From positions 1 to 64,000 of the forward strand of contig JAUNGB010000011.1 of NCBI GenBank assembly GCA_030524715.1: a stretch of 64,000 bases of DNA. The letters are read 5' to 3'. This document shows, piece after piece, positions 1 through 64,000 of this stretch. Below the pieces are notes generated by a model. That model worked only from the letters and a program-made list of their open reading frames with translations. It was not told the DNA's origin and did no database searches. Source of the stretch: Eubacteriales bacterium. GTDB taxonomy: Bacteria; Bacillota; Clostridia; Lachnospirales; Lachnospiraceae. Every line of letters starts with the position of its first letter. The first letter of the stretch is position 1. Position numbers and translations under genes: made by a program.

Positions 1-82
1 ATACCTTCTTGCGGTACTTCGGAATGAAAACTATGTGATACTGGCATTTCCAACGGGTATGTGATAAACTTTTATTGTCCAT
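1..82 (-). CDS. tnpA: IS200/IS605-family transposase TnpA, 5' end (runs off the window)
   Basis: Only the first 27 codons are inside the window. They read MDNKSLSHTRWKCQYH followed by IVFIPKYRKKV, the classic N-terminus of the small HUH (Y1) transposase of IS200/IS605 elements. The catalytic HUH and tyrosine lie outside. The start is fixed by AGGAGG just upstream. TnpA acts on single-stranded element ends as a dimer. The reading is short, but the motif is highly characteristic. The frame is open to position 1, so nothing suggests the copy is broken here. Confidence 0.85.
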   Translation of the reverse strand, partial: MDNKSLSHTRWKCQYHIVFIPKYRKKV

Positions 83-90
83 TTGGACCT

Positions 91-144
91 CCTCCTATGC
101 TTGAAATTTGGCTTGCGACACCAATTTCATTATAGCATAGGAGG
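91..144 (-). promoter_or_regulatory. Leader hairpin sequestering the transposase ribosome-binding site
   Basis: CCTCCTATGC at 91-100 is perfectly complementary to GCATAGGAGG at 135-144. In the minus-strand mRNA this stem buries the AGGAGG used by tnpA. IS200 elements are known to hold transposase translation down with a leader stem-loop, and this arrangement matches that. The pairing is seen directly; the regulatory effect is inferred. Confidence 0.6.
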
Positions 145-183
145 ATTTTTATTGATATCCTCACCGTTTCCAACTACACTATT

Positions 184-204
184 CTCCCCAGCATAGCTGG
201 GGGA
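184..204. mobile_element. IS200/IS605 end hairpin
   Basis: CCCCAGC-ATA-GCTGGGG at 186-202 is a perfect short palindrome just outside the transposase leader. IS200/IS605 elements carry such subterminal hairpins, recognised by TnpA as single-stranded DNA. It probably marks the left end of the partial element, with the boundary within a few tens of bases. The exact cleavage site cannot be assigned without the other end. Confidence 0.6.
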
Positions 205-274
205 TTAGGCTTTTCATTTACAACTTGCTTTAGTAAGAAAAGATAAGAGTAAAAGTCTGTCCGTTCTTCAAAAA

Positions 275-469
275 ATGTTACCTTCCATGAAAAAAGAATG
301 GAATACGCAAGACTACCAGTTATATCGTAATGCAAATGGTAGTAGTTCTACATTTTTTTCAAGTAAACTGGTAAAAGCAATCACTGATAAGTTAGTAAAC
401 AACGAGGAATACGCATTTCTGCGTGACAGTTCGGAATTTGAAGAACTAATGGCACAATTAAAAGATTAA
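275..469 (+). CDS. Small hypothetical ORF, possibly a gene remnant
   Basis: A 64-codon open frame just outside the IS200-type end. I do not recognise the product. It is polar with a charged helical C-terminus (EEYAFLRDSSEFEELMAQLKD) and has no signal peptide or membrane segment. There is no convincing ribosome-binding site before the ATG at 275 or the alternative ATG at 287. It may therefore be the 3' remnant of a gene cut by the insertion rather than a functional gene. The flanking DNA (470-560) is rich in small GC stems, as in integrative-element debris. Confidence 0.3.
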   Translation: MLPSMKKEWNTQDYQLYRNANGSSSTFFSSKLVKAITDKLVNNEEYAFLRDSSEFEELMAQLKD

Positions 470-567
470 AATTTCTTTGCGTTCAAATAGCAAAACCAGC
501 CGAGCCAGTCAACGGCAAGATGAACGGGCTGCGCCCGCCGTTTACAGACCCGGCTTTTTTCGCAGAC
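470..567. other. Non-coding structured stretch, probable mobile-element debris
   Basis: No gene. AACGG at 511-515 pairs with CCGTT at 538-542, enclosing CGGGC/GCCCG at 525-537, which gives a nested stem. The composition, GC-rich and repeat-like, differs from its surroundings. It resembles short sequences seen around integrative elements of gut Firmicutes; this is an impression from memory, not a search result. Confidence 0.3.
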
Positions 568-608
568 AAGCAGACCAGCCGTATTATTGACTGGTCTGCT
601 TATTTTTT
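568..608 (+). terminator. Rho-independent terminator reading rightward
   Basis: AAGCAGACCAG (568-578) pairs with CTGGTCTGCTT (591-601), followed by a run of T on the plus strand to 608. It overlaps the last codons and stop of the minus-strand exporter gene at 584. For that gene it supplies a stem but no clear U-tract. Confidence 0.6.
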
Positions 609-1078
609 TGAGGATGCCGCAGCAAATGATACGCGATCTCTTTGCCGAAGTGATAGATTCTTCTATAATAGGTGAATGTAGAAATAATCACAAACCCAAG
701 GCTCATGCCCGCAAGCGTCACTGCACAGCTTACGGCATTACTTATCATTTCCGGCGTATCCCCGAGGATAAGATTGACTGCCGTATTATAGAGCAGATCG
801 CCGGGAATCAGCGGAATGATAGCGGGATATAAAAATACGGTAGACGGCATTTTCCGGCGCATAGCCATGATCTCTGCATAAAGAGCCGCAAACATTGCCG
901 CAAGGAGAGAATAAACAAACCGCTCGTCCACAGTCCCTAACAGAAAAAGATAGACGCACCGGGTCAAAGCTCCGCCGACACCTGCCCAGAGCAGATTTTT
1001 CTTCTCAATACGAAATACAATGCCAAACCCCGCCGAGGCTGTAAAAGAAAAAAGGACCAGCTTTATATTTTCTACCAT
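584..1078 (-). CDS. ThrE-type threonine/serine exporter, small membrane subunit (DUF3815/YjjB-like)
   Basis: A 164-residue hydrophobic protein with four to five predicted membrane segments and the conserved loop IIPLIPGDLLYNTAV, typical of the ThrE_2 (DUF3815, YjjB-like) family. In split ThrE exporters this protein partners a larger DUF1212 subunit, which is exactly the upstream gene: the two overlap by 7 bases (1072-1078), so translation is probably coupled. The family exports threonine, serine or related small metabolites. Why it ends a glycosidase operon is unclear. It may simply be co-transcribed, or it may export an amino acid or acid by-product. The last gene of the operon. Confidence 0.85.
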   Translation of the reverse strand: MVENIKLVLFSFTASAGFGIVFRIEKKNLLWAGVGGALTRCVYLFLLGTVDERFVYSLLAAMFAALYAEIMAMRRKMPSTVFLYPAIIPLIPGDLLYNTAVNLILGDTPEMISNAVSCAVTLAGMSLGFVIISTFTYYRRIYHFGKEIAYHLLRHPQKNKQTSQ

Positions 1079-1839
1079 TGTATCAACCCTCCGAACATAT
1101 AGATGCTTAAGACCAGACCAAGAACGATTGCCAGGGTTTCAAGGATCACCTTAAGAAATTCAAGAATCCCGTTCATCTCATTGCCGCAGAGAATATTACG
1201 AACTGCATTTACCAGCGGAATCCCCGGTATCATCATCATACTGTTGGTGATGATAATCGTAAAATAATGCTCCCCTATGCCAAGCTTTACAAGGAGAATG
1301 GCAAAGGCGCCCGCAAGCCACATACAGACAGTATTGACAACAATATGATTTAAATTCGGCTTTGTAAGCCATCGATTGATCCAGAAAAGGGCAAAGGTAA
1401 TACAGTCTGCCGCCGCAACATCCCCAAAGGAACCGCCGAAAATCACGCACAGGCTGGTCATGGCAATCAGATATCCAAGAATAACAAGGGGAGTTGTATA
1501 TTCTTTTACATCACAAGCCTCCTTAAGGATATCGGCAAGCGCTTCCGGCGGCGGGGTCTCACTGCAGATTTTTCTGGATAAACGGTTCAGCCGGTCCAAT
1601 TTCTCCAGATGAATCCCGGCAGGCGGCACAGAAACCTGACGGGAACCGTAAATATCATCCTCATCCTTTGCACTGATCATAATCGTACTGCTGAGGGAAT
1701 AAATACTGATTTCCTTTAAGCCGTAGCTGATGCAGATACGGTTCATCGTATCATCCACACGTTCCAGATTCGCACCAGTACATAACATCCGTCTGCCAAG
1801 ATCGGCGGCAAAATCAAGGACATATTCTACCTGATTCAT
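1072..1839 (-). CDS. ThrE-type threonine/serine exporter, large subunit (DUF1212/YjjP-like)
   Basis: 255 residues. The first ~110 form the soluble DUF1212 region (MNQVEYVLDFAADLGRRML, then CTGANLERVDDTMNRI). The rest holds about five membrane segments, with the family signature PGIPLVNAVRNILCGNEMNG near residue 205-225. It is the partner of the small subunit encoded immediately downstream. Its ATG overlaps the pgmB stop codon (ATGA, 1836-1839), so it belongs to the same transcript. The biochemical substrate cannot be read from sequence; the family name rests on Corynebacterium ThrE and E. coli YjjP/YjjB. Confidence 0.85.
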   Translation of the reverse strand: MNQVEYVLDFAADLGRRMLCTGANLERVDDTMNRICISYGLKEISIYSLSSTIMISAKDEDDIYGSRQVSVPPAGIHLEKLDRLNRLSRKICSETPPPEALADILKEACDVKEYTTPLVILGYLIAMTSLCVIFGGSFGDVAAADCITFALFWINRWLTKPNLNHIVVNTVCMWLAGAFAILLVKLGIGEHYFTIIITNSMMMIPGIPLVNAVRNILCGNEMNGILEFLKVILETLAIVLGLVLSIYMFGGLIQW

Positions 1840-2468
1840 AAGTTCAGTAAATCCGAAAACGTATTTAATGGGTACGTTACTTTTTCATGTCCGGCAGCCT
1901 CTCCGATTCCCGCTCCGGCAAAGCCCCCTGCAACGGCGGCGTCGATTCCGGCAATGGCGTCCTCTACAACCAGACAGTCTGCCGGGTCTAAGCCCAAAAA
2001 TTCCGCTGCTTTTAAGAACACCTCCGGATCCGGTTTGGAATGGACAATATTCGTTCCGTCACTGACCGCATCAAAATATCCCTCAAGTCCGATCTGTTTC
2101 AAAATCAGCTTCGTATTCCTGCTGGAGGAACCGATTGCGAGCTTACAGCCGCTTTCCCTGAGCTTATCCATTGTACTTTTCACCTCATCAGACAGATCAG
2201 CAGGCGTCATCTGGTGCAGCAGTGTTTTATAAAGCTCATTCTTACGGTCTGCCAGAATGTTCTTTTCTGCCTGACTGTATATCTTCTCACTTCGCTCCAG
2301 AATAATGTCAAGGCTTGCCATACGGCTTACGCCGCGAAGCCGGTTATTGATTTTTTCATCAAAATATACGCCGATGTCATCCGCCATCTTCTTCCATGCC
2401 TGATAGTGGTATTTGTCCGTAAAACAAATCACCCCGTCCAGATCAAAAATCACGCCTTTATAATTCAT
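1836..2468 (-). CDS. pgmB: Beta-phosphoglucomutase (HAD superfamily)
   Basis: A 210-residue HAD phosphatase-fold enzyme. Motif I is FDLDGVI with nucleophile Asp9 and acid/base Asp11; the cap follows with RLRGVSRMASLDIILER; motif II/III region IGSSSRNTKLILKQIGL; motif IV VVEDAIAGIDAA. This arrangement and length are those of beta-phosphoglucomutase, which converts beta-glucose 1-phosphate to glucose 6-phosphate in the cytosol. Two GH65 phosphorylases lie upstream in the same operon and make exactly that sugar phosphate, which strongly supports the call. The start has a GGAAGAA ribosome-binding site. The gene is translationally coupled to the exporter gene that follows. Confidence 0.93.
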   Translation of the reverse strand: MNYKGVIFDLDGVICFTDKYHYQAWKKMADDIGVYFDEKINNRLRGVSRMASLDIILERSEKIYSQAEKNILADRKNELYKTLLHQMTPADLSDEVKSTMDKLRESGCKLAIGSSSRNTKLILKQIGLEGYFDAVSDGTNIVHSKPDPEVFLKAAEFLGLDPADCLVVEDAIAGIDAAVAGGFAGAGIGEAAGHEKVTYPLNTFSDLLNL

Positions 2469-2521
2469 ATCAGATTCTTCCTTTTCCGTTTAACTTTAAT
2501 CTATTTATGGTTCATAATTAA

Positions 2522-3376
2522 TTAATATCCGGCACCATATACCGTCAGTAAAAGTTCTTTTTTTATAAAGATACTGCTGTGTTTCCAGCGCACCCTGCAT
2601 AATTCCGGAGCCTTCGGATCCATTTCGATAAACGGATGATTGAGCTTATCCTCGATCTTTGCCGTTCCGTCAAAAATATGTTCTACCAGTTCGATGTATT
2701 CATCCAGATAGCTTTTTGCTATCGGAAATCCATTGTGATTCGGAAGCAGATAATCATATTCTTCTGACAGATCCTTCATTCTCTGTGTATTATCCTTAAA
2801 ATTCAGGAGCCTTTCTTTCACATCATAGGATGCTTCCGGATTATTGGAGTTATCGTACAGCAGCACCTGTGCCGACTCCATATCATCCCCGCAGAACAGC
2901 ATCCGGTGTCCTCGGTCGAGATAGAAAAGGCTGCTGTTGCAATGTGCCGGTTTTACACCCAAAACCTCAATTGTACGGCCTCCAAGTTCTATACAGTCCC
3001 CTTCGTCCACGAAGATTTTTTCATAGTCCGGGTAAGGCAGGGCATTTAAATCAAAAGGTACTGCCCCTTCTCCATAGACAGACGGCGCATCTGTTTCGGC
3101 CCCTTTGCTCATATAAGCTGCTTCAAATTCTCCGTTGCCTGCCGCATGATCCGGATGGAAATGCGTATTTGCCACAATCACAGGCTTATCCGTCAGCGTC
3201 TCCACAAAAGCCCGCAGGTTTCCCACGCCGTAGCCCGTATCAATGAGAAGGGCTTTCTCATTGCCTTCCAACAGATACATATTTTCTGTTCCGTTCATAA
3301 AATTGATAAACCATGTGGTATCATCTGCTTTCCATGCAGTATAACTTCCGAAAATCTGTTCCAAAGTTGGTTCCAT
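2522..3376 (-). CDS. Metallo-beta-lactamase-fold hydrolase
   Basis: 284 residues with the full zinc-site set: HFHPDH at residues 72-77, His145 (KPAHCNSS), Asp164/165 (FCGDDM) and His214 (LPNHNG). It is therefore a probably active cytosolic di-metal hydrolase. No substrate can be assigned. The fold covers lactonases, glyoxalase II types, phosphodiesterases and others. It sits between GH65 and pgmB with short gaps, so a role in handling an aglycone, lactone or sugar ester released by the upstream glycosidases is possible. The start is supported by GAAAGGAAG upstream. Length is normal for stand-alone MBL proteins. Confidence 0.85.
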   Translation of the reverse strand: MEPTLEQIFGSYTAWKADDTTWFINFMNGTENMYLLEGNEKALLIDTGYGVGNLRAFVETLTDKPVIVANTHFHPDHAAGNGEFEAAYMSKGAETDAPSVYGEGAVPFDLNALPYPDYEKIFVDEGDCIELGGRTIEVLGVKPAHCNSSLFYLDRGHRMLFCGDDMESAQVLLYDNSNNPEASYDVKERLLNFKDNTQRMKDLSEEYDYLLPNHNGFPIAKSYLDEYIELVEHIFDGTAKIEDKLNHPFIEMDPKAPELCRVRWKHSSIFIKKELLLTVYGAGY

Positions 3377-3393
3377 ACCCTTACTTCCTTTCT

Positions 3394-5733
3394 TTATCCC
3401 CGAATAGATGCAGCTTTAGAAAACTCATATTCGGCCGTCTCTCCTGCTTTCAGCACATACTCTTTTTCATATATGGACAGTACAAGTTCGCCGGTGTTTT
3501 CTTCATCAGCCGTCACCTGTATTCCACGGTTATTCAGGATCACACTATAGCCCTGACCATGCCATACGCAGTGGAAGGATACCTGCTTCCACCATGGAAT
3601 ATAATGGGGAGCAAATACCACCCTGTCCGGCGTCATCTTCATGCCTGCAACGCCTCTTACCACAGCCATCCACGCTCCGGCCGCGCAGCCGGAATGGATA
3701 CCGTCCTGCGTACCTCCGTGCTTATTCTTAAGATCCATCTCCGCTGTTTCCATCAGGTATCCATAAGCGCTCTCCGGCATATCCATATCTGCATAGCAGA
3801 TCGAATGTACGCAATATGACAAAGAAGACGCCGCCTCACACCGGGCCTGATAATAATCAAGATTCCGGCGGTAGATGATCTCCGGCATATCAATGTTCTG
3901 GTAAGCAAACAGCATCAGCACGTCAGGCTGCTTGATCACCTGACTCTTGTTATAAAGCCCCGCCTGCTTCATCTGGGTATAACCGCTTTTGCTTCCTCCC
4001 TGTACCTCCAGTTCCCGGGACAGGTCAAAATAGCCGTCAAACTGGGGAATCATCCCCGTATCTTCATCCAGGGGAAGATAAATATGTTCGGCAACATGTT
4101 CAAATTCCCCTTTTTCTCCCGCCTTAAAGCCAATTTTCTTTTTCAGCTCATCCAGCTCGCTTCCATACTCATCCAGAAGCCTGCAGGCAGCAGAAAGCAC
4201 ACGGTACACGCTGTAATTGGTATAAGCGTTATTATCTACATACGGATGATGCTCATCCGTTCCCGTAACCTGAAGGATTTCATAGCGGTTCTTCTCTTCC
4301 TTCCAGACCACCCTGGATACCCAGTAACGGCAGATTTCCAGAAGTATTTCCATACCGTATTGTTTTACAAACTCCATATCTCCCGTAGCAGTCAGATAAT
4401 TAATTACTGATAATCCCACATCCGATACACAGTGGATCTGCATAAACGGATGCCGCACGTCGGTCCACACTGTCTCTTCTCCGGTAACTCCCGTTGTAAA
4501 CGGATATCTGGCTCCCCGGCAGCCTTCTTTTACTGCCAACTCTCTTGCTTCTTTAAGATGGGAATACCGGAACAGCAATGAATTTCTGCTGTATTCCGGC
4601 ATGGTCTGCTGGAACACAGGAGCCTGGAAGATCTCCGCATCCCACCAGACAAAATTGTTGTACATCTCCCCTGTCAGTCCCTTTGCGGAAAAGCTGTGTA
4701 CATGGTCATTCCGCTCAATGGAAATCAGCGTATGATAATTGGAAAAACGTATGGCCCGGTCCGCCGTATCATCACCTTCTATCCCGATCTCAAGCTTTGA
4801 AAACAGCTTCTGATAAACGGCACAGTGCTTCTCGTATTCCTCCTGATAAGAGCTTTTTTGGTATGCTTCAAAATATTCCTCAATACAGTCTGACAGTTTT
4901 CTTCTGGTATCCCTGCCGGTTACAGTTGCGATCAGTTTTTCCAGAGTATAGACTTCGCCCTGCACCGCATCAAAGGTGATCCTCTGCGCCGCGATTCCGT
5001 CCTCACAGACATCCTCCCAGACAGCATTGCTCTGACTGAAGGACTGGCTGATCCCTGTGGCCGAATGAAAGCCATACTTTGGCCCCACGATCTCTTCCTG
5101 CATGATCGTGCGCCCTTCATGCTGCACCTTCAAAGTCCTCTGGGGGATCTGCCCGTTGGACTTGGTACGAAGATCCATGCCGCTTAAAATCGTTACAGCT
5201 TCAGAATAATTCAAAGGCTCCATTTCAACCTGCATACAGTAGGTATGGTCATCCGCAAAGCTTGCAAAACGCCTGAAATCAAATCTGGTCCGAAGCCCTT
5301 CGGTATTTTCCCATACCACCTCCCGGTGCAGCACTCCGTCAGAGAGATCCAGATACCGTTTCCATGACAGCACCTTACCCTCCCAGGGGTAAAAAGTCTC
5401 CCCTCCGATCTCAAACCGTACCAGAAGGAAATCCAGCAGGTTTACGGCACGCTCCTGCCGTTCAAACCTTTTCAGCCTGTCTTCTTCCACGTAATATTTT
5501 TTCATATACATGTTGTCGCACATGGTAAGCCGTACTTCTACAACCTCATCCATCACGCCCCGGATCCAGAAGCCCTGAATCCCAAGGCTTCCGTATTCCT
5601 CAAGGCTTGCTCTCACACCCATATATCCGTTGCCCGTAGTCAGAAGCGCCGCCACATTTGCCTCATAAAGCAGGCTGTATTCCCGCTCCGCAAGCCTGTG
5701 GCTGTTTTCAAATTCAAGTCCTGAATAACTCAT
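3394..5733 (-). CDS. GH65 glycoside phosphorylase/hydrolase (divergent, GTDE motif)
   Basis: 779 residues with GH65 architecture: an N-terminal beta-sandwich (about 1-270), a linker helix, the (alpha/alpha)6 barrel (about 320-690) and a small C-terminal beta domain. The predicted general acid is Glu494 in VTGTDEHHPYVDNNAYTN. The loop HGGTQDGIHSG is the counterpart of the phosphate-binding loop. GH65 phosphorylases split alpha-glucosides to beta-glucose 1-phosphate. The usual GPDEY is GTDEH here, so its specificity probably differs from its neighbour's. A 3-O-alpha-glucosyl-L-rhamnose phosphorylase is known in this family from Clostridium phytofermentans, and the adjacent rhamnosidase makes such a substrate attractive, but that is inference. 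No signal peptide. AAGGAG precedes the ATG. Confidence 0.88.
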   Translation of the reverse strand: MSYSGLEFENSHRLAEREYSLLYEANVAALLTTGNGYMGVRASLEEYGSLGIQGFWIRGVMDEVVEVRLTMCDNMYMKKYYVEEDRLKRFERQERAVNLLDFLLVRFEIGGETFYPWEGKVLSWKRYLDLSDGVLHREVVWENTEGLRTRFDFRRFASFADDHTYCMQVEMEPLNYSEAVTILSGMDLRTKSNGQIPQRTLKVQHEGRTIMQEEIVGPKYGFHSATGISQSFSQSNAVWEDVCEDGIAAQRITFDAVQGEVYTLEKLIATVTGRDTRRKLSDCIEEYFEAYQKSSYQEEYEKHCAVYQKLFSKLEIGIEGDDTADRAIRFSNYHTLISIERNDHVHSFSAKGLTGEMYNNFVWWDAEIFQAPVFQQTMPEYSRNSLLFRYSHLKEARELAVKEGCRGARYPFTTGVTGEETVWTDVRHPFMQIHCVSDVGLSVINYLTATGDMEFVKQYGMEILLEICRYWVSRVVWKEEKNRYEILQVTGTDEHHPYVDNNAYTNYSVYRVLSAACRLLDEYGSELDELKKKIGFKAGEKGEFEHVAEHIYLPLDEDTGMIPQFDGYFDLSRELEVQGGSKSGYTQMKQAGLYNKSQVIKQPDVLMLFAYQNIDMPEIIYRRNLDYYQARCEAASSLSYCVHSICYADMDMPESAYGYLMETAEMDLKNKHGGTQDGIHSGCAAGAWMAVVRGVAGMKMTPDRVVFAPHYIPWWKQVSFHCVWHGQGYSVILNNRGIQVTADEENTGELVLSIYEKEYVLKAGETAEYEFSKAASIRG

Positions 5734-5761
5734 AGTTTTCTCCTTTACCGTATGGGGGCTT

Positions 5762-8062
5762 TTACAATATCCGGGCTTCTCCGTTTACTTCTATCTCTAC
5801 TTTTTTGGTGCCGGTCAGGTTTGTCACATGGACCTCATCCTTTGTAACCTCCACGGCAAGCTTCTGGCCTTTCCAGATAATCGTATAGGAAAGCTTTGTC
5901 CACTTTTCCGGAAGGGACGGATTGATCCGTAGCCTTCCGCCCAGCATTCTCACGCCTCCGAAACCATATACCACACACTCCCAGACGCCGCCGAAGGATG
6001 CCGCATGGATGCCCGCATTGGAGGAACCCATAAACGGCCCCAGATCGATCGCGGCAGCCTTGCGGAACAGGTCGTACGCCATCTCCATCTCGCCCATATC
6101 GCAGGCAAGTACCGAATGGGTGGAAAGGGACAGCGAGGAATCATGCAGGGTACGTTTTTCATAGTACTCCCAGGACGCTTTCTTTACCTCCTGCGGGAAA
6201 ATATCCTCCAAAAGGAAGAACAGCACCAGCACGTCTGCCTGCTTGGATACCTGAATCTGGTTGATCTGTTCCAGATTGTAGTCGCGGGTAATCCCTCCCA
6301 CATGCTCCTGCGCTTTATATTTGCCCAGATCAATATCCCGGCAGCTTAAATAACGGTCGTCCTGGGGAAGGATATTTTCTTTTGTAGGAACCGGAAGATA
6401 CAGATTCGCACAGCCGTTTTCCCATTGGGGATAAGCTTCTTCCAGATTCAGCTTCTCATTCAGGCGGGCAAAGATCTCTGGTTTTTCCTTCTTCAGCAGG
6501 TGATAATATTCCATTGCCTTCTGCATATTCCAGTGGGCCATATAATTGGTAAACGCATTGTCGTTTACATGCTCACGGTATTCGTCCGGGCCTACCACGT
6601 CATTGATATGGTATTTATTGTCATCGGACGTTCCTTTTTCCAGACGGGACGCCCAGAAGATCGCAGTGTCCATAATCAGCTCATAGCCGTATTTCTCCAT
6701 ATAGTCCTCGTCACCGGTAATGACGCTGTACTGCCATACTCCGAATGCAACGTCCGAGGTGATATGCTGCTCAATAAAGCCAGACCATACCTTATTGGGC
6801 TTTCCTGTCAGAATATCCACGTCCATGTATTCCGGCGTAACCTCTCCGTCGTCCAGCCACGCGGATTCCCATGGGAACATAGCGCCCTTATAGTGATTGT
6901 GCGCTGCCTTGGCATGGGCCCCCGGAAGGGACAGATAGCGGTATTCCTCCAACTTTCGCGCAGTTTTCGGATCCGTAAAAATATAATACGGAAGCAGGAA
7001 GATCTCCGTATCCCAGAAGGTATGTCCCCGGTATCCTTCTCCGGATAATCCCTTGGCTCCGATGTTCATGCGCGCATCATGGGCGGGAACCATCAGGCGA
7101 AGATGATACTGGGCAAAATGAACTGCGAACTCATCCATTTCGCAGCCTTCGATCTCAATGGGGGCCAGATTCCATACCTCTTCCTCCCACTGCCTTGCGG
7201 ATTCTTCCAAAAGCGCCTGATAGCCAAGTGCTTCCAGCTCCCTGGCTGTTTCAAGAGCCAGCTTCTGAAGGTCAGCCGCCGTCTTTCCTTCCGCGTCCAG
7301 ATCCCTGGTGGTATATACGGTGGAATATTTCTCTATGGAGAGAGTCTGTCCGGCTTTTACCTCCACGTTATAACCCGCGAATATCTCACGGCGCTCAATA
7401 TAAACCTCCGCCTCCATGGGAAGCACTTCCCCGTCCAGAGCCAGCTTATGTACGGTGGTATCCACAAAATCAATCTTTGACTGCCCTGTCGTCTGTACAA
7501 ACTGGATAACGCGCTTGTCATAAAAACGTTTATCCCCGTCCGAAAAATGCTGGCTTCCGGTATTGGTCATTTTTCCATTGATACCGCTTTTGATTTCTAT
7601 TTTTACATCCGCATCCAAGGGAGTAAGCTCCACGCGCTGGGCAATAACGTGAAGACGTTTCAGAGAGACGATTCTGTAAAAGACGGCCTTTATCTTCGTG
7701 CCTTTCGGGGACGTCCAGATCACGCTTCTTTTCAGTTCTCCGGTGCGGATATTCAGCTCCCTTGCGTAGTCCTCCATGGCCCCTTCTGTCAATGAGAAGA
7801 TCTCCCCATTGACAGACAGCTTTATGGCGGTCATATCGGCTGCATTCGGCAGCTCCGTTACTTCATTTTCATCAAATTTGTTAAAGGTACCGGCCACAAA
7901 CAGGCCTCTTGTCTCATTCAGATACCGCTCTTCCGCAGCGCTGCGGAGTCCCAGATATCCGTTTCCAAGGCTCATGACCGCCTCGCATTTTCCCAGTTTC
8001 TCCGGATCAAAAGAATCCTCTCTCAAAATCCAGTCTTTAATTGCACTGTAATCCATTCCCAT
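5762..8062 (-). CDS. GH65 glycoside phosphorylase (maltose/kojibiose/nigerose phosphorylase type)
   Basis: 766 residues. The general-acid motif DVVGPDEYREHVNDNAFTN carries Glu494. The phosphate loop region is SSNAGIHAASFGGVW near residue 665-685. The family uses inorganic phosphate to cleave alpha-glucosides with inversion, giving beta-glucose 1-phosphate for PgmB. The WDTEIF and DYNLEQINQIQVSKQADV segments are typical of canonical phosphorylases. It is cytoplasmic, with no signal peptide. Start: AGGAGA lies nine bases before the ATG; a second ATG two codons in is equally possible. It lies 28 bases upstream of the divergent GH65, so the operon makes two phosphorylases probably acting on different linkages or acceptors. 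Confidence 0.92.
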   Translation of the reverse strand: MGMDYSAIKDWILREDSFDPEKLGKCEAVMSLGNGYLGLRSAAEERYLNETRGLFVAGTFNKFDENEVTELPNAADMTAIKLSVNGEIFSLTEGAMEDYARELNIRTGELKRSVIWTSPKGTKIKAVFYRIVSLKRLHVIAQRVELTPLDADVKIEIKSGINGKMTNTGSQHFSDGDKRFYDKRVIQFVQTTGQSKIDFVDTTVHKLALDGEVLPMEAEVYIERREIFAGYNVEVKAGQTLSIEKYSTVYTTRDLDAEGKTAADLQKLALETARELEALGYQALLEESARQWEEEVWNLAPIEIEGCEMDEFAVHFAQYHLRLMVPAHDARMNIGAKGLSGEGYRGHTFWDTEIFLLPYYIFTDPKTARKLEEYRYLSLPGAHAKAAHNHYKGAMFPWESAWLDDGEVTPEYMDVDILTGKPNKVWSGFIEQHITSDVAFGVWQYSVITGDEDYMEKYGYELIMDTAIFWASRLEKGTSDDNKYHINDVVGPDEYREHVNDNAFTNYMAHWNMQKAMEYYHLLKKEKPEIFARLNEKLNLEEAYPQWENGCANLYLPVPTKENILPQDDRYLSCRDIDLGKYKAQEHVGGITRDYNLEQINQIQVSKQADVLVLFFLLEDIFPQEVKKASWEYYEKRTLHDSSLSLSTHSVLACDMGEMEMAYDLFRKAAAIDLGPFMGSSNAGIHAASFGGVWECVVYGFGGVRMLGGRLRINPSLPEKWTKLSYTIIWKGQKLAVEVTKDEVHVTNLTGTKKVEIEVNGEARIL

Positions 8063-8074
8063 ATGTGATATCTC

Positions 8075-10810
8075 CTAACAATTCTTCAGATGTGTATTCA
8101 ATGCTTCCATCTGCTCCGGAGTCAGATTTACAAACGGCGTATCATTCAGCATCTCCACTGTCATATCGCGCATCCCTGCAGGCACTGCCTGCCATCCCGG
8201 AATAAAGCTTTCCACCACGGTCATGGCTTCCGCATCCTCCAGAAGCTCGCTGAACGGTGATTTGGAAGAATATATTTTAATGATCGGTATTTCCGGCATA
8301 TAAGAATACTCATGCGTTCCTGCCTCAGCCTCTACAGGATCCAGCGACGTATTCGGCAGGACGATTCTTGCTCCCGCGCCGAAGGGCACGGTTACTTTCA
8401 GACGGAATTCCCCGCTTTTTTCCACACTCCAACTGATCTCATACGTTCCCGCCATGGACTCATATTTCATTTCACAGGACGTAATACGATAATCCGGTTG
8501 GGGAGCGATAGTAACATGGGTAAAGCCCGGATGTTCTTCCTCCACGTGAAGCCCCGCCATATTCCGGTACATCCACTCTACAACGCTGCCGTAAGAATAA
8601 TGGTTCAGGGAATTCATTTCCGTACCGCTGATGGTTCCGTCCGGCAAAATGGAATTCCACCGCTCCCAGATGGTCGTCGCGCCCATATTTACCGCATACA
8701 GCCAGCTTGGGCATTCTTCATTCAGAAGAAGCTTATAGGCAAGCTCATTATTGCCGTAATCGGACAAGGCTTTATTTAAAAGATACGTTCCTACAAATCC
8801 TGTCTTTAAATATCCCTTATTGACTTTGAGCTTTTCTTTGAGGAATTCCGCGATCCGCTCCTTGCTGCCCTCCGGCGCAAAGTCCATGGAAAGCGCCACC
8901 GCATAGGCGGTCTGGGTCGTCAACGCAAGCCGTCCGTTTGCCGTAAAATATTCTGCCTGCAGGGCAGCCTTTATCTCATCTGCCAGCTGTCCGTAATATG
9001 CTTCTTCCTCGTCTTTGCCAAGAACCTTTGCGGCCTTTGACACAAGCTTTGCCGACTGATAGTAATAAGCGGTGGCAATATATCCATCCTCAGTTGCTCC
9101 CTTAAAACCGTCGTCGCCTTCTCCGTCAAGAGCCAGCCAGTCTCCGAAATGGAAGCCCACATCCCAGAACCGTCTCCCTCCTGTGGCCTCATCGATTCCT
9201 TTGATATAATCCACCCACTGGCGCATACTCTCAAACTGCTCTTCCAGAATGGAAACATCCCCGTAATACAGGTACAGATTCCAGGGCACGATTGTCGCCG
9301 CGTCTCCCCATACGGAGCACGTCGGCCCATTCTCATGAAAGGCAGGAATCACGGAGGTCACATGGCCGTATTCCTTCTGTGTTTCGTACAGATCGTGGCT
9401 GAATTTGCGCAGGAAATTGTAGCTGTCCATGTTAAAGCAGGCCGTACCGGAAAATACCTGGGTATCCGCCGTCCATCCCATTCTCTCGTCTCTCTGTGGG
9501 CAGTCCGTGGGAACGTCTACATAATTGCTCTTCTGCCCCCACATGGCATTTTGGATCAGTTGATTTACCTTCTCATTGCTGGTAGAGATCCACCCTGTCT
9601 GCCTCAGATCGCTGTAAAGCACACACCCGGTAAACTGCTCCAAAGAAATCTCTTTGGTGAAGCCCTCTACCTTGACATAACGGAAGCCGTAATAGGTGAA
9701 ATGCGGCTGTACATACTTGGAAATCCCGTCTGAGATATAAGTAAATTCCGCCTTGGCAGTACGCAGGTTATCCCGGTAGAAATTTCCATTCTGCAGCACT
9801 TCCCCGAACTGCATATGGATCTTTGTTCCCTTGGGTTCGTCCACATAGAAACGCAAAAATCCTGCCATATTCTGGCCCATGTCAAGGACCGTCTCCCCTG
9901 CAGGAGTATGGATAATCTCAACAGGATAGCGTTCTTCCTTAATGACCACAGGCTGCCCGTATCTCGCTGTCAGGCGCCCCACGGGCGCTTCCAGAATTTC
10001 CGCCCCATAGCGGGCGGACTGATCGGAAGTGGGAACATAAATTTCTCCGTCATAGATGTTGCTGAATACCACGTCTCCCGCTGTCGCTTCCCAGGTTTCA
10101 TCTGAGACAATCCTGTCCTCATTTCCCTTTGCGTCGCGCATGATCAATTCCAGGATCATCTTGTGCTGGTCGCCGTAGTTGTTGACTGCATGATCCAGCC
10201 CGAATCTTCCCTTATACCAGCCGTCTGCAAGAAAGACCTCAAGCCTGTGAGGTCCGCTCTTTATTTCAACCTCATAGGTCTGATACTGAATCCACTGGTT
10301 GTAATCCGTGCATCCCGGCGTCAGGTACTCATTGCCTACCCGTTCTCCGTCCAGATATAATTCATACAATCCAAGCCCTGTAATATAGATCCTGCTGCTT
10401 CGATAGCTTTTCTCTGCAGTAAATTCCTTCACCAGCACAGGATTTGTATCCTTCAGGCGGTTGCTTCCGATCCACTTCCCACTCCACGGCTCGTCCATTC
10501 TGGCAGTCTCAAACCATGCGGTATCGCTTTGGGCATAATCTCCGTTGTCTCCCCATACCTCTGCTTTCCAGTAGTACCGGGTGCGCGGCTTCAGTTCTAT
10601 ATCCAGCTCCGTACCGATCGTCTGAAGCTCAGCGGATTTTCCTGTGTCGTAAATTACTTTCTCAAAATCAGCATCCAAAGCCGCCAGGATCCGAATGGCC
10701 TCCGGCTTTTTTGCCCGGGTGTCCGTCACATGGAAGGACACTCTGGGTACCTGCATTTCATATCCCAATGGGTTTGTCAGATGATTTGTCTGCATATTTA
10801 TGATTTTCAT
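8075..10810 (-). CDS. Alpha-L-rhamnosidase, GH78
   Basis: 911 residues, cytoplasmic. N-terminal beta-sandwich domains (about 1-400) precede an (alpha/alpha)6 barrel with the GH78 signature DCPQRDERMGW (436-446, general acid probably Glu442). The second acidic site is HYSYGSVVEWMY (Glu745). The family hydrolyses terminal alpha-L-rhamnose from oligosaccharides and plant glycosides with inversion. Beyond the usual C-terminal beta domain, which ends near residue 835, there is an extra tail of about 70 residues containing IPGWQAVPAGMRDMTVEML, not present in the other GH78 of this window. AAGGAGGAATG precedes the start. It follows the GH3 gene by 15 bases and precedes GH65 by 12, within one operon. 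Confidence 0.93.
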   Translation of the reverse strand: MKIINMQTNHLTNPLGYEMQVPRVSFHVTDTRAKKPEAIRILAALDADFEKVIYDTGKSAELQTIGTELDIELKPRTRYYWKAEVWGDNGDYAQSDTAWFETARMDEPWSGKWIGSNRLKDTNPVLVKEFTAEKSYRSSRIYITGLGLYELYLDGERVGNEYLTPGCTDYNQWIQYQTYEVEIKSGPHRLEVFLADGWYKGRFGLDHAVNNYGDQHKMILELIMRDAKGNEDRIVSDETWEATAGDVVFSNIYDGEIYVPTSDQSARYGAEILEAPVGRLTARYGQPVVIKEERYPVEIIHTPAGETVLDMGQNMAGFLRFYVDEPKGTKIHMQFGEVLQNGNFYRDNLRTAKAEFTYISDGISKYVQPHFTYYGFRYVKVEGFTKEISLEQFTGCVLYSDLRQTGWISTSNEKVNQLIQNAMWGQKSNYVDVPTDCPQRDERMGWTADTQVFSGTACFNMDSYNFLRKFSHDLYETQKEYGHVTSVIPAFHENGPTCSVWGDAATIVPWNLYLYYGDVSILEEQFESMRQWVDYIKGIDEATGGRRFWDVGFHFGDWLALDGEGDDGFKGATEDGYIATAYYYQSAKLVSKAAKVLGKDEEEAYYGQLADEIKAALQAEYFTANGRLALTTQTAYAVALSMDFAPEGSKERIAEFLKEKLKVNKGYLKTGFVGTYLLNKALSDYGNNELAYKLLLNEECPSWLYAVNMGATTIWERWNSILPDGTISGTEMNSLNHYSYGSVVEWMYRNMAGLHVEEEHPGFTHVTIAPQPDYRITSCEMKYESMAGTYEISWSVEKSGEFRLKVTVPFGAGARIVLPNTSLDPVEAEAGTHEYSYMPEIPIIKIYSSKSPFSELLEDAEAMTVVESFIPGWQAVPAGMRDMTVEMLNDTPFVNLTPEQMEALNTHLKNC

Positions 10811-10825
10811 CCCGCATTCCTCCTT

Positions 10826-12535
10826 CTAAAACTGTGCGCTCCAGATACCGCAGAACGGGTCTACAGGATTCACTCCCTTAAATTCCGACCTTCCCATGAT
10901 CTTTTCCACTACCTGATCCACAACCTCCTCGCTGGGCGTATAGGCATTGATAAAGGTTTTTATCATGGGCGCGTCTACCAGATGATAGGGGTTTGCAATA
11001 GAGATGAACATTGCCGGAACGTCGTTTAAGAACCACGGAGCGTCCGCCGCCATCAGATGTACCCAGTCGATCCTTCTGACTGACTGGTTGCTTGCGGTAT
11101 CAATACATGCGACATACACGGCAAGGTCAAACTTGCTCTTAATATCCTGTACGCCGCCCTCAAACATCTCGTAAAAATCCGGTTTTGTATAATCAAACAG
11201 AGATACCTCAAAGCCCTCTTTTTCAAGCTTGCTCTTTACTTTACCGATGGCGCCCTCGCCGTCCTTGAAGCCTCCGCCGATACGGTCCTCCAGAAGGTAA
11301 AGACGGATCCTTTTATACTTATCCGGTGAGATTGGCAGAAGGTTCTGGGTATCCTTAACCAGAGTCACGCTCTCGTCCGCGCAGGCTCTTGCCCATTCCT
11401 CATGCTCTTTGCAGGCTACCACGGCCAATGCCTCTTCTCCCGGAACAAGGCTGCCTTCTGCTTTCTTCTCAGGAAGTCCCATAGCTGCTTTCATGGCAAG
11501 GATCCTGGTCACTGCCTCGTCCACTCTTTCGCCTGTAAGCCGTCCGTCTGCAAGCGCGTCACGTACAAACTGATAGTCCTCACGGATATCTTTATTAAAC
11601 AGGATCATATCGCAGCCTGCCGCAAGCGCCGCGGGAACCGCCTGCGACCTCTTCATTGGTGTGTTGAATCCGATCATAGGAGTGGCGTCCGTTACGATCA
11701 TTCCGTTAAAGCCAAGCTTTCCCCGGAGAAGTCCCTGCAGGATCTCTTTTGACAGGGTAGCCGGAAGAATCTCTTCATCCTTAAGCTCCGAATTAAAATA
11801 TCTGCTGTATGCCGGCTGCAGGATGTGACCCACCATAATGGACAAAGCACCTGCATTTACCACCTCCTGCCAGATTGTTCCGTAGGTTCTGTCATATTCC
11901 TCCACGGAAAGACTGTTTACCGACGCCACCAGATGCTGGTCTCTCTCATCCACGCCGTCTCCGGGGAAGTGCTTTACGGCGGCGGCCACCTGATTGTCTC
12001 TTAAACCTCTTAACTGCTCCTTTACAAAACGGATGACTCTCTCCTGATCGGAGCCAAAGGTACGCACGTTGGTAATGGGGTTCCTGAAATTCATATCCAG
12101 GTCGCAGATTGGGGCAAAGGCCCAGTTGCATCCCACCGCGTTAGCTTCCTTACCGGCAACGGCTCCCAGACGGTAGGCGTTCTCCTGATGATCCGTCGCC
12201 GCTACTCCCATGGGCCTTGCATAATAGGTTCCGTCCGAGCAGATCCCGTTTCCGCCGGATTCAAGATTTGCCCCGAACAGCATGGGGATCTTTGAGTTCT
12301 CCTGAAGAAACCGATGGGTCTTCTGTACGTCCGCCGCGGGCATAGGACGGTACAGCATTGCCCCTGGATGGAATTCCTCAAGAAATTCTTTTAAAAATCC
12401 CTGCTCAATATTTCCCCCGATAGGACAGAACATTTGACCGATCTTTTCCTCCATTGTCATAGCCGCCAGTGTTTCATAAACCCAGTTTTCGCTCTCCTCA
12501 TTCAGGAAAAACGGATTTGCCTTTAAATCTATCAT
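10826..12535 (-). CDS. GH3 glycosidase, NagZ-like single-domain type
   Basis: 569 residues. Motifs: VKHFPGDGVDERDQH near residue 185-200, which holds the Asp-His dyad typical of NagZ-like GH3 beta-N-acetylhexosaminidases and related phosphorylases; and the nucleophile Asp in FNGMIVTDATPM near residue 290. The C-terminal ~180 residues form a divergent GH3 C-domain. By family it removes beta-linked GlcNAc or a related sugar by a double-displacement mechanism; the actual sugar is not certain. No signal peptide. It is the first gene of the 12 kb operon, with AGGAGG before the ATG and the conserved operator motif about 100 bases upstream. Confidence 0.85.
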   Translation of the reverse strand: MIDLKANPFFLNEESENWVYETLAAMTMEEKIGQMFCPIGGNIEQGFLKEFLEEFHPGAMLYRPMPAADVQKTHRFLQENSKIPMLFGANLESGGNGICSDGTYYARPMGVAATDHQENAYRLGAVAGKEANAVGCNWAFAPICDLDMNFRNPITNVRTFGSDQERVIRFVKEQLRGLRDNQVAAAVKHFPGDGVDERDQHLVASVNSLSVEEYDRTYGTIWQEVVNAGALSIMVGHILQPAYSRYFNSELKDEEILPATLSKEILQGLLRGKLGFNGMIVTDATPMIGFNTPMKRSQAVPAALAAGCDMILFNKDIREDYQFVRDALADGRLTGERVDEAVTRILAMKAAMGLPEKKAEGSLVPGEEALAVVACKEHEEWARACADESVTLVKDTQNLLPISPDKYKRIRLYLLEDRIGGGFKDGEGAIGKVKSKLEKEGFEVSLFDYTKPDFYEMFEGGVQDIKSKFDLAVYVACIDTASNQSVRRIDWVHLMAADAPWFLNDVPAMFISIANPYHLVDAPMIKTFINAYTPSEEVVDQVVEKIMGRSEFKGVNPVDPFCGIWSAQF

Positions 12536-12632
12536 TCCTTTTCCTCCTGTCTTATTATCAGAATTTCCGTAATTATTGCTTACAGTTTAGAAAAATTTCT
12601 TTTTAATTTCCATGTAGATTTTTTTTGATTAC

Positions 12633-12650
12633 CCGACATTTTTTCATATG
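12633..12650 (-). promoter_or_regulatory. Candidate operator, copy 1 (CCGACAT motif) before the GH3-GH78-GH65 operon
   Basis: CCGACATTTTTTCATATG on the plus strand, about 100 bases upstream of the GH3 start. The same 18-bp pattern recurs at 16283, 21356 and 25954, always upstream of a minus-strand glycoside gene. On the minus strand GTCGG is followed after about 16 bases by a weak -10-like TACATG. That spacing would suit an activator bound over the -35 position. The natural candidate is the divergent AraC protein encoded at 12808. Confidence 0.55.
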
Positions 12651-12674
12651 GTTTTTTTCTTCGTGTTTCTATTC

Positions 12675-12703
12675 TTGAAATACGGGTTTTCTTCTGCTAT
12701 ACT
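12675..12703 (+). promoter_or_regulatory. Promoter of the AraC regulator
   Basis: TTGAAA (12675-12680), a 17-base spacer and TATACT (12698-12703), a near-consensus sigma-A promoter. The coding start lies about 100 bases downstream, behind a CAAAGGAGAA ribosome-binding site. The predicted operator (12633-12650) lies 25 bases upstream of the -35, so the regulator could also affect its own transcription. Confidence 0.7.
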
Positions 12704-12807
12704 GGACTCAATTAATCCGGTACTTTTGCTGCAGGACAAAGCCGGATCTGAAGCCTGAAAACGCATCAGAAAACACTAATAATGGAGATTACAAAGGAGA
12801 ATCGTTT

Positions 12808-13965
12808 ATGGCATACTATATAACCTACGGTGAATTTCAGCGGCACCTGAAAGAGTATTATCAAAGAACAGGCAGCCGGATGCAGTTTCCTGAAATGACC
12901 GATTATCTCTACCGGAAGGGACTGCTGCTGGCCTCCCCTCCCCAGGAGCTTGCCGCTAATAAAATGTACGGGCCCATGCCGGATGAGGAATTTGATAAGA
13001 TCATGGATTCCTTCGTCCTGACCCTGACGCCGAATGTTTCCGTAACCTCAAGCGTCAACGAGACTGACATTATCCCCCATGCAAGGGACGTGTTTGTCAT
13101 CCGTCACCCCAGATATACCCGTCCTGCTCCGCATATCCATAATTATTTCGAGATTGATTTTGTAGCTTCCGGACAGTGTACCTTTGTTTTTGAAAATGAA
13201 AAGAGGACTATGAAAGCAGGGGAACTGTGCATTATCGCCCCGCACTCCAGACATGACCTGACCATCGACGACGAGTCTACCGTCTTCTGTATCATGATAA
13301 GAAAGAGCACCTTTAACACCACCTTTTTCTCGTTGATGTCACAGAAAAACCTGCTGTCCTATTTTTTCCGGACCATACTGCAGGGAGATTCTCATTCGAA
13401 CTATTTGTTGTTTTATTCAGAGGATATTGTATGGCTGAAGAATCTTATGAGAAATGCAATGTCAGAGTGTTATAAGAGGGATTCCTTCAGCAACGATAAC
13501 TGCATCAGCTGGATTCATCTGTTCTTTTCGCATCTGATCCGTGATTACAGTAAGACCATCCAGTTCTATAACTACCAGATGGGAACGGATTTTTCGCTGA
13601 TCCTGCAGTATATCCAGCACAATTACCAGACGCTGACACTGGCTTCCCTTGCGGAATTTTTCCATTACAGTGAGCCGCATCTGAGTACTCTCATCAAAAG
13701 GAATACGGGCTGCAGCTTTACAGCCCTTGTCAAGCAGCTTCGGATGGCTGACGCCGTTTCCTATCTGACGAATACGAAGATGACGGTCAGCGCCATCGCC
13801 GAATGTATCGGATATAATTCCGCGGATCATTTTTCCCGGGTATTCCGCTCTACCTATAAGATTTCTCCCCAGGAGTACAGAAGGAAGCACCAGACACCGG
13901 ACGAGCTGTTTACGCCCTTTGAGGAAATTTCCCATAGCGCTGCCCTTCCAGTGGACGAGCGTTAA
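12808..13965 (+). CDS. AraC-family transcriptional regulator with cupin sensor domain
   Basis: 385 residues. A helical N-terminus (1-80), a cupin-like ligand domain (about 105-190, with HIHNYFEIDFVASGQC and CIIAPHSRHD) and a C-terminal double helix-turn-helix (about 265-365; LASLAEFFHYSEPHLSTLIK and SAIAECIGYNSADHFSRVFR). Family members bind a sugar or metabolite and usually activate nearby catabolic operons. It is transcribed divergently from the GH3-GH78-GH65 operon and is the best candidate to bind the shared CCGACAT motif. It is clearly paralogous to the regulator at 52341: both begin with MAY, and both carry CIIAP-x-x-x-H followed by IRKSTF, so they have the same layout. Confidence 0.92.
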   Translation: MAYYITYGEFQRHLKEYYQRTGSRMQFPEMTDYLYRKGLLLASPPQELAANKMYGPMPDEEFDKIMDSFVLTLTPNVSVTSSVNETDIIPHARDVFVIRHPRYTRPAPHIHNYFEIDFVASGQCTFVFENEKRTMKAGELCIIAPHSRHDLTIDDESTVFCIMIRKSTFNTTFFSLMSQKNLLSYFFRTILQGDSHSNYLLFYSEDIVWLKNLMRNAMSECYKRDSFSNDNCISWIHLFFSHLIRDYSKTIQFYNYQMGTDFSLILQYIQHNYQTLTLASLAEFFHYSEPHLSTLIKRNTGCSFTALVKQLRMADAVSYLTNTKMTVSAIAECIGYNSADHFSRVFRSTYKISPQEYRRKHQTPDELFTPFEEISHSAALPVDER

Positions 13966-14083
13966 TCGCCGACCGGAGTGGAACGTAGACCGCTGCCCAG
14001 AAATCCCAGAGTATGTCTGAACGCAGATAAGCTTTCCACATTCTGCAGCGAACATCATTTCTTGTTAGTGATTGAGAATGACA
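13966..14083. other. Non-coding spacer after the AraC gene
   Basis: Between the regulator stop codon and the long palindrome I see no gene, promoter or terminator that I can support. The open frames here are shadows of the regulator or of the palindrome. Confidence 0.4.
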
Positions 14084-14286
14084 GCCGCCACAAACTGTCT
14101 GGCTTCCTCGCCTTTGCAGGAGTCTTAGTTCCACTTAGCTTGCAGAAATTTGTGTTGTGAGCGAAAATCCTACTGTTTGAGCGTAGCGAGTTTAGGATTT
14201 TCGTGAACGCCTTTAACAAATTTCTGCAAGCCTAGTGGAACTTAGGCTCCGAAACCCGCGAGAGAAGCCAGACAGTTTGTGGCGGC
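14084..14286. repeat. 203-bp interrupted palindrome (long hairpin; MITE-like or structured RNA)
   Basis: The outer 23 bases 14084-14106 (GCCGCCACAAACTGTCTGGC plus TTC) pair perfectly with 14264-14286. A second arm, 14119-14152, pairs with 14216-14250 with about four mismatches in 35. The tip is GCGAAAATCCTAC (14161-14173) against TTTAGGATTTTCGT (14191-14204), with a GAGCGTAGCGAG loop. The whole block can fold into one long stem. There is no transposase and no ORF. It could be a miniature inverted-repeat element, a REP-like element or a structured transcript; sequence alone does not decide. Confidence 0.75.
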
Positions 14287-14372
14287 GTCCCCTCTCCACC
14301 ATAACGTTCACTGTAGATTGTCTCCGCCTGTATGGGCATTTTCCGACAGCCGGCTGCCTGCCCGATCATCTC

Positions 14373-14582
14373 CTATCCAATTGTAAAAGATGCAAAATCC
14401 AGTGTACCTTCTTTAATTTTCATATACAGACTATGGATTCCTTCCGTCTTTGACAGTTCTCCGGTTACTTTCGCCCATCCGTCTGAAGCGCAGCTCACAG
14501 CGCAAACAACATTCCCATCCGGCCCGTCTGTCAGCACCTGTACGGCGCCCTTTCCCCGTTTCCTTTCTAAACCTGACTGGTC
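14373..14582 (-). pseudogene. Fossil of a CBM6-type C-terminal domain (GH43-like gene remnant)
   Basis: A 69-codon open frame without a start encodes a beta-strand-rich segment with KGAVQVLTDGPDGNVVCAV, then DGWAKVTGELSKTEGIHSLY and ending in DFASFTIG before TAG at 14373. This is the pattern of the end of a family 6 carbohydrate-binding module. It parallels the last 60 residues of the intact GH43 at 55320 (GTVEIRTCLNGKVIGTVEV ... GLYFTFRG). The upstream part of the gene is gone. The call rests on pattern similarity, not on an alignment score. Confidence 0.6.
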
Positions 14583-14592
14583 TTAAGATCAC

Positions 14593-14629
14593 CGCCTATA
14601 GAGGCGGGCGTCATCTCATTTCTGATATA
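14593..14629. repeat. Copy A of a ~37-bp repeat, IS605-type end remnant
   Basis: CGCCTATAGAGGCGGGCGTC followed by ATCTCATTTCTGATATAC closely matches 18634-18671. The first half folds as CCGCCT-ATAG-AGGCGG. Stem-forming CTATAGAG blocks of this kind are typical of subterminal hairpins in IS200/IS605 elements. No transposase remains beside it. Confidence 0.4.
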
Positions 14630-14630
14630 C

Positions 14631-14663
14631 AGAAAGGGAAAGCCACACCAACTTTCCCTTTCT
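14631..14663 (-). terminator. Hairpin downstream of the GPH symporter gene
   Basis: AGAAAGGGAAAG (14631-14642) pairs perfectly with CTTTCCCTTTCT (14652-14663), 93 bases after the symporter stop. There is no clear T-run on the minus strand, so it may act as an mRNA 3'-end stabiliser rather than a classical terminator. Confidence 0.45.
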
Positions 14664-14755
14664 TATGTATGCATAGATATGCACCATTCAGTACCTGCCC
14701 GGCGCTTTCGCTGTGCCGTCTGCCGGACAGTTACTCAGTCCTCTTCTATTCTGAC

Positions 14756-16192
14756 TTATGCGGCATCATGTTCTCTTTTCATTTTTTCTTTCATCTCAGC
14801 AATTGCCGGGAAGTATTTCTTTAACGGATAAAATATCATGATAACAAGAATCAATGCGGAAACAATCGCCGGAATCAGGAAACGAACCATATTTGTTCCT
14901 GTCAGAGCCATTTCGGACTGTCCGAAGGGTCCTAACTGAGCGTCAAAGCCACAGATAGCAAGAATAGCAAGCATACCGGAGTTAACGACTGTATTACCGC
15001 ATTTCTGTGCAAATCCCTTTACAGAGGCAACAACGCCGTTAAGCTGTTTGCCTTCCTTCAGCATAATAAAGTCGATCGTATCGTTTACAAGCACATTTAC
15101 CAGAGCATTTACCATCGCGCCCACTGCTGTAGCGACAAATGACAGAATACAGCAGTACATAAAATTCATTTTTCCTGTAAAGTACAGAAGGACATAACAG
15201 ATGATCGTCAGTATCTGGGAAACAATGATGGCTTTATATCCGGTCTTAAATTTCTTCAGAAAGATCGGCATCAGCACCATCATGGAAATCAAAGCTCCAA
15301 CAGAAATAAATCCCATATAGGTGGAGATGGTTCCGCCAATGGTAGCTCCGATGGCCGCTTCATCCATCGTAGCAAAGTCCACTCTCTGAGCAGCCAGAAT
15401 ATACTGAGCATAGTAAACAGAAGATGCAAACATAAATCCATAAGAAACAGCCGCCAGGCACCAGCAGAGCATGACCGGCCAGATTTCCTTATGGCGGAAT
15501 ACATAGATCAACTGCTTTAAGCCGCCGTTTTCATCCTTCGGGGCAACATATTTCTCTTCGGAAGTTTTATACAGTCCCCAGAAGGAAACGCATGCAAAGA
15601 TTGCGTAAAATACCATGATATTGCGGTAGCTTCCGAAAATTTTCACTAACTGTGTGGAAAATGTGGACGCAATGGTAAATGCCAGCGCGCAGACAGCCGC
15701 GCCCTTCGCAATTACATCGTTACGTTCCTCGTCGTCTAAGGTCATAGCAGGCAGGATCGCCATCTGAGGCATGGTGTACGCCGTTACGCACATACCATAA
15801 ACCATGTAGGTAATGCACACATAGACACATTTTGCCATAGGGCTTCCCTGGATAAATCCCGGATTGCTGAACAGCAGGAACATGTCCACAAGCAGGAAGA
15901 TCGGGGTGAATAAAAACCACGTACGGTAGCGTCCCCATCTCGGGTTACAGGACTCACAGATCACGCCCATAAGAGGATCATTGATCGCATCCCACAGGGA
16001 ACAAATCAGCATAATAACTGAAAGCTGAGCGGCAGTAATGCCGATCTCTTCCTGCACATACAGGGAAAAGTATGTAGTAATTGTCGCGGCAATGGCCATT
16101 GCAGTACCGTTTACAGAGGTAGCATGGAACCATACAAACGCTTTGCTGAGCTTTCCGTTTTTGGCCATTTGATTCGTTGATTGATTTGCCAT
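14756..16192 (-). CDS. GPH-family sugar:cation symporter (MFS superfamily)
   Basis: 478 residues with twelve predicted membrane segments. Glycoside-pentoside-hexuronide symporter signatures: CSLWDAINDPLMGVICE near residue 65-80, followed by RWGRYRTWFLFTP. The family imports glycosides with H+ or Na+. The substrate is unknown but presumably feeds the cytoplasmic GH3, GH78, GH65 and GH2 enzymes nearby. Start: AAAAGGAGAG before the ATG. A copy of the shared CCGACAT operator lies about 90 bases upstream, so the symporter appears co-regulated with those enzymes. A second, different GPH protein is encoded at 50787. Confidence 0.9.
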   Translation of the reverse strand: MANQSTNQMAKNGKLSKAFVWFHATSVNGTAMAIAATITTYFSLYVQEEIGITAAQLSVIMLICSLWDAINDPLMGVICESCNPRWGRYRTWFLFTPIFLLVDMFLLFSNPGFIQGSPMAKCVYVCITYMVYGMCVTAYTMPQMAILPAMTLDDEERNDVIAKGAAVCALAFTIASTFSTQLVKIFGSYRNIMVFYAIFACVSFWGLYKTSEEKYVAPKDENGGLKQLIYVFRHKEIWPVMLCWCLAAVSYGFMFASSVYYAQYILAAQRVDFATMDEAAIGATIGGTISTYMGFISVGALISMMVLMPIFLKKFKTGYKAIIVSQILTIICYVLLYFTGKMNFMYCCILSFVATAVGAMVNALVNVLVNDTIDFIMLKEGKQLNGVVASVKGFAQKCGNTVVNSGMLAILAICGFDAQLGPFGQSEMALTGTNMVRFLIPAIVSALILVIMIFYPLKKYFPAIAEMKEKMKREHDAA

Positions 16193-16282
16193 AATTTCTC
16201 TCTCCTTTTCTGGCTCATTTGTTTATGTACTGAATTTTACCTTTGAAAGTCCAAAGAAACCATGTTATATCATTCTATAAAT

Positions 16283-16300
16283 CCGACATTTTTTAATATG
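16283..16300 (-). promoter_or_regulatory. Candidate operator, copy 2 (CCGACAT motif) before the symporter
   Basis: CCGACATTTTTTAATATG, differing from copy 1 at a single base. It lies between the GH3 stop and the symporter ATG. On the minus strand TATAAC follows GTCGG by about 13 bases and could be the -10. Confidence 0.55.
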
Positions 16301-16375
16301 ATAAAGAGCATACTTTTCCCTTTTTTCGACAACTTTTTTAAACAGATATTTTCGTTTAAAAACAAATATGCCTGT

Positions 16376-18544
16376 TTAAGAAAGCTGTATTTCCCCTTCA
16401 ATGGTATCCTTTACATTTCCGCCTGCATACACCTTCAGCTTTCCTTCATAGGGCGTCCATTTCATATCCCAGTCATAATATCCAAGGCTATCATACGGAA
16501 TCTTTAATGTTACCGCCTTTTCCTCTCCCGGTTTCAGAGTAACCTTTGCAAACGCCTTCAGCTCCCGAACGGGACGCACCCGTTTTGCCGCAGGCGTCTG
16601 CACATAACACTGGACGATCTCATCTCCTGCCTTTTCACCGGTATTGCGTACTGTGACCGTTACGCCAAGTGCGCCCTCAAGCTTCGCAATACTGAGTTCT
16701 TTGTAGCTGTAGCTTGTATAAGATAATCCGTATCCAAAGGGATACAGCGGCTCCACCGGAGCATCCAGATATTTTGACGTAAACTTGGACTTGCCGCCCG
16801 GTCTTCCGGTATTCGTATGGGCATAGTACATCGGACATTGCCCTGTGGCAGCCGGAAACGTAGTCGTCAGCTTGCCGGACGGATTCACATCACCAAGGAG
16901 TACATCCAGAACCGCGTTTCCTGCCTCCACTCCCAAATGCCATGCTTCTACGATTGCCGGAACCGTCTTATCAAGCTGCGAAATTGCCAAAGGCCTGCCG
17001 TTAAACAGAACCGCGATCACAGGTTTTCCTGTTGCCGCCAGTTCTCTGACCATGGCAAGCTGTTCCGGCGGCAGCGTAATCTCCGCCCTGCTGGCAGCCT
17101 CCCCGCTCTCTTCCTTCATTTCACCAAGCACTGCCACAAGCACATCGGATTCTTCTGCGGTCTTTTGCATATCGGCGCTGTCCGCACTGTACCGGTAGGA
17201 TATTTTACGGGCTTCAAGCGCCTCTGTCAGGCTTACGCAGTCGTCGGGATTGGCTCCGATGGCCCATGCTCCTGTCATCTGGCCTTTGTCGGCTGCAAGA
17301 GAACCGAATACACCGATCCTGGTACCGGAAGCAAGCGGCAGAATACTGTTTTCATTCTTTAAAAGCACAATGGATTTTCCCGCCGCTTCTCTTGCAAGCG
17401 CACGATATTCCGGCTTCAGCATGGTTCTCTGTTCTCTTTCCTTATCTGTCCGGTAAGGATTGTCAAAAAGTCCCAGTTCAAATTTAATGCGTAATACATC
17501 CCCGACAGCCTCGTCCAGTACAGTTTCCTCCACTTCGCTGCTTTCCACCAGTTCTTTCAGATGTTCTATGTAAGAATTGGAGGACATATCCATATCCATT
17601 CCTGCTATAACAGCCTGCTTTGCCGCCTCTCTTTTATCTGCGGCGATGCCGTGAGCCACGCACTCGGCAATGGCGTTGGAATCGCTGATGACCAGCCCGT
17701 CAAACTGCCATTTTTCCCTGAGCACATCCCGCAGCAGCCAGGAATTTACCGTACACGGCACTCCGTTAAGGTCGTTAAAGGCCGGCATGACCGCTCTGGC
17801 TCCGGCTTCAATACATGCCTGATAGGGCGGCATGTATTCCTCCCAGAGTCTCTGCATGGACATATCCACCCGGTTATAATCACGTCCTGCTTCCCCTGCT
17901 CCATAGGCCACGAAATGTTTCACACAGGCTGCCATTGCATCCTCTTTTGCCAGATCGTCTCCCTGAAAGCCTTTTACCTTTGCAGCGCCGTAGGCGCTGT
18001 TCAACAGGGCATCTTCTCCCGCGCCTTCACTCACGCGTCCCCATCTTGCGTCCTTTGCCACATCCACCATGGGCGCAAAGGTCAGATGCACGCCAGCGGC
18101 CGTGGCTTCTTCTGCAGCCACTCTCGCCGTTTTTTCCCACAGCGCCGGTTCCCATGCGCAGCTTTCCGCCAGCGGGATCGGGGTGACTGTACGGAATCCA
18201 TGGATCACATCATAGCCAAATAAAAGGGGAATCCCAAGCCTTGTTTCTTCCACGGCGATCTTCTGCAGACGGTTGACCGTATCAGCGTCTCCGATACCGT
18301 TATAAGAGCCCACTCTTCCTGCTCTTAAATCCTCTTCATGAAAGTCCTGTTCCGCTGTTCCCATTAACTTATCAAATTCTTCCTGGGAAATCCTTCCGTC
18401 AAACATCATGTCCAGCAGTTCTTCAAAGCTGACCTCAAAAGCTCCCACCAGAGACGGACCGCACTGCTGAAGCTGTCCCACCTTTTCTTCCAGAGTCATT
18501 TTCTTTAAAAGCTTTTGTATCTGTTTTTCGTAATCTTTTTTCAT
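16376..18544 (-). CDS. GH3 beta-glucosidase/beta-xylosidase-type enzyme
   Basis: About 722 residues, standard two-domain GH3 plus fibronectin-like C-terminus. N-domain landmarks: CVKHFVAYGAGEAGRDYN and the nucleophile Asp in FDGLVISDSNAIAE (about residue 285). The C-domain has KSIVLLKNENSILPL; the Fn3 domain has VRNTGEKAGDEIVQCYV. It removes non-reducing beta-linked glucose or a similar sugar with retention. There is no signal peptide, so it is cytoplasmic. I take the start at 18544 (MKKDYEKQIQ) because AAGGAGG lies just before it; a longer frame to 18571 lacks a ribosome-binding site. The IS-type hairpin debris at 18601-18653 lies immediately upstream, so its expression may depend on read-through from the GH78 gene. 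Confidence 0.9.
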   Translation of the reverse strand: MKKDYEKQIQKLLKKMTLEEKVGQLQQCGPSLVGAFEVSFEELLDMMFDGRISQEEFDKLMGTAEQDFHEEDLRAGRVGSYNGIGDADTVNRLQKIAVEETRLGIPLLFGYDVIHGFRTVTPIPLAESCAWEPALWEKTARVAAEEATAAGVHLTFAPMVDVAKDARWGRVSEGAGEDALLNSAYGAAKVKGFQGDDLAKEDAMAACVKHFVAYGAGEAGRDYNRVDMSMQRLWEEYMPPYQACIEAGARAVMPAFNDLNGVPCTVNSWLLRDVLREKWQFDGLVISDSNAIAECVAHGIAADKREAAKQAVIAGMDMDMSSNSYIEHLKELVESSEVEETVLDEAVGDVLRIKFELGLFDNPYRTDKEREQRTMLKPEYRALAREAAGKSIVLLKNENSILPLASGTRIGVFGSLAADKGQMTGAWAIGANPDDCVSLTEALEARKISYRYSADSADMQKTAEESDVLVAVLGEMKEESGEAASRAEITLPPEQLAMVRELAATGKPVIAVLFNGRPLAISQLDKTVPAIVEAWHLGVEAGNAVLDVLLGDVNPSGKLTTTFPAATGQCPMYYAHTNTGRPGGKSKFTSKYLDAPVEPLYPFGYGLSYTSYSYKELSIAKLEGALGVTVTVRNTGEKAGDEIVQCYVQTPAAKRVRPVRELKAFAKVTLKPGEEKAVTLKIPYDSLGYYDWDMKWTPYEGKLKVYAGGNVKDTIEGEIQLS

Positions 18545-18600
18545 ATAACCTCCTTGTTCGCCTACATTCAAGACTCGCCTACGAATCTTGGCGGGGGATT

Positions 18601-18671
18601 GACTCCCGCCGCTGATACAGATTTGTTACTTTCCTCCTATAGAGACGGGAGTCATCCTATATCTGATATAA
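18601..18671. mobile_element. IS200/IS605-type end remnant with hairpin and repeat copy B
   Basis: GACTCCCG (18601-18608) pairs with CGGGAGTC (18646-18653), and GGCGGG (18590-18595) pairs with CCCGCC (18605-18610), so two alternative stems exist. CTCCTATAGAGACGGGAGTC (18634-18653) and the next 18 bases repeat 14593-14629. The repeat overlaps the last codons and stop of the GH78 gene (18657), which may owe its final residues to this element. No transposase is present; the identification rests on the hairpin type only. Confidence 0.4.
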
Positions 18672-21197
18672 GTAGCTTCCGGCTTTTACCACAATTTCCT
18701 GCTGGCCCGGCAGCCGGATCTGCGCTTCCCCTCCAAAGGGAACTTTTATTTCGTAGGAAACTCTGCCGTCTTCTCCATATGTCCAATTGGACTCATAGGT
18801 TCCGGCTGCTGTGTCAAGCCTGCATTTTGCAAAGCCAAGCCTGCTGTCCGGATGTGGTTCTATGATCGCCTTTCTGAATCCGGGTTCCATCTCACGGATT
18901 CCGCAGGTATATCCGTACATCCATGCCTCAATACTTCCGTAGCTGTAATGGTTCAGGCTGTTCATCCCCTCCGGATTCATATGTCCGTCCGGCAGTACGG
19001 AATTCCAGCGTTCCCAGATAGTAGTGGCTCCCAGATCTACGCTGTAAAGCCATCCCGGATAATCCTCATTCAGCAGCAGATCCACTGCCTGGCCGTGATG
19101 TCCTGTTTCTGTCAATGCGGGACAAAGTATCGGCGTCCCCACAAACCCTGTGTTTAAATGATTCCGATTGTCCGTCACCCTCCGGGACAGGGCGTTTCCT
19201 TCTTCTGCCGCCCTGCCGTCCGTAATGCCGAACATGACCGCAATGGCCGAGCCTGTCTGTGTATGGCACAGGCAAAGCCCGTTCTCATCAAAATATTTCT
19301 CAAGGAGCGCGCTTTTGATCTCCTGCGCAAGCTTTCTATATTCTGCGGCATCCCCGGCATATCCCAGTATTTCGGCTGATTTCGCGATAATATCCGCATC
19401 CCTGTAATAATAGGCGCTTGCAATATAAAGCGGATCGGTCGCTCCGAAGGGACCGGGCTGTTCATTATCCAGTGCAAGCCAGTCTGCAAAATGGAAGCCG
19501 CTTTTGATCAGATGTCCGCCCTCTTCCGCCTCTTCCAGTTTTCTTTCATAGTCCACCCACGCTTTCATTCCCGGATAAGTTTCTGCAAGCAGAGTTTTGC
19601 TTCCATAGTGAAGGTACACGTTCCACGGAATGATCACGCCTGCATCCGCCCATGGACAGCTTCCGCACTCCGCGATCATTCCCTGCTTGATACGCGGCAC
19701 CACATTCGGAACCGCTCCATCTGTGATGCTCTGCTCTGCCCGCATATCCCACAGATATTTCCGGTAAAACGCCGGCATGTACATGTTATAGCAGGCGGTT
19801 TCTGAGAATACCTGGGCATCTCCCGTCCAACCAAGACGCTCGTCCCTCTGGGGACAGTCCGTAGGAACGTCCAGGAAATTATCCTTCTGCCCCCATAAGG
19901 CATTGGAAAACAATTGATTTACCTTCTCATTTCCTGTGACGATCCAGCCAATCTGGTCAAAATCGCTGCGCAGGTGAAAGGCGGTAAAGTGATACGCTTC
20001 ACACTCCTTCGGAAGGGCTTTCCATCCTTCCCCGGGCATCTGAAGCTCTGCCAGCATATACCGAAAGCCATAGAAGGTAAAATGCGGCCTTACATGGGCT
20101 CTCCTTCCATTTGATATGTATATAAATTCCGTCTTTGCAAGACGCAGGTTTTCATGGTAAAAGCATCCGTCCTGCAGAATCTCACAGGCGGTCAGACGGA
20201 GCTTTGCATCCTTTGGCAGAGCGCTGTCAAACTCTGTCCATCCTGTCAGGTTCTGGCCAAAATCAAGGATGGTTTCTCCCTTTGGCGATGTGATCACCTC
20301 CACCGGGCGGAAGGCTTCCTTCTTCACAATGGGAAGGTTATAACGGTCTGTCAGCGGGCCGCATTTTTCCGGCGCCGCACATACAGCCGGGCAGCCTGCC
20401 ACTGTATCTTCCAGCCTTGCGTCATAAATCTCCCCGTCATAGATCCCGCTGAAGGCAACCGGCGAGATTCTGCTCATCCATCCTTCCCCGGTTGCCGCAC
20501 AAAGCTCTCCGTCCACATATAATTCCGCGATTGCATACAGCCTGTCCCCGTATAAATTGGGGATTCCTCCGTCAAATCCAAGGCGGCTTTTAAACCACCC
20601 TTCCCCAAGCCAAAGCTCTATATGATTCTCTCCGTCAATGAGATATTCCGTGACATCATAAACACTGGTCTGCAAGTGAAAATCATAGGAGTGATAACCC
20701 GGCGCCAGATACTCGCCTCCCACCTTCTGCCCGTTAATATAGCATTCATAAACCCCAAGGCCGCACAAATACAGGCGTGCTTCTGCAGCCTTATGCACTT
20801 CAAAGTTCTTCTCAAGAATGTAACCTGCCATGGAATCCGTATCCACGATTTTCTCACCCGGCGTGATCCACCTGCCCGTCCATTCCTCATTCATTTTTCC
20901 TGTTTCAAAATAACTGGAGGCTTCCGCCTTTTCCCCGCTGTCCGCCGTCACGGAAACAGTCCAGTCATATCGTGTTCTCGGCTCCAGAATTAACCGCACC
21001 GGATAGTCCAGGCTGTCGGCGTTTGCATCTCTGCCGCTGTCATATAGGATTTCCGTTCCTTTTCTTACTGTGATTTCCGCATACTTCTGCATTTTCCCTT
21101 GCTGTGCCTCTTCCACCTTCCATGAAAAAGACGCCGGATCGTAGCTGTAGCCCTTTGGCTCTTCTATATGATTCACTCGCAACTCTGTTATCTTCAC
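18657..21197 (-). CDS. Alpha-L-rhamnosidase, GH78
   Basis: About 846 residues. GH78 landmarks: N-terminal beta-sandwiches with FGQNLTGW-type strands, the catalytic motif DVPTDCPQRDERLGWTGDAQ, TTIWERWNSVLPDG, and the second acid in NHYSYGSIEAWMY. By family it releases alpha-L-rhamnose from imported glycosides in the cytoplasm. The start is chosen at the GTG at 21197, preceded by GAGGAGG at a good distance; the longer frame to 21245 runs through leader repeats and has no ribosome-binding site. The C-terminus (KAGSYLYQI) coincides with IS-end-like sequence. It differs from the GH78 at 8075 in lacking that enzyme's 70-residue tail. Confidence 0.92.
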   Translation of the reverse strand: MKITELRVNHIEEPKGYSYDPASFSWKVEEAQQGKMQKYAEITVRKGTEILYDSGRDANADSLDYPVRLILEPRTRYDWTVSVTADSGEKAEASSYFETGKMNEEWTGRWITPGEKIVDTDSMAGYILEKNFEVHKAAEARLYLCGLGVYECYINGQKVGGEYLAPGYHSYDFHLQTSVYDVTEYLIDGENHIELWLGEGWFKSRLGFDGGIPNLYGDRLYAIAELYVDGELCAATGEGWMSRISPVAFSGIYDGEIYDARLEDTVAGCPAVCAAPEKCGPLTDRYNLPIVKKEAFRPVEVITSPKGETILDFGQNLTGWTEFDSALPKDAKLRLTACEILQDGCFYHENLRLAKTEFIYISNGRRAHVRPHFTFYGFRYMLAELQMPGEGWKALPKECEAYHFTAFHLRSDFDQIGWIVTGNEKVNQLFSNALWGQKDNFLDVPTDCPQRDERLGWTGDAQVFSETACYNMYMPAFYRKYLWDMRAEQSITDGAVPNVVPRIKQGMIAECGSCPWADAGVIIPWNVYLHYGSKTLLAETYPGMKAWVDYERKLEEAEEGGHLIKSGFHFADWLALDNEQPGPFGATDPLYIASAYYYRDADIIAKSAEILGYAGDAAEYRKLAQEIKSALLEKYFDENGLCLCHTQTGSAIAVMFGITDGRAAEEGNALSRRVTDNRNHLNTGFVGTPILCPALTETGHHGQAVDLLLNEDYPGWLYSVDLGATTIWERWNSVLPDGHMNPEGMNSLNHYSYGSIEAWMYGYTCGIREMEPGFRKAIIEPHPDSRLGFAKCRLDTAAGTYESNWTYGEDGRVSYEIKVPFGGEAQIRLPGQQEIVVKAGSYLYQI

Positions 21198-21276
21198 CGT
21201 ATACCTCCTCAAAATCAAAACCCGGATAAAATACCATAAAAGCAAAACGGAACTTCACATCCTGCTTTGCTGCATG

Positions 21277-21306
21277 CTCATGCTTTTGCTATATACTCAT
21301 GCTTTT
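21277..21306 (-). repeat. Short tandem repeat in the GH78 leader
   Basis: CTCATGCTTTT occurs at 21277-21287 and again at 21296-21306 (period 19). On the minus strand this is AAAGCATGAG, repeated between the operator and the start codon. The core GC(C)ATGAGCATG is also present in the much longer repeat array before the GH2 gene at 25723. Confidence 0.5.
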
Positions 21307-21337
21307 ATTTTACTGGTTCCCCTGAAGATAAAACATA

Positions 21338-21574
21338 GTGTTTTTTTTCCAAAATCCGACATATTATAATGTGATGGTAACAAGGTCGGATACTATCTCC
21401 GTCATCGAGTCAAATACCCTATGCAAGCATACGGGGCGGAAAATCTATTATATTGATTTTGAATGCAACCAATATATGGATGAATGGAATTTTGAAAACT
21501 GGGGGATTAAATACTGGTCGAAAACACCGGAGTTTTTGGCCTATGCAAAGACGCATCAGCAGCTATCTCATTAA
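21338..21574 (+). CDS. Small hypothetical ORF of uncertain reality
   Basis: A 78-codon frame that overlaps the predicted operator. An internal ATG at 21375 would give a 66-residue protein starting MVTRSD, with an aromatic-rich middle (YMDEWNFENWGIKYWSKTPEF). I do not recognise the family, and there is no good ribosome-binding site. It may be a fossil, for instance of a gene displaced when the neighbouring AAA gene arrived. Low confidence. Confidence 0.25.
   Translation: MFFFQNPTYYNVMVTRSDTISVIESNTLCKHTGRKIYYIDFECNQYMDEWNFENWGIKYWSKTPEFLAYAKTHQQLSH
21356..21373 (-). promoter_or_regulatory. Candidate operator, copy 3 (CCGACAT motif) before GH78
   Basis: CCGACATATTATAATGTG, matching copy 2 at 15 of 18 positions. 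Here the core ACAT-ATTATA-ATGT is a perfect dyad. It lies about 160 bases upstream of the chosen GH78 start. Confidence 0.55.
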
Positions 21575-21577
21575 CAG

Positions 21578-21606
21578 TTGAAAAAACAGTACAATACCGT
21601 TACAAT
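21578..21606 (+). promoter_or_regulatory. Promoter of the AAA/nuclease gene at 21682
   Basis: TTGAAA (21578-21583), a 17-base spacer and TACAAT (21601-21606). A strong-looking sigma-A promoter 75 bases before the ATG; the ribosome-binding site is AAGGCGGTG. Confidence 0.65.
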
Positions 21607-21681
21607 GATTATCAGATAGTTTATAATCTTCAGGATTACCCGATGCTATAAACAAATATCATAAAAAGGCGGTGAAACAGA

Positions 21682-23130
21682 ATGAAAACCTTTAACACAA
21701 CTGCCGTATGCATACCGGACCGTCATTATATGGTTGATCTGACCACAAGACTGGATGCCATTAAGGCCATGGTAGATGACGGAAAATATTTTACCATCAA
21801 CCGCGCCCGCCAATATGGCAAGACCACAACACTAAAAGCGCTGGAAAAATATCTGGCGCCGGATTATATCGTGATCAGCCTGGATTTTCAGAATTTAGAT
21901 CACGATACCTTTGAAACAGGAGGAACATTTTCTCAGGCTCTGGCCAGATTGTTGATGGATGCCAGCGAGTTTAAAAATATACCAATCCCGGAAGAATTTT
22001 TAGGCTCCTTTCAGAAACTTGATGAACGTAATCCCGATACAGTTAAAATGGATGAGCTTTTCAGAATATTCAGAAGATGGTGCAAATCCTCTCACAAACC
22101 CATTGTTCTGCTCATTGATGAAGTGGACAGCGCAGCAAATAATCAGGTGTTTCTTGATTTTCTTTCACAGTTGAGAGCCGGCTATATTGACAGGGATACA
22201 ATTCCAACATTTCATTCCGTTATCCTTGCCGGGGTGACTGATGTAAAAAATCTCAAACGGAAACTGCGGCCGGAGGAATCACACAAATTAAACAGCCCAT
22301 GGAATATTGCGGCAGATTTCAATATTGATATGAGTTTTTCAGCGGAAGACATTAAAGGAATGCTCAAAAGTTATGAAGCAGATCATCACACGGGAATGGA
22401 TATAGATAAGATTGCACGGCTGATTTATGACTATACCGACGGCTACCCTTTTCTGGTTTCCCGTATGTGCCAGTACCTCGGTGAAAAAATGCCCGGAACC
22501 GCAAGATTTCAGACAAAGGCAGCTTCCTGGACATCAGATGGCGTAAATGAGGCGGCACGGCTGATTGAGGGAGAATCCAATACTCTCTTTGAATCTATGA
22601 TAGGAAAGCTGTATGACTATCCGGAGCTTGAAAGTATTATCCGGCGGATTCTCTTTAATGGCGAGGACATTCCATATAATCCATTAGAGCCTTCCATCTC
22701 TCAGGCTGTGATGTACGGATTTGTCAAAGAAAAAAATGGAAAACTTACCGTTTCCAACAGGATTTTTGAAACGGTATTCTACAATCTTTTTCTTACAAGT
22801 CAGGAAATGCAGAAAACAGAAATATGGAAAGCCGCTAACAGAGAAAAATATCAGTTCATTGAAAATAATCAGTTAAATATGGAACGGATACTGGAACGGT
22901 TTGTGGTTACCTATAATGATATTTACGGTGACAAAGGCGAAAAATTCACAGAAGAGGAAGGGCGAAAATATTTTCTTCTTTATCTGAAACCGATCATTAA
23001 CGGAACCGGAAATTATTATATTGAGGCCCGAACAAGAAACAACGAAAGAACCGACATTATCGTCGATTATCTGGGAACGCAATATGGCATCGAATTAAAA
23101 ATATGGCATGGAAATAAATCAGGCATTTAA
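21682..23130 (+). CDS. AAA-like ATPase with PD-(D/E)XK nuclease domain, C-terminus truncated
   Basis: 482 residues. N-terminal P-loop ATPase: Walker A RARQYGKTTT (about residue 40-50), Walker B IVLLIDEVDSA (about 150), then a helical domain. It ends in the start of a PD-(D/E)XK nuclease fold, RTDIIVDYLGTQYGIELKIW. Relatives I know continue for roughly 50 residues past this ELK motif; here the frame stops ten residues later, and no other frame resumes it. It is probably truncated. These ATPase-nuclease proteins are frequent, poorly understood accessory genes of gut Firmicutes and Bacteroidetes. It has its own promoter, stands opposite to its neighbours and ends at a bidirectional hairpin, so it behaves as a separate insertion. 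Confidence 0.75.
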   Translation: MKTFNTTAVCIPDRHYMVDLTTRLDAIKAMVDDGKYFTINRARQYGKTTTLKALEKYLAPDYIVISLDFQNLDHDTFETGGTFSQALARLLMDASEFKNIPIPEEFLGSFQKLDERNPDTVKMDELFRIFRRWCKSSHKPIVLLIDEVDSAANNQVFLDFLSQLRAGYIDRDTIPTFHSVILAGVTDVKNLKRKLRPEESHKLNSPWNIAADFNIDMSFSAEDIKGMLKSYEADHHTGMDIDKIARLIYDYTDGYPFLVSRMCQYLGEKMPGTARFQTKAASWTSDGVNEAARLIEGESNTLFESMIGKLYDYPELESIIRRILFNGEDIPYNPLEPSISQAVMYGFVKEKNGKLTVSNRIFETVFYNLFLTSQEMQKTEIWKAANREKYQFIENNQLNMERILERFVVTYNDIYGDKGEKFTEEEGRKYFLLYLKPIINGTGNYYIEARTRNNERTDIIVDYLGTQYGIELKIWHGNKSGI

Positions 23131-23188
23131 ACTCTATATTCTTATAAATACAGTATTTTTCACTGTTTAATTCTACAGGAAAGCATTC

Positions 23189-23231
23189 AAAAATGCAGGA
23201 AGCCCGTATGGGACACACTTCCTGCATTTTT
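23189..23231. terminator. Bidirectional terminator between convergent genes
   Basis: AAAAATGCAGGAAG (23189-23202) pairs with CTTCCTGCATTTTT (23218-23231). T-runs are present in both orientations. It serves the AAA gene from the left and the GH2 gene from the right. Confidence 0.8.
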
Positions 23232-23308
23232 CTTAACTCTAATGTTCAGCACAAAGCTTTTCTTAGATTAATGGCTCCCGGAATGGGATACCAATTTCTT
23301 TCTTTTCT

Positions 23309-25681
23309 TTAAAATTCCACCGACGCTTCCTTCAGATCCTTTCCGGAAACTGTTACTTTTATCTTTCCGGCCTCTCCGGTCAGCTTCAAAACAGCCAGTG
23401 CGTGTCCTTCGCCCGCCGTTGTTTCGGGAAGCTCATACCCTTTCCGGTGAAGGGCCTTCACTCCGGCAAATGCAAGAAGCTTTGCAGGCCCATGGATCTG
23501 AATGGATAGCGGGGCATTTGAATCTGCCGCAAGCACCCCGTCCCCATCCAGAATGTCCACATTGACAAAGGCAAGCGTTTCATATTTTTCCAAATCCAGC
23601 TTAATTACTTCTGCTTTTTGGGAAGACTTCAGAGAAGTCCGTCCGATTTCCTTCCCGTTTTCATAGGCAACCGCAAGAAGCTCGCCCGGCTCATACACCG
23701 TATGGAACTGTGTCTCAAAATTTGTCTCCTTCCCGCACGGCTGTACGCCAAGGGATCTTCCGTTTATAAACAGCTCCGCGCTGTCTCCGCCGCCGTAAAC
23801 CTGAATCATGACAGGCTTTCCTTCCTGGCCCTCATAGGAATAATTAAAAGTACAGTCTGTATAACGCCATGGGCCAAAGTTACGCGGGCTTCCATAGCTT
23901 GCCGGATCCTGAACCGCAATACACGGCTTCTTTGTCAGCCCGAACACGATCTCCCTGTAATAAGATACGGGACGGCGGTTTCCGATGATGGAGATATCTC
24001 CGCCTGTATTCATAAGATCCGGATATACCGATGATACTTCTCCAAGGTAATCCCACCCTGTCCAGGTAAAATCCCCTATGACAGCCGGACAGCGCATAAT
24101 GGTATCCCAGTTTTCTGCAATCTGTTTTGGATATGTTTCAGTTCCCACCATTACACGGTCTGCATATTTTTCCGCGTCCATCAGATATCTGGAGGTCATA
24201 TAATTATATCCGATGACGTCCATGGTCGTCTCAAGCTTTTCCAGAATCCCTCCCAAAATCGGATGGGAAACGATTCCCGGCATATTATTCTCCATGGCTG
24301 CCATAAACACATTGACATCTCCCCTTCCGGTATCTGCTTCTCCGTTTGTAATATCATCTACGATCTGAGCCAGGGCATCCCCTGCTGCAAAAGCGCCGTT
24401 AATACCGTTGGTCGTATAACGGGATGGATCCAGTTCGTGAAATTTATCGCTTAACATACGGCTGGTTTCAAAGCCCTTTTCCGTACAGATTTCAAAAATT
24501 TCATTTCCGGTAGAATATAAAATCACCGACGGGTGATTATAGTCAGCCTCCACCATATGTTCCATATCGCTTTCCCAGTTCCGCTGAAAATCAATGGAAT
24601 AATCGTAGCTTACCTTACTCTTATTCCATACGTCCACCAGCTCGTCCATCACATAGACTCCCAGTCTGTCGCATGCACGAAGAAGCGCCTGAGACGCCGG
24701 ATTATGGGCGGAACGGATGGCGTTAAAGCCTGCCTCCTTCAGCCTTTTTACCCTGCGGTATTCGTAATCATCATAGGTTGCTGTTCCCAGAATCCCCTGA
24801 TCGTGGTGAATACATGCGCCCCGGAGTTTCACATTTCTTCCGTTCACGCGAAGGCCATGGCGGCTGTCCACGGTAAGCTTCCTCACACCGGATACGATTT
24901 CTGTTTCATCCAGCGCTCCCAGATCGTTGGATACGGTAAATGTCACTGTATAAAGATTGGGTTCCAGTTCATCCCAAAGCTTCGCATGTTCAAGATACAC
25001 ATTCTTACGGAACTCCAGTTCCCGGCGGCTGTTTATTCTTACAGGATAGCTGTTATTCACCGCCGTATTGCCGTCAGCATCCCTGATTGTCACAGCTGCT
25101 GTCACCGTATCTGCGTTCAGGCTGTCGTTATATATCCGGGCAGACACGCACACCAGCGCGCCGTCGGCATCTGCATCCAGAGTCGTCATACGCAGCCCGT
25201 ATGGTCTTACATAAATGCTTTTCCCATGAATCAGGTAAACATCACGGTAGATCCCGGCGCCGCTGTACCAACGGCTGCTTCTGGTTCCGCATTTCACCGC
25301 GACCAGAACCGTATTCTGCTCTCCGTATTTCAGATAATCTCCGATTTCTACGGTAAAATCCGTATATCCATATGCGCTTTCTCCCACCTTGGACTGATTT
25401 ACAAATACACTGGCATTGCGGTATATTCCCTCAAACTGAAGCATCACATGCCCGCCCCGGTATTCCTCCGGAACAAAAAACTGCTTATAGTATTTATATT
25501 CTCCCCCGTCGATATTACCGGTATAGCCTCCGTTTACTGCTCCCTGCTTCTGTTCCTCATGAAACATAGCGTCATGGGGCAGCTCTACATCCACCGCTTC
25601 CTCCGGTACCCGGAATACCAGTTCAAACGGGTCTGAATCCTTCCATAACTTCCAATTACTGTTAAACTTTATCTTTTCCAT
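23309..25681 (-). CDS. GH2 beta-galactosidase/beta-glucuronidase-type enzyme
   Basis: 790 residues with the GH2 order: jelly-roll sugar-binding domain (1-150), immunoglobulin-like domain (155-270), TIM barrel (275-570) and C-terminal beta domains. Acid/base Glu394 in YSTGNEIFEI; nucleophile Glu515 in MVGTETYP; the barrel start LRGACIHHDQGILG is typical. The family acts on beta-galactosides, glucuronides or mannosides; the sequence favours a galactosidase-type enzyme, but no more can be said. Cytoplasmic. GGAGG lies six bases before the ATG. It has an unusually long repeat-filled leader and a shared operator copy upstream, so it probably belongs to the AraC regulon although it is monocistronic. 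Confidence 0.92.
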   Translation of the reverse strand: MEKIKFNSNWKLWKDSDPFELVFRVPEEAVDVELPHDAMFHEEQKQGAVNGGYTGNIDGGEYKYYKQFFVPEEYRGGHVMLQFEGIYRNASVFVNQSKVGESAYGYTDFTVEIGDYLKYGEQNTVLVAVKCGTRSSRWYSGAGIYRDVYLIHGKSIYVRPYGLRMTTLDADADGALVCVSARIYNDSLNADTVTAAVTIRDADGNTAVNNSYPVRINSRRELEFRKNVYLEHAKLWDELEPNLYTVTFTVSNDLGALDETEIVSGVRKLTVDSRHGLRVNGRNVKLRGACIHHDQGILGTATYDDYEYRRVKRLKEAGFNAIRSAHNPASQALLRACDRLGVYVMDELVDVWNKSKVSYDYSIDFQRNWESDMEHMVEADYNHPSVILYSTGNEIFEICTEKGFETSRMLSDKFHELDPSRYTTNGINGAFAAGDALAQIVDDITNGEADTGRGDVNVFMAAMENNMPGIVSHPILGGILEKLETTMDVIGYNYMTSRYLMDAEKYADRVMVGTETYPKQIAENWDTIMRCPAVIGDFTWTGWDYLGEVSSVYPDLMNTGGDISIIGNRRPVSYYREIVFGLTKKPCIAVQDPASYGSPRNFGPWRYTDCTFNYSYEGQEGKPVMIQVYGGGDSAELFINGRSLGVQPCGKETNFETQFHTVYEPGELLAVAYENGKEIGRTSLKSSQKAEVIKLDLEKYETLAFVNVDILDGDGVLAADSNAPLSIQIHGPAKLLAFAGVKALHRKGYELPETTAGEGHALAVLKLTGEAGKIKVTVSGKDLKEASVEF

Positions 25682-25722
25682 TCTGTACCTCCATGCTTTC
25701 CGAACCTGCGATTATAGTTTTA

Positions 25723-25910
25723 TTATCCATGCTCATGGCTTCATTTTCTGTAATCATAGCTTCACTATCCGTACTCATATTTTCATTATCCATGCTCATG
25801 GCTTCATTCTCTGCGCTAACAGCTTCACTATCTGTACTTATAACTTCACTATCTGTACCTATGGCTTCTTTATCTATAGCTTCACTATCTGCGCTTATAT
25901 TTTCATTTTA
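25723..25910 (-). repeat. 21-bp tandem repeat array (about nine copies) in the GH2 leader
   Basis: A degenerate 21-base unit, on the plus strand roughly TCTGTACTYATAGCTTCACTA, repeats about nine times; one copy is shortened to 15 bases. The unit is a multiple of three, and the array has no stop in at least one frame on each strand. The minus strand reads heptads like TDSEAMS, but no ribosome-binding site or start leads into it. It lies between the operator and the GH2 start codon, so it would be transcribed as 5' UTR. Confidence 0.8.
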
Positions 25911-25953
25911 TAATCATCTTCCGGAAAAAGGTACCATATTTTTTTATCTGTAT

Positions 25954-25971
25954 CCGACATTTTATCAGATT
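25954..25971 (-). promoter_or_regulatory. Candidate operator, copy 4 (CCGACAT motif) upstream of GH2
   Basis: CCGACATTTTATCAGATT, 14 of 18 matching copy 2. It is followed by AATCGG, so CCGA and TCGG form outer half-sites. It lies 270 bases from the GH2 ATG, beyond the repeat array. A TATGGT on the minus strand about 15 bases downstream could be the -10. Confidence 0.45.
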
Positions 25972-25995
25972 AATCGGACGTCACTGTTTTGTCTT

Positions 25996-27036
25996 TCACA
26001 TTTCTATCTGCACTTTGATTTCTTCGTTATCCGGAGTCGTCAGGACGTCAAATGCATCCTTCCCGTTCTCCAGGGAATAGGTGGAAGTAACCAGATCCTC
26101 AACGGTAAGTTTTCCATCCGCAAGCATCTGCGCCGCCTCTGCCATTTCTGTAGTAAACATATAGCTTCCTACAAAGCTCAGGCCTCTTCCTACGATTTCC
26201 ATAGGGTCGATCTCTACCTTCCCATGAGCCAGCGCTACCAAAACACTGATGCCTCCGTTTCGCACCATCTGGAAGGACTGATTGATCAAAAATTCTCCTG
26301 CCGCATTGATAACACGGTCTGCGCCGTACCCCTCTGTCAGCTTCTTCACTTCCTCCACTACATCTGCTGCCCTGGGATTGATAACATAGTCCGCACCGCA
26401 TTCTTTTGCTTTCTCCAGACGTTTGTCAATAATATCTGATGCGATTACCGTAGGTACGCCAAGCGCTTTCAGGAACTTCACAATGAGAAGTCCGATAGGC
26501 CCCGCTCCCAGAACAACAACGCTCTTCTCATCCTCTGTATGTCCTTTTTTTGCACAGGCCAGCGTCACACCGCATGGCTCCAGAAGGGCTGCCGCTTTGT
26601 ATGACACATTATCGGCGATAGGTACTACCATCCACTCCGAAACGGTCACATATTCCCGCATCCCTCCGTCTGTCTGTGTTCCGCCGATGGCGGTTCCCAT
26701 GCTCTTTCTGTTGCCGCAAAGGTTCCCTTCTCCGCGTTTACAGAAGAAGCAGTCTCTGCACGGAACCATGGGATTCACGGTTACTCTCTGTCCCACCTGA
26801 TATAAACCTGCGTCCTCTCCAACTGCTGTAATATCCCCGGAAAACTCATGTCCCAATACAAGCGGCGGCATAAAACGGTCGGACGCATGCCTGTATGCTC
26901 CCAGATCCGATCCGCAGATGGATACGGTATGTATTTTTATCTGTACCTCTCCCTTTTGGGGCGCAGGTATTTTTCTCTCTTCTATTGTTAAAACCCCAGG
27001 TCCCTGATAGACCAATGCTTTCATTTTATTTTCCAT
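25996..27036 (-). CDS. Zinc-dependent medium-chain alcohol/polyol dehydrogenase
   Basis: About 346 residues from the chosen start. Catalytic zinc ligands: Cys in SICGSDLGAYRH and the GHE of LVLGHEFSGD. The structural zinc lobe is CRDCFFCKRGEGNLC. The Rossmann nucleotide site is VVLGAGPIGLLIVKF, followed by an acidic residue (SD), which suggests NAD. Relatives include sorbitol, threitol, threonine and galactitol-1-phosphate dehydrogenases. In this context it could oxidise a released sugar alcohol or sugar, but no substrate is assigned. The start at 27036 (MENKMKALVY) is preferred because GAAAGGAGA precedes it; a GTG at 27102 would add 22 unconserved residues. Confidence 0.88.
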   Translation of the reverse strand: MENKMKALVYQGPGVLTIEERKIPAPQKGEVQIKIHTVSICGSDLGAYRHASDRFMPPLVLGHEFSGDITAVGEDAGLYQVGQRVTVNPMVPCRDCFFCKRGEGNLCGNRKSMGTAIGGTQTDGGMREYVTVSEWMVVPIADNVSYKAAALLEPCGVTLACAKKGHTEDEKSVVVLGAGPIGLLIVKFLKALGVPTVIASDIIDKRLEKAKECGADYVINPRAADVVEEVKKLTEGYGADRVINAAGEFLINQSFQMVRNGGISVLVALAHGKVEIDPMEIVGRGLSFVGSYMFTTEMAEAAQMLADGKLTVEDLVTSTYSLENGKDAFDVLTTPDNEEIKVQIEM

Positions 27037-27167
27037 TTTTTCGATTCTCCTTTCACAAAGATCAGCAGGACCATTGCCGGACCTCTGCAGAACAGTATCC
27101 ACAACGTCAGGTTTGTTTTATACGCAATCCGGTGCGAAATTTCGTTTGCAGAAACCCAAATGTCCTC

Positions 27168-27196
27168 TGGTAAGCTGCCCTAAATAGAGTTATAAT
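27168..27196 (+). promoter_or_regulatory. Promoter of the HIT gene
   Basis: A consensus TATAAT at 27191-27196 with a weak TGGTAA seventeen bases upstream. The coding start follows 36 bases later, behind AAGGAGG. Confidence 0.55.
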
Positions 27197-27231
27197 AAAG
27201 ATATCCAGAAAAATCAAGGAGGAAAGTATTT

Positions 27232-27651
27232 ATGAAAGACAATAACTGCGGATACTGCCAGGGCGGGGAATTACTGGCAAAATTCGGAATCAAGATCTGC
27301 GACCTGAAGGTCAGCCAGTTGATCCTTTTCAAAGAGCAGAGCAAACCCGGAAGATGTATTGTCGCTTACAAGGATCATGTCAGTGAAATCGTCAACATCA
27401 GTGAGGAAGAACGGAACCTCTTCTTTGCCGATGTCACCAAAGCCGCTAAAGCGATCCACGCCGCCTTCCATCCGGACAAGCTGAATTACGGCGCATATGG
27501 CGACACAGGCTGCCACCTGCATATGCACCTGGTACCCAAATACAAAGATGGAGATGAATGGGGCGGCGTCTTCCAGATGAACCCTGACAAGGTTTACCTC
27601 ACTGACGAAGAATACGCAGAAATGATCGAAAAGATCAAGGCAAATTTATAG
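27232..27651 (+). CDS. HIT-family nucleotide hydrolase/transferase
   Basis: 139 residues with the histidine triad CHLHMHLVPK (His95, His97, His99). An N-terminal CxxC pair (CGYC at 6-9) could take part in the zinc site seen in some HIT proteins. Family members hydrolyse nucleoside phosphoramidates, dinucleoside polyphosphates or similar substrates in the cytosol. The gene is complete, has its own promoter and ribosome-binding site and ends at a terminator. It looks like a stand-alone housekeeping gene with no link to the sugar genes. Confidence 0.92.
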   Translation: MKDNNCGYCQGGELLAKFGIKICDLKVSQLILFKEQSKPGRCIVAYKDHVSEIVNISEEERNLFFADVTKAAKAIHAAFHPDKLNYGAYGDTGCHLHMHLVPKYKDGDEWGGVFQMNPDKVYLTDEEYAEMIEKIKANL

Positions 27652-27659
27652 AACGGCCA

Positions 27660-27696
27660 AAAGACCTTACAGTTCAGCAGGAACTGTAAGGTCTTT
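27660..27696. terminator. Terminator hairpin, first copy of a duplicated sequence
   Basis: AAAGACCTTACAGTTC (27660-27675) pairs perfectly with GAACTGTAAGGTCTTT (27681-27696). It serves both the HIT gene and the opposing AAA/nuclease gene. The right arm plus CACCAGAGAT recurs at 29460-29486. Confidence 0.8.
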
Positions 27697-27709
27697 CACC
27701 AGAGATTTC

Positions 27710-29386
27710 TCAGCCGATCAACACCTTTTTCCCCTCAAAGGCAAATCCATAATGCCGAATCCTCTCTTTGGGGATTCCGCGCGCAATAAGCTCCGCATCG
27801 TAATTCATATCATCAATCTGCTTTAACGCTTCCCGCACTGTTTCTGACAGGTCTTTTTCAGATGCCTTGCGGACTTTAAATTCAATAATATATGCCGGGA
27901 TTCTTCCGGTTTTAGGCTCCAGCATCACATCATACCGCCCCAGGCCGCTTTCACGGTTTGAAATAATGCGATACTGATCAGACAGATCTACGATCAGTCC
28001 CAGAACGAAGCCATGATAAAAACGTTCAGGCTCCGTGTTCTCCGAAGGCATCTTCCCTGTATCAAAATAACTAAAAGTTTTCATTGCGATCTGATTCATG
28101 TATTCATTCATATATTCCAGATCATTGGCCATCAGAGCCTTTATAAAATCATTATACCTGGTGTTGGCATTCTTAAACCATCCGTTGATCATATTCCGGA
28201 ACATTCTCTTCACTTCAAAATTTGTTAAAGACAAATGATATACATCATCCAACCCAACCTTTGGTTCCTCATCCACTCTCAGATATCCGGAAGCCAGAAG
28301 CAGGCTCCAGATAGCGGTAATACTATAATCCAACTGGCTGAATACGATCTCTTCATCAATACTTGTCTCTATTTGCTTTCCTTCCATGAGATCCTCCATA
28401 GCCACCTTGATATCCGCCGGGCCGGACTGGATCAGCCTGCCTACAAGAGAATTCTCACTTGTATTTGCCCAGTAGGTCTTTAGCTTTTTTTCTTTAAGAA
28501 AAGATGTAATCGACCATGGATTATAAATATCGCTGTGCCCTCCAAAATTGAACCCATCGTACCATTCCTTCACACTATCCTTCCATTCTGGCATACCCTG
28601 ATCGTCCAGGGCTTCAAATACCTCCTGCTCTGTGAAACCAAACGCCGCAGCGTAACGCTCTGTGGTAGTTGTAATAACAGCAAGGTTATTAAGATCCGAA
28701 AAAATGGATTCTTTTGATACTCTTGTTATTCCTGTCAGAATAGCTCTTTCCATATATGGATTTGTCTTAAAAGCCGCATTAAAAAGACTTCTGATGAAGG
28801 AAACCAGTTCATCCCAATAACCGCCCACATAGGCTTCCTGCAGAGGAGTATCATATTCGTCCAGCAGAATGATCACATGTTTCCCATAATAGCGCGAAAG
28901 AAAATCCGAAAGGAAATTCAGCGACACTGACGCATCGGAATCGTCCATCTCTGCTGAAACGCGATGAAAATAATCCAGTTCTTTCTCATCCAACAGTCCT
29001 CCTGCCTGCAGAAAATTATATTTAGAATATAATCTTGTCAATATCTGGCATATTTTCTTACGTGTGGTCTGATAATCTTTCCCCTTTACACTGGCAAAAG
29101 ACAGGCTGATGACCGGATAAGTCCCCTGTAATTCTCTGTACTTCTCTTCCTTCCATATACTGAGTCCTTCAAACAGATCCTGTCTGCCTGCATATTGATT
29201 GGAAAAAAACATCTCAACCATACTCATATTCAAGGTCTTTCCAAAACGCCTGGGCCGGGTGATAAGAGTTACATTATCCCCATTCTCCCACCATTCTTTA
29301 ATAAAACCTGTCTTATCAATATAAAAATAATTATTCTCCCGAAGATAGGCAAAGTCCTGAGTACCTATGGAAATTATCCTCTTCAT
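27710..29386 (-). CDS. AAA-ATPase-like protein with C-terminal PD-(D/E)XK nuclease (DUF1703 type)
   Basis: 558 residues. N-terminal AAA-ATPase-like domain (PF09820 type): YIDKTGFIKEWW, Walker A TRPRRFGKTLNMS (about 44-56), Walker B VIILLDEYDTPLQEAY (about 175). C-terminal nuclease: GRYDVMLEPKTG followed by YIIEFKVRK (about residues 505-530), giving the D...ExK set. The protein is full length. The family is abundant in gut bacteria, often in many copies per genome, and is suspected of mobile or defence roles, but the function is unproven. The gene is bracketed by two near-identical hairpins (27660 and 29436). The start has a GGGTGGTGA ribosome-binding site. Confidence 0.88.
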   Translation of the reverse strand: MKRIISIGTQDFAYLRENNYFYIDKTGFIKEWWENGDNVTLITRPRRFGKTLNMSMVEMFFSNQYAGRQDLFEGLSIWKEEKYRELQGTYPVISLSFASVKGKDYQTTRKKICQILTRLYSKYNFLQAGGLLDEKELDYFHRVSAEMDDSDASVSLNFLSDFLSRYYGKHVIILLDEYDTPLQEAYVGGYWDELVSFIRSLFNAAFKTNPYMERAILTGITRVSKESIFSDLNNLAVITTTTERYAAAFGFTEQEVFEALDDQGMPEWKDSVKEWYDGFNFGGHSDIYNPWSITSFLKEKKLKTYWANTSENSLVGRLIQSGPADIKVAMEDLMEGKQIETSIDEEIVFSQLDYSITAIWSLLLASGYLRVDEEPKVGLDDVYHLSLTNFEVKRMFRNMINGWFKNANTRYNDFIKALMANDLEYMNEYMNQIAMKTFSYFDTGKMPSENTEPERFYHGFVLGLIVDLSDQYRIISNRESGLGRYDVMLEPKTGRIPAYIIEFKVRKASEKDLSETVREALKQIDDMNYDAELIARGIPKERIRHYGFAFEGKKVLIG

Positions 29387-29435
29387 AATGTTGTCACCAC
29401 CCTTTCCCGATTATTGCGTATCCCTCACCAACTGA

Positions 29436-29476
29436 AAAGACCTTACAGCCTGCCCAACAGGAACTGTAAGGTCTTT
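29436..29476 (-). terminator. Terminator hairpin, second copy of the duplicated sequence
   Basis: AAAGACCTTACAG (29436-29448) pairs with CTGTAAGGTCTTT (29464-29476). The right arm and CACCAGAGAT match 27678-27706 base for base. It lies after the stop of the small Rpn remnant at 29488. Confidence 0.7.
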
Positions 29477-29487
29477 CACCAGAGATG

Positions 29488-29703
29488 TCATATCTGTTTC
29501 TTTATTTCCAGATATCTTTCATAAGACTCTTCCAGCTTTTGGCAGGCTTCTTCCGGAGTAATATGAAAATTCTTTACGATCTTATCCACATCCTCTGCAA
29601 ATCGTTTATCATCCGCTTTTTTTGTAGCTTTTTTTGCCGCTTCCTCTCTCTGTACCTCAATATCCATTTCGTAATCATACTCTGCCATTAACATATTTAC
29701 CAC
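29488..29703 (-). pseudogene. C-terminal remnant of an Rpn-type recombination nuclease/transposase
   Basis: 71 codons: MLMAEYDYEMDIEVQREEAA, a charged coiled stretch, then FAEDVDKIVKNFHITPEEAC and a helical tail. This matches the C-terminal tail seen in Rpn/PD-(D/E)XK transposase-like proteins of Clostridia, whose catalytic N-terminal two thirds are absent here. It might be expressed (a CACCTCG-type AGGTGG sits before the ATG), but as a fragment. The identification is by recollection of the family tail, so moderate confidence. Confidence 0.5.
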
Positions 29704-29812
29704 CTCGCTGCTCTTTCTTAAAAGATATTCTGCAAGAATGCCCTTCCCGATACATTCTTTTACTTTCTTAAGTATACACTGTTCTGCGGGTGATGTAAAG
29801 ATTTCCGTAAAT

Positions 29813-31204
29813 CTATTCCGCGACAGCCATCAAGGCTATTCCTTCTTTCCCGGGCAGCGCCGGCTCAATTTTTCCTTTTACGCCTGTATATACTACCTTC
29901 CGGGTCATTTCCCAGATGTCGATGACCTCGATCCGATAAGTATGGTCTTCCGGCAGCGTCCATGTGGTCATGCCGCAGCACCGACGTCCGAAATACTCCA
30001 GAAACACCTGATCTCCCACATGCCCGCGGCATACGCTGTCTTTTACCCTCATACTTTCCTGCTGCTCTTTCGGCATTGCCTCCATCAGATTTTTCAAAAT
30101 AGAAAGCCCCTGTTCCATGGTTGTGACTTTGATCTGAATATAACGGAAGGTTCTAAACAGAAACGGAACATACACCTCCGGTTTTTCTTTTGTCCCATAT
30201 CTGGTCACATGATATTGATCCACAGGTCCCTGCAGCCGGCCGCTCCTGTGATCTGTCCTGTCTCCCTTGATCGGCGGCAACGGACGTTTTCCCACAGGCG
30301 TAATCATATCAGGCTGCGGAATTCCATAGCATTCTGAATATAAAATTTCTATTTTTGCATCACGCCCGCCGGATACGCCAAGCATCGGATAACCGCACAT
30401 CTCTTCCCCGGCAGAGAGCTCCACAATCTGAGTCGTATGCGCGGGAATTTCCACCTCCGCCTGACCATGCAGCATTTGATTCCACTGCTCCATCAGCAGT
30501 TCCTTTGTCCCGGCGGATGCGTCTCTGATACATACTGTCTCACAGAACCTGCTCTTTTGATGCTCCATAGGCGGAATGGTTCTGTTCTTCATATGAAACG
30601 GAGCTACAGGCTTTTTCGTCTCGAAAAAAGTATATGGCTTTGCTTCCTCCCAGCCGCTGTCGTCAAAACCGGTCTCCATCCATCTGATACAGCGGTCACA
30701 TTTCTATACGCTCTCTGAACCATGAATGGAAGCCGGATTAAAAGGTTCCTTCCTTAGCTGAATGTGGTCGGCAACATAATATTTCCAACCGCTTTTTCCG
30801 TCCAGTTCTTTATCGCCTGCATCTCCCGTGCAGTCCGAAGTCGTTTCCTCCCGCAGATCCTCCACATAAAGGCAGGGAAACGGACTGTAATATAAACTGT
30901 CGTTTCTCTTTGCGCTGTTTTCCGGATAATATAAGACCTGCACAGCCGCTGTATTTTTGCCGTCCCTGAGAAATCCGGCGATACCTGCTGTGTCAGCGTA
31001 GGTTGCTTCTATTGTTCCCTTCTGGGGACCCTCCTGAACAAACACACCGTTAATATACAGCTTATACCTGCAGTTCGCTGATATCTGGAGCCTGTCTCCT
31101 TTATGAAATTCTTTTCTGAAATATACGATACAGGGGGAGTCTCTCTTCACTCGTTCCCAATCATTTATCCATATCCAATTACTCAATAAAAAATCCGTAT
31201 CCAT
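29813..31204 (-). pseudogene. Chimeric glycosidase pseudogene: GH78 N-terminal domains joined to a DUF5605 tail, with an amber stop
   Basis: The first part (31204-30704) reads like the N-terminal beta-sandwich of the neighbouring GH78 protein (YKLYINGVFVQEGP; GKNTAAVQVLYYP). It ends at TAG (30704-30706), and the same frame resumes at once (KCDRCIRWMETGFDDSGW), so a single base could separate it from an intact reading. The next section runs to FRTFRYIQIKVTTMEQ, where the catalytic barrel should begin. Instead, at about 30085, it jumps to a tail with FLEYFGRRCCGM, YRIEVIDIWEMTRK and LPGKEGIA. That tail is the end of the DUF5605 protein at 57017 (IEVIDVWEMTRKTILTGVHG). The catalytic domain is missing, so it is almost certainly non-functional. 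Confidence 0.75.
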
Positions 31205-31453
31205 TTGTTCTCCCTCTCTGTCTTTTCTAATTCCAAACCCAATCCCTGCATATCTGATATAAAGCGGAAATTCCCATTCCGCGGTAAAGTCATTCTAACA
31301 TTTTGAACTATAGAAAAACATACAGATTTTAAACCTCTTATTTTCATTTCAGAACTTTTGTTTCCCAGAGAATCATTAACTGCCGCTTACATCCGTGCCG
31401 ACTTTGAACAGTCCGCCTTTATCTCCCGGAAATATTTCTGCGTAAACTGAATA
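31205..31453. other. Non-coding spacer with a hairpin and a possible in-frame fossil
   Basis: GCGGAA (31264-31269) and TTCCGC (31277-31282) form a short stem. Immediately after the GH78-like stop (31454) the same frame stays open for 23 more codons (YSVYAEIFPGDKGGLFKVG), which may be a lost C-terminal end or a fossil. I see no promoter I can support. Confidence 0.35.
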
Positions 31454-33781
31454 TTACGGATACTCCCGTACAAAATTCTCCCCCGGTACTAATTCCGTTC
31501 TTTTTCCGGACGGAAGGAGCAGTTCCCCATACAGCTTTTCGGGCAGTACTACCAGATAGGTTCCCTGTTTCTTATTAAAGGAAAAAGTAATCTCCCCTTT
31601 CGGGGTAACGGTTGTCCCTTCAAGCGTATTCAGATATTCCAGATGCGGCTGTACCACTGCAGTTTCCCATCCGTCACCGCCCATCCGGATACCTGCCATT
31701 GTCCGGATAAATTCATAAATGGGAAGGGCGCTCCATGCGTGGCATTCGCTTCTTCCATTCTCCGGCTCTTCCGGACACGTAGTACATTCCCAGTCGATGA
31801 GGCGGATCCATTTTTTCAGCAGCTTCTCCGTATATTCATAAATACCTGCCCATTCAAACGCCCGGAACAGCTCATACCCTGTTGAAAAAGAACACTGAAG
31901 AATCTGCGGATCATCCATGGTTCTTTTCAGAATTTCCGCGGCTTTTTCTTTCGGAACCATTCGGTTCAGTACTGCCCATGCCTGGGCATGCTGTGTATAT
32001 TCACAGATTTTTGGGCCTTCCCTGTATAATCCTTTTTCTTCATCCCAGCAAAGTTCCTGGACTCCGTCAAGGATTTTCTTCCTGCGCTCCCGATATTCCA
32101 CGGCTGTTTCCTTTCTTCCCGTCACTTCATAAATATAGGCTCCGCTTTGCAGCGCACATGCGTACATAAGATTTATGATAGAGGAAGGTCCGTGAAGCGC
32201 AGCCGTAGGAACGCCCATATGATCCTTCCATTCCTTCTGCCAGTCAACAAACTGCCAGTATCCAAGGTTTTCCACCAGGCCGCTTTCACCGATGTGCCTT
32301 TGACAATATTCCAGAATTGCATCCACATCGCTCCGGTATCTTCTCAAAAGCTCCTGATCTTTTGTCTGACGGTAAAATTCCTCCAAAAGAAAAATATAAT
32401 AAAAAGAAAATGTGGATATGACCTGAGGGAAGCCGCTGGGATATTTTCCCTGAACCAGACCGTCCGGAAGCATGGAACAATGAAAATCCTTAATTGCTTT
32501 TTTGGCCAGACTGATGTCGTCGCTTACAATGTAGTTAAACAACATCTGCAGGCGGGTGTCCATAACAAACTGCATCTGTTCGTAAAAAGGACAGTCCATA
32601 TAGGTTTCCATCATACAGTTCTGCAGCGTCCTCACGCAGATTTCCCACAGCTTTTCCACCCAGGGCTGATCCGCTTTTATACTGCCTCTGGGATGTAACG
32701 GATATCCTGTTTTCCGCATCACAGGCATGTGCAGGATCACAGCTTCGCTCTTTGTCTGAATATGAAGCTTTATAAACCGAAATGTCCGATACCAGAATGG
32801 CTCGTATATAACCTTTTTTCCATTCAGGACGACCTTATCGGTAAGTCCTTTCAGTACTCCCCGCTTTGCATCTGTACGCAGGATTTCCTTTCCGGTCGGG
32901 CAGGTATATTTCTCGCAATAGGTAATGTGTACCTCCGCACCGTTGCCTTTCTCAAACAGATATTTCAGATAAGCATTGGAATGCACGCCTGCATCCAGGA
33001 TAATTTCCCATTCTTTCCATGCCGGAATCCGTATCTCTCCATCCGGGAAGGCTCCTGACAGGTCTCCGGTAAAATCCTCTTCCCGCTCATACAGCAGCGG
33101 GATTTCCCGCTTCTCCAGCCGATGGCTGCCATACAGCCCTACCTTTTCCTCAAAGTCTCTCACAACCTTTCCCATATCGGAGGGCTCTGCCCACCCGGAA
33201 TCGTCAAAATCCGGATTTTTCCAGTCAGACGGGCTGTTTCGGAAATCAATTTCCTCTCTGACCGCCCCGAGATTTGCTGTAGCCTCATCTCCAGCCCTGA
33301 GAAAAAAGCTTCCGTCTAAAAATACTTTCCATGGCGCCTTTCCCGTTGTAATAGTTCCCGCATCCTTTCCTTGGGAATCCTTTACTACACCTTCAACAGC
33401 AAGACGGTGTCCTCCCGGAAGAGATGCCACTGCCAAAATGGGCGCCCGTTCCTCATATTGCCCTGAAACCGCATTCTGGTCACACAGCAGAACCTGTACG
33501 GCCAGAACGTTTTTTCCTTTTTTCAGATAACTGCTTAAGTCCACTGTCTCATAATAATGACGGTACCTGTCGCCTTTACACGGCCCGGACAGAACAGGGT
33601 TTCCATTTATCCATAACCGATAACGTGAATTGGCAGTTATCACAGCCTCCAGCATCCCTGCATCCGAAAGCTCAATACCGCACCTGTAATAGGCAAACCT
33701 TCCGTTCATATCTCCCTGCAGGATGTTCCGTTTTTTTATTTCTTCTCTGGGTACGCCAAGCCAGACCGCATTCCTCCACAT
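31454..33781 (-). CDS. GH78-like alpha-L-rhamnosidase (divergent)
   Basis: About 775 residues. N-terminal beta-sandwiches (YRLWINGNPVLSGPCKGDRY; GKNVLAVQVLLCD) lead into an (alpha/alpha)6 barrel at MDCPFYEQMQFVMDTRLQ, the counterpart of the DCPQRDER region of classical GH78 with the Glu kept. A second conserved site is HAWSALPIYEF. Hydrolysis of alpha-L-rhamnosides is likely, but specificity could differ. Cytoplasmic. The start at 33781 (MWRNAVWLG) follows GGGAGGG; a frame to 33850 overlaps the upstream response-regulator gene and lacks a site. It lies directly downstream of the YesMN two-component genes, suggesting control by them. Confidence 0.85.
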   Translation of the reverse strand: MWRNAVWLGVPREEIKKRNILQGDMNGRFAYYRCGIELSDAGMLEAVITANSRYRLWINGNPVLSGPCKGDRYRHYYETVDLSSYLKKGKNVLAVQVLLCDQNAVSGQYEERAPILAVASLPGGHRLAVEGVVKDSQGKDAGTITTGKAPWKVFLDGSFFLRAGDEATANLGAVREEIDFRNSPSDWKNPDFDDSGWAEPSDMGKVVRDFEEKVGLYGSHRLEKREIPLLYEREEDFTGDLSGAFPDGEIRIPAWKEWEIILDAGVHSNAYLKYLFEKGNGAEVHITYCEKYTCPTGKEILRTDAKRGVLKGLTDKVVLNGKKVIYEPFWYRTFRFIKLHIQTKSEAVILHMPVMRKTGYPLHPRGSIKADQPWVEKLWEICVRTLQNCMMETYMDCPFYEQMQFVMDTRLQMLFNYIVSDDISLAKKAIKDFHCSMLPDGLVQGKYPSGFPQVISTFSFYYIFLLEEFYRQTKDQELLRRYRSDVDAILEYCQRHIGESGLVENLGYWQFVDWQKEWKDHMGVPTAALHGPSSIINLMYACALQSGAYIYEVTGRKETAVEYRERRKKILDGVQELCWDEEKGLYREGPKICEYTQHAQAWAVLNRMVPKEKAAEILKRTMDDPQILQCSFSTGYELFRAFEWAGIYEYTEKLLKKWIRLIDWECTTCPEEPENGRSECHAWSALPIYEFIRTMAGIRMGGDGWETAVVQPHLEYLNTLEGTTVTPKGEITFSFNKKQGTYLVVLPEKLYGELLLPSGKRTELVPGENFVREYP

Positions 33782-33827
33782 AGTTTTCCCTCCCGTATTA
33801 CTATTGTGCTTCCAAAATCTTTTCACT

Positions 33828-35303
33828 TCAACTTTCCTTTGTTTTTGCATATTCTGAAGGCGTCCTTCCTGTTACGGACTTAAACACCCGGCTGAAATAA
33901 AGCTGATCCGCATATCCCACCATCTCTGCCACATCCCGGATCAGCAGTTCAGGCTGTGTTTCCAGAAGTTCCCTGGCTCTTTCCATCCGAATGGCTGTCA
34001 GATAGGCATTGAAGGATTTTCCGGCGTATTTCCGAAAAAGGCAGCTTATGGAGCTTTGGGAAATCCCAAATACCCTGCCAATATGATTCAGCGTCATGGT
34101 CTCATGAAGATGAATATTTACATATCTGCGTATCTGTTCAAAAAATTCCGGTGTATCGATCTTCTCAATGCCTTCTTTTCCGGGAAAAAGCAGTTCGTTT
34201 ACACTCTGATACAGCATATCCATATTCAGCGCGTTATATAAAATATCCTCCAGAAGATATTCCGTATTTCCACTGTATTCCTGGTAGTTCTCACTCATCC
34301 ATACAAAGTTGCATACCTGTCGGATCATATTTTGCACCTGTATTTCCGGAATCCGCCTTTTCTCAAAATCATCACAAAGCTTTTTCAGCTCCAGTGACGC
34401 TTTTTCATACTCTCTGTTATTTACATGATGCCAGACAGCCCAAAGCTCTGACCTCTGCTCTCCGGCAATTACAGAGCTGTTCTCTGTCTTCCCCGGATAC
34501 AAAACCTGATCATGGCCATAGACAAGACTTTGTAAAAGCGTAACATACAATCCACGGACAGTTTCTGCCATTTCCTCTACAGGAAAGCAGCAGTCCTTCA
34601 CAGCAACAGTGACAAAGCCGCCGTCTATCCTGTATTTTTCCCGGGCTTTCTTTACCAACGCCTGAAATTCACGCCAGCCGTCCACGCATTGTGCCGGGAT
34701 CAGAAACAGGGCTTCGTTTTCGTCTCTTCCATACATGATAATCGATTCATGCCATGCTGAATAAACATCCGCCGCACCGGAAGTCTCAAATCTATGAGGC
34801 AGATTATTCCTCCTGATCAGAAATGCATAATAATCTTTATCTTCAAAGCCCTCTTTCAATTCCTCTTCACTGACATACACGCCGTGACACAATGACCGCA
34901 AAAGGGCTGTCCTGTTCAAAAAAGCCCGTTCATCTAATTTTTTCGCGGCTTTGTCCATAATTTCGGCAAATTCCATGGGATCCACCGGTTTCAGTATATA
35001 GTCGTGAACCTGATTTAAGATCGCCTGCTTGGCATATTCAAAATCGGAATAACCGCTGATGATCACAAATTCTGTCTCCGGCCGTTCCTCTTTGACCTTT
35101 TCGATCAGAGCAAGCCCGTCAAGCTCTGCCATTTTAATGTCGGTAATAATCATATCTGCCGGGATCTCCTTCAACATAAGAAGCGCTTCTTCACTGCTTC
35201 CTGCTCTTCCTGCGATCTCAAACCGATTACATTTTTTCTCGATAATCCTTCCGATATATTCCAATGCCGCAGGCTCGTCATCCACCAACAGTACCTTATA
35301 CAT
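33828..35303 (-). CDS. Response regulator with AraC-type output domain (YesN-like)
   Basis: About 491 residues. Receiver domain 1-120: VLLVDDEPAALEYIG, phospho-acceptor Asp in MIITDIKMAELDG, and conserved Lys in YILKPVDP. A poorly conserved middle region (130-370) is followed by a C-terminal AraC double helix-turn-helix (LNHIGRVFGISQSSISCLFR; IRDVAEMVGYADQLYFSRVF). It is the partner of the histidine kinase just upstream; the genes overlap by eight bases (35296-35303), and the true start is MYKVLLVDD at 35303. YesN-type regulators usually activate an adjacent sugar ABC transporter and glycosidase genes, both of which flank it here. Confidence 0.93.
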   Translation of the reverse strand: MYKVLLVDDEPAALEYIGRIIEKKCNRFEIAGRAGSSEEALLMLKEIPADMIITDIKMAELDGLALIEKVKEERPETEFVIISGYSDFEYAKQAILNQVHDYILKPVDPMEFAEIMDKAAKKLDERAFLNRTALLRSLCHGVYVSEEELKEGFEDKDYYAFLIRRNNLPHRFETSGAADVYSAWHESIIMYGRDENEALFLIPAQCVDGWREFQALVKKAREKYRIDGGFVTVAVKDCCFPVEEMAETVRGLYVTLLQSLVYGHDQVLYPGKTENSSVIAGEQRSELWAVWHHVNNREYEKASLELKKLCDDFEKRRIPEIQVQNMIRQVCNFVWMSENYQEYSGNTEYLLEDILYNALNMDMLYQSVNELLFPGKEGIEKIDTPEFFEQIRRYVNIHLHETMTLNHIGRVFGISQSSISCLFRKYAGKSFNAYLTAIRMERARELLETQPELLIRDVAEMVGYADQLYFSRVFKSVTGRTPSEYAKTKES

Positions 35304-37056
35304 CCTGAACCATCCCTTTCTCCTCGATCCATATGACAACTTTCGCCCCGCTTTCACTGTTCCCAACGGAAAAATGCATGTTATCCCCATACATATAATA
35401 ATACCGGAGATAGGTATTCACTATGCCCATACCGCCAATCTGAAACTCCTTCAGCGACACATGATAATTTTCCTTTGCAAGCTCCATTTCGCGCTTCAGG
35501 CTTTGAAGCACTTCTTCAGAAAAACCAATTCCATTATCTTCCACCTCCAGAAAAATTCCGCCATTCTCCGTATAAGCCCTTACCCAGATTTTCATATGCC
35601 GGCTTCTTTTTTCAAACCCATGAGAAATACTGTTTTCTACAAGCTGCTGAAGGCCCAGCCGTGGAATATGCAATTCTTTCAAAGAATCCTGAATAATACA
35701 CTCATACACAAAATTTTCCTGAAAACGTGCCTTTAAAAGATAAAAATAATTATCCAGATATTTTATCTCTTCTTTCAGAGGCGCGCTTTTCTCCGCCGTA
35801 TTTGTGGAATAACGTAAAATTGCCCCAAGTTTGCTGCAGATTCTTCCAATCTCATCGTCGTTCAGCATCATCCCACGGTTTGCCACCACATTCAGGACAT
35901 TATATATAAAATGCGGATTTACTCCTGCTGAAAGGGCGTCGAACTGTGCCTGAAGCTGAAGCTGAATTGCTTTTTTCTCTCTGGCAGCGGAATTGCCCAG
36001 CCGGATAAGAAGACGGCGGAAAGCCTCTCCAAGAGCATCCACCTCCATAATGTCCGACTCAAATTCAAATGGGGCGTCAATATTCTCCAATTCTCTTTTT
36101 TCTACCAGCATTTTCAGTTCCTTTACCGGAGCTGTCAAATGCCTGGATGAATAATATACATAACAGAGCATCCCCGAGAGAGCCGCCAGAAACATGACAA
36201 GAATCGGAAGAAAATCAGCAGCCTGTTCTTTTCGGATGCTTTTCAGGGAACGCAGGAAAAAAGCCGTACACCCGGACTGCTCTCCTACTGTCCGGATAGC
36301 CATTTCCCCGTCTACCGTAAGTACGGAAGCATCGCTTCCTTCAAAGCTCTGCCTGATCTTTTCCTGATATTCCGCATTTTCCTGCAAGGACGAAACCAAA
36401 ACCCTTCCGTCAGGATCCGTCAGGAAAAAACGCTGGTCATCCGGAAATATCAGTTTTTCCATATCATATTCTATTTCGATATAAGTACCGTTGTAGCCCT
36501 TCATTTCCTGGACAAGTGAAATTACTTCACGCCCATTTTCACTCCATGATTCTTCATGGGGCTTCCAAATCCAATATATCTTCGAGCTTTCCGCGAGATT
36601 CTCTTCGTAATTTCCGTCGGCAAAAGCGGCAGCGGCTTTTTCATAGGGAAGCTTGCCATGATAGGATATGGCGATACCATCTTTATTAAAAAGCACTGCA
36701 TTATTGAAATTAGTAGTCAGATACCATGCGCCCAAATGTGCTCTCACCGAATTGACCGCGCCCGCTGCCGCGGCATTCGTCACTCTGCCATCCTTAAGAC
36801 GGCTTAAAATGTCCGCACTGTCAAGCACATCCTTTCCTGACAGGATGTAGCTGACGGCAAAACGCATCTTCTCAAAGGCGTTTTCGAACTCTTCCATCGC
36901 CTGTTCTCCGCTTTTTTGAAGCTCCTGACGTATTTCGTTCTCTTTTGCTTCCATTCGGTTGTGAAAATATACGCCGCAAAATATAACTGCCGCAGCCATG
37001 ACCATCACGGCAAAAAAGCGGAACATTTTCCGGCTGTATGGTATCCTTTTGCTCAC
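35296..37056 (-). CDS. Sensor histidine kinase (YesM-like)
   Basis: 586 residues. Membrane segment at about 12-30, extracellular sensor region (about 35-275), second membrane segment at about 280-300 (FLPILVMFLAALSGMLCYVYY), HAMP-like linker, then the His_kinase domain with phospho-acceptor His in VNPHFIYNVLNVVANRG (about residue 385). The ATP domain shows the N box QQLVENSISHGF and G boxes VEDNGIGF and GGMGIVNTYL. It senses an extracellular signal, probably a sugar bound directly or via the ABC binding protein, and phosphorylates the YesN-like regulator encoded downstream. Confidence 0.93.
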   Translation of the reverse strand: MSKRIPYSRKMFRFFAVMVMAAAVIFCGVYFHNRMEAKENEIRQELQKSGEQAMEEFENAFEKMRFAVSYILSGKDVLDSADILSRLKDGRVTNAAAAGAVNSVRAHLGAWYLTTNFNNAVLFNKDGIAISYHGKLPYEKAAAAFADGNYEENLAESSKIYWIWKPHEESWSENGREVISLVQEMKGYNGTYIEIEYDMEKLIFPDDQRFFLTDPDGRVLVSSLQENAEYQEKIRQSFEGSDASVLTVDGEMAIRTVGEQSGCTAFFLRSLKSIRKEQAADFLPILVMFLAALSGMLCYVYYSSRHLTAPVKELKMLVEKRELENIDAPFEFESDIMEVDALGEAFRRLLIRLGNSAAREKKAIQLQLQAQFDALSAGVNPHFIYNVLNVVANRGMMLNDDEIGRICSKLGAILRYSTNTAEKSAPLKEEIKYLDNYFYLLKARFQENFVYECIIQDSLKELHIPRLGLQQLVENSISHGFEKRSRHMKIWVRAYTENGGIFLEVEDNGIGFSEEVLQSLKREMELAKENYHVSLKEFQIGGMGIVNTYLRYYYMYGDNMHFSVGNSESGAKVVIWIEEKGMVQDV

Positions 37057-37103
37057 ATCGCTTCCTCCCTCTGTAAACGCTGTCTCATTTTTCCTGTGTT
37101 CTC

Positions 37104-37931
37104 CTATCCCTTTACGGAGCCTGCCACCATTCCGGCTACGATCTGTTTATTAAAAATCAAAAACAAAATAAACATTGGAATAATAATAATTACTATATTC
37201 GCAAAAAGCAGATTATAGGAGCTGTGGAAATTACTGATATAATTGTATAAAGTCAATTGAACTGTTGAATTTTTATATCCCGGAAGGAAATATAAAGGGT
37301 TGGTAAAATCATTAAAAACAGAAACCGCATTCAGAATAACCACCGTAGAAGTTACGGGCTTTAAAAGCGGGAAAATAATCCTGCGGAATACCTGACCCGC
37401 ACTGCAGCCGTCAATATACGCGGCTTCTTCCAGTTCTTTCGGTATAGTCGCCATAAATCCCCTGTACAGCATGATCGTAAAGGGAATGTACAGAGCAGTT
37501 TCTATCAAAATCATAGACGTCATTGTTTTGTAAATATGCATACCCTTCAGCATCCATATGGTAGGAAGGACAGAAGGCGGAAGCATCAGGCCGATCATCA
37601 CCAGAATATTTGCAGCCGCAGTAAACCTGCTTTTTCTTCTCTGAATAACATATCCGGCCAATGAGCACAAAGCGATCAGGCAAACGACAGCTCCAACCGT
37701 AATCAGCGTGCTGTTCTTAAAAGCAAGCACAAGCTGATAATCATTATTTTTAAACACCTCCGCATAATTTTCCAAATGAATTTCTGACGGAAGGGAAAAC
37801 TCCATACGGTTGGCTTCTTTCCTGTCCTTCAAAGAATTCAGTATCATAAATAAAAACGGCGTCACAAAAAAAATTGTCGTCAAAAGTACCGCAATGATTT
37901 CAATTATACCGCTTTGCATTTTTTTCTTCAT
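37104..37931 (-). CDS. Carbohydrate ABC transporter permease (MalG type)
   Basis: 275 residues, six membrane segments. The cytoplasmic EAA loop is ELEEAAYIDGCSAGQVFRRI followed by IFPLLKP. The C-terminus is VAGMVAGSVKG, the usual family ending. It pairs with the MalF-type permease encoded immediately upstream (four-base overlap at 37928-37931). No ATPase gene is in the cluster; such importers normally use a shared MsmK/MsiK-type ATPase encoded elsewhere. Substrate unknown, presumably the oligosaccharide sensed by the adjacent YesMN pair. Confidence 0.93.
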   Translation of the reverse strand: MKKKMQSGIIEIIAVLLTTIFFVTPFLFMILNSLKDRKEANRMEFSLPSEIHLENYAEVFKNNDYQLVLAFKNSTLITVGAVVCLIALCSLAGYVIQRRKSRFTAAANILVMIGLMLPPSVLPTIWMLKGMHIYKTMTSMILIETALYIPFTIMLYRGFMATIPKELEEAAYIDGCSAGQVFRRIIFPLLKPVTSTVVILNAVSVFNDFTNPLYFLPGYKNSTVQLTLYNYISNFHSSYNLLFANIVIIIIPMFILFLIFNKQIVAGMVAGSVKG

Positions 37932-38794
37932 CCCTGCAGCGCCTCCTCTTTTTTATACAGATAGTTCTGCAGCGGAAGTGCCAGAACCAGGATCAAAATC
38001 AGCATAATCACATTTCCCGCAGTGGAAAGGCCGTAATATCCTGCCGTATATTGCTTATAGATAATTGATGCCAGCGTATCCGTTGCATATCCCGGACCGC
38101 CTCCTGTCATAGCCCAGATCAGGTCAAAGCTTCGTATCCCTCCGATAAATGACAGAATAATAACGGAATTTCTTGAGCTGGCAGACAATGGAAGTGTAAT
38201 ATAACGAATCCGCTGCCATACGTTCGCACCGTCAATCTGGGCTGCTTCATAATAAGTGGTATCAATAGACTGTATTCCCGCAATGTAGATCACAGTCGCA
38301 ATACTGAGTCCTTTCCATATATCTACCAGAATAACGGAATACAGTGCAATATCGCCGTCTCCAAGCCAGTTAATTCCCGAAATACTGAAAAATTCCAGGA
38401 CATGGTTAATAAGTCCCTTTGTAGGATGCATTAAGCTTGCAAAGGTTGCTCCCACAGCAATGGTACTGACCAGATTGGGAAAGAAAACCGCAGAACGGAT
38501 GTAGGTCTTGCTCCTGATTTTTCCACAGAGGAACAGCGCGATCAAAAATGCCAGGATCACCTTGCTTCCGCTGGTCAAAACAGAGTAAATCAGAGTATTT
38601 TTAATTCCAATGGAAAGAGACGGATCCGTTAAAAACATTTTATAATTATCCAGTCCGCAAAATCTGGCCGAGTCAAAATTCCAGACCGTCATACTGTAAT
38701 AAACAGATATGATCGTCGGTATCATAAACATCACACAAAACACAGCCATAGCGGGAACCAGAAATCGATGGGGGTACATTTTTTCTTCTTTCAT
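37928..38794 (-). CDS. Carbohydrate ABC transporter permease (MalF type)
   Basis: 288 residues with six membrane segments and the EAA motif YYEAAQIDGANVWQRIRYI followed by TLPLS. It forms the heterodimeric channel with the downstream MalG-type subunit. It is preceded by a 91-base gap carrying a hairpin (38822-38844) after the binding-protein gene, the usual arrangement for making more binding protein than channel. The start ATG lacks a strong ribosome-binding site, which fits low expression of membrane subunits. Confidence 0.93.
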   Translation of the reverse strand: MKEEKMYPHRFLVPAMAVFCVMFMIPTIISVYYSMTVWNFDSARFCGLDNYKMFLTDPSLSIGIKNTLIYSVLTSGSKVILAFLIALFLCGKIRSKTYIRSAVFFPNLVSTIAVGATFASLMHPTKGLINHVLEFFSISGINWLGDGDIALYSVILVDIWKGLSIATVIYIAGIQSIDTTYYEAAQIDGANVWQRIRYITLPLSASSRNSVIILSFIGGIRSFDLIWAMTGGGPGYATDTLASIIYKQYTAGYYGLSTAGNVIMLILILVLALPLQNYLYKKEEALQG

Positions 38795-38821
38795 TATTAA
38801 TCCCTCATAAATGAAAAGCGC

Positions 38822-38844
38822 GGAGCCGTCCTACGGGCGGCTCC
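38822..38844 (-). terminator. Intercistronic hairpin between binding-protein and permease genes
   Basis: GGAGCCG (38822-38828) pairs with CGGCTCC (38838-38844). On the minus strand it is followed by a short GCGCTTTTC. It is probably a partial attenuator or an mRNA stabiliser that raises binding-protein output. Confidence 0.6.
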
Positions 38845-38885
38845 TTCCACCATGCAGCATCTGACTGTAAAAGTGTTTCTCTAAA

Positions 38886-40175
38886 TTACTCTTCCCAGTC
38901 AAGCCCAAGCTGTACTGCCATTTTATAGCAGTCAAGGTCATACTTTTCCGCCGCCTCCTGACCGGTTATCTGGCCATTTGAAACTTCTACGCAGATACTT
39001 TCGCATCCCGCTCCCTTTACAGAGGTTTCATATTCCTGTGCAAGCGCAGTGTCCCCATTATCAAAATATTCCTGCATCTGCTCTACTGCCGCAAACGGAT
39101 CTCCCTTCAATTTATAACCTACAATATTAAAGGGACCTACCGGAGGCTGTGTTTCCGCATAAATGTCCATGCCTTCATCAGAAATATAATATTCCATAAA
39201 GCTTATGATATCTTCCATTTCGGCTTTTGCATCTTTATTCACATAAATTGCATTTGCAGGCCACACCGTCATCCCGTTGGAATCCGCATGGTCGCCCGGA
39301 ACAGGGAAGAAGCCGATATTATCCACAGTTTCCTTGTCGTATAAAGAATAGATATTAGAAAGTGCCTGACTCTGCATGAAATAGTGAGCGCCGTCTCCCT
39401 CTGCAAGCATTGTGCATGCATCATCATATGTAGCCACTGCACAGTCTTCATTGTAATACGGAATTAAATCTTCGTACTTTTCAAAACTTCGAAGTGCGGC
39501 AGGCGTAGTAGCGTATTTTGCTTCCCCGGCTTCAAACTTTGCCGAAAAATCCGGTTCCTCCGCCACCACATTAAAATAGTCTGCCAAAAATACAAGCTGA
39601 CTGGTCCATGTACTTCCAAAGGATCCGATCACTGCAGTCTTTCCCGCATCCTTAAGCGCGTCGCAATTTGCCAGAAACTCATCCCATGTTTTTGGAATTT
39701 CCAGTCCTAATTCCTCATACATTTCTTTGTTGTAAAGAACGCCTCCAACCTGCGAAGAAGACTGCGGAATGCCGTATATTGCACCGTCAACCGTAACAGA
39801 TTCCTTAAAGTCCTTGTCCAGCTTATCAACAAGTTCTGTGTAGGATGAGAGGTCTGCAAAATATTGAGATGGATTCAACTTGGAAAGCAGCGCCCCGGAA
39901 TTATAGAGGATAACATCCGGAGCCTCACCGCTGGCAAGAAGAGACCGAAAAATCGTCTCACCGCTCTCATCTGCGTAAGGCTGAGCTTCAATAGTAACTC
40001 CCAGCTTTTCTTCCGCCGCATCGCAAACCTGATTAAATGCATCCGGCACAAGCGAGCTCGGATATCCAACGGTAATCACCTTTTCCGCATCAGCAGATAC
40101 CAAAACAGTACCTGCAGTATTCATACTTCCGACCATAGCCGCGCATAATATAAAGGACATCATTTTTCTTTTCAT
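38886..40175 (-). CDS. Extracellular sugar-binding protein of the ABC transporter
   Basis: 429 residues. A basic N-terminus (MKRKMM) and hydrophobic core (SFILCAAMVGSMNTAG), with likely signal-peptidase cleavage after VLVSADA. The mature part is a periplasmic-binding-protein fold of the family 1 type (ITVGYPSSLVPDAF; NSGALLSKLNPSQYFADLSS; IPKTWDEFLANCDALKDAGK). It captures a sugar and delivers it to the two permeases. Oddly there is no lipobox Cys at the cleavage site, whereas Gram-positive binding proteins are usually lipoproteins. It might be released, or held by the translocon. First gene of the transporter-YesMN-GH78 cluster. Confidence 0.9.
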   Translation of the reverse strand: MKRKMMSFILCAAMVGSMNTAGTVLVSADAEKVITVGYPSSLVPDAFNQVCDAAEEKLGVTIEAQPYADESGETIFRSLLASGEAPDVILYNSGALLSKLNPSQYFADLSSYTELVDKLDKDFKESVTVDGAIYGIPQSSSQVGGVLYNKEMYEELGLEIPKTWDEFLANCDALKDAGKTAVIGSFGSTWTSQLVFLADYFNVVAEEPDFSAKFEAGEAKYATTPAALRSFEKYEDLIPYYNEDCAVATYDDACTMLAEGDGAHYFMQSQALSNIYSLYDKETVDNIGFFPVPGDHADSNGMTVWPANAIYVNKDAKAEMEDIISFMEYYISDEGMDIYAETQPPVGPFNIVGYKLKGDPFAAVEQMQEYFDNGDTALAQEYETSVKGAGCESICVEVSNGQITGQEAAEKYDLDCYKMAVQLGLDWEE

Positions 40176-40244
40176 CTTTTTTCCTCATCTTTCTTAGAAA
40201 ACAAATTTCGGATTCTCTTTACATCGATGTTTTAAGATGTCCTT

Positions 40245-40250
40245 ATTGTA
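40245..40250 (-). promoter_or_regulatory. Possible -10 of the ABC operon
   Basis: TACAAT on the minus strand, 70 bases before the binding-protein ATG, without a recognisable -35. That would fit a promoter needing an activator such as the YesN-like regulator. Weak on its own. Confidence 0.3.
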
Positions 40251-40358
40251 ACAAAAAGCTTATCATCTCTCTATAGAATATCCGTCAAATCCATATGGAA
40301 AATTCAAGGAATCACATCCGCTTCCGAAAAAATTCTCTCTCACATTTAATCATTGTAA

Positions 40359-40469
40359 TTATTTCTGTATGATGTTTAAAAAAGGAACCGGAGCAGAACG
40401 CCCCGGCCATTCCAGATGAAATTCAAGACCCGCTCCGTCAATATTTCTGACAGGCACCCTATATCTCAT
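40359..40469 (-). pseudogene. C-terminal gene fossil next to the HEPN gene
   Basis: A 36-codon frame whose body reads VPVRNIDGAGLEFHLEWPGR and ends SAPVPFLNIIQK before TAA. The GAGLEFHLEWPG segment looks like the last strands of a glycosidase-associated beta domain (PA14-like). The first codons overlap the end of the shifted HEPN frame (stop 40466-40468), so the join between defence module and fossil is at about 40455-40470. It could be the tail of the gene that began at 42669. Confidence 0.45.
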
Positions 40470-41166
40470 CCTTTTTCAACTGCTATTTTATGTATTGCTA
40501 CCACAATTGCTTCTACTTCTGATGCTCGTTCCTCAACGAACTCTTTTTCTATGTCTGTTTGTTCTGCTGATGCATGATCTCGATCTAATTGGTGGGCAAT
40601 TGCATTTCTCCGTTTGAACAATTCTGAACCACTCCATCTCCATATTTCTTTGATTCATTAATTGTATCTTTTTTAAAAGCTTCATGCATCACATTCTCGT
40701 ATCCAACGCCGATCAAATTCAATTGATCACGCATATTCTCTGATGATAAGAACACATCTCTGCTAAATCTCTCATTCAAGTATCCAAAAAACCATTCTTT
40801 CGATTCAACTGCCGCCATCCCTTCTTCCACTTTTTTCATTGGGATTTTTAAAGATTGGTACTGTTTGCTTTTTTCCCATTCTCCTTTAAACATTTTATAC
40901 AAACAATATTTACTCATTTCATGGAGATAAAAGTCTAAAATACCCTCCAGAAATACAATCTGAGATCGCCATATATTTTTACAATCATCTTCTTTTCCAT
41001 CCTGTTTCAATGAATCTGCAACTTCATATTGATTCTTGATTCTGTCCAGGCTTTGATCAAAATGACCTTTTATATCCGCAAGTTCAAACTGAATAGGCGG
41101 CGCAACCCTATGCGGGTCTCGGTTATTTTCGGCGCGTTCATTTAAATCCAAATTTCGTTCTGCCAT
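40466..41166 (-). pseudogene. HEPN-domain RNase-like protein, frameshifted just before its catalytic motif
   Basis: As read, the frame ends at 40585 (193 residues). The first part has the helical signature IVFLEGILDFYLHEMSKYC of RiboL-PSP-type HEPN proteins but no R-x4-H motif. In the -1 frame, from about 40650, the DNA encodes SELFKRRNAIAHQLDRDHAS and runs on to a stop at 40466. RNAIAH is the HEPN ribonuclease motif. The total, 701 bases, is one short of a multiple of three, and restoring one A in the run near TCAAAG (about 40655) joins the two parts into about 233 residues. It lies 12 bases after the AAA ATPase stop, with GAGGTGCAGG before the ATG, so the pair forms one operon. It is a toxin-like effector that is either inactivated or mis-sequenced. 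Confidence 0.7.
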
Positions 41167-41178
41167 ACCTGCACCTCA

Positions 41179-42426
41179 TTACATTTTTGAAACAATGTTC
41201 GCGAAATCAATATTTAACATAGGTATCGCTCCATATCGTCCAGAAATATAACCTTTGCCAAAATTATCATCTTTTCGAATATTTCTGATTTCTGCCAATG
41301 AGTATAATTCTGTAGAACGGTCTTCTTTTTTCAATTCTGTAAACCATATCTGATCTCTTCTAAATAAATCTAAATTTAAAAGACCTGTTTCGTGCGTCGT
41401 AAAGAATATCTGTGGAAAATTATCAGACTTCAAATCCATAAATAATCGGATCAAGCCCAAAACGAGAGACTCATGCAATCCTGCTTCCAACTCATCACAC
41501 AGAAGTACTTTCCCATTAACTATAATATCTAACAATGGACATAATAAACCAAATAACTTTTTAACGCCCGTAGATTCTTCCTGCATCAAATCAATTTCAA
41601 ATCCATCATATATTACTTTAGCGGTGATTGAATTAACATTTCCCTGCAAAATTATATTTTTAAACTCTGCTGATAAAAACGGCGGCAGCTTATCCGCTTC
41701 CATTTTCTGTTGATCAATTGTCACCTCTATATCTTTCAAGCCCAGTCCTAAATTCTGCATAAATGCTATAACAGCCTGCTTCACGTTATCGTTTGTATTC
41801 ATCTGATATAAGGAATACTGCATCCAATTATCCTGATTATTCGGACCATATATGACTAATTCATCACTAAAAAATTTGTATGCATGTTCTATCTCCATTA
41901 CAGAACTGAAATTTGCAGCACAAGAAAGCAACAATCTATTAGGTTTCAATACATCTTTGCATGTAGCTAATTTACCTCTGAATTTACTTCCTGTTGTAAA
42001 TTTATCACCCTTTCTTTCAAATATTTTTGCCTGGCGTCCATTTGGGAAAAAATACAAATATTCTTCGGCAACAAGCATGTTTCTCAAAGAAAAACCAAAT
42101 ACATATCTTGTGTTTTTAGTCACAAACTGAATTCGATATACACTTTCCTTTTCAAAACCGTCTAATTTATGAGGTACTTGTCGTATTCCTTGTCCTGGCT
42201 GATGATTAATACTATTCATAACCAACATTTTAACAAAACTAATCGCATCGATGAAGTTACTCTTTCCAGATCCATTTGCTCCATAAATCACAGCGGATTT
42301 AAGAACTCTGTGTCCTTCAAATTCTTTTGTTTTCTCCTCGTATGTTGTGTCACTACCGGCCAAGGCTGAAAACAATATTTCTTCTCGAATAGATTTATGG
42401 TTTGTACAAGAAAATTCAAGCAGCAT
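41179..42426 (-). CDS. AAA-family ATPase (OLD/RloA/AbiLi-like), partner of the HEPN protein
   Basis: About 415 residues. N-terminal strand LEFSCTNHKSIREEILFS, then Walker A YGANGSGKSNFIDAI (about residue 47-60), and near the C-terminus VLLCDELEAGLHESLV (Walker B/D-loop type) and FFTTHETGLL (switch His). This is the ABC-like ATPase type of AbiLi, RloA and other abortive-infection ATPases; there is no TOPRIM domain. The start at 42426 is chosen because AAGGAGG lies seven bases before it; longer frames reach 42504. The codon use and DNA are visibly more AT-rich than the flanking glycosidase genes. With the HEPN gene it forms a two-gene candidate antiphage module, probably acquired horizontally. 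Confidence 0.85.
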   Translation of the reverse strand: MLLEFSCTNHKSIREEILFSALAGSDTTYEEKTKEFEGHRVLKSAVIYGANGSGKSNFIDAISFVKMLVMNSINHQPGQGIRQVPHKLDGFEKESVYRIQFVTKNTRYVFGFSLRNMLVAEEYLYFFPNGRQAKIFERKGDKFTTGSKFRGKLATCKDVLKPNRLLLSCAANFSSVMEIEHAYKFFSDELVIYGPNNQDNWMQYSLYQMNTNDNVKQAVIAFMQNLGLGLKDIEVTIDQQKMEADKLPPFLSAEFKNIILQGNVNSITAKVIYDGFEIDLMQEESTGVKKLFGLLCPLLDIIVNGKVLLCDELEAGLHESLVLGLIRLFMDLKSDNFPQIFFTTHETGLLNLDLFRRDQIWFTELKKEDRSTELYSLAEIRNIRKDDNFGKGYISGRYGAIPMLNIDFANIVSKM

Positions 42427-42633
42427 ATTCTTTTCCTCCTTTTTCATAGTCAGATATCCTTTCTCACGATTACAGTAACACATATTTTGCAATTTATCAA
42501 GCATATTTGTATATTTTGCCGCAAATTATGTATTTAAATTGCATTTTATTCCATTTTATAATTTTATTCATAATATGATATGCAACTTATTTGAAGTCTA
42601 TACATGAAATTATATTTGAAACATACTGTTTTT

Positions 42634-42669
42634 TCAAAGGAGACTAATGCCTGCAGCATCCTTCCACAT
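42634..42669 (-). pseudogene. Orphan gene start interrupted by the ATPase-HEPN module
   Basis: Directly after the GH3 stop there is AGGAGGAAGG and ATG, then only MWKDAAGISLL before TGA. A perfect ribosome-binding site on an 11-codon frame, spaced like the next gene of an operon, suggests the start of a lost gene. The MWKDA start resembles MWRNA of the GH78-like protein at 31454. Sequence beyond 42630 becomes AT-rich, marking the edge of the inserted module. Confidence 0.45.
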
Positions 42670-42690
42670 AATCCTTCCTCCTGGATATCT

Positions 42691-45093
42691 CTACTGTACA
42701 TCCGCCTCAGCAAAGAATCCCCTCTCACTTCCTTCTATAACTTCATCCTCCGTGATCCGGAAGCTGTCTGTCAGCCGTATATCTTCAGAAGAGCTTCCTG
42801 CCAGTACTTTAAACTCTCCTTTTTCCACTTTCCAGTTATAATTGCGGTCAAGAAACGCTGTCTGGCTTGCCTGCATGGTAAAACGGACTGTCTTCTTTTC
42901 TCCCGGTGCAAGATTGACGCGCAGAAAACCTGCCAGTTCTTTTACCGGACGTGTCTGGCTGGCAAATACATCGCTGAAATATATCTGTACTACCTCGTCC
43001 CCTGCATAATCTCCGGTGTTTTTCACAGATACTTCCAGTACCAGTTCCTCTTCCGGGCGAATTTCCTTTTTCGCAAGCTTCAGATCTGAATATTCAAAGG
43101 TTGTATACGACAGGCCATGTCCGAAGAAATAGCGTGGCGTATGGGGCATATCCACATAATTTGCAAAACCGATGCTTTCTCCCTGATGCCATGCGGAACC
43201 ATTGGGATGATTATAATAAATGGGAATCTGACCTGCGTTTCTTGCCACAGAGACAGGAAGCTTCCCTCCCGGATTATATTCTCCGGTAAGAACCTTCGTA
43301 ATTGCTTCCGCACCCATTTCGGACGGATTCCATGCTTCCACAATGGCATCCAGATACTTATCCGCGATATCACTGGAGATCGGACGTCCGTTGAAATGAA
43401 TACCGATCATCGGTTTCCCAAGCTCTGCTGCACGTTTGATAAAGGTATCCTGACATACCGGCAGATTGATATCAGTTCCGTCTACACCCTCTCCCATAGA
43501 AGCCACAGAACAGGAGCCGTGTTTGCCGCCTAATGTCATGATCACAACGTCTGCATTTTTCACCGCATCCAAAGCTTCCTCCATATGCGACAGATCGTCA
43601 CCGGCAATTGCATATCCATAGGCATAAGTGATTTCCGCATCCGGAAGCTTTGCACGGAGTTCTTCCAGAAGGCTTGGACATCCCGGCTTCTGCTGCTTTA
43701 AAATCGCATCAAATTCCGCTGTTTCATCTGACTGAATCTGCGTTCCGGGTACAGTAATCATCGCCTTTTCTTCTACTGTCCCGGATTCTATTCCAGCTAT
43801 GGAATTGGCTGTAGCATAGACTGCTTCCATCATACTTAAGTGCGTATAACCGCCAAAAAAGCTTCTTGCATTTTGGGCATGGCAACCGACTACGGCAATT
43901 TTTTTCACATCCCTTTTCAGCGGCAGAACACCGTTATTTTTCATGAGAACTATGGATTCCAAGGCCGCCTGAAGAGATATCTGGCGGTCTTCTTCACATA
44001 GAAATACGCTTCTTAAATCATCCCCGTCCAAAGCAAATGGATGTTCAAAAAGCCCCATACGGAATTTTGTTTCCAGTACACGGCAAACCGCCTGATCCAG
44101 AACTGCAATGTCAGCTTTCCCTGTGCGGAACCAGTCCTCCAGTTCTTTATTAAATCCTGTACAGCACTGCATTTCCACATCCATTCCTGCCTCCATACAG
44201 AACAGCCCCGCCTGCGCGGTGCTTTCTCCTACCTTCTGGACATTATGGACATTTCCTACGGCTCCATAATCCGAGATACAGATTCCGTCAAACCCCATCT
44301 CGCCGCGAAGCAGATCTGTCAGAATCCTTTTTGATGCAGAAACCGGTTCCCCGTTAATAGAACAGTAACATGGCATAACGCCTCTCATATTTTCTTTAGT
44401 TATCGCCGCCTGGAAAGGTTTTCCGTATACTTCATCCAGAAGCCGATCTCCCATATCGCAGTTTGCGCCATGGATGCCGCCCTGAGAATTATGGAATCCC
44501 AGAAAATGCTTGGCGCAGGCTTCTGCCTTCCTTCCCGCCGTTGTTCCGCCCTGGATTCCCCTGACATACGCAGAACCAAGAGACGCTGCCAGCGTGGGAT
44601 CTTCCCCATAAGTTTCTCCCTGACGGCCCATCCTGGAATCACGGGAGATATCCAAAACCGGAGCCAGTACCTGCGTGATCCCGCAGGCGAGTTCCTGGCG
44701 GCTTACAATCTGTCCGATCTTTTCTTCCAGTTCCGGATTCCATGCGGATCCACGGCCGATTCCGGACGGAAAGCTCATGGAATCCTGAATGAAAGCGCCG
44801 CATAAGCCCTCCATATGGAAGATTGCCGGGATCTGATGCTCACTGTTTTCCATGACCATTTTCTGTATTTTCCGCTGCCATGCAGCCGCTTCTTCCAAAG
44901 ATTTTATTTCACGTACCATCAGGGTACTGACCTGTCCGATCCCGTGCTCTGCATCCTTTTCCAGTTGTTCCCGGTTATCTCCCCATGGAAACAGACAGTT
45001 TACCTGCGCCATTTTTTCCTCGAGGCTTAACCTCGCTGATAAATCCTCTGCCCGTTCTTTCGGAGAAAGAGAAATATCCAAATATCGTTCCAT
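42691..45093 (-). CDS. GH3 beta-glucosidase/beta-xylosidase-type enzyme
   Basis: About 800 residues: GH3 N-domain, C-domain and Fn3. Landmarks: LAPVLDISRDSRMGRQGETY, KHFLGFHNSQGGIHGANCD, nucleophile Asp in FDGICISDYGAVG (about residue 285), C-domain KRDVKKIAVVGCHAQNAR and Fn3 VKNTGDYAGDEVVQIYF. It hydrolyses non-reducing beta-linked glucose, xylose or related sugars; cytoplasmic. The start at 45093 (MERYLD) is chosen, with AAAGGAG ten bases upstream; a TTG two codons earlier is less likely. It follows the GH43 gene by 23 bases and was probably followed by another gene, now lost (42669). A fossil copy of its LAPVLDISRDSRMGRQ segment exists at 55128. Confidence 0.92.
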   Translation of the reverse strand: MERYLDISLSPKERAEDLSARLSLEEKMAQVNCLFPWGDNREQLEKDAEHGIGQVSTLMVREIKSLEEAAAWQRKIQKMVMENSEHQIPAIFHMEGLCGAFIQDSMSFPSGIGRGSAWNPELEEKIGQIVSRQELACGITQVLAPVLDISRDSRMGRQGETYGEDPTLAASLGSAYVRGIQGGTTAGRKAEACAKHFLGFHNSQGGIHGANCDMGDRLLDEVYGKPFQAAITKENMRGVMPCYCSINGEPVSASKRILTDLLRGEMGFDGICISDYGAVGNVHNVQKVGESTAQAGLFCMEAGMDVEMQCCTGFNKELEDWFRTGKADIAVLDQAVCRVLETKFRMGLFEHPFALDGDDLRSVFLCEEDRQISLQAALESIVLMKNNGVLPLKRDVKKIAVVGCHAQNARSFFGGYTHLSMMEAVYATANSIAGIESGTVEEKAMITVPGTQIQSDETAEFDAILKQQKPGCPSLLEELRAKLPDAEITYAYGYAIAGDDLSHMEEALDAVKNADVVIMTLGGKHGSCSVASMGEGVDGTDINLPVCQDTFIKRAAELGKPMIGIHFNGRPISSDIADKYLDAIVEAWNPSEMGAEAITKVLTGEYNPGGKLPVSVARNAGQIPIYYNHPNGSAWHQGESIGFANYVDMPHTPRYFFGHGLSYTTFEYSDLKLAKKEIRPEEELVLEVSVKNTGDYAGDEVVQIYFSDVFASQTRPVKELAGFLRVNLAPGEKKTVRFTMQASQTAFLDRNYNWKVEKGEFKVLAGSSSEDIRLTDSFRITEDEVIEGSERGFFAEADVQ

Positions 45094-45116
45094 AATCAAC
45101 CTACTCCTTTATAAGC

Positions 45117-46175
45117 TTATTCGTAATCCTCAATTCTCCATTCGTCCAGCCAGTCAATATAGGGCATATCGCCTTCAAACCGCAGCGGCAGCCATACATA
45201 GTCTGCAATTGAGGTGTTTCTTCCCACATCCGGAATCTCTCCCAGATCCATCTGAAGGATTTTTCCCCGTTCTTTTTCATCCGGATGGAACATAAGCTCA
45301 TATACTTTTTTGTATGTCTCATATTCCAGATGCATCAAACCGGGAAGCCAGCGGTCTGCGCAGGCAATGTACAGATCTTTCTTTCCCGGAACCTTGAATA
45401 CAGACGAAATCTGGGAATGAAAAGACGTATTGGACGAATCATTTCTATGGGGATTTCCCAGAACGGTAAAGGGTCCGTGCCAGGTATCCGCAACTGCAAT
45501 TTCCGATGGGTTCGGCAAATATCCGGTTGTTCCTGATGTAATCAGGTAATGTTTGCCGTTACGGCAGAAATGCGCCGTTGCTTCCCTGACATACGGCGGG
45601 GAAATATGTGGAAAATGCGTGCTGTAATACCCCGTAACATCCGTATAATCTGCAGTCAGATCCGCACAGATTGTTTCTGAATGCACCCGTTCAAAATAGT
45701 AGTAAGCCTTCCCATCCGGAGCCACCGCCAGGTCAAAATCACCCGCGCTCATATTCAGCGGACGCAGTCCCTCCCGCACCATTTCATAGGGGCCCAGAAT
45801 ATCATCTGCCGTCATGACTGTTTCCGTTTGTGTGCCGTCCTTTTGCATGATCTTCATCCAGCAGACATATTTTCCTGTTGCCTTATTATAAATAATATGG
45901 GGACGGTCCAGCATGGATGACGGATGAAGGGATGAGTCCGGATTCTCCAGATCCGGCTGGATGATCAGCCCTTTATCCTCCCAGTTATAAAGATCTTTAG
46001 AAGCGTAACAACGGACACCCCATGTCCAGACCTCCGTATCACCTGTTGTCCGCTCCTTGTTCTCTCCATACCAGTAATAGGTACCGTCAATATACGTCAC
46101 GGAACCACCGTGCGCCTGAATACGTTTCCCGTCCGTATCCAGCCATACCTTTCCCGGATAAAATGCATGATACAT
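45117..46175 (-). CDS. GH43-family glycosidase
   Basis: 352 residues, a single five-bladed beta-propeller without accessory domain. Opening strands IQAHGGSVTYIDGTYYWYGENK are typical of GH43/GH117-like enzymes, particularly types acting on galactan or arabinan side chains. Other propeller landmarks: SMLDRPHIIYNKATGKYVCWM, FDLAVAPDGKAYYYFE and REATAHFCRNGKHYLITSG. The exact substrate (arabinose, xylose or galactose) cannot be fixed. Cytoplasmic. GAAGGAGGAAG precedes the ATG, and a promoter is visible upstream at 46222-46251, so it starts the GH43-GH3 unit. Confidence 0.85.
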   Translation of the reverse strand: MYHAFYPGKVWLDTDGKRIQAHGGSVTYIDGTYYWYGENKERTTGDTEVWTWGVRCYASKDLYNWEDKGLIIQPDLENPDSSLHPSSMLDRPHIIYNKATGKYVCWMKIMQKDGTQTETVMTADDILGPYEMVREGLRPLNMSAGDFDLAVAPDGKAYYYFERVHSETICADLTADYTDVTGYYSTHFPHISPPYVREATAHFCRNGKHYLITSGTTGYLPNPSEIAVADTWHGPFTVLGNPHRNDSSNTSFHSQISSVFKVPGKKDLYIACADRWLPGLMHLEYETYKKVYELMFHPDEKERGKILQMDLGEIPDVGRNTSIADYVWLPLRFEGDMPYIDWLDEWRIEDYE

Positions 46176-46221
46176 GTTTCTTCCTCCTTCATTATTTGCT
46201 TTTCGGTTCTATGAAAATTGG

Positions 46222-46251
46222 GGTATACTGCATTTATTCAATCCGTTTCAA
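46222..46251 (-). promoter_or_regulatory. Promoter of the GH43-GH3 operon
   Basis: On the minus strand TTGAAA (46246-46251), an 18-base spacer and TATACC (46222-46227), about 50 bases before the GH43 ATG. Confidence 0.5.
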
Positions 46252-46460
46252 GACTCGCTCCTGTTTTATTATATCCGATATTCCTTTAAAGAAATATGCA
46301 TTTTCCAACTCTTTTTATTATAAATCTGACAAAGTACTTCACCTGTCATCTTTTTCATATTATGCCTTATGGAAAAAAAACAAGTATTTTCCAATGTTAT
46401 CACACTTCTTCCTACATTTTAGAAAACCTCCGTCACAATATGTAAAGGACAACCGAAAGG
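46252..46460. other. Non-coding spacer with a near-palindrome
   Basis: TATTCCTTTAAAGAAATA (about 46279-46296) is a near-perfect dyad 30 bases upstream of the GH43 -35 and could be an operator. Otherwise I see nothing supportable. Confidence 0.3.
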
Positions 46461-46616
46461 TTACACAGAAATGATCCCTGCCGGTGTCGCCGCTTCGCCC
46501 CTGATCCATTTCAGGTGTCCGGGATCGGGATTTTGCTCATATTCTGCAAATCCCGGTTTCGTCGGCCTGATTCCCAGATATATGGCCGGAAGCGCAATAT
46601 CAGCAAACTCGCTTTT
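46461..46616 (-). pseudogene. Fossil of a GH78-type C-terminus
   Basis: A 51-codon frame without a start reads SEFADIALPAIYLGIRPTKP, then GFAEYEQNPDPGHLKWIRGE and AATPAGIISV before TAA. The pattern (PGF...P...L.W.rG...TP.G.I.V) is that of the C-terminal beta domain of GH78-like and related glycosidases. No catalytic domain is left. A relic between the GH43 operon and the frameshifted hydrolase. Confidence 0.5.
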
Positions 46617-46667
46617 TTATGTTCAAATTCGACATCTATTCTTTCATCTCCGTAGAAAACAATTGTA

Positions 46668-48282
46668 TCATGCTTCTACGATAATGCGCACACGATCCAT
46701 ATTTTTGACCTGGGTAAATGCGGCGTTTTCATCCCCATACCGATTGGTTGTTACCCGGGCGGATGCAAAATAGACCCCAGGCTCCTGATACACATGGGTA
46801 ATCGTAGAAATTGCACCATGTACACCGTTTTCCAACGTCCGCTTAAAATCCCCTTTTATCGGATAGGCATCCGGATCCGGCAGCACCCAGACATCCTTAA
46901 AATCATAGCAGATAGAAGTCACCTCTCCTGCATTTTCCGGAACCTCGATATATGCCTGAATCGTCACTGTTTCGCCTGCCTTTATATGCGCACACTTCCC
47001 TCCGTTCGCTGTAAGGATGATCTCCGCCTGCATTCCGTTTCTGTCACGCCCTGGTTTCGTCACATAGACGTGCCCTGGATATTCCCGTCCTGCACCGTAC
47101 CGGTTCCGGTCATAGCCGAACCAAGAAAATTCACTCTCTGCGGAGTAACCGGATCTCCATTCTCATCACGGAACTGATCCCATACATGGAAATTCGGATC
47201 TGCCGGTACCTGATGACGGTAGTAGAACTGAATTGCAATATAATCAGAATTATCCAGCAGCACTTCCTCCCCAGGTCTGATTTTCCCAAGCACTCCGGGC
47301 AGATCATCCATGCCATAACACATACCGATAGTCAGGCAGCCGCCTTTTCCTTTTTGACTTCCGTCCCCGGCACATGGACACTCTTTACGATTCCGCGGAA
47401 AACCAGACGGTCGCTGGCTGCGCTGCTTTTTGGATCTGCACCGAGGTATCCCGGAACCTTCCAGAAATCTTCAAAATAGCCAGGATCTGCTGTCTTTACT
47501 CCCGGCAGCAAAACCGGCAGGGAGCCATCGTTTATCTCCCCTCCTGCTTCCATAAACCATGTCTGGGGAGGGAATCCCATTTCCGTAACTTCTCTGAGCA
47601 TTTTCTGTTCATCATCAGTTAACCCCTCATACATATCCCCACTGCCGCCCGCATCCAATGCGTCCACAATCTGTCTGAATACCCGGCGCAGGGTACGCTG
47701 TCCCTGGGCATGCAGGGTGATGGTATTAGGCAGGGAAGCCGGCGATCCGATAACAAAGGGAGCAGCGCCGTCCCAAACCCTCGTATTCTCGATACATGCC
47801 ATGGTTTTATAGCCGCCGCCCGATCCACCATATACAAACCCATAAATGTACTCATCCGTACCATAGATCCCGGATGCCTTTATACGGCTGTATGAGGCCA
47901 CCGCAGCGCTGGATTTCCACACCTTCTGCGGCTCATCGCTTTCCCCGAACATGGATGCGGAACCCATGTTGCTCTCCACAAAATACGCACCATTCACAAG
48001 GGAAAAAGCGATCTTATCATTTGTTCCGGTTTTCACCAGAGACGCATCTTCTTCATCCGGCCCGGGGAATGGTGACAGATACTGGAAAAATCGGTTTTGG
48101 AATGCCTCTTTTACCGGAAAACAAAAGCTGAATTTCACAGCTTTCTGCCGAAATCCGCCGTGAATATATCGGTACGAAATCAGCTTTCCGTCGGGCAGTG
48201 TCCTCGACCTCATCTCATCGAGATCCACATACGGGTCCTGATATTCCGGATCCAGTTTCGGGTCATACATGATTTCCCCCAT
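46668..48282 (-). pseudogene. Large hydrolase-like protein with PKD-like C-terminus, broken by two frameshifts
   Basis: Three consecutive frames (48282-47332, 47323-47060, 47063-46668) make one protein. Frame 1 ends at KKEKAAA, while the shifted reading gives KGKGGCLTIGMCYG and continues into frame 2. Frame 2 leaves at RVNF, and the shifted reading SWFGYDRNRYGAGREYPGHV leads into frame 3. The total is 1615 bases, two short of a multiple of three; restoring one A in the A5 run near 47352 and one T in the T4 run near 47135 yields about 538 residues. A GGSGGGYKTMACIENT loop suggests a serine-hydrolase nucleophile elbow, and the C-terminus looks PKD/immunoglobulin-like (YQEPGVYFASARVTTNRYG). I do not know the family. 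Start: AGAGGAGGACT before the ATG. Confidence 0.65.
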
Positions 48283-48343
48283 ATTAGTCCTCCTCTTCTT
48301 GTTTTTTACAAATTTTAGATTATCTGTATAAATACATTATAAA

Positions 48344-48384
48344 AGGCATACTGTATTTCCCAGTATGCCTCAATTCGTTTTTTT
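48344..48384. terminator. Terminator between GH78 and the frameshifted hydrolase gene
   Basis: AGGCATACTG (48344-48353) pairs with CAGTATGCCT (48361-48370). It is followed by T7 on the plus strand and TTTTAT on the minus strand, so it can stop the GH78 transcript arriving from 48507. Confidence 0.75.
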
Positions 48385-48506
48385 ATGCACATATTGACTA
48401 ACTTTCCTACATTTTCCACAATGCAGGCATTTTTCCTGTCGGGTCTCATTCTTCGAATAAAAACTTTTCCAACAATGTCACATGAAATCATCCCTGGTAA
48501 AATCCA

Positions 48507-50765
48507 TCACAACAGGTACGATTTATCTATCTTAGCGGAAACATTTTCCGGAATCTGTACATCCAAATGAATTTCTCCGTTTTTCCTTTCCATAGAAACA
48601 CAGATAGAACCATTTACCGACTCGTATCTGCAGGTCATCTGATTCATGCTCTTTGGCAGATACGGTTTGATCAAAATCTTTCTGAATCCAGGTTCCAACG
48701 GCAAAATACCGGCAATCCCATTATAGTACCACTCCACAATATGTCCCATCATATCATGGCAATGGCTGCGCGGATTCTCCTCCCAATATTCTCCGAGAGT
48801 CGTCAGTCCTTCTTTTACAAATGCATAATAGGACGGATGCTCTTCCCGTGTAATAAAGTCAGAAATCAGATCATTCATACCATACTGCCGTGCAGTCTGA
48901 ATAATATAGGGAAGGCCGATTTCTCCGGCCGAAAATGCCTGTTTTTCCATCAGTGTCTCCCGGAATACGTCAATAACATCCCCGAGCTTTTCTTCCGGAA
49001 CCATGCCCCAGTAAACAGGAAGTGCTTCACAGGTCTGGGTAAGTATAAATGCATCCTGATGTTCATAACTTCTGTAACACCATCTACCTTTTGGGTCCTG
49101 AACAAGCAGCTTCTCGTTATAGTTTTTTCTGATCTGTTCCGAAAAATCCCTGAAATATTCTGCGTCACTCTCATTTTCCAGAATTTCTGCAAACCATGCC
49201 ATTGTCTTTGCATCCGCATACAAAAATGCTGTTTCCACATTCTCTCTCGCAAGCTCATGATCCGGATTTCCCCAGTCACCCAAACCATGATTGATAAAGC
49301 CTTCTTTGGTTATTTTGCCTTTCAGATAATTCAGATATCGTTTACCTGCTTCATAATTCTCTTCAATGATCTTCTTGTCGCCATAGAATATATAATGCCA
49401 TCTGGTTCCCAGAATACAGGTGCTTCCCCATGGAATAATATCATAAAAACTGCCCATACCCGGAACCGGAAGTACATTGGGAATATAGCAGGGACACTGT
49501 GATGGCATCAAACCGTCTCCCGGATAAAACTTCTTTCCTTCATAATCAAAGAAATAATCATCCTTCGTATGCTGTTCCGTACGCATATCTAAAAGAAATT
49601 TTTCCCAAAGCTTACGCCCATCCTTCATATACATGATCGCAGGCGCCATCAGATGGTTCGGCTCCTGCCATGCAAAACGCTCGATCGTCGGACAATCCGT
49701 ATGAACACTCATCATATTCGCTTCTACCGACTTCTCTACAATGTCATAAATCTGTTCATACCGTTTGTCATCACAGGTAAAGGTTCCATCCTTCTTCCAT
49801 GCACTGGTAATGGCTTCTGCCTGAAGATTCTGGATTTCTATATCTGCACTGCTTTTTTCAACTGCTATATAGCGCCCTGCAAAATAGGTAAATTTCATAC
49901 GGAATGTCTCCCAGCAGTCATCCTGACCAATGATATAAGTAATACAGCTATCTACTGTCACCCAGCCTTTTGCTGCCTGATCAACATCTCCATCCTTTGT
50001 GAGTTTTTCCGCCGGATAGATTTTTACCACCCCGCCTTTTTTCCCTTTCACCTGCATTTGCAGGATGCCGGACATATTCTGGGTAAAGTCATAAATCTCC
50101 CGCTTACCAAACATATGAAGAAAGTTTGCATCATAAGTTTTTATCACTCTGATTGCGGGCTGGAACTGTTCGATCATTTTTCCTTTTGGAGTTTCCTCCT
50201 TTGTGACCACAAAAGCCTGCTCCCATGCAGAATCATCAAACCCGCTTTCGCTCCATCCATGCTGCGCCAAAGCCCCATCCACTGTTTCGGAGCCATATAC
50301 GTTACTCATGATGACAGGATGTTTCTTTACCTTAAATGTTTCATCGGAAGTGAGGACTCTTTGAGACCCATCCTCATATTCCACGATCAATTTCAGAGCC
50401 AGCACGAGATATTTTCCAAAAGCTTTATAAGGATTAGGGTTCGGCGGCATAAAGGCAGGAAAGGTAAACGTATAATTCTCATCTGTCTTAAGAAACCATC
50501 CGTTTCCTACCTCTGCACCCAGGGCATTTCGGCCCTGGCGCAGGTAATCCGTCACATCAAAAGTAACATATTCGATAAGCTTCTCATAATTGGTCCATCC
50601 CGGGTCAAGCTCATGATCCGAAACCTTTTTTCCATTAACATAAAACACAAACTGCCCGAGTCCGCACACATATGCTTTCGCATTTTTCACCTTTTTATCA
50701 ATCTCAAATTCTTTTCGTGCATAAAACGGCTCTGCTGTATGATTGGTAATCCAATTTCCACGCAT
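48507..50765 (-). CDS. GH78-like alpha-L-rhamnosidase (DCPTIER type)
   Basis: 752 residues. N-terminal sugar-binding beta-sandwich (YVCGLGQFVFYVNGKKVSDH; DPGWTNYEKL; GNGWF), then the catalytic barrel with VHTDCPTIERFAWQEPNHLM (about residue 350-370), the counterpart of the DCPQRDERxGW motif with the Glu kept. It has the typical ENPRSHCHDMMGHIVEWYY site near the end of the barrel. Rhamnosidase activity is likely, though this subgroup diverges from the enzymes at 8075 and 18657. Cytoplasmic. GGAGGGATT before the ATG. It lies 21 bases after the GPH symporter gene, so importer and enzyme are co-transcribed. Confidence 0.87.
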   Translation of the reverse strand: MRGNWITNHTAEPFYARKEFEIDKKVKNAKAYVCGLGQFVFYVNGKKVSDHELDPGWTNYEKLIEYVTFDVTDYLRQGRNALGAEVGNGWFLKTDENYTFTFPAFMPPNPNPYKAFGKYLVLALKLIVEYEDGSQRVLTSDETFKVKKHPVIMSNVYGSETVDGALAQHGWSESGFDDSAWEQAFVVTKEETPKGKMIEQFQPAIRVIKTYDANFLHMFGKREIYDFTQNMSGILQMQVKGKKGGVVKIYPAEKLTKDGDVDQAAKGWVTVDSCITYIIGQDDCWETFRMKFTYFAGRYIAVEKSSADIEIQNLQAEAITSAWKKDGTFTCDDKRYEQIYDIVEKSVEANMMSVHTDCPTIERFAWQEPNHLMAPAIMYMKDGRKLWEKFLLDMRTEQHTKDDYFFDYEGKKFYPGDGLMPSQCPCYIPNVLPVPGMGSFYDIIPWGSTCILGTRWHYIFYGDKKIIEENYEAGKRYLNYLKGKITKEGFINHGLGDWGNPDHELARENVETAFLYADAKTMAWFAEILENESDAEYFRDFSEQIRKNYNEKLLVQDPKGRWCYRSYEHQDAFILTQTCEALPVYWGMVPEEKLGDVIDVFRETLMEKQAFSAGEIGLPYIIQTARQYGMNDLISDFITREEHPSYYAFVKEGLTTLGEYWEENPRSHCHDMMGHIVEWYYNGIAGILPLEPGFRKILIKPYLPKSMNQMTCRYESVNGSICVSMERKNGEIHLDVQIPENVSAKIDKSYLL

Positions 50766-50786
50766 ATTCGTAATCCCTCCGGCAAA

Positions 50787-52166
50787 TTATTTATTCATGC
50801 TTTTTGCTTTGCGGCTTTCCAGCTCTGCAATTACCGTTGCGGCTTCTTTATCATAGTGATAACAGAATTTCAAAATAAAGAAGATTACCAGCAAAAGAAT
50901 AGCAGGGAGCCAGGAATATAACGTAATAATTCCCATATTCGTAGCTGCGGACTGTACTGCATTCTGTACATACCCGGTCAGGGAAAGAACCCAGCCAACA
51001 CTCGCCAGAGCAAGCCCAGAGCTGATCTTCTGTGAAAAGCTTGTAATAGCGGATCCCATACCTTCGATTCTTTTATTTGTCTTATATTCGCCGTAGTCAA
51101 TCCCATCTGCAAATAAGGTACTTACAGGCACTGCCAGAAGTCCTGTAACAGCACCGCTGATAATCGTACCGGCTACCAGAAGAGGTACGCTCTGGGTCAT
51201 ACCTGCAATGCCCCGGATAATACTTCCTGCCAGTTGGCCCCAGATTCCAATATACATACAATTACGCTTTCCGAATTTTGCAAGACAAGGCCCTACAAGC
51301 ACCACAATACCCGCCAGAATCGGCACAACGCTGACAAGATTTAATGTTGTTGTGAGCATTGGATCTCCCATGGTATATGTATAAAAATATGTCTGCGAAG
51401 AAGAATTCACCTGTGTTACAAAATTTACCAGCACCGTCATAATCAATGCAAGGATCAAATACTTATTGGTAAAAAATAATTTCACACCCTCCCAGAAAGA
51501 TATTTTGCTTTCTTCCTGATTGGTAACAGATTCAACAGATGTTACGTATTCTTTTGACAGGAAAAATCCTGCGAAAAGACCTGCTGTCACAATGACGCCG
51601 TAAATGATGAACAGAATCCTCCAGGCCATAACATCACCGCCCAGCTTAAATACCAGCGGGAATGTCACTGAGCATCCTAAAATAGTTCCTCCAAGACCAA
51701 AAAACATTCCAAAGGAAGCCATGGATCCACGTTCCCGCATATCCTGGGTCATCAAAGCAAGAAGTGCGCTTCTTGCGATACCGGTGATTGTAAACATAAC
51801 TGCAGTAAATAAATTATAGGTAACAAATGCATAAACCATCTGCATGGTTCTTGAACCATTCTGCGGTATAAAAAATATCAGCGCCAATGCCAATCCTGTA
51901 GGAACCGCAAGCCATAAAAGCCATGGACGTGCCTTTCCCCATTTGCTCTTTGTCTTGTCGATCAACGTTCCTGCAAGAATATCCGAAATACCGTCAAAAA
52001 GCTTGGAAATAAAGAACATTGTTCCCACTGCCCCTGCTGCCAGACCGATATTATCCGTATAAAACATTGTCAAAAATGCTGCCAGTATAGAATTAGCAGC
52101 TTCCGGAAAATCTGCCAGACCATAAGAAAGTTTTTCCGTAAATTTCAGTTTTCTTCCTGTACTCAT
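50787..52166 (-). CDS. GPH-family sugar:cation symporter (MFS superfamily), second copy
   Basis: 459 residues with twelve membrane segments. Family signatures: LTMFYTDNIGLAAGAVGTMF, KLFDGISDILAGTLIDKTKS and KWGKARPWLLW. It imports a glycoside with a cation; the co-transcribed GH78 downstream suggests a rhamnose-containing substrate. It is only distantly similar to the symporter at 14756. Its start lies back to back with the AraC gene at 52341, with a palindrome in the shared intergenic region. Ribosome-binding site GAGAGGAT. Confidence 0.92.
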   Translation of the reverse strand: MSTGRKLKFTEKLSYGLADFPEAANSILAAFLTMFYTDNIGLAAGAVGTMFFISKLFDGISDILAGTLIDKTKSKWGKARPWLLWLAVPTGLALALIFFIPQNGSRTMQMVYAFVTYNLFTAVMFTITGIARSALLALMTQDMRERGSMASFGMFFGLGGTILGCSVTFPLVFKLGGDVMAWRILFIIYGVIVTAGLFAGFFLSKEYVTSVESVTNQEESKISFWEGVKLFFTNKYLILALIMTVLVNFVTQVNSSSQTYFYTYTMGDPMLTTTLNLVSVVPILAGIVVLVGPCLAKFGKRNCMYIGIWGQLAGSIIRGIAGMTQSVPLLVAGTIISGAVTGLLAVPVSTLFADGIDYGEYKTNKRIEGMGSAITSFSQKISSGLALASVGWVLSLTGYVQNAVQSAATNMGIITLYSWLPAILLLVIFFILKFCYHYDKEAATVIAELESRKAKSMNK

Positions 52167-52290
52167 CTCTTTATCCTCTCTCTAAAACAATTTTGGGGGT
52201 TACTATGACGGCCGTGTTTGTAAGGATAGAGTATCACGAATCTAATTCTTTAAAAAGAGAGAAAAGAGACACGGAAAGGTATCTTTTACG

Positions 52291-52308
52291 ACATGATCAT
52301 GTTATAAT
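52291..52308 (+). promoter_or_regulatory. Palindromic operator and -10 in the divergent AraC/GPH intergenic region
   Basis: ACATGATCATGT (52291-52302) is a perfect 12-base dyad, joined directly to TATAAT (52303-52308), the regulator's -10. No good -35 is present. CGACAT...ATGT also occurs in the operator set of the first AraC regulon (best at 21356), so the two regulators may recognise related half-sites. Confidence 0.5.
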
Positions 52309-52340
52309 CAGAATATAAAACACGAAATAAGGAGCAATTT

Positions 52341-53369
52341 ATGGCATATATAGTGGAAACCCAAGAACTGAATCCTATTGAGCAGCAGCTAAAATCCTAT
52401 TACAAAAAGTATCCTTCCCGACATCTCAATCTCCCCTGTACGCAGGATCTGGTTCAGGATATCCTGGATGCATCCTATACAAACAGCAAGTCTTTCGCTG
52501 CAAATAAGATTGGAGAGCATACTTTTATCGGCGATGATCTGGATGCCGCATTCGTAAAGCATATGCGCTACACTCCTGCTTTCTGGCATCAACATGATTT
52601 TTTTGAGCTGCTCTACGTCGTAAATGGTAAATGTACAAATACGATGTTTAACCAGACAATTTCCATGAAAACAGGTGATATCTGCATCATCGCCCCAGGT
52701 GTCGTCCATGCCGTCAGTTCCTTCTCGGACGAAGATATTCTATTGAATATCCTCATACGCAAAAGCACCTTTGAACAATCCTTTTTAGGGCTTCTGGAAG
52801 GTGATGATATTCTTTCGGATTTTTTCAAAAGAACCTTTTATCAGACAGCAGAAATTCCTTATCTGCTGTTTCATACCGGAAATGACCCGCATCTTCACCA
52901 ATATATAGATCGTGCCTACACAGAATACAATCGTAAAAACAGATACAAAAAACAGATGCTCAATGCCATTCTTTCGGAGTTTTTTATTGCCCTATTCCGT
53001 AAACACGAACAGGATATTGAAGTCCCGAATATCCGCTTAAATACAGCGGAAGAAAACCTTATGTATATTCTGCGTTATATGCAGATCCATTACACCACGA
53101 TTACCCTGAAAGAGCTTTCTGCCTTTTTTAATTACAGCGAACGCCAGCTTCAGCGAATCATATTGAAGGCCACAGGGATGACTTTTAAGGAGAATATCCA
53201 GAAGCAGAAAATGATAAAGGCTGCTGATCTTCTTCTTCACAGCAGTCTTCCAATCTCCAAAATATGTGAACAGCTTGGTTTTCAATCATTTAATAATTTC
53301 CGAAAAATCTTTTTTAAACATTACCAGATGACGCCTACCGCATACAGAAACAGCAATATGAAAAAATAG
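52341..53369 (+). CDS. AraC-family transcriptional regulator with cupin sensor domain, paralogue of 12808
   Basis: 342 residues. Cupin-like domain about 80-170 (FWHQHDFFELLYVVNGKCT; CIIAPGVVHAV; IRKSTFEQSFLGLL) and a C-terminal double helix-turn-helix about 240-335 (LKELSAFFNYSERQLQRIIL; ISKICEQLGFQSFNNFRKIF). Presumed to activate the divergent symporter-GH78 unit in response to a sugar. It shares segment order and several exact words with the regulator at 12808, so duplication of a regulator-plus-transporter-plus-GH78 set is likely. Ribosome-binding site AAGGAGC; the promoter lies 33 bases upstream. Confidence 0.92.
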   Translation: MAYIVETQELNPIEQQLKSYYKKYPSRHLNLPCTQDLVQDILDASYTNSKSFAANKIGEHTFIGDDLDAAFVKHMRYTPAFWHQHDFFELLYVVNGKCTNTMFNQTISMKTGDICIIAPGVVHAVSSFSDEDILLNILIRKSTFEQSFLGLLEGDDILSDFFKRTFYQTAEIPYLLFHTGNDPHLHQYIDRAYTEYNRKNRYKKQMLNAILSEFFIALFRKHEQDIEVPNIRLNTAEENLMYILRYMQIHYTTITLKELSAFFNYSERQLQRIILKATGMTFKENIQKQKMIKAADLLLHSSLPISKICEQLGFQSFNNFRKIFFKHYQMTPTAYRNSNMKK

Positions 53370-53412
53370 TATCCCCTTTGGGTGTCCTGCTATCAGCGCA
53401 GCGGACACCCCG

Positions 53413-53475
53413 GATGCAAAATACATGCGGTTCGCCGTCCTGGATATATTCATATGATGGCAGGTATGGATTAAA
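53413..53475 (-). pseudogene. Fossil of the 5' end of a GH43 gene
   Basis: About 60 bases nearly identical to 56773-56836, the start of the intact GH43 at 55320: NPYLPSYEYI-DGE-HVF is preserved (FNPYLPSYEYIQDGEPHVF). The rest of the gene is absent. It shows that a second GH43 copy once lay here, or that a duplication/deletion event left this scar. Confidence 0.7.
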
Positions 53476-53493
53476 GAATGCCCATACCGGACA

Positions 53494-53531
53494 AACAAAA
53501 CGGGCAGTATCTGTTTGATTGATACTGCCCG
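53494..53531 (-). terminator. Terminator of the Rpn-remnant gene
   Basis: CGGGCAGTATC (53501-53511) pairs with GATACTGCCCG (53521-53531). On the minus strand the stem is followed by TTTTGTTTG. Confidence 0.75.
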
Positions 53532-53545
53532 ACTCATTCTGCATT

Positions 53546-54109
53546 TTATTTAAGTAACTGCCAAAGCGCCTTTCGGTCACTGTCGGAAACGCTTAATACA
53601 TCCACTTCTTCTCTCCCCAAATGGCGGAAAGATTCATCTGAATCCAATATCTTTTTCAATCCATCCTTGTCTCTTGCATATTTGATAAATGACAACACTT
53701 CTTTCAAAGAACTCTGGAATTTTTCAAAATCTTCATCCTCTATTGAAGCCGGAGTAAGCAGGTTAATCTTATAATCACCGGATAATTTATGGGAAACTAC
53801 CGCTTCCTCCACCTGTTTTGCATATTGAAGGGCATCATAAACCATATTTTTTACCGGCATCGCATAATGAATATTGGACTGGCCCTCAATTGCCAAAAGC
53901 AGATATGCAGTACATTTATCCATCATTGCAATGACCGATTTAATAACATCCCTGGTTTTCTGCACCGGCTGTTTCGCACCCTTTTCCCCACCATAAGGAA
54001 CATCTATCTCACGGGTATCAAGTTCCTTCAGGCTTTCCGGATTGATAACCTGCTCACCGCCATATACAAAATAATTAAATGCATCGGCAAAAATTTCATT
54101 CTGTCTCAT
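53546..54109 (-). pseudogene. Rpn-type recombination nuclease/transposase with internal deletion
   Basis: 187 residues against roughly 300 for the family. The N-terminal part is typical (FADAFNYFVYGGEQVINPES; MDKCTAYLLLAIEGQSNIHY; MPVKNMVYDALQYAKQVEEA). At VVSHKLSGDYKINLLTP it jumps in frame to the C-terminal part (FQSSLKEVLSFIKYARDK). The segment that normally carries the core nuclease strand (LIPVVTLVVYFG-like) is missing, so the protein should be catalytically dead. Rpn proteins are DNA nucleases that promote recombination. It is inserted at the 3' side of the esterase gene; no mobile ends are visible. Confidence 0.65.
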
Positions 54110-54141
54110 ATATTTTGTTGTTACCGTATCTTTTTTTATCT

Positions 54142-55074
54142 TTAAGAAATAGTTTCCCTAAAAAATAAGGCAAATCTTTTTTCCAGCCAGCAGCCCGCAA
54201 GATCGGCCCACTTTGCTGCATCCGGGTATATCTGGCTTTTTTCCCCTGCAGTAGCCTGAGTGGAAAGCGCCAATCCGTGAGGTCCTTCCTCAAAAATATG
54301 CATTTCGAATGGAATTTTCTTTTCTGCGAGTGCATATGACATGCGAATGGTATGCTGCACCGGCACCAGTGTATCCTGCGATGTTGCCCATAAAAAGACC
54401 GGAGGTGTATTCTTCGTCACATGTCTTGCCGGACTTACCATATCCAGCATTTCCCCGCAGGGCTCTGCCGTACCCAGATATGCTGTGTTGGATGCTTCAA
54501 AGAAAGCCCTGTCCATTGGATTATATTCTTTTATTGCATCTCTCATATAAATATAATCGCTCAGGGTATATCCCAGGATAGCTGCTGCAGGACGGAACTT
54601 TTCCTTATCTTCATGAAAATATTCACTGATCACATCTTCATGCCAGTTTGTCGCATACATGGCTGCATTATGTGCCCCGGCCGAAAATCCGCATACCGCT
54701 ATTCTTTCTGTATCAACCAGCCATTTATCTGCGTTTTCCCGGATGAGCAGAAAAGTTTTTCCGATTTCACGCATTGCATTTGGATATCTGCTGTTTTCAT
54801 TTGCTTCAATCCCTTTCATAATATCCGGAAATGCTCCTGTTCCTTCGCAATAGGTAGAATACCGAAGCACAAACGTATGGTATCCCATGGACGCAAACTT
54901 TATCGCCACCGGCTCTGCCTCCCGGTCAGAGCAGTTAAAATATCCTCCTCCCGGACAGATCACTACAGCCGGACGTGGTTTTCCAGCAAGCAATTCCGGT
55001 GAATCCTGAAGGATATAAGTTGTCAATGTTACATCTTCTCTGTTTTCATACAGTTTTATTATTTCTGTCTTCAC
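54142..55074 (-). CDS. Alpha/beta-hydrolase esterase (acetyl-xylan/BD-FAE-like)
   Basis: 310 residues. Oxyanion-hole strand VVICPGGGYFNCSDREAEP, nucleophile Ser in VCGFSAGAHNAAM (about residue 130), and His in EEGPHGLAL (about residue 275), with Asp in TSQDTLVP. This is the layout of cytoplasmic carbohydrate esterases that remove acetyl or feruloyl groups from imported oligosaccharides. The GTG start follows GAGGAGG. It lies downstream of the GH43 gene, with a 245-base gap holding two fossils. Specificity not determinable. Confidence 0.87.
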   Translation of the reverse strand: MKTEIIKLYENREDVTLTTYILQDSPELLAGKPRPAVVICPGGGYFNCSDREAEPVAIKFASMGYHTFVLRYSTYCEGTGAFPDIMKGIEANENSRYPNAMREIGKTFLLIRENADKWLVDTERIAVCGFSAGAHNAAMYATNWHEDVISEYFHEDKEKFRPAAAILGYTLSDYIYMRDAIKEYNPMDRAFFEASNTAYLGTAEPCGEMLDMVSPARHVTKNTPPVFLWATSQDTLVPVQHTIRMSYALAEKKIPFEMHIFEEGPHGLALSTQATAGEKSQIYPDAAKWADLAGCWLEKRFALFFRETIS

Positions 55075-55127
55075 GATATTTCCTCCTCTGCCTTTGATAA
55101 AAATATTATATAAGATTCCCTGTTTCC

Positions 55128-55185
55128 TCTCTCTGCCGTCCCATTCGGGAATCTCTGGAAATATCCAGAACCGGAGCCAGCTTAT
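55128..55185 (-). pseudogene. Fossil of a GH3 gene segment
   Basis: The minus strand reads LAPVLDISRDSRMGRQ exactly as in the intact GH3 at 42691 (its DNA at about 44618-44680), then loses similarity. About 55 bases long. It implies a former or transient GH3 copy here. Confidence 0.7.
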
Positions 55186-55207
55186 TTATGATACACTTCC
55201 TTCGCTT

Positions 55208-55264
55208 TTATTCTACGGTAACGCGCACTCTGTCAAATTTCTCTTGCCTTGGATAGCGCTGCTT
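55208..55264 (-). pseudogene. Fossil of the tail of a hydrolase/PKD gene
   Basis: A short frame ending QEKFDRVRVTVE before TAA (55208-55210). It resembles the last residues of the frameshifted hydrolase at 46668 (VKNMDRVRIIVEA). Short, so tentative. Confidence 0.35.
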
Positions 55265-55319
55265 CATAAGAAGGTATTTAGAGAATCCTTGAAAATAATT
55301 TCCATAAAAATAAATTTCG

Positions 55320-56852
55320 TTACTCTAACACAAATCCTCTGAAATCAAAATTGCCAATTCCGCGGAAAGTAAAATACAGTCCCGCAACGCCATCCGTTCC
55401 GTTCATTTTTCCATGAAACTCCTGCCACTCGTCATTAGAAATATTCACCTCCACTGTTCCGATAACTTTTCCATTCAGACAGGTGCGGATCTCAACAGTT
55501 CCCCGTGCTTCCCCTCGTATCTGCAGGTGCACCTTCTTCACATCCTGAAGGTCAAAATACTTATACCCGGCTGTGGATCCATCCTTCATATTTTTGATAT
55601 ACTGAACTGGCTCTGTCAAATCCCTTCGGCTTAATTCTTCCGTAGGATCTGTGTCCGGAATATCCTGAGTCAGATACGGGTAGTCCATTTTCATACTTTC
55701 CGGATGAGAAAAGGCCGCGCCGTTTACAGCAGTCAGATGACAACAGATTCTCGCAGGATAGAAACCTCTTCCTTCCAACGGCCCTTTATTTAAGCCGCAG
55801 GATGTAACTTCTGCCTGCCGTATGTTTCCATGGCCATCAAAGTAAATCTTTTCGGCGCAGCCCTGCCTGCTGTAATTTGTCCGGTTCGTTTGTCTATGGT
55901 AAAACACATACCATTGATCTCCTGCCTTTTCAATACCACCATGAGTATTTCCCAGACAATTAACTGCCTGCGCTTCCGTACGTCCATCCAAAAAAATATC
56001 TCCGATATCAACCAGTGTTCCTCCGAACCGGTATCCTTCATCCGGCCTGTCACTGACAGCATAACAAAGTTCATGGCTCTGCACCGAGGAATACACAAAA
56101 TAGTATTTTCCATGAATCTTACGGATAGAACTGGCCTCAAAAAATTCGTGTCCCTCAAATCCGCTTCCTTCGCTTTCCAGGATACTTGGCATCAGTTTTC
56201 TTGGTTTCTCTTTGATCGTCACCATATCCTCTTTAAGCCTCATTACCTGTGATCCCTGCCGCTCATTTGCATATTTTTTATACATAGGCGCATTGCCGGA
56301 ATATAAATAAATCGTTTTGTCGTCATCAATAAAAATACCCGGGTCAAACTGGAGCAGGTCGCCTTCCTTTATTCCAAGAGGCGTGCCATCCTCATGCTTT
56401 ACCAAGCCTAAAAATTCATACTTACCAGCCGGGCTGTCACATACTGCAACACCGATCTCCGGCAGAAAATCCAGGCAATAGTATAAATAATACCGCCCAT
56501 CCAGCCCCTGTACCACATCAGGAGCCCACATAGCATGGATTCCTCTGGGGTTCAAATCTTCCGGTGATTCCGGCTCAATCCCAAACATTAATTCCTGCTC
56601 AGGCGCATCTTCCGGAATATTCTGATTTCTCGGATCCTGTTCTTTTTTATAGATGACGCCTTCATATTTCCAATCTGTCAGATCATTTACATCCGCCGAA
56701 TAACAAACATAGTCATTCAGACAAAACCCTGCCCCGCGAAAACGGTCATGGCTGCCATACAGATAAATACGATTGCCAAATACATGCGTTTCGCCATCCG
56801 GGATATATTCATATGATGGCAGGTATGGATTAAAAACCTGTTTATTTCTCAT
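55320..56852 (-). CDS. GH43-family glycosidase with C-terminal CBM6-like domain
   Basis: About 510 residues. Beta-propeller 1-330 with NPYLPSYEYIPDGETHVFGN, GSHDRF (base region), MWAPDVVQGLDGRYYLYY and EGHEFFEASSIRKIHGKYYF (acid Glu). A beta-sandwich at about 415-510 (GTVEIRTCLNGKVIGTVEV; GLYFTFRG) matches the CBM6 type. Probable substrates are alpha-L-arabinofuranosides or beta-xylosides. The start at 56852 (MRNKQVF) follows GCAGGAGGT; the longer frame to 56870 runs through that site. There is no signal peptide despite the CBM. Part of the operon 61353-54142. Confidence 0.88.
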   Translation of the reverse strand: MRNKQVFNPYLPSYEYIPDGETHVFGNRIYLYGSHDRFRGAGFCLNDYVCYSADVNDLTDWKYEGVIYKKEQDPRNQNIPEDAPEQELMFGIEPESPEDLNPRGIHAMWAPDVVQGLDGRYYLYYCLDFLPEIGVAVCDSPAGKYEFLGLVKHEDGTPLGIKEGDLLQFDPGIFIDDDKTIYLYSGNAPMYKKYANERQGSQVMRLKEDMVTIKEKPRKLMPSILESEGSGFEGHEFFEASSIRKIHGKYYFVYSSVQSHELCYAVSDRPDEGYRFGGTLVDIGDIFLDGRTEAQAVNCLGNTHGGIEKAGDQWYVFYHRQTNRTNYSRQGCAEKIYFDGHGNIRQAEVTSCGLNKGPLEGRGFYPARICCHLTAVNGAAFSHPESMKMDYPYLTQDIPDTDPTEELSRRDLTEPVQYIKNMKDGSTAGYKYFDLQDVKKVHLQIRGEARGTVEIRTCLNGKVIGTVEVNISNDEWQEFHGKMNGTDGVAGLYFTFRGIGNFDFRGFVLE

Positions 56853-57016
56853 CTCTGCTACCTCCTGCAATTTTTCTCTGCGTTAATTTTTCATTTATTT
56901 TCAGCAGTTCCAGAAAGTATAACTGCCAGATTTCCCTGAAATAATGCGCAGTCAAAAATAAACTCCGAAAAAACGCGCCCGGCTTTTCACGATTAGCCAG
57001 GACGTATTTTAAATAC

Positions 57017-58549
57017 TTACTGTTTTACAGCCAAAACTGCAATTCCTTCCTTACCAGGAAGAGTAAATTCCACTTTTCCATGTACACCGGTAAGGATGGT
57101 TTTCCTCGTCATTTCCCACACATCGATCACTTCAATACGGTATTCGCCTGTCTCAGGCAGTTCCAGTTCGCCGACAGCCGTACAATGTCTTCCATAGTAG
57201 GAAAGGTATGCTTCCTCGCCGCAATGACCTGTATAAATTCTTGTATCGCTTGTTATATTATCTATGACACGGATAACCTCTTCTGTCGGCAGCTTGAGCA
57301 GCGCCCGGGTAAAGTCGGTCTGCTGCTCCTGGTGAAGTCCCTGACGCATCTCCTCAATCATTTCTGCTGAAACAAATCTTGCATAAACCGGCTCCAATGC
57401 TCCTGGAAGCCCTTTAATGATTTCCTTTAAAAATCGGATTCTTTCCGGTGATTTTCCTGCAAGCTTTCCGCCTTTTCCCCACCAGAGGGTATCCGTATCA
57501 TTCATAAATGTTTCTCCGTGCGTTCCGTATCCGCCAAGGACACAGCAGATCCAGAAGCGGTGAACCAGCTCAAAACCTGACAGGTTTCCCCAATGACAGG
57601 AAATATTCCCCTCATACCCGAATTCATCCATAAGCACTGGTTTCCGGTATCGTTTCATATAAGTATCAACCGCTGTCACATCCCCCTGAATAGAGCAATG
57701 AGTGATATTTTCCTTTGAGAAATCATAATTTTTCAGCATATGGTGACAACTAAGCATATGTCCATACACATCTTTTTCACTGATAAAATGATCGATCCGA
57801 TTCCAGTCTTCTTCCTGAAATGCATTCATACAGTCGTATTCATTTGCCAGACTCCACCACACGTTTGGATAAGCCGCAAATCTTGCGACCAGATAATTCA
57901 GATAGGGAAGATACTCATCTTTTGTCATCCTTGAAAACCCCCAGCAATCATAAGGATGGAACAGGATCAGGTCAACCTGTACCTGATGATCTCCGAGTAT
58001 CTGAAGCATCTGTTCAAAGGTATCCCAAAATGCAAAGCAGGGACGGTGAAAATCAAATCCTCCGTCTGCTTTTTTCTCAAATGCAAACAATTCCGGTTCA
58101 TTTTCATTAAAAATATAATGTTTCGGGAATACGCAGGTACGAACCTTATCAAAGGGTGATTCCAAAATGGTTTCTATAGTCTGGGCAACCAGCTCTTTTG
58201 GCTGATGCATCATGGCATAGACCGTTGTTCCAAATGGGCGGCAGCTTGTTCCATCTTCGTACATCAATGCTGTTCCCGATGGTTTAACAAGGCCATTATG
58301 GATCCCATCCTCACAGGAAATACATTCTTCTTTGCCCTCTGCCTGAAATAAGCCTGTAATCTTCCACTGTACCATTCCTGTCTTTTGAGGGAGATAACGG
58401 ATAACATATCTGCCGTTTCCCGCATAAAAGCCTGAGACTTCTTTTTGATCTCCCTGGCAGGTAAATACTGCCCGAAGATCAATTTCTGACCAGGATCCCT
58501 CCGGTTCCTTCCCCTGAAAAGATAATTCAAATTTCTGATACTGCAGCAT
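57017..58549 (-). CDS. DUF5060/DUF4038/DUF5605 glycosidase (apiosidase-like)
   Basis: 510 residues. N-terminal DUF5060 beta domain (FELSFQGKEPEGSWSEIDLR), then an apiosidase-like TIM barrel (about 95-410) with acid/base Glu in VWWSLANEYDCM (about residue 240) and nucleophile Glu in PVLMDEFGYEG (about 300), and a C-terminal DUF5605 beta domain (YRIEVIDVWEMTRK; LPGKEGIAVLAV). The family includes GH140-type apiosidases and uncharacterised relatives. The enzyme is probably active on a plant side-chain sugar. AGGAGGATA precedes the ATG. The tail of a close relative is fused into the chimeric pseudogene at 29813. Confidence 0.85.
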   Translation of the reverse strand: MLQYQKFELSFQGKEPEGSWSEIDLRAVFTCQGDQKEVSGFYAGNGRYVIRYLPQKTGMVQWKITGLFQAEGKEECISCEDGIHNGLVKPSGTALMYEDGTSCRPFGTTVYAMMHQPKELVAQTIETILESPFDKVRTCVFPKHYIFNENEPELFAFEKKADGGFDFHRPCFAFWDTFEQMLQILGDHQVQVDLILFHPYDCWGFSRMTKDEYLPYLNYLVARFAAYPNVWWSLANEYDCMNAFQEEDWNRIDHFISEKDVYGHMLSCHHMLKNYDFSKENITHCSIQGDVTAVDTYMKRYRKPVLMDEFGYEGNISCHWGNLSGFELVHRFWICCVLGGYGTHGETFMNDTDTLWWGKGGKLAGKSPERIRFLKEIIKGLPGALEPVYARFVSAEMIEEMRQGLHQEQQTDFTRALLKLPTEEVIRVIDNITSDTRIYTGHCGEEAYLSYYGRHCTAVGELELPETGEYRIEVIDVWEMTRKTILTGVHGKVEFTLPGKEGIAVLAVKQ

Positions 58550-58710
58550 ATTATATCCTCCTGATTATTTACTTTTTCTATGCACTATAAAATCTCTCCG
58601 CACTGCATTTATCCAAACAGTACCGGACCAAATAAACCTGCTGGCTCCACCGCTCGCTCACATGAATGAGTATTTACAAGCACCTCCACGGATCCATAAC
58701 ATTCCCCCAT
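58550..58710. other. Spacer between GH3 and DUF5605 genes
   Basis: About 160 bases without a recognisable gene, terminator or fossil. Confidence 0.4.
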
Positions 58711-61353
58711 TCAGACTCTTCCTGCCTCCAATCGAAGGATGGTTTTCAGAATCCGTTTGCTGCAAAGCCGCAGTTCCTCAATCGTTACCTCTCCTACCTT
58801 TACAGCCCCATATAATGCATCTATATCCGAACGTGATCCCGGCATAATGAGGTCATTTCCTGCACGGATGCAGCCGGAACAGGTAGATGCTTTGTATTTA
58901 TGCTTATCATTATCCGCCTGGGAAGTGGTACCCCAGTCTGTCATGATCATACCGTCAAAGCCCCATTCATCCCTTGCTATGGAAGTCAGAAGTTCATAGT
59001 GATTAGCCGTATGCGTACCGTTTATCAGGTTATAGGATGTCATCATTGCAGTAGGATTTGCTTTCTTCACTGCAATTTCATAGCCTTTCAGATAGATTTC
59101 ACGCAGAGCACGCTCAGAAATATGAACATTCGTTGCATGGCGGTTATCTTCCTGATTGTTACATGCGAAATGCTTTATGGTTACGCCTGCAAACCGGAAA
59201 CTCTGAATTGCCTTTATTACTGCAGACGCACATTCTCCTGTGATCACCGGATCCTCAGAATAATATTCAAAATTGCGGCCGCACAGAGGATTTCTGTGAA
59301 TATTCATGGATGGAGCCAGCCAGAGTTCCACATGGAATCTCTGCATTTCCTTTCCTTCAATTTCACCGCACTTTCTCCAGCATTCCCTGTCCCAGGTCTG
59401 CGCAAGCATAGTTGCCATTGGAAGCCCCGTTGTATACTGTTCATACACACTATGATGGACTCTGTCCGTAATGTAGTCTTTTCCGATAATCTTATCTACA
59501 TTCCGAACAGAAAGTACTCCTTCCGTGAGAAGATTTCCTTCTTTATCCACCTCAAACTGCGGCAGCAGCCGAAGACCGCTTCCGCCGTCAGACATATGCA
59601 TGTTCGGAATTCCTCTGCTCTGAATCAGATTTCTGGTTGTATCGCAGGTTCCAGGCGCCATCGGAACTACTGCGTCAGTCTTTGTATTTCCGCTTCCATA
59701 TGTGACAAATGTCGCATCATCCTCTCCCGCATTTCCCACACAGAGATATGACATTTCCTCTGCCGTAAGAGAATCTACAAAGCTGTCCAGACCGGTCTTC
59801 CCGTTCAGAACATCTTCAAAGCGCAGCGGATACTGTACATCGCTATCCGGATACACGTTGTTTCCGGGATTTATGCTTTCTTTCCATTCACGGTCGGCCT
59901 GCTCCCAAAGAGGCGTCCTGTAACGAACGTATATTTCATCCACATCTTCTTTTCCGATGTCAAGTACTTTCGCACTGGAAACTTCCTTCGTATCTCTTCC
60001 CGTACAGTAACGATCTGCATTCTTCACAGACATTTCTTCTATTTTCCAGTCAGGTGTACATAGGTTTCTGCACTGCTCGCATAGAATTTCCTCCTTTACA
60101 CGGAGTACCGCTGCAACGCATGTATTCCTTGAAGAATTTCCAACACGCACCAGATAATCGCCCGCTTCCAGAATCCATGCGGCTTTCTTCACGCTGTAGC
60201 ATGCAAGGCTTCTGATATCCACCGTAATTTTTATCTTCTGTGTTTCTCCTGCTTTTAAAACATCTGATTTTTCAAAGCCCTTTAATTCCTGATAAGCCTT
60301 TTCTATTTCACCGCCCGGAGCCGATACATATACCTGCACAACCTCTCTTCCTTCATAGAAATCTCCAATATTAGTAACAGTTGCCTCAACAACGATTTTC
60401 CCCTTTTCCTTATAAACATTTTCCGTACATATAGAAAAATCTGTATAGGAGAGGCCATATCCAAATGGATATGCAGGCGTAATACCAAAGGAATCAAAAT
60501 ACCGGTATCCCACATAAATTCCTTCCGAATAAACCTCGTCATCCAGATTTCCATTCATGGCGGCAAAGTTCTCCGCATTTGGATAATCCTCATACTTTTC
60601 AGCCCATGTATCTACAAGCCTGCCCTCCGGCACTATCTTTCCCGTCAAAACATCAGCTACAGCAAGACCTGTTACGCCTGCCGCCTGTCCGACAAAAACC
60701 ATCGCTCCCAAATTCGGCAATAACCGGATATAAGAAGTATCGATCTGACCGCCAGTGTTTAAAAGTACAATGACTTTTCTGAAATTCTCCGATAAAATAC
60801 GCAGATTTTCTTTTTCTTCTGCGGAAAGCAGGTAGTCGCCGGCTGCATTTTTCCGGTCCGCGCCTTCCCCTGACACACGGGAAATAACAAATACCGCAAG
60901 CTCCGCTTCGGCTGCATCCCTCAGGTCAGACTCCGTAATGATCGGCTGCGGGCCAGGTACAAATGGTTCCCCGTACATTTTCACTACGCCATCAATCAGC
61001 GCGTCTTTTGCCGCGTCGCGCATAATACTGTAATAGGCGTCTTCTTCCGCCTGAATGGCCGCTGCGTAACGCTCCAGATATGCTTTTGATGTGACAGTAA
61101 TCCCTGCGCGCTCCAGCCCTTCCTCAATCGTCACCTCTTCCCGGCTTGTAAAGCTTGCAGCCCCAAGGCCGCAAAAAATCGTATTCTTCGCCCCGAATCC
61201 ATAAAGCGCAATTTTAGAATTTTTCTCCAAAGGAAGGGTTCCGTCATGCTCCAAAAGTACCATTCCTCTTGCGGCAATATCACGCACAATATCTGTATGC
61301 TCCAGTTCCTGTTTTGTGACAGTCCCGGGTTTCAGGCCATAGTATTTATTCAT
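58711..61353 (-). CDS. GH3 glycosidase with circularly permuted domain order
   Basis: 880 residues with the usual GH3 order reversed. The C-domain comes first (MVLLEHDGTLPLEKNSKIAL, about 30; VIVLLNTGGQIDTSY, about 195), then the Fn3 domain (VTNIGDFYEGREVVQVYV, about 330), a linker, and only then the catalytic barrel (about 540-880) with WLAPSMNIHRNPLCGRNFEY, IKHFACNNQEDNRH and the nucleophile Asp in FDGMIMTDWGTTS (about 815). Swapped-order GH3 beta-glucosidases are known from rumen bacteria. Substrate probably a beta-glucoside or xyloside. Cytoplasmic. TGAGGAG precedes the ATG. It starts four bases after the GH106-like stop, so they are co-transcribed. Confidence 0.9.
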   Translation of the reverse strand: MNKYYGLKPGTVTKQELEHTDIVRDIAARGMVLLEHDGTLPLEKNSKIALYGFGAKNTIFCGLGAASFTSREEVTIEEGLERAGITVTSKAYLERYAAAIQAEEDAYYSIMRDAAKDALIDGVVKMYGEPFVPGPQPIITESDLRDAAEAELAVFVISRVSGEGADRKNAAGDYLLSAEEKENLRILSENFRKVIVLLNTGGQIDTSYIRLLPNLGAMVFVGQAAGVTGLAVADVLTGKIVPEGRLVDTWAEKYEDYPNAENFAAMNGNLDDEVYSEGIYVGYRYFDSFGITPAYPFGYGLSYTDFSICTENVYKEKGKIVVEATVTNIGDFYEGREVVQVYVSAPGGEIEKAYQELKGFEKSDVLKAGETQKIKITVDIRSLACYSVKKAAWILEAGDYLVRVGNSSRNTCVAAVLRVKEEILCEQCRNLCTPDWKIEEMSVKNADRYCTGRDTKEVSSAKVLDIGKEDVDEIYVRYRTPLWEQADREWKESINPGNNVYPDSDVQYPLRFEDVLNGKTGLDSFVDSLTAEEMSYLCVGNAGEDDATFVTYGSGNTKTDAVVPMAPGTCDTTRNLIQSRGIPNMHMSDGGSGLRLLPQFEVDKEGNLLTEGVLSVRNVDKIIGKDYITDRVHHSVYEQYTTGLPMATMLAQTWDRECWRKCGEIEGKEMQRFHVELWLAPSMNIHRNPLCGRNFEYYSEDPVITGECASAVIKAIQSFRFAGVTIKHFACNNQEDNRHATNVHISERALREIYLKGYEIAVKKANPTAMMTSYNLINGTHTANHYELLTSIARDEWGFDGMIMTDWGTTSQADNDKHKYKASTCSGCIRAGNDLIMPGSRSDIDALYGAVKVGEVTIEELRLCSKRILKTILRLEAGRV

Positions 61354-61357
61354 ACAA

Positions 61358-63499
61358 TCACTCCTCAGCCATCAGGAATTTCCCCTGATAGGAAACAATA
61401 TCCAGTATTTCATTTTTCCTGATCTCCCTGACAGTACCATCGGCAGGATCCCATACCTGCGCACAGGTCTTTCCATCCATGCTCCAGGAAAGCTTTACGT
61501 CTGCCTCTGAATTGTTTACCACAAAATACAGGACTTTTCCGGCTTTTCGGTATCTCGCTTTCAGAATCATGGGCTCTTTTTCCAAAGAGCCGCTCCCTGC
61601 ACCTGATTCTATTACCGAAAGCTTCAATTCCTGTTCCTGCCCGTTCAGCGCACAAAGAATTTCTGTTTCCGTCATAGCCTTAAACATTTCTGTTTCTGCA
61701 CATTTCGGCCCGCGCACAGACTCTTCGCGGAAATCATACCATTCAAACCGCACCCTGTCTCCCACACGATTCGTTGGGATCTTCTCTGCAAACCATACGT
61801 TTACCCCATATTTTTTCAGAGTTTCCAGCGCTTCCCATGCGTCCGGCCAGATCACATCCATCGCCGGAAGAATGATATTTTCCACTTTTATCCCTGAAAT
61901 TTCCGCACAGCCTTTTTCAGCGGACTTTGCCGCATTCACAATGTCTTCTCTGTCTGCAAACAGGTAATCATGTCCCGCCTCGTAGATACGCCGCGTCAGC
62001 GAAAGAAGGGAACGGTCCGTATCACATTCTGAAGATTCCTGAGCGCAGTGCTCCGGCCGTGTTTTTGCCTGTACATCCTCCAGCGCATAATATACAAAGG
62101 CGCCGCAGTCATTCTGCACTCCGTCCAGCATATATCCGATACGGCCGACATAATCGTTTACCCACCGCGCCTGCTCCCTGCTCATATATCCATGATAGTC
62201 GCTTAAATGCTCCGGATCATGAGATGCAAAATCGGAAGAAAAATAAGAGTTAATGCATCTGCATCCTCCAAGATAGAGAAGATTCAGGATACCTGTTGCA
62301 TATCGAACCGGTTCTTTTTCAAAATACGGAATATCAATAAACGGACAAAGCTCCGTCATCAGCCCGTTTATTCCTTTTTTACGCGCTGCCATCTGCGCAA
62401 AGCGCGTGGTATTGTAGTGATAAATTTTAGGATATGCAGCCAGGACATCAACTCCCGGATAATCTGTCGCTTTCAGCACTTCCAGATAAGAGCCATAATA
62501 CAGCACATGAAGCTTCAGCGACTCCTCTGCCAGATAATGTCCGGAGAATTTTCCGCCGTGTTCATGACACCACCGGGAAATCTGGGTAACATAAGCATCT
62601 GCCGCCAGCTTTCCAATTAGCTGGTAAAAATGTACTCTGGTCGTATAGGAGCTTTCGCGCCCTTCAAAAATCTGCGGCAGATAGGGAAGAATGGAATACC
62701 CAAATTCTCTCTCGAAATCTTCAAAAAGCCCCTCTTTCCATGGCGCCAGGGCATACGGCCACACTTCGTCTCCCTGAATATACGCCGTTACCAGGCTTGG
62801 TTCATCCGTAAATACAGCGCATGCATTGCGGTAGGCGTCCGGGGAAGCCTGCACGATCGGTTCATAGCAGACATCCAGAAATCTGCGTACTGCCTTTTGA
62901 TCCAGAATGTTGATATAGCGGCTTCTGGAGCATACATTATGTGTCAGATGAGAACCTTCATATGCTGATTTTACACAGAAAATGAAAAACGCTTCATTTT
63001 CCTTCAGATCGCACTCACAGTAGGTATCTGTAAACGGGACTGCTTCCATTTCTTCATATTCAATAATACTTGCGTTCATCACGGAATGATCTACCGGATA
63101 TTTGGCTGCCCAGACAATCTTGTCTGATTCATCATCCAGATGAAAAACGGAATGCTTCGGTTGTACTGCCAGCCGGCGTACCATATAGAACCCCTTCGCT
63201 TCCAGCTCCGGATGTTCTTCCAGGGCAAGCCCTCCCGCATAGCCGGAGGGATACCCTTTTTCATCATAGATCCAATAGGCGAGGTTCTTCTTCTGCAGAT
63301 TTTTTAAAGTTTCATCAAATTTCTCCAGGTTTTCCGGATTGGATGTATAGCCATGATCCTGGCTGGGATTCGTTGCCACTCCGCCATAACCAAAATCCCT
63401 GATCGCGTCCATGAGTACTTCCTCTTTTTCCGGCCAGGCATGGACGATCGTTTTCATTCTGTATTCAAGAGCCGGATTAAAAAATGCTTCTCTGTTCAT
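61358..63499 (-). CDS. GH106-like putative alpha-L-rhamnosidase/unclassified glycosidase
   Basis: About 713 residues. A TIM-barrel-like N-terminal half with FGYGGVATNPSQ, LAYWIYDEKGYPSGYAGG and FTDEPSLV, then SGHYLAEESL and DVLAAYPKIYHYNTT, resembling the catalytic region of GH106 rhamnosidases and related large unclassified glycosidases. It is shorter than classic GH106 and lacks clear accessory lectin domains, so I give the family only as likeness. Cytoplasmic. The start at 63499 (MNREAFF) follows AAAGAGGTAG; the longer frame to 63520 has no site. It lies between the ABC permease and the permuted GH3 with short gaps, in one operon. Confidence 0.7.
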   Translation of the reverse strand: MNREAFFNPALEYRMKTIVHAWPEKEEVLMDAIRDFGYGGVATNPSQDHGYTSNPENLEKFDETLKNLQKKNLAYWIYDEKGYPSGYAGGLALEEHPELEAKGFYMVRRLAVQPKHSVFHLDDESDKIVWAAKYPVDHSVMNASIIEYEEMEAVPFTDTYCECDLKENEAFFIFCVKSAYEGSHLTHNVCSRSRYINILDQKAVRRFLDVCYEPIVQASPDAYRNACAVFTDEPSLVTAYIQGDEVWPYALAPWKEGLFEDFEREFGYSILPYLPQIFEGRESSYTTRVHFYQLIGKLAADAYVTQISRWCHEHGGKFSGHYLAEESLKLHVLYYGSYLEVLKATDYPGVDVLAAYPKIYHYNTTRFAQMAARKKGINGLMTELCPFIDIPYFEKEPVRYATGILNLLYLGGCRCINSYFSSDFASHDPEHLSDYHGYMSREQARWVNDYVGRIGYMLDGVQNDCGAFVYYALEDVQAKTRPEHCAQESSECDTDRSLLSLTRRIYEAGHDYLFADREDIVNAAKSAEKGCAEISGIKVENIILPAMDVIWPDAWEALETLKKYGVNVWFAEKIPTNRVGDRVRFEWYDFREESVRGPKCAETEMFKAMTETEILCALNGQEQELKLSVIESGAGSGSLEKEPMILKARYRKAGKVLYFVVNNSEADVKLSWSMDGKTCAQVWDPADGTVREIRKNEILDIVSYQGKFLMAEE

Positions 63500-63542
63500 A
63501 CTACCTCTTTCTATGTACAAGACATCGGTATCTGTTCTGTTT

Positions 63543-64000
63543 TCAGCCCTTCACGCCGCCTACAACAATCCCCTTTACAAAGTATTTCTGAAGGAACGGA
63601 TAGATCATCATAACCGGAAGCACTGCAATCACAGCAATTCCCATACGAATTCCCACTGTCGGCATTTTGATCATGGCCGCATCCGCGCCCAAAACACTGG
63701 CGCTTCTGGAAAGGAATTCCACATTCTGGATCATATTATTCAAAATCATCTGAATCGTATTCAGACTGTTATCGGTTATATAATACATTCCATTCATCCA
63801 GTCATTCCAGTAATTCAGTCCAACCATAAGCACTAATGTCACAAGCATTGGCTTGGAAAGAGGCAGGATGACCTTTGTCAGAATACGCATCTCACTGGCT
63901 CCATCCAGCTTCGCTGCCTCGATCAGAGAATCCGGAATACTTGTGGTAAAGAATGAACGCATCATGATAACATAAAAAGCGTTCATCATTAAATTCGGAA
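63543..64000 (-). CDS. Carbohydrate ABC transporter permease, LplC/YtcP type (5' part beyond the window)
   Basis: The frame is open to position 64000 (PNLMMNAFYVIMMRSFF at the edge), so about half of the protein is present. EAA loop SLIEAAKLDGASEMRILTKV followed by ILPLSKP; C-terminus YPFLQKYFVKGIVVGGVKG, characteristic of LplC/YtcP permeases for complex oligosaccharides. Its partners (LplB-type permease and binding protein) presumably lie upstream outside the window. It heads the import step for the GH106-like/GH3/DUF5605/GH43/esterase operon. Confidence 0.92.
   Translation of the reverse strand, partial: PNLMMNAFYVIMMRSFFTTSIPDSLIEAAKLDGASEMRILTKVILPLSKPMLVTLVLMVGLNYWNDWMNGMYYITDNSLNTIQMILNNMIQNVEFLSRSASVLGADAAMIKMPTVGIRMGIAVIAVLPVMMIYPFLQKYFVKGIVVGGVKG

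What the first reader, a model, noticed from the sequence alone, without database searches (positions are those of the whole stretch)
40466..42426. HEPN + AAA ATPase candidate defence module whose RNase motif is hidden in another frame
The 193-residue frame after the ATPase has a HEPN-like helical signature but no catalytic motif. The -1 frame just past it encodes FKRRNAIAHQLDRDH and stays open to 40466. The combined length is one base short of a multiple of three. So a HEPN ribonuclease partner of an AbiLi/RloA-like ATPase is present but frameshifted. This may be a silenced toxin, a phase-variable switch at an A-run, or an indel error. The pair lies alone in a sugar locus with AT-richer DNA, as expected for a transferred antiphage system. 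I cannot match it to a named system.
Basis: partly seen in the sequence, partly recalled or inferred. Interest (0 to 1): 0.75.

Follow-up and report, generated by a model that had tools for sequence, protein, structure and literature searches.

The report
Anti-phage nuclease pair, nuclease broken
This is a two-gene module that probably defends bacteria against viruses, made of an ATP-using guard protein and an RNA-cutting toxin; here, as in several relatives, the toxin gene looks recently broken while the guard gene stays whole.

Summary
The 193-codon frame 40585-41166(-) is a HEPN protein cut short by a one-frame shift; the rest of the domain, with RRNAIAH, lies in the -1 frame at 40466-40654. 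A natural homologue (L007, 232 aa) spans both pieces in one frame, and 11 of 11 intact homologues match Pfam HEPN_RiboL-PSP. The partner is an AbiLi-type ATPase, directly upstream in 16 of 17 HEPN relatives examined. Three other AbiLi-type ATPases in this genome have the usual RloB/AbiLii partner, so this is an effector-swapped AbiL-like module. An AAA-HEPN pair was already predicted in print (NetFlax 2023). New here: the HEPN gene is broken in 5 of 16 pairs, by different lesions; the ATPase is open in 16 of 16. Tests of this contrast give p=0.006 to 0.10. No A-run or slippery site supports phase variation or programmed frameshifting. Best reading: an abortive-infection RNase and its ATPase guard, with a recently dead toxin here.

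The parts
42609..42637 (-). promoter-like site upstream of the ATPase gene (TTGAAA-17-TATAAT, 11 of 12)
   Evidence: best of 14 sites found where shuffles give 11.1 on average, so weak evidence
41179..42426 (-). AbiLi-type ABC/AAA_21 ATPase gene, likely start ATG at 42426 (MLLEF...), 415 aa; the listed ORF extends to 42504
   Evidence: PADLOC AbiLi E 1.8e-81, Pfam AAA_21 E 3.1e-23, open frame and conserved motifs
42259..42282 (-). GANGSGKS, the Walker A motif of the ATPase (motif name recalled)
   Evidence: G49, N51, G54, K55 invariant in 19 aligned ATPases
41491..41496 (-). D311-E312, the Walker B acidic pair of the ATPase (motif name recalled)
   Evidence: invariant in 19 aligned ATPases
40585..41166 (-). 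HEPN toxin gene, first part: 193-codon frame, homologous to residues 1-about 180 of the intact protein, then about a dozen out-of-frame codons and a stop
   Evidence: 60% identity to L007 over residues 3-183, E 7.1e-67
40585..40657 (-). interval in which the reading frame is lost; no homopolymer of 4 or more, no XXXYYYZ heptamer
   Evidence: stops bounding the two frames, motif scan
40466..40654 (-). HEPN toxin gene, remainder in the -1 frame (62 codons and stop)
   Evidence: Pfam HEPN_RiboL-PSP E 5.7e-5, below gathering score; 58% identity to L007 residues 181-232, E 1.2e-10
40592..40612 (-). RRNAIAH, the HEPN Rx4H catalytic motif, out of frame with the start codon
   Evidence: R185, R186, N187 and H191 invariant in 11 intact homologues; motif role from PMC3710099 passages
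40386..40408 (-). terminator-like stem-loop with T-run after the HEPN gene
   Evidence: 2 found in the region, shuffles 0.8 on average

Best explanation
The locus is a horizontally moved two-gene abortive-infection or toxin-antitoxin module. An AbiLi/AriA-like ATPase (sensor and inhibitor) is encoded just ahead of a HEPN ribonuclease (effector), with its own promoter-like and terminator-like sites. In the working form the ATPase is expected to hold the nuclease inactive until a phage cue releases or activates it. The HEPN protein would then cut host RNA, possibly tRNA, and stop growth. In this genome the nuclease gene has a recent one-frame shift just before its catalytic motif, so only an inactive N-terminal fragment is expected, while the ATPase gene is still open. 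Shown by computation: the homology, the conserved gene pair, the break, and different breaks in relatives. Inferred: inhibition by the ATPase, phage triggering, RNA target, lack of activity here.
For: AbiLi assignment. HEPN_RiboL-PSP at E up to 0.01 in 11 of 11 intact homologues, with invariant RRN and H. ATPase directly upstream of HEPN on the same strand in 16 of 17 HEPN relatives whose neighbours I examined (the 17th, L025, has a ParA-like ATPase); spacing -11 to +19 nt in the 14 pairs measured. ATPase open in 16 of 16, with the invariant motif residues. HEPN broken in 5 of 16 by different lesions: window; L020 in-frame TAA; L023 internal deletion with frame loss plus TAG; L024 early frame loss plus deletion of the motif region; L048 early frame loss. 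The broken state needs 5 changes on the ATPase tree, of which well-supported branches force 3. dN/dS in pairs with finite dS: ATPase 0.05-0.11, HEPN pieces 0.04-0.21 with two higher values, so the breaks look recent; dS is often above 1, so these are rough. Mobility: tree in conflict with host families (L023 of f1 beside L046 of f8; nearest row to the window is L045 of f11), GC 0.358. ATPases of this kind neutralise other nuclease toxins in assays (PMC10440598, passages); AriA sequesters AriB in PARIS (PMC12409363, passages).
Against: No assay, no structure, no reads. No match on plasmids, phages or viral contigs, and the three nearest neighbours scanned are sugar genes, so the defence role rests on homology. 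The HEPN profile finds no credible solved relative (0 with A2, six with E 0.96-1.3 with A3). The -1 piece is below Pfam's gathering score. The excess of HEPN lesions is modest: Fisher p 0.043 with the window and 0.10 without it, and the window was chosen because it was broken. Recent lesions do not show that the ATPase is kept without its toxin.
Confidence: 0.75

Rival explanations
1. The frameshift is an assembly or sequencing error and the gene is intact in the cell.
For: Draft assembly of 210 contigs with 5.02% contamination; no reads available. A second gene in the same window has an in-frame stop (29816-31294).
Against: No homopolymer of four or more in the interval. By eye, from the list of frames of 100 codons or more, most of the window is covered by long frames (no systematic count of split genes was made). 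Four other genomes show HEPN lesions, two of them with large deletions, and random errors should hit the longer ATPase more often (0 of 16 ATPases broken; p=0.016 leaving the window out).
Confidence: 0.15
2. The break is regulated: phase variation by repeat slippage or programmed ribosomal frameshifting joins the two frames in some cells.
For: Both pieces remain well conserved (58-60% identity to L007), as would be expected if both are still translated together.
Against: No homopolymer of four or more and no XXXYYYZ heptamer in the interval; 11 of 11 intact homologues use a single frame; the other four broken copies are broken elsewhere and differently. A recent break explains the conservation.
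Confidence: 0.05
3. The short 193-aa protein is functional, for example as a non-catalytic HEPN partner of the ATPase.
For: The N-terminal part is well conserved and keeps its place beside the ATPase gene.
Against: None of the 11 intact homologues ends there; the last dozen residues are out of frame with L007; other broken copies lose different parts.
Confidence: 0.04

Closest known systems
NetFlax AAA hub D29 with HEPN node M61 (PNAS 2023, PMC10440598; passages seen)
   Same: AAA ATPase of the AriA/PtuA/GajA kind, also linked there to AbiLi, paired with a HEPN nuclease; predicted toxin-antitoxin logic
   Different: In the passages seen only the pairing is mentioned; whether M61 is this HEPN family could not be checked (supplements not readable). 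The passages seen do not mention recurrent loss of the toxin.
AbiL (AbiLi + AbiLii/RloB)
   Same: ATPase is AbiLi-type (E 1.8e-81); two genes, ATPase first; three such systems lie elsewhere in the same genome
   Different: Effector is a HEPN protein, not the RloB protein
PARIS (AriA + AriB)
   Same: Related ATPase (AriA model E 1e-28) paired with a nuclease effector; likely inhibit-then-release logic
   Different: Weaker match than AbiLi; effector HEPN instead of Toprim
RiboL-PSP-HEPN family (PF18735; Anantharaman 2013, PMC3710099, passages seen)
   Same: HEPN domain with conserved Rx4-6H; noted there as distantly related to AbiF and AbiD
   Different: The table row seen lists fusion to L-PSP and an operon with ParB, not pairing with an AbiLi ATPase. 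L025 in this study has a ParA-like neighbour.

Membership tests
AbiL system | AbiLi ATPase | tested here: met
   PADLOC AbiLi E 1.8e-81; 19 of 19 aligned ATPases match (16 HEPN-paired, 3 RloB-paired)
AbiL system | AbiLii/RloB partner in the operon | tested here: not met
   Partner matches HEPN_RiboL-PSP in 11 of 11 intact homologues and no AbiLii model; the three control loci L002-L004 match RloB and AbiLii
PARIS | AriA ATPase with AriB Toprim nuclease | tested here: not met
   AriA model matches only second to AbiLi; no Toprim match for the partner in Pfam or PADLOC
HEPN superfamily, RiboL-PSP family | profile match above the curated cut-off | tested here: met
   Met by the homologue L007: 30.9 against 28.4 bits. 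The other 10 intact homologues match at E up to 0.01, their bit scores not shown. Not met by the window's own pieces: C-terminal piece 23.5 bits, 193-aa piece no match
HEPN superfamily, RiboL-PSP family | Rx4-6H catalytic motif in the translated protein | tested here: not met
   Present in 11 of 11 intact homologues but out of frame in the window
HEPN superfamily, RiboL-PSP family | HEPN helical fold | not testable with these tools
   Structure prediction switched off; no credible solved relative by sequence
Toxin-antitoxin / abortive infection | toxicity of the nuclease and neutralisation by the ATPase | not testable with these tools
   needs expression assays
HEPN/MNT toxin-antitoxin | MNT nucleotidyltransferase antitoxin | tested here: not met
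   partner is an AAA_21/AbiLi ATPase

The most novel reading that the evidence does not exclude
In this family the HEPN nuclease is lost again and again while the ATPase is kept for its own benefit, for instance as a stand-alone antidote against related mobile modules or as a sensor that serves the other AbiL systems of the same cell. The module would then routinely turn from a suicide switch into a guard without a weapon.
Probability: 0.15. Interest if true: 0.6.

Novelty: new member of a known kind. Interest (0 to 1): 0.42.

Why it matters
It defines a compact AbiLi-HEPN family, found here in the window's family, its order and its class, with 11 natural intact copies that can be tested directly. 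It also gives a natural series of broken effectors beside intact ATPases, which makes the question of what an ATPase guard does after losing its toxin testable. If the excess of toxin breaks holds in a larger sample, it reflects the cost of carrying such systems. For genome annotation it is a warning that a defence call made on the ATPase alone may describe a dead system.

Tried and rejected
Programmed frameshift: scanned the 193-codon ORF for XXXYYYZ heptamers in the zero-frame register; three found, none in the interval. Phase variation: no homopolymer of four or more in the interval; direct repeats of 14 nt or more in 40100-42800 are two imperfect two-copy families, none in the interval. 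Viral, phage and plasmid homologues: none found. Solved structures for the HEPN profile: none, then six at E 0.96-1.3, taken as chance. Cas12a/Cpf1, Csx1, PDC-S02, GajA and similar model matches to the HEPN proteins are weak (best 2.3e-4) and taken as chance. One of 11 members each also matches HEPN_Swt1, NTase_sub_bind and HI0074; I did not follow these up.

Rows dropped before the count of 16: L008 (a short shared peptide in an otherwise unrelated Thauera frame), L025/G429 (HEPN beside a ParA-like ATPase), L034/G473 (weak match inside a 973-aa frame, not examined). Control: RloB partner in the same family, 10 matches in 8 of 329 genomes; 9 have an open frame by the table, which I did not inspect one by one, and 1 is truncated (L058), with no ATPase frame seen upstream by eye. 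HEPN 5 of 9 (8 pairs of family f1 plus L007) against RloB 1 of 10 gives p=0.057, and 0.12 without the window; with f1 alone 0.043 and 0.10. Not decisive. One search used a denominator of 10 in the HEPN-against-RloB and family tests; one search corrects this. An early note of mine carries the same wrong number; the right one is 8 plus L007.

Literature, all seen as passages only: HEPN 2013, PARIS tRNase paper, NetFlax, BREX 2026, DefensePredictor. Searches for RiboL-PSP found no paper, because the 2013 paper writes it with a space. The listed rows of searches showed me no paper on recurrent HEPN loss beside an AbiLi ATPase; these list only the best rows of open-access papers, so they are no proof of absence. 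Krishnan 2020 is not held.

Full report
What is in the sequence. On the minus strand, an ATPase ORF (listed 41179-42504, likely start ATG at 42426) is followed after 12 nt by a 193-codon ORF, 40585-41166. In the -1 frame the sequence is open from 40654 to 40466 and encodes FKRRNAIAHQLDRDH. The pair sits in the most AT-rich part of the window (GC 0.358 in the two 2-kb windows from 40001 to 43000, 0.400 or more in all others), between a GH3 glycosidase and an ABC transporter's solute-binding protein and permease. A promoter-like site precedes it and a terminator-like stem-loop follows it.

What the proteins are. The ATPase matches PADLOC AbiLi at E 1.8e-81, with AriA next at 1e-28, and Pfam AAA_21. 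The 193-aa frame alone matches no HEPN model. The -1 piece matches HEPN_RiboL-PSP at E 5.7e-5, below the curated score. The evidence that they are one gene comes from a relative: L007, from an uncultured Lachnospiraceae genome, has a single 232-aa frame that covers both pieces (58-60% identity) and itself passes the Pfam cut-off. All 11 intact homologues match HEPN_RiboL-PSP at E up to 0.01 and all keep RRN and H of the Rx4H motif. That this motif is the catalytic centre of HEPN RNases is taken from PMC3710099 (passages).

How conserved the pair is. I searched 64 genomes of the genus with the 193-aa frame (only the own genome matched), 397 of the family with the L007 protein (8 matched, 7 of them this pair), 392 of the order (9 matched, 5 new pairs), 4, 29 and 3 genomes of three genera (one new pair) and 371 of the class (3 matched, 2 new, distant pairs at about 25% identity). 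The samples overlap in part. With L007 this gives 16 pairs. Of 17 HEPN relatives whose neighbours I examined, 16 have the AbiLi-type ATPase directly upstream on the same strand; the 17th, L025, has a ParA-like ATPase. A search with the L007 ATPase at E up to 1e-80 in 394 family genomes found 6, all already known HEPN-paired loci. That search scored at most 4 candidates per genome, and the ATPase of G342 (L019) was not among its hits, which I did not follow up, so it does not rule out orphan ATPases. By contrast, three other AbiLi-type ATPases of the window's own genome are followed by RloB/AbiLii proteins. In the ATPase tree these three form one group (85/78) apart from the 14 closer HEPN-paired ones (96/93); the tool warns that long branches meet in the RloB group. 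So this looks like a distinct branch of AbiLi-like modules with a HEPN effector.

The break is one of several. In 5 of 16 pairs the HEPN gene is broken, each time differently: the window (frame lost just before the motif), L020 (in-frame TAA), L023 (internal deletion with frame loss, plus a TAG), L024 (early frame loss, plus a deletion that removes the motif region), L048 (early frame loss). On the ATPase tree the broken state needs five changes, of which well-supported branches force three. All five are in the window's family (5 of 8 pairs there; 5 of 9 with L007), none among the 5 order-level and 2 class-level pairs (5 of 9 against 0 of 7, p=0.034). All 16 ATPase genes are open and keep the invariant motif residues (motif names recalled). 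If lesions fell by length, five of five in the HEPN gene has p=0.006, and four of four without the window, which was chosen for being broken, p=0.016; a plain Fisher test gives 0.043 and 0.10. The RloB control points the same way but is not decisive (1 of 10 broken; p=0.057, and 0.12 without the window). Pairwise dN/dS, where dS is finite, is 0.05-0.11 for the ATPase and 0.04-0.21 for HEPN pieces, with two higher values (0.31 for L024 against L043, 0.57 for the 62-codon window piece against L045); dS is often above 1 and some pairs are saturated, so these are rough. For two broken copies, L020 against L048, the HEPN values are 0.07 and 0.09. The breaks are therefore recent, and long-term upkeep of the ATPase without its toxin is not shown.

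Against phase variation and programmed frameshifting. The shift must lie between the stops at 40657 and 40585. That interval has no homopolymer of four or more and no XXXYYYZ heptamer. The six-A run near 40670 lies upstream of -1-frame stops and cannot serve. Intact homologues use one frame. An assembly error at this one locus cannot be excluded without reads; a further broken gene in the window (29816-31294) fits either real decay or errors. The large deletions in L023 and L024 are not simple base-call errors.

How it most likely works. In PARIS, the AriA ATPase complex holds AriB, which cuts tRNA when a phage trigger arrives, and AriB may be activated rather than simply released (PMC12409363, passages). 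In NetFlax, AAA ATPases of hub D29 neutralise Toprim and AarT toxins in toxicity assays, and a HEPN node (M61) is linked to the AAA ATPase zone (PMC10440598, passages). By analogy the AbiLi-type ATPase here would sense infection and restrain the HEPN RNase, which on release stops growth by cutting RNA. All of this is inference for the present family. In the window genome the effector should be dead. Signs of mobility are the low GC and a tree that conflicts with host families; no plasmid, phage or viral copy was found.

Novelty. The pairing as such is already predicted in print; this study adds a defined family, its relation to AbiL, and the observation of repeated, recent toxin breaks. It is a new member of a known kind, with a testable pattern attached.

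Noticed in passing
window 29816-31294 (-): Two ORFs in one frame separated by a single TAG at 30704-30706; the C-terminal part resembles the end of the 515-aa ORF 57020-58564 (46% over 106 aa). A second apparently broken gene in the same sugar-use region.
   Followed up: partly
L002, L003, L004 (own genome, contigs C75, C121, C6): Three further AbiLi-type ATPases, each followed by a RloB/AbiLii protein, so the same cell carries three canonical AbiL-like systems.
   Followed up: yes
L025:4318-5962: A ParA-like ATPase gene overlapping a 201-aa HEPN_RiboL-PSP gene (RRNKIAHESDW): a different ATPase partner for the same HEPN family.
   Followed up: partly
L049 and L050: Distant AAA-HEPN pairs (about 25% identity) in another family of the class, each within about 2 kb of a gene that looks by eye like secA, which suggests a shared chromosomal site.
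   Followed up: no
L058: A truncated RloB gene with no ATPase frame seen upstream by eye, beside genes that look like surface-sugar genes: decay of the whole module, unlike the HEPN loci.
   Followed up: partly
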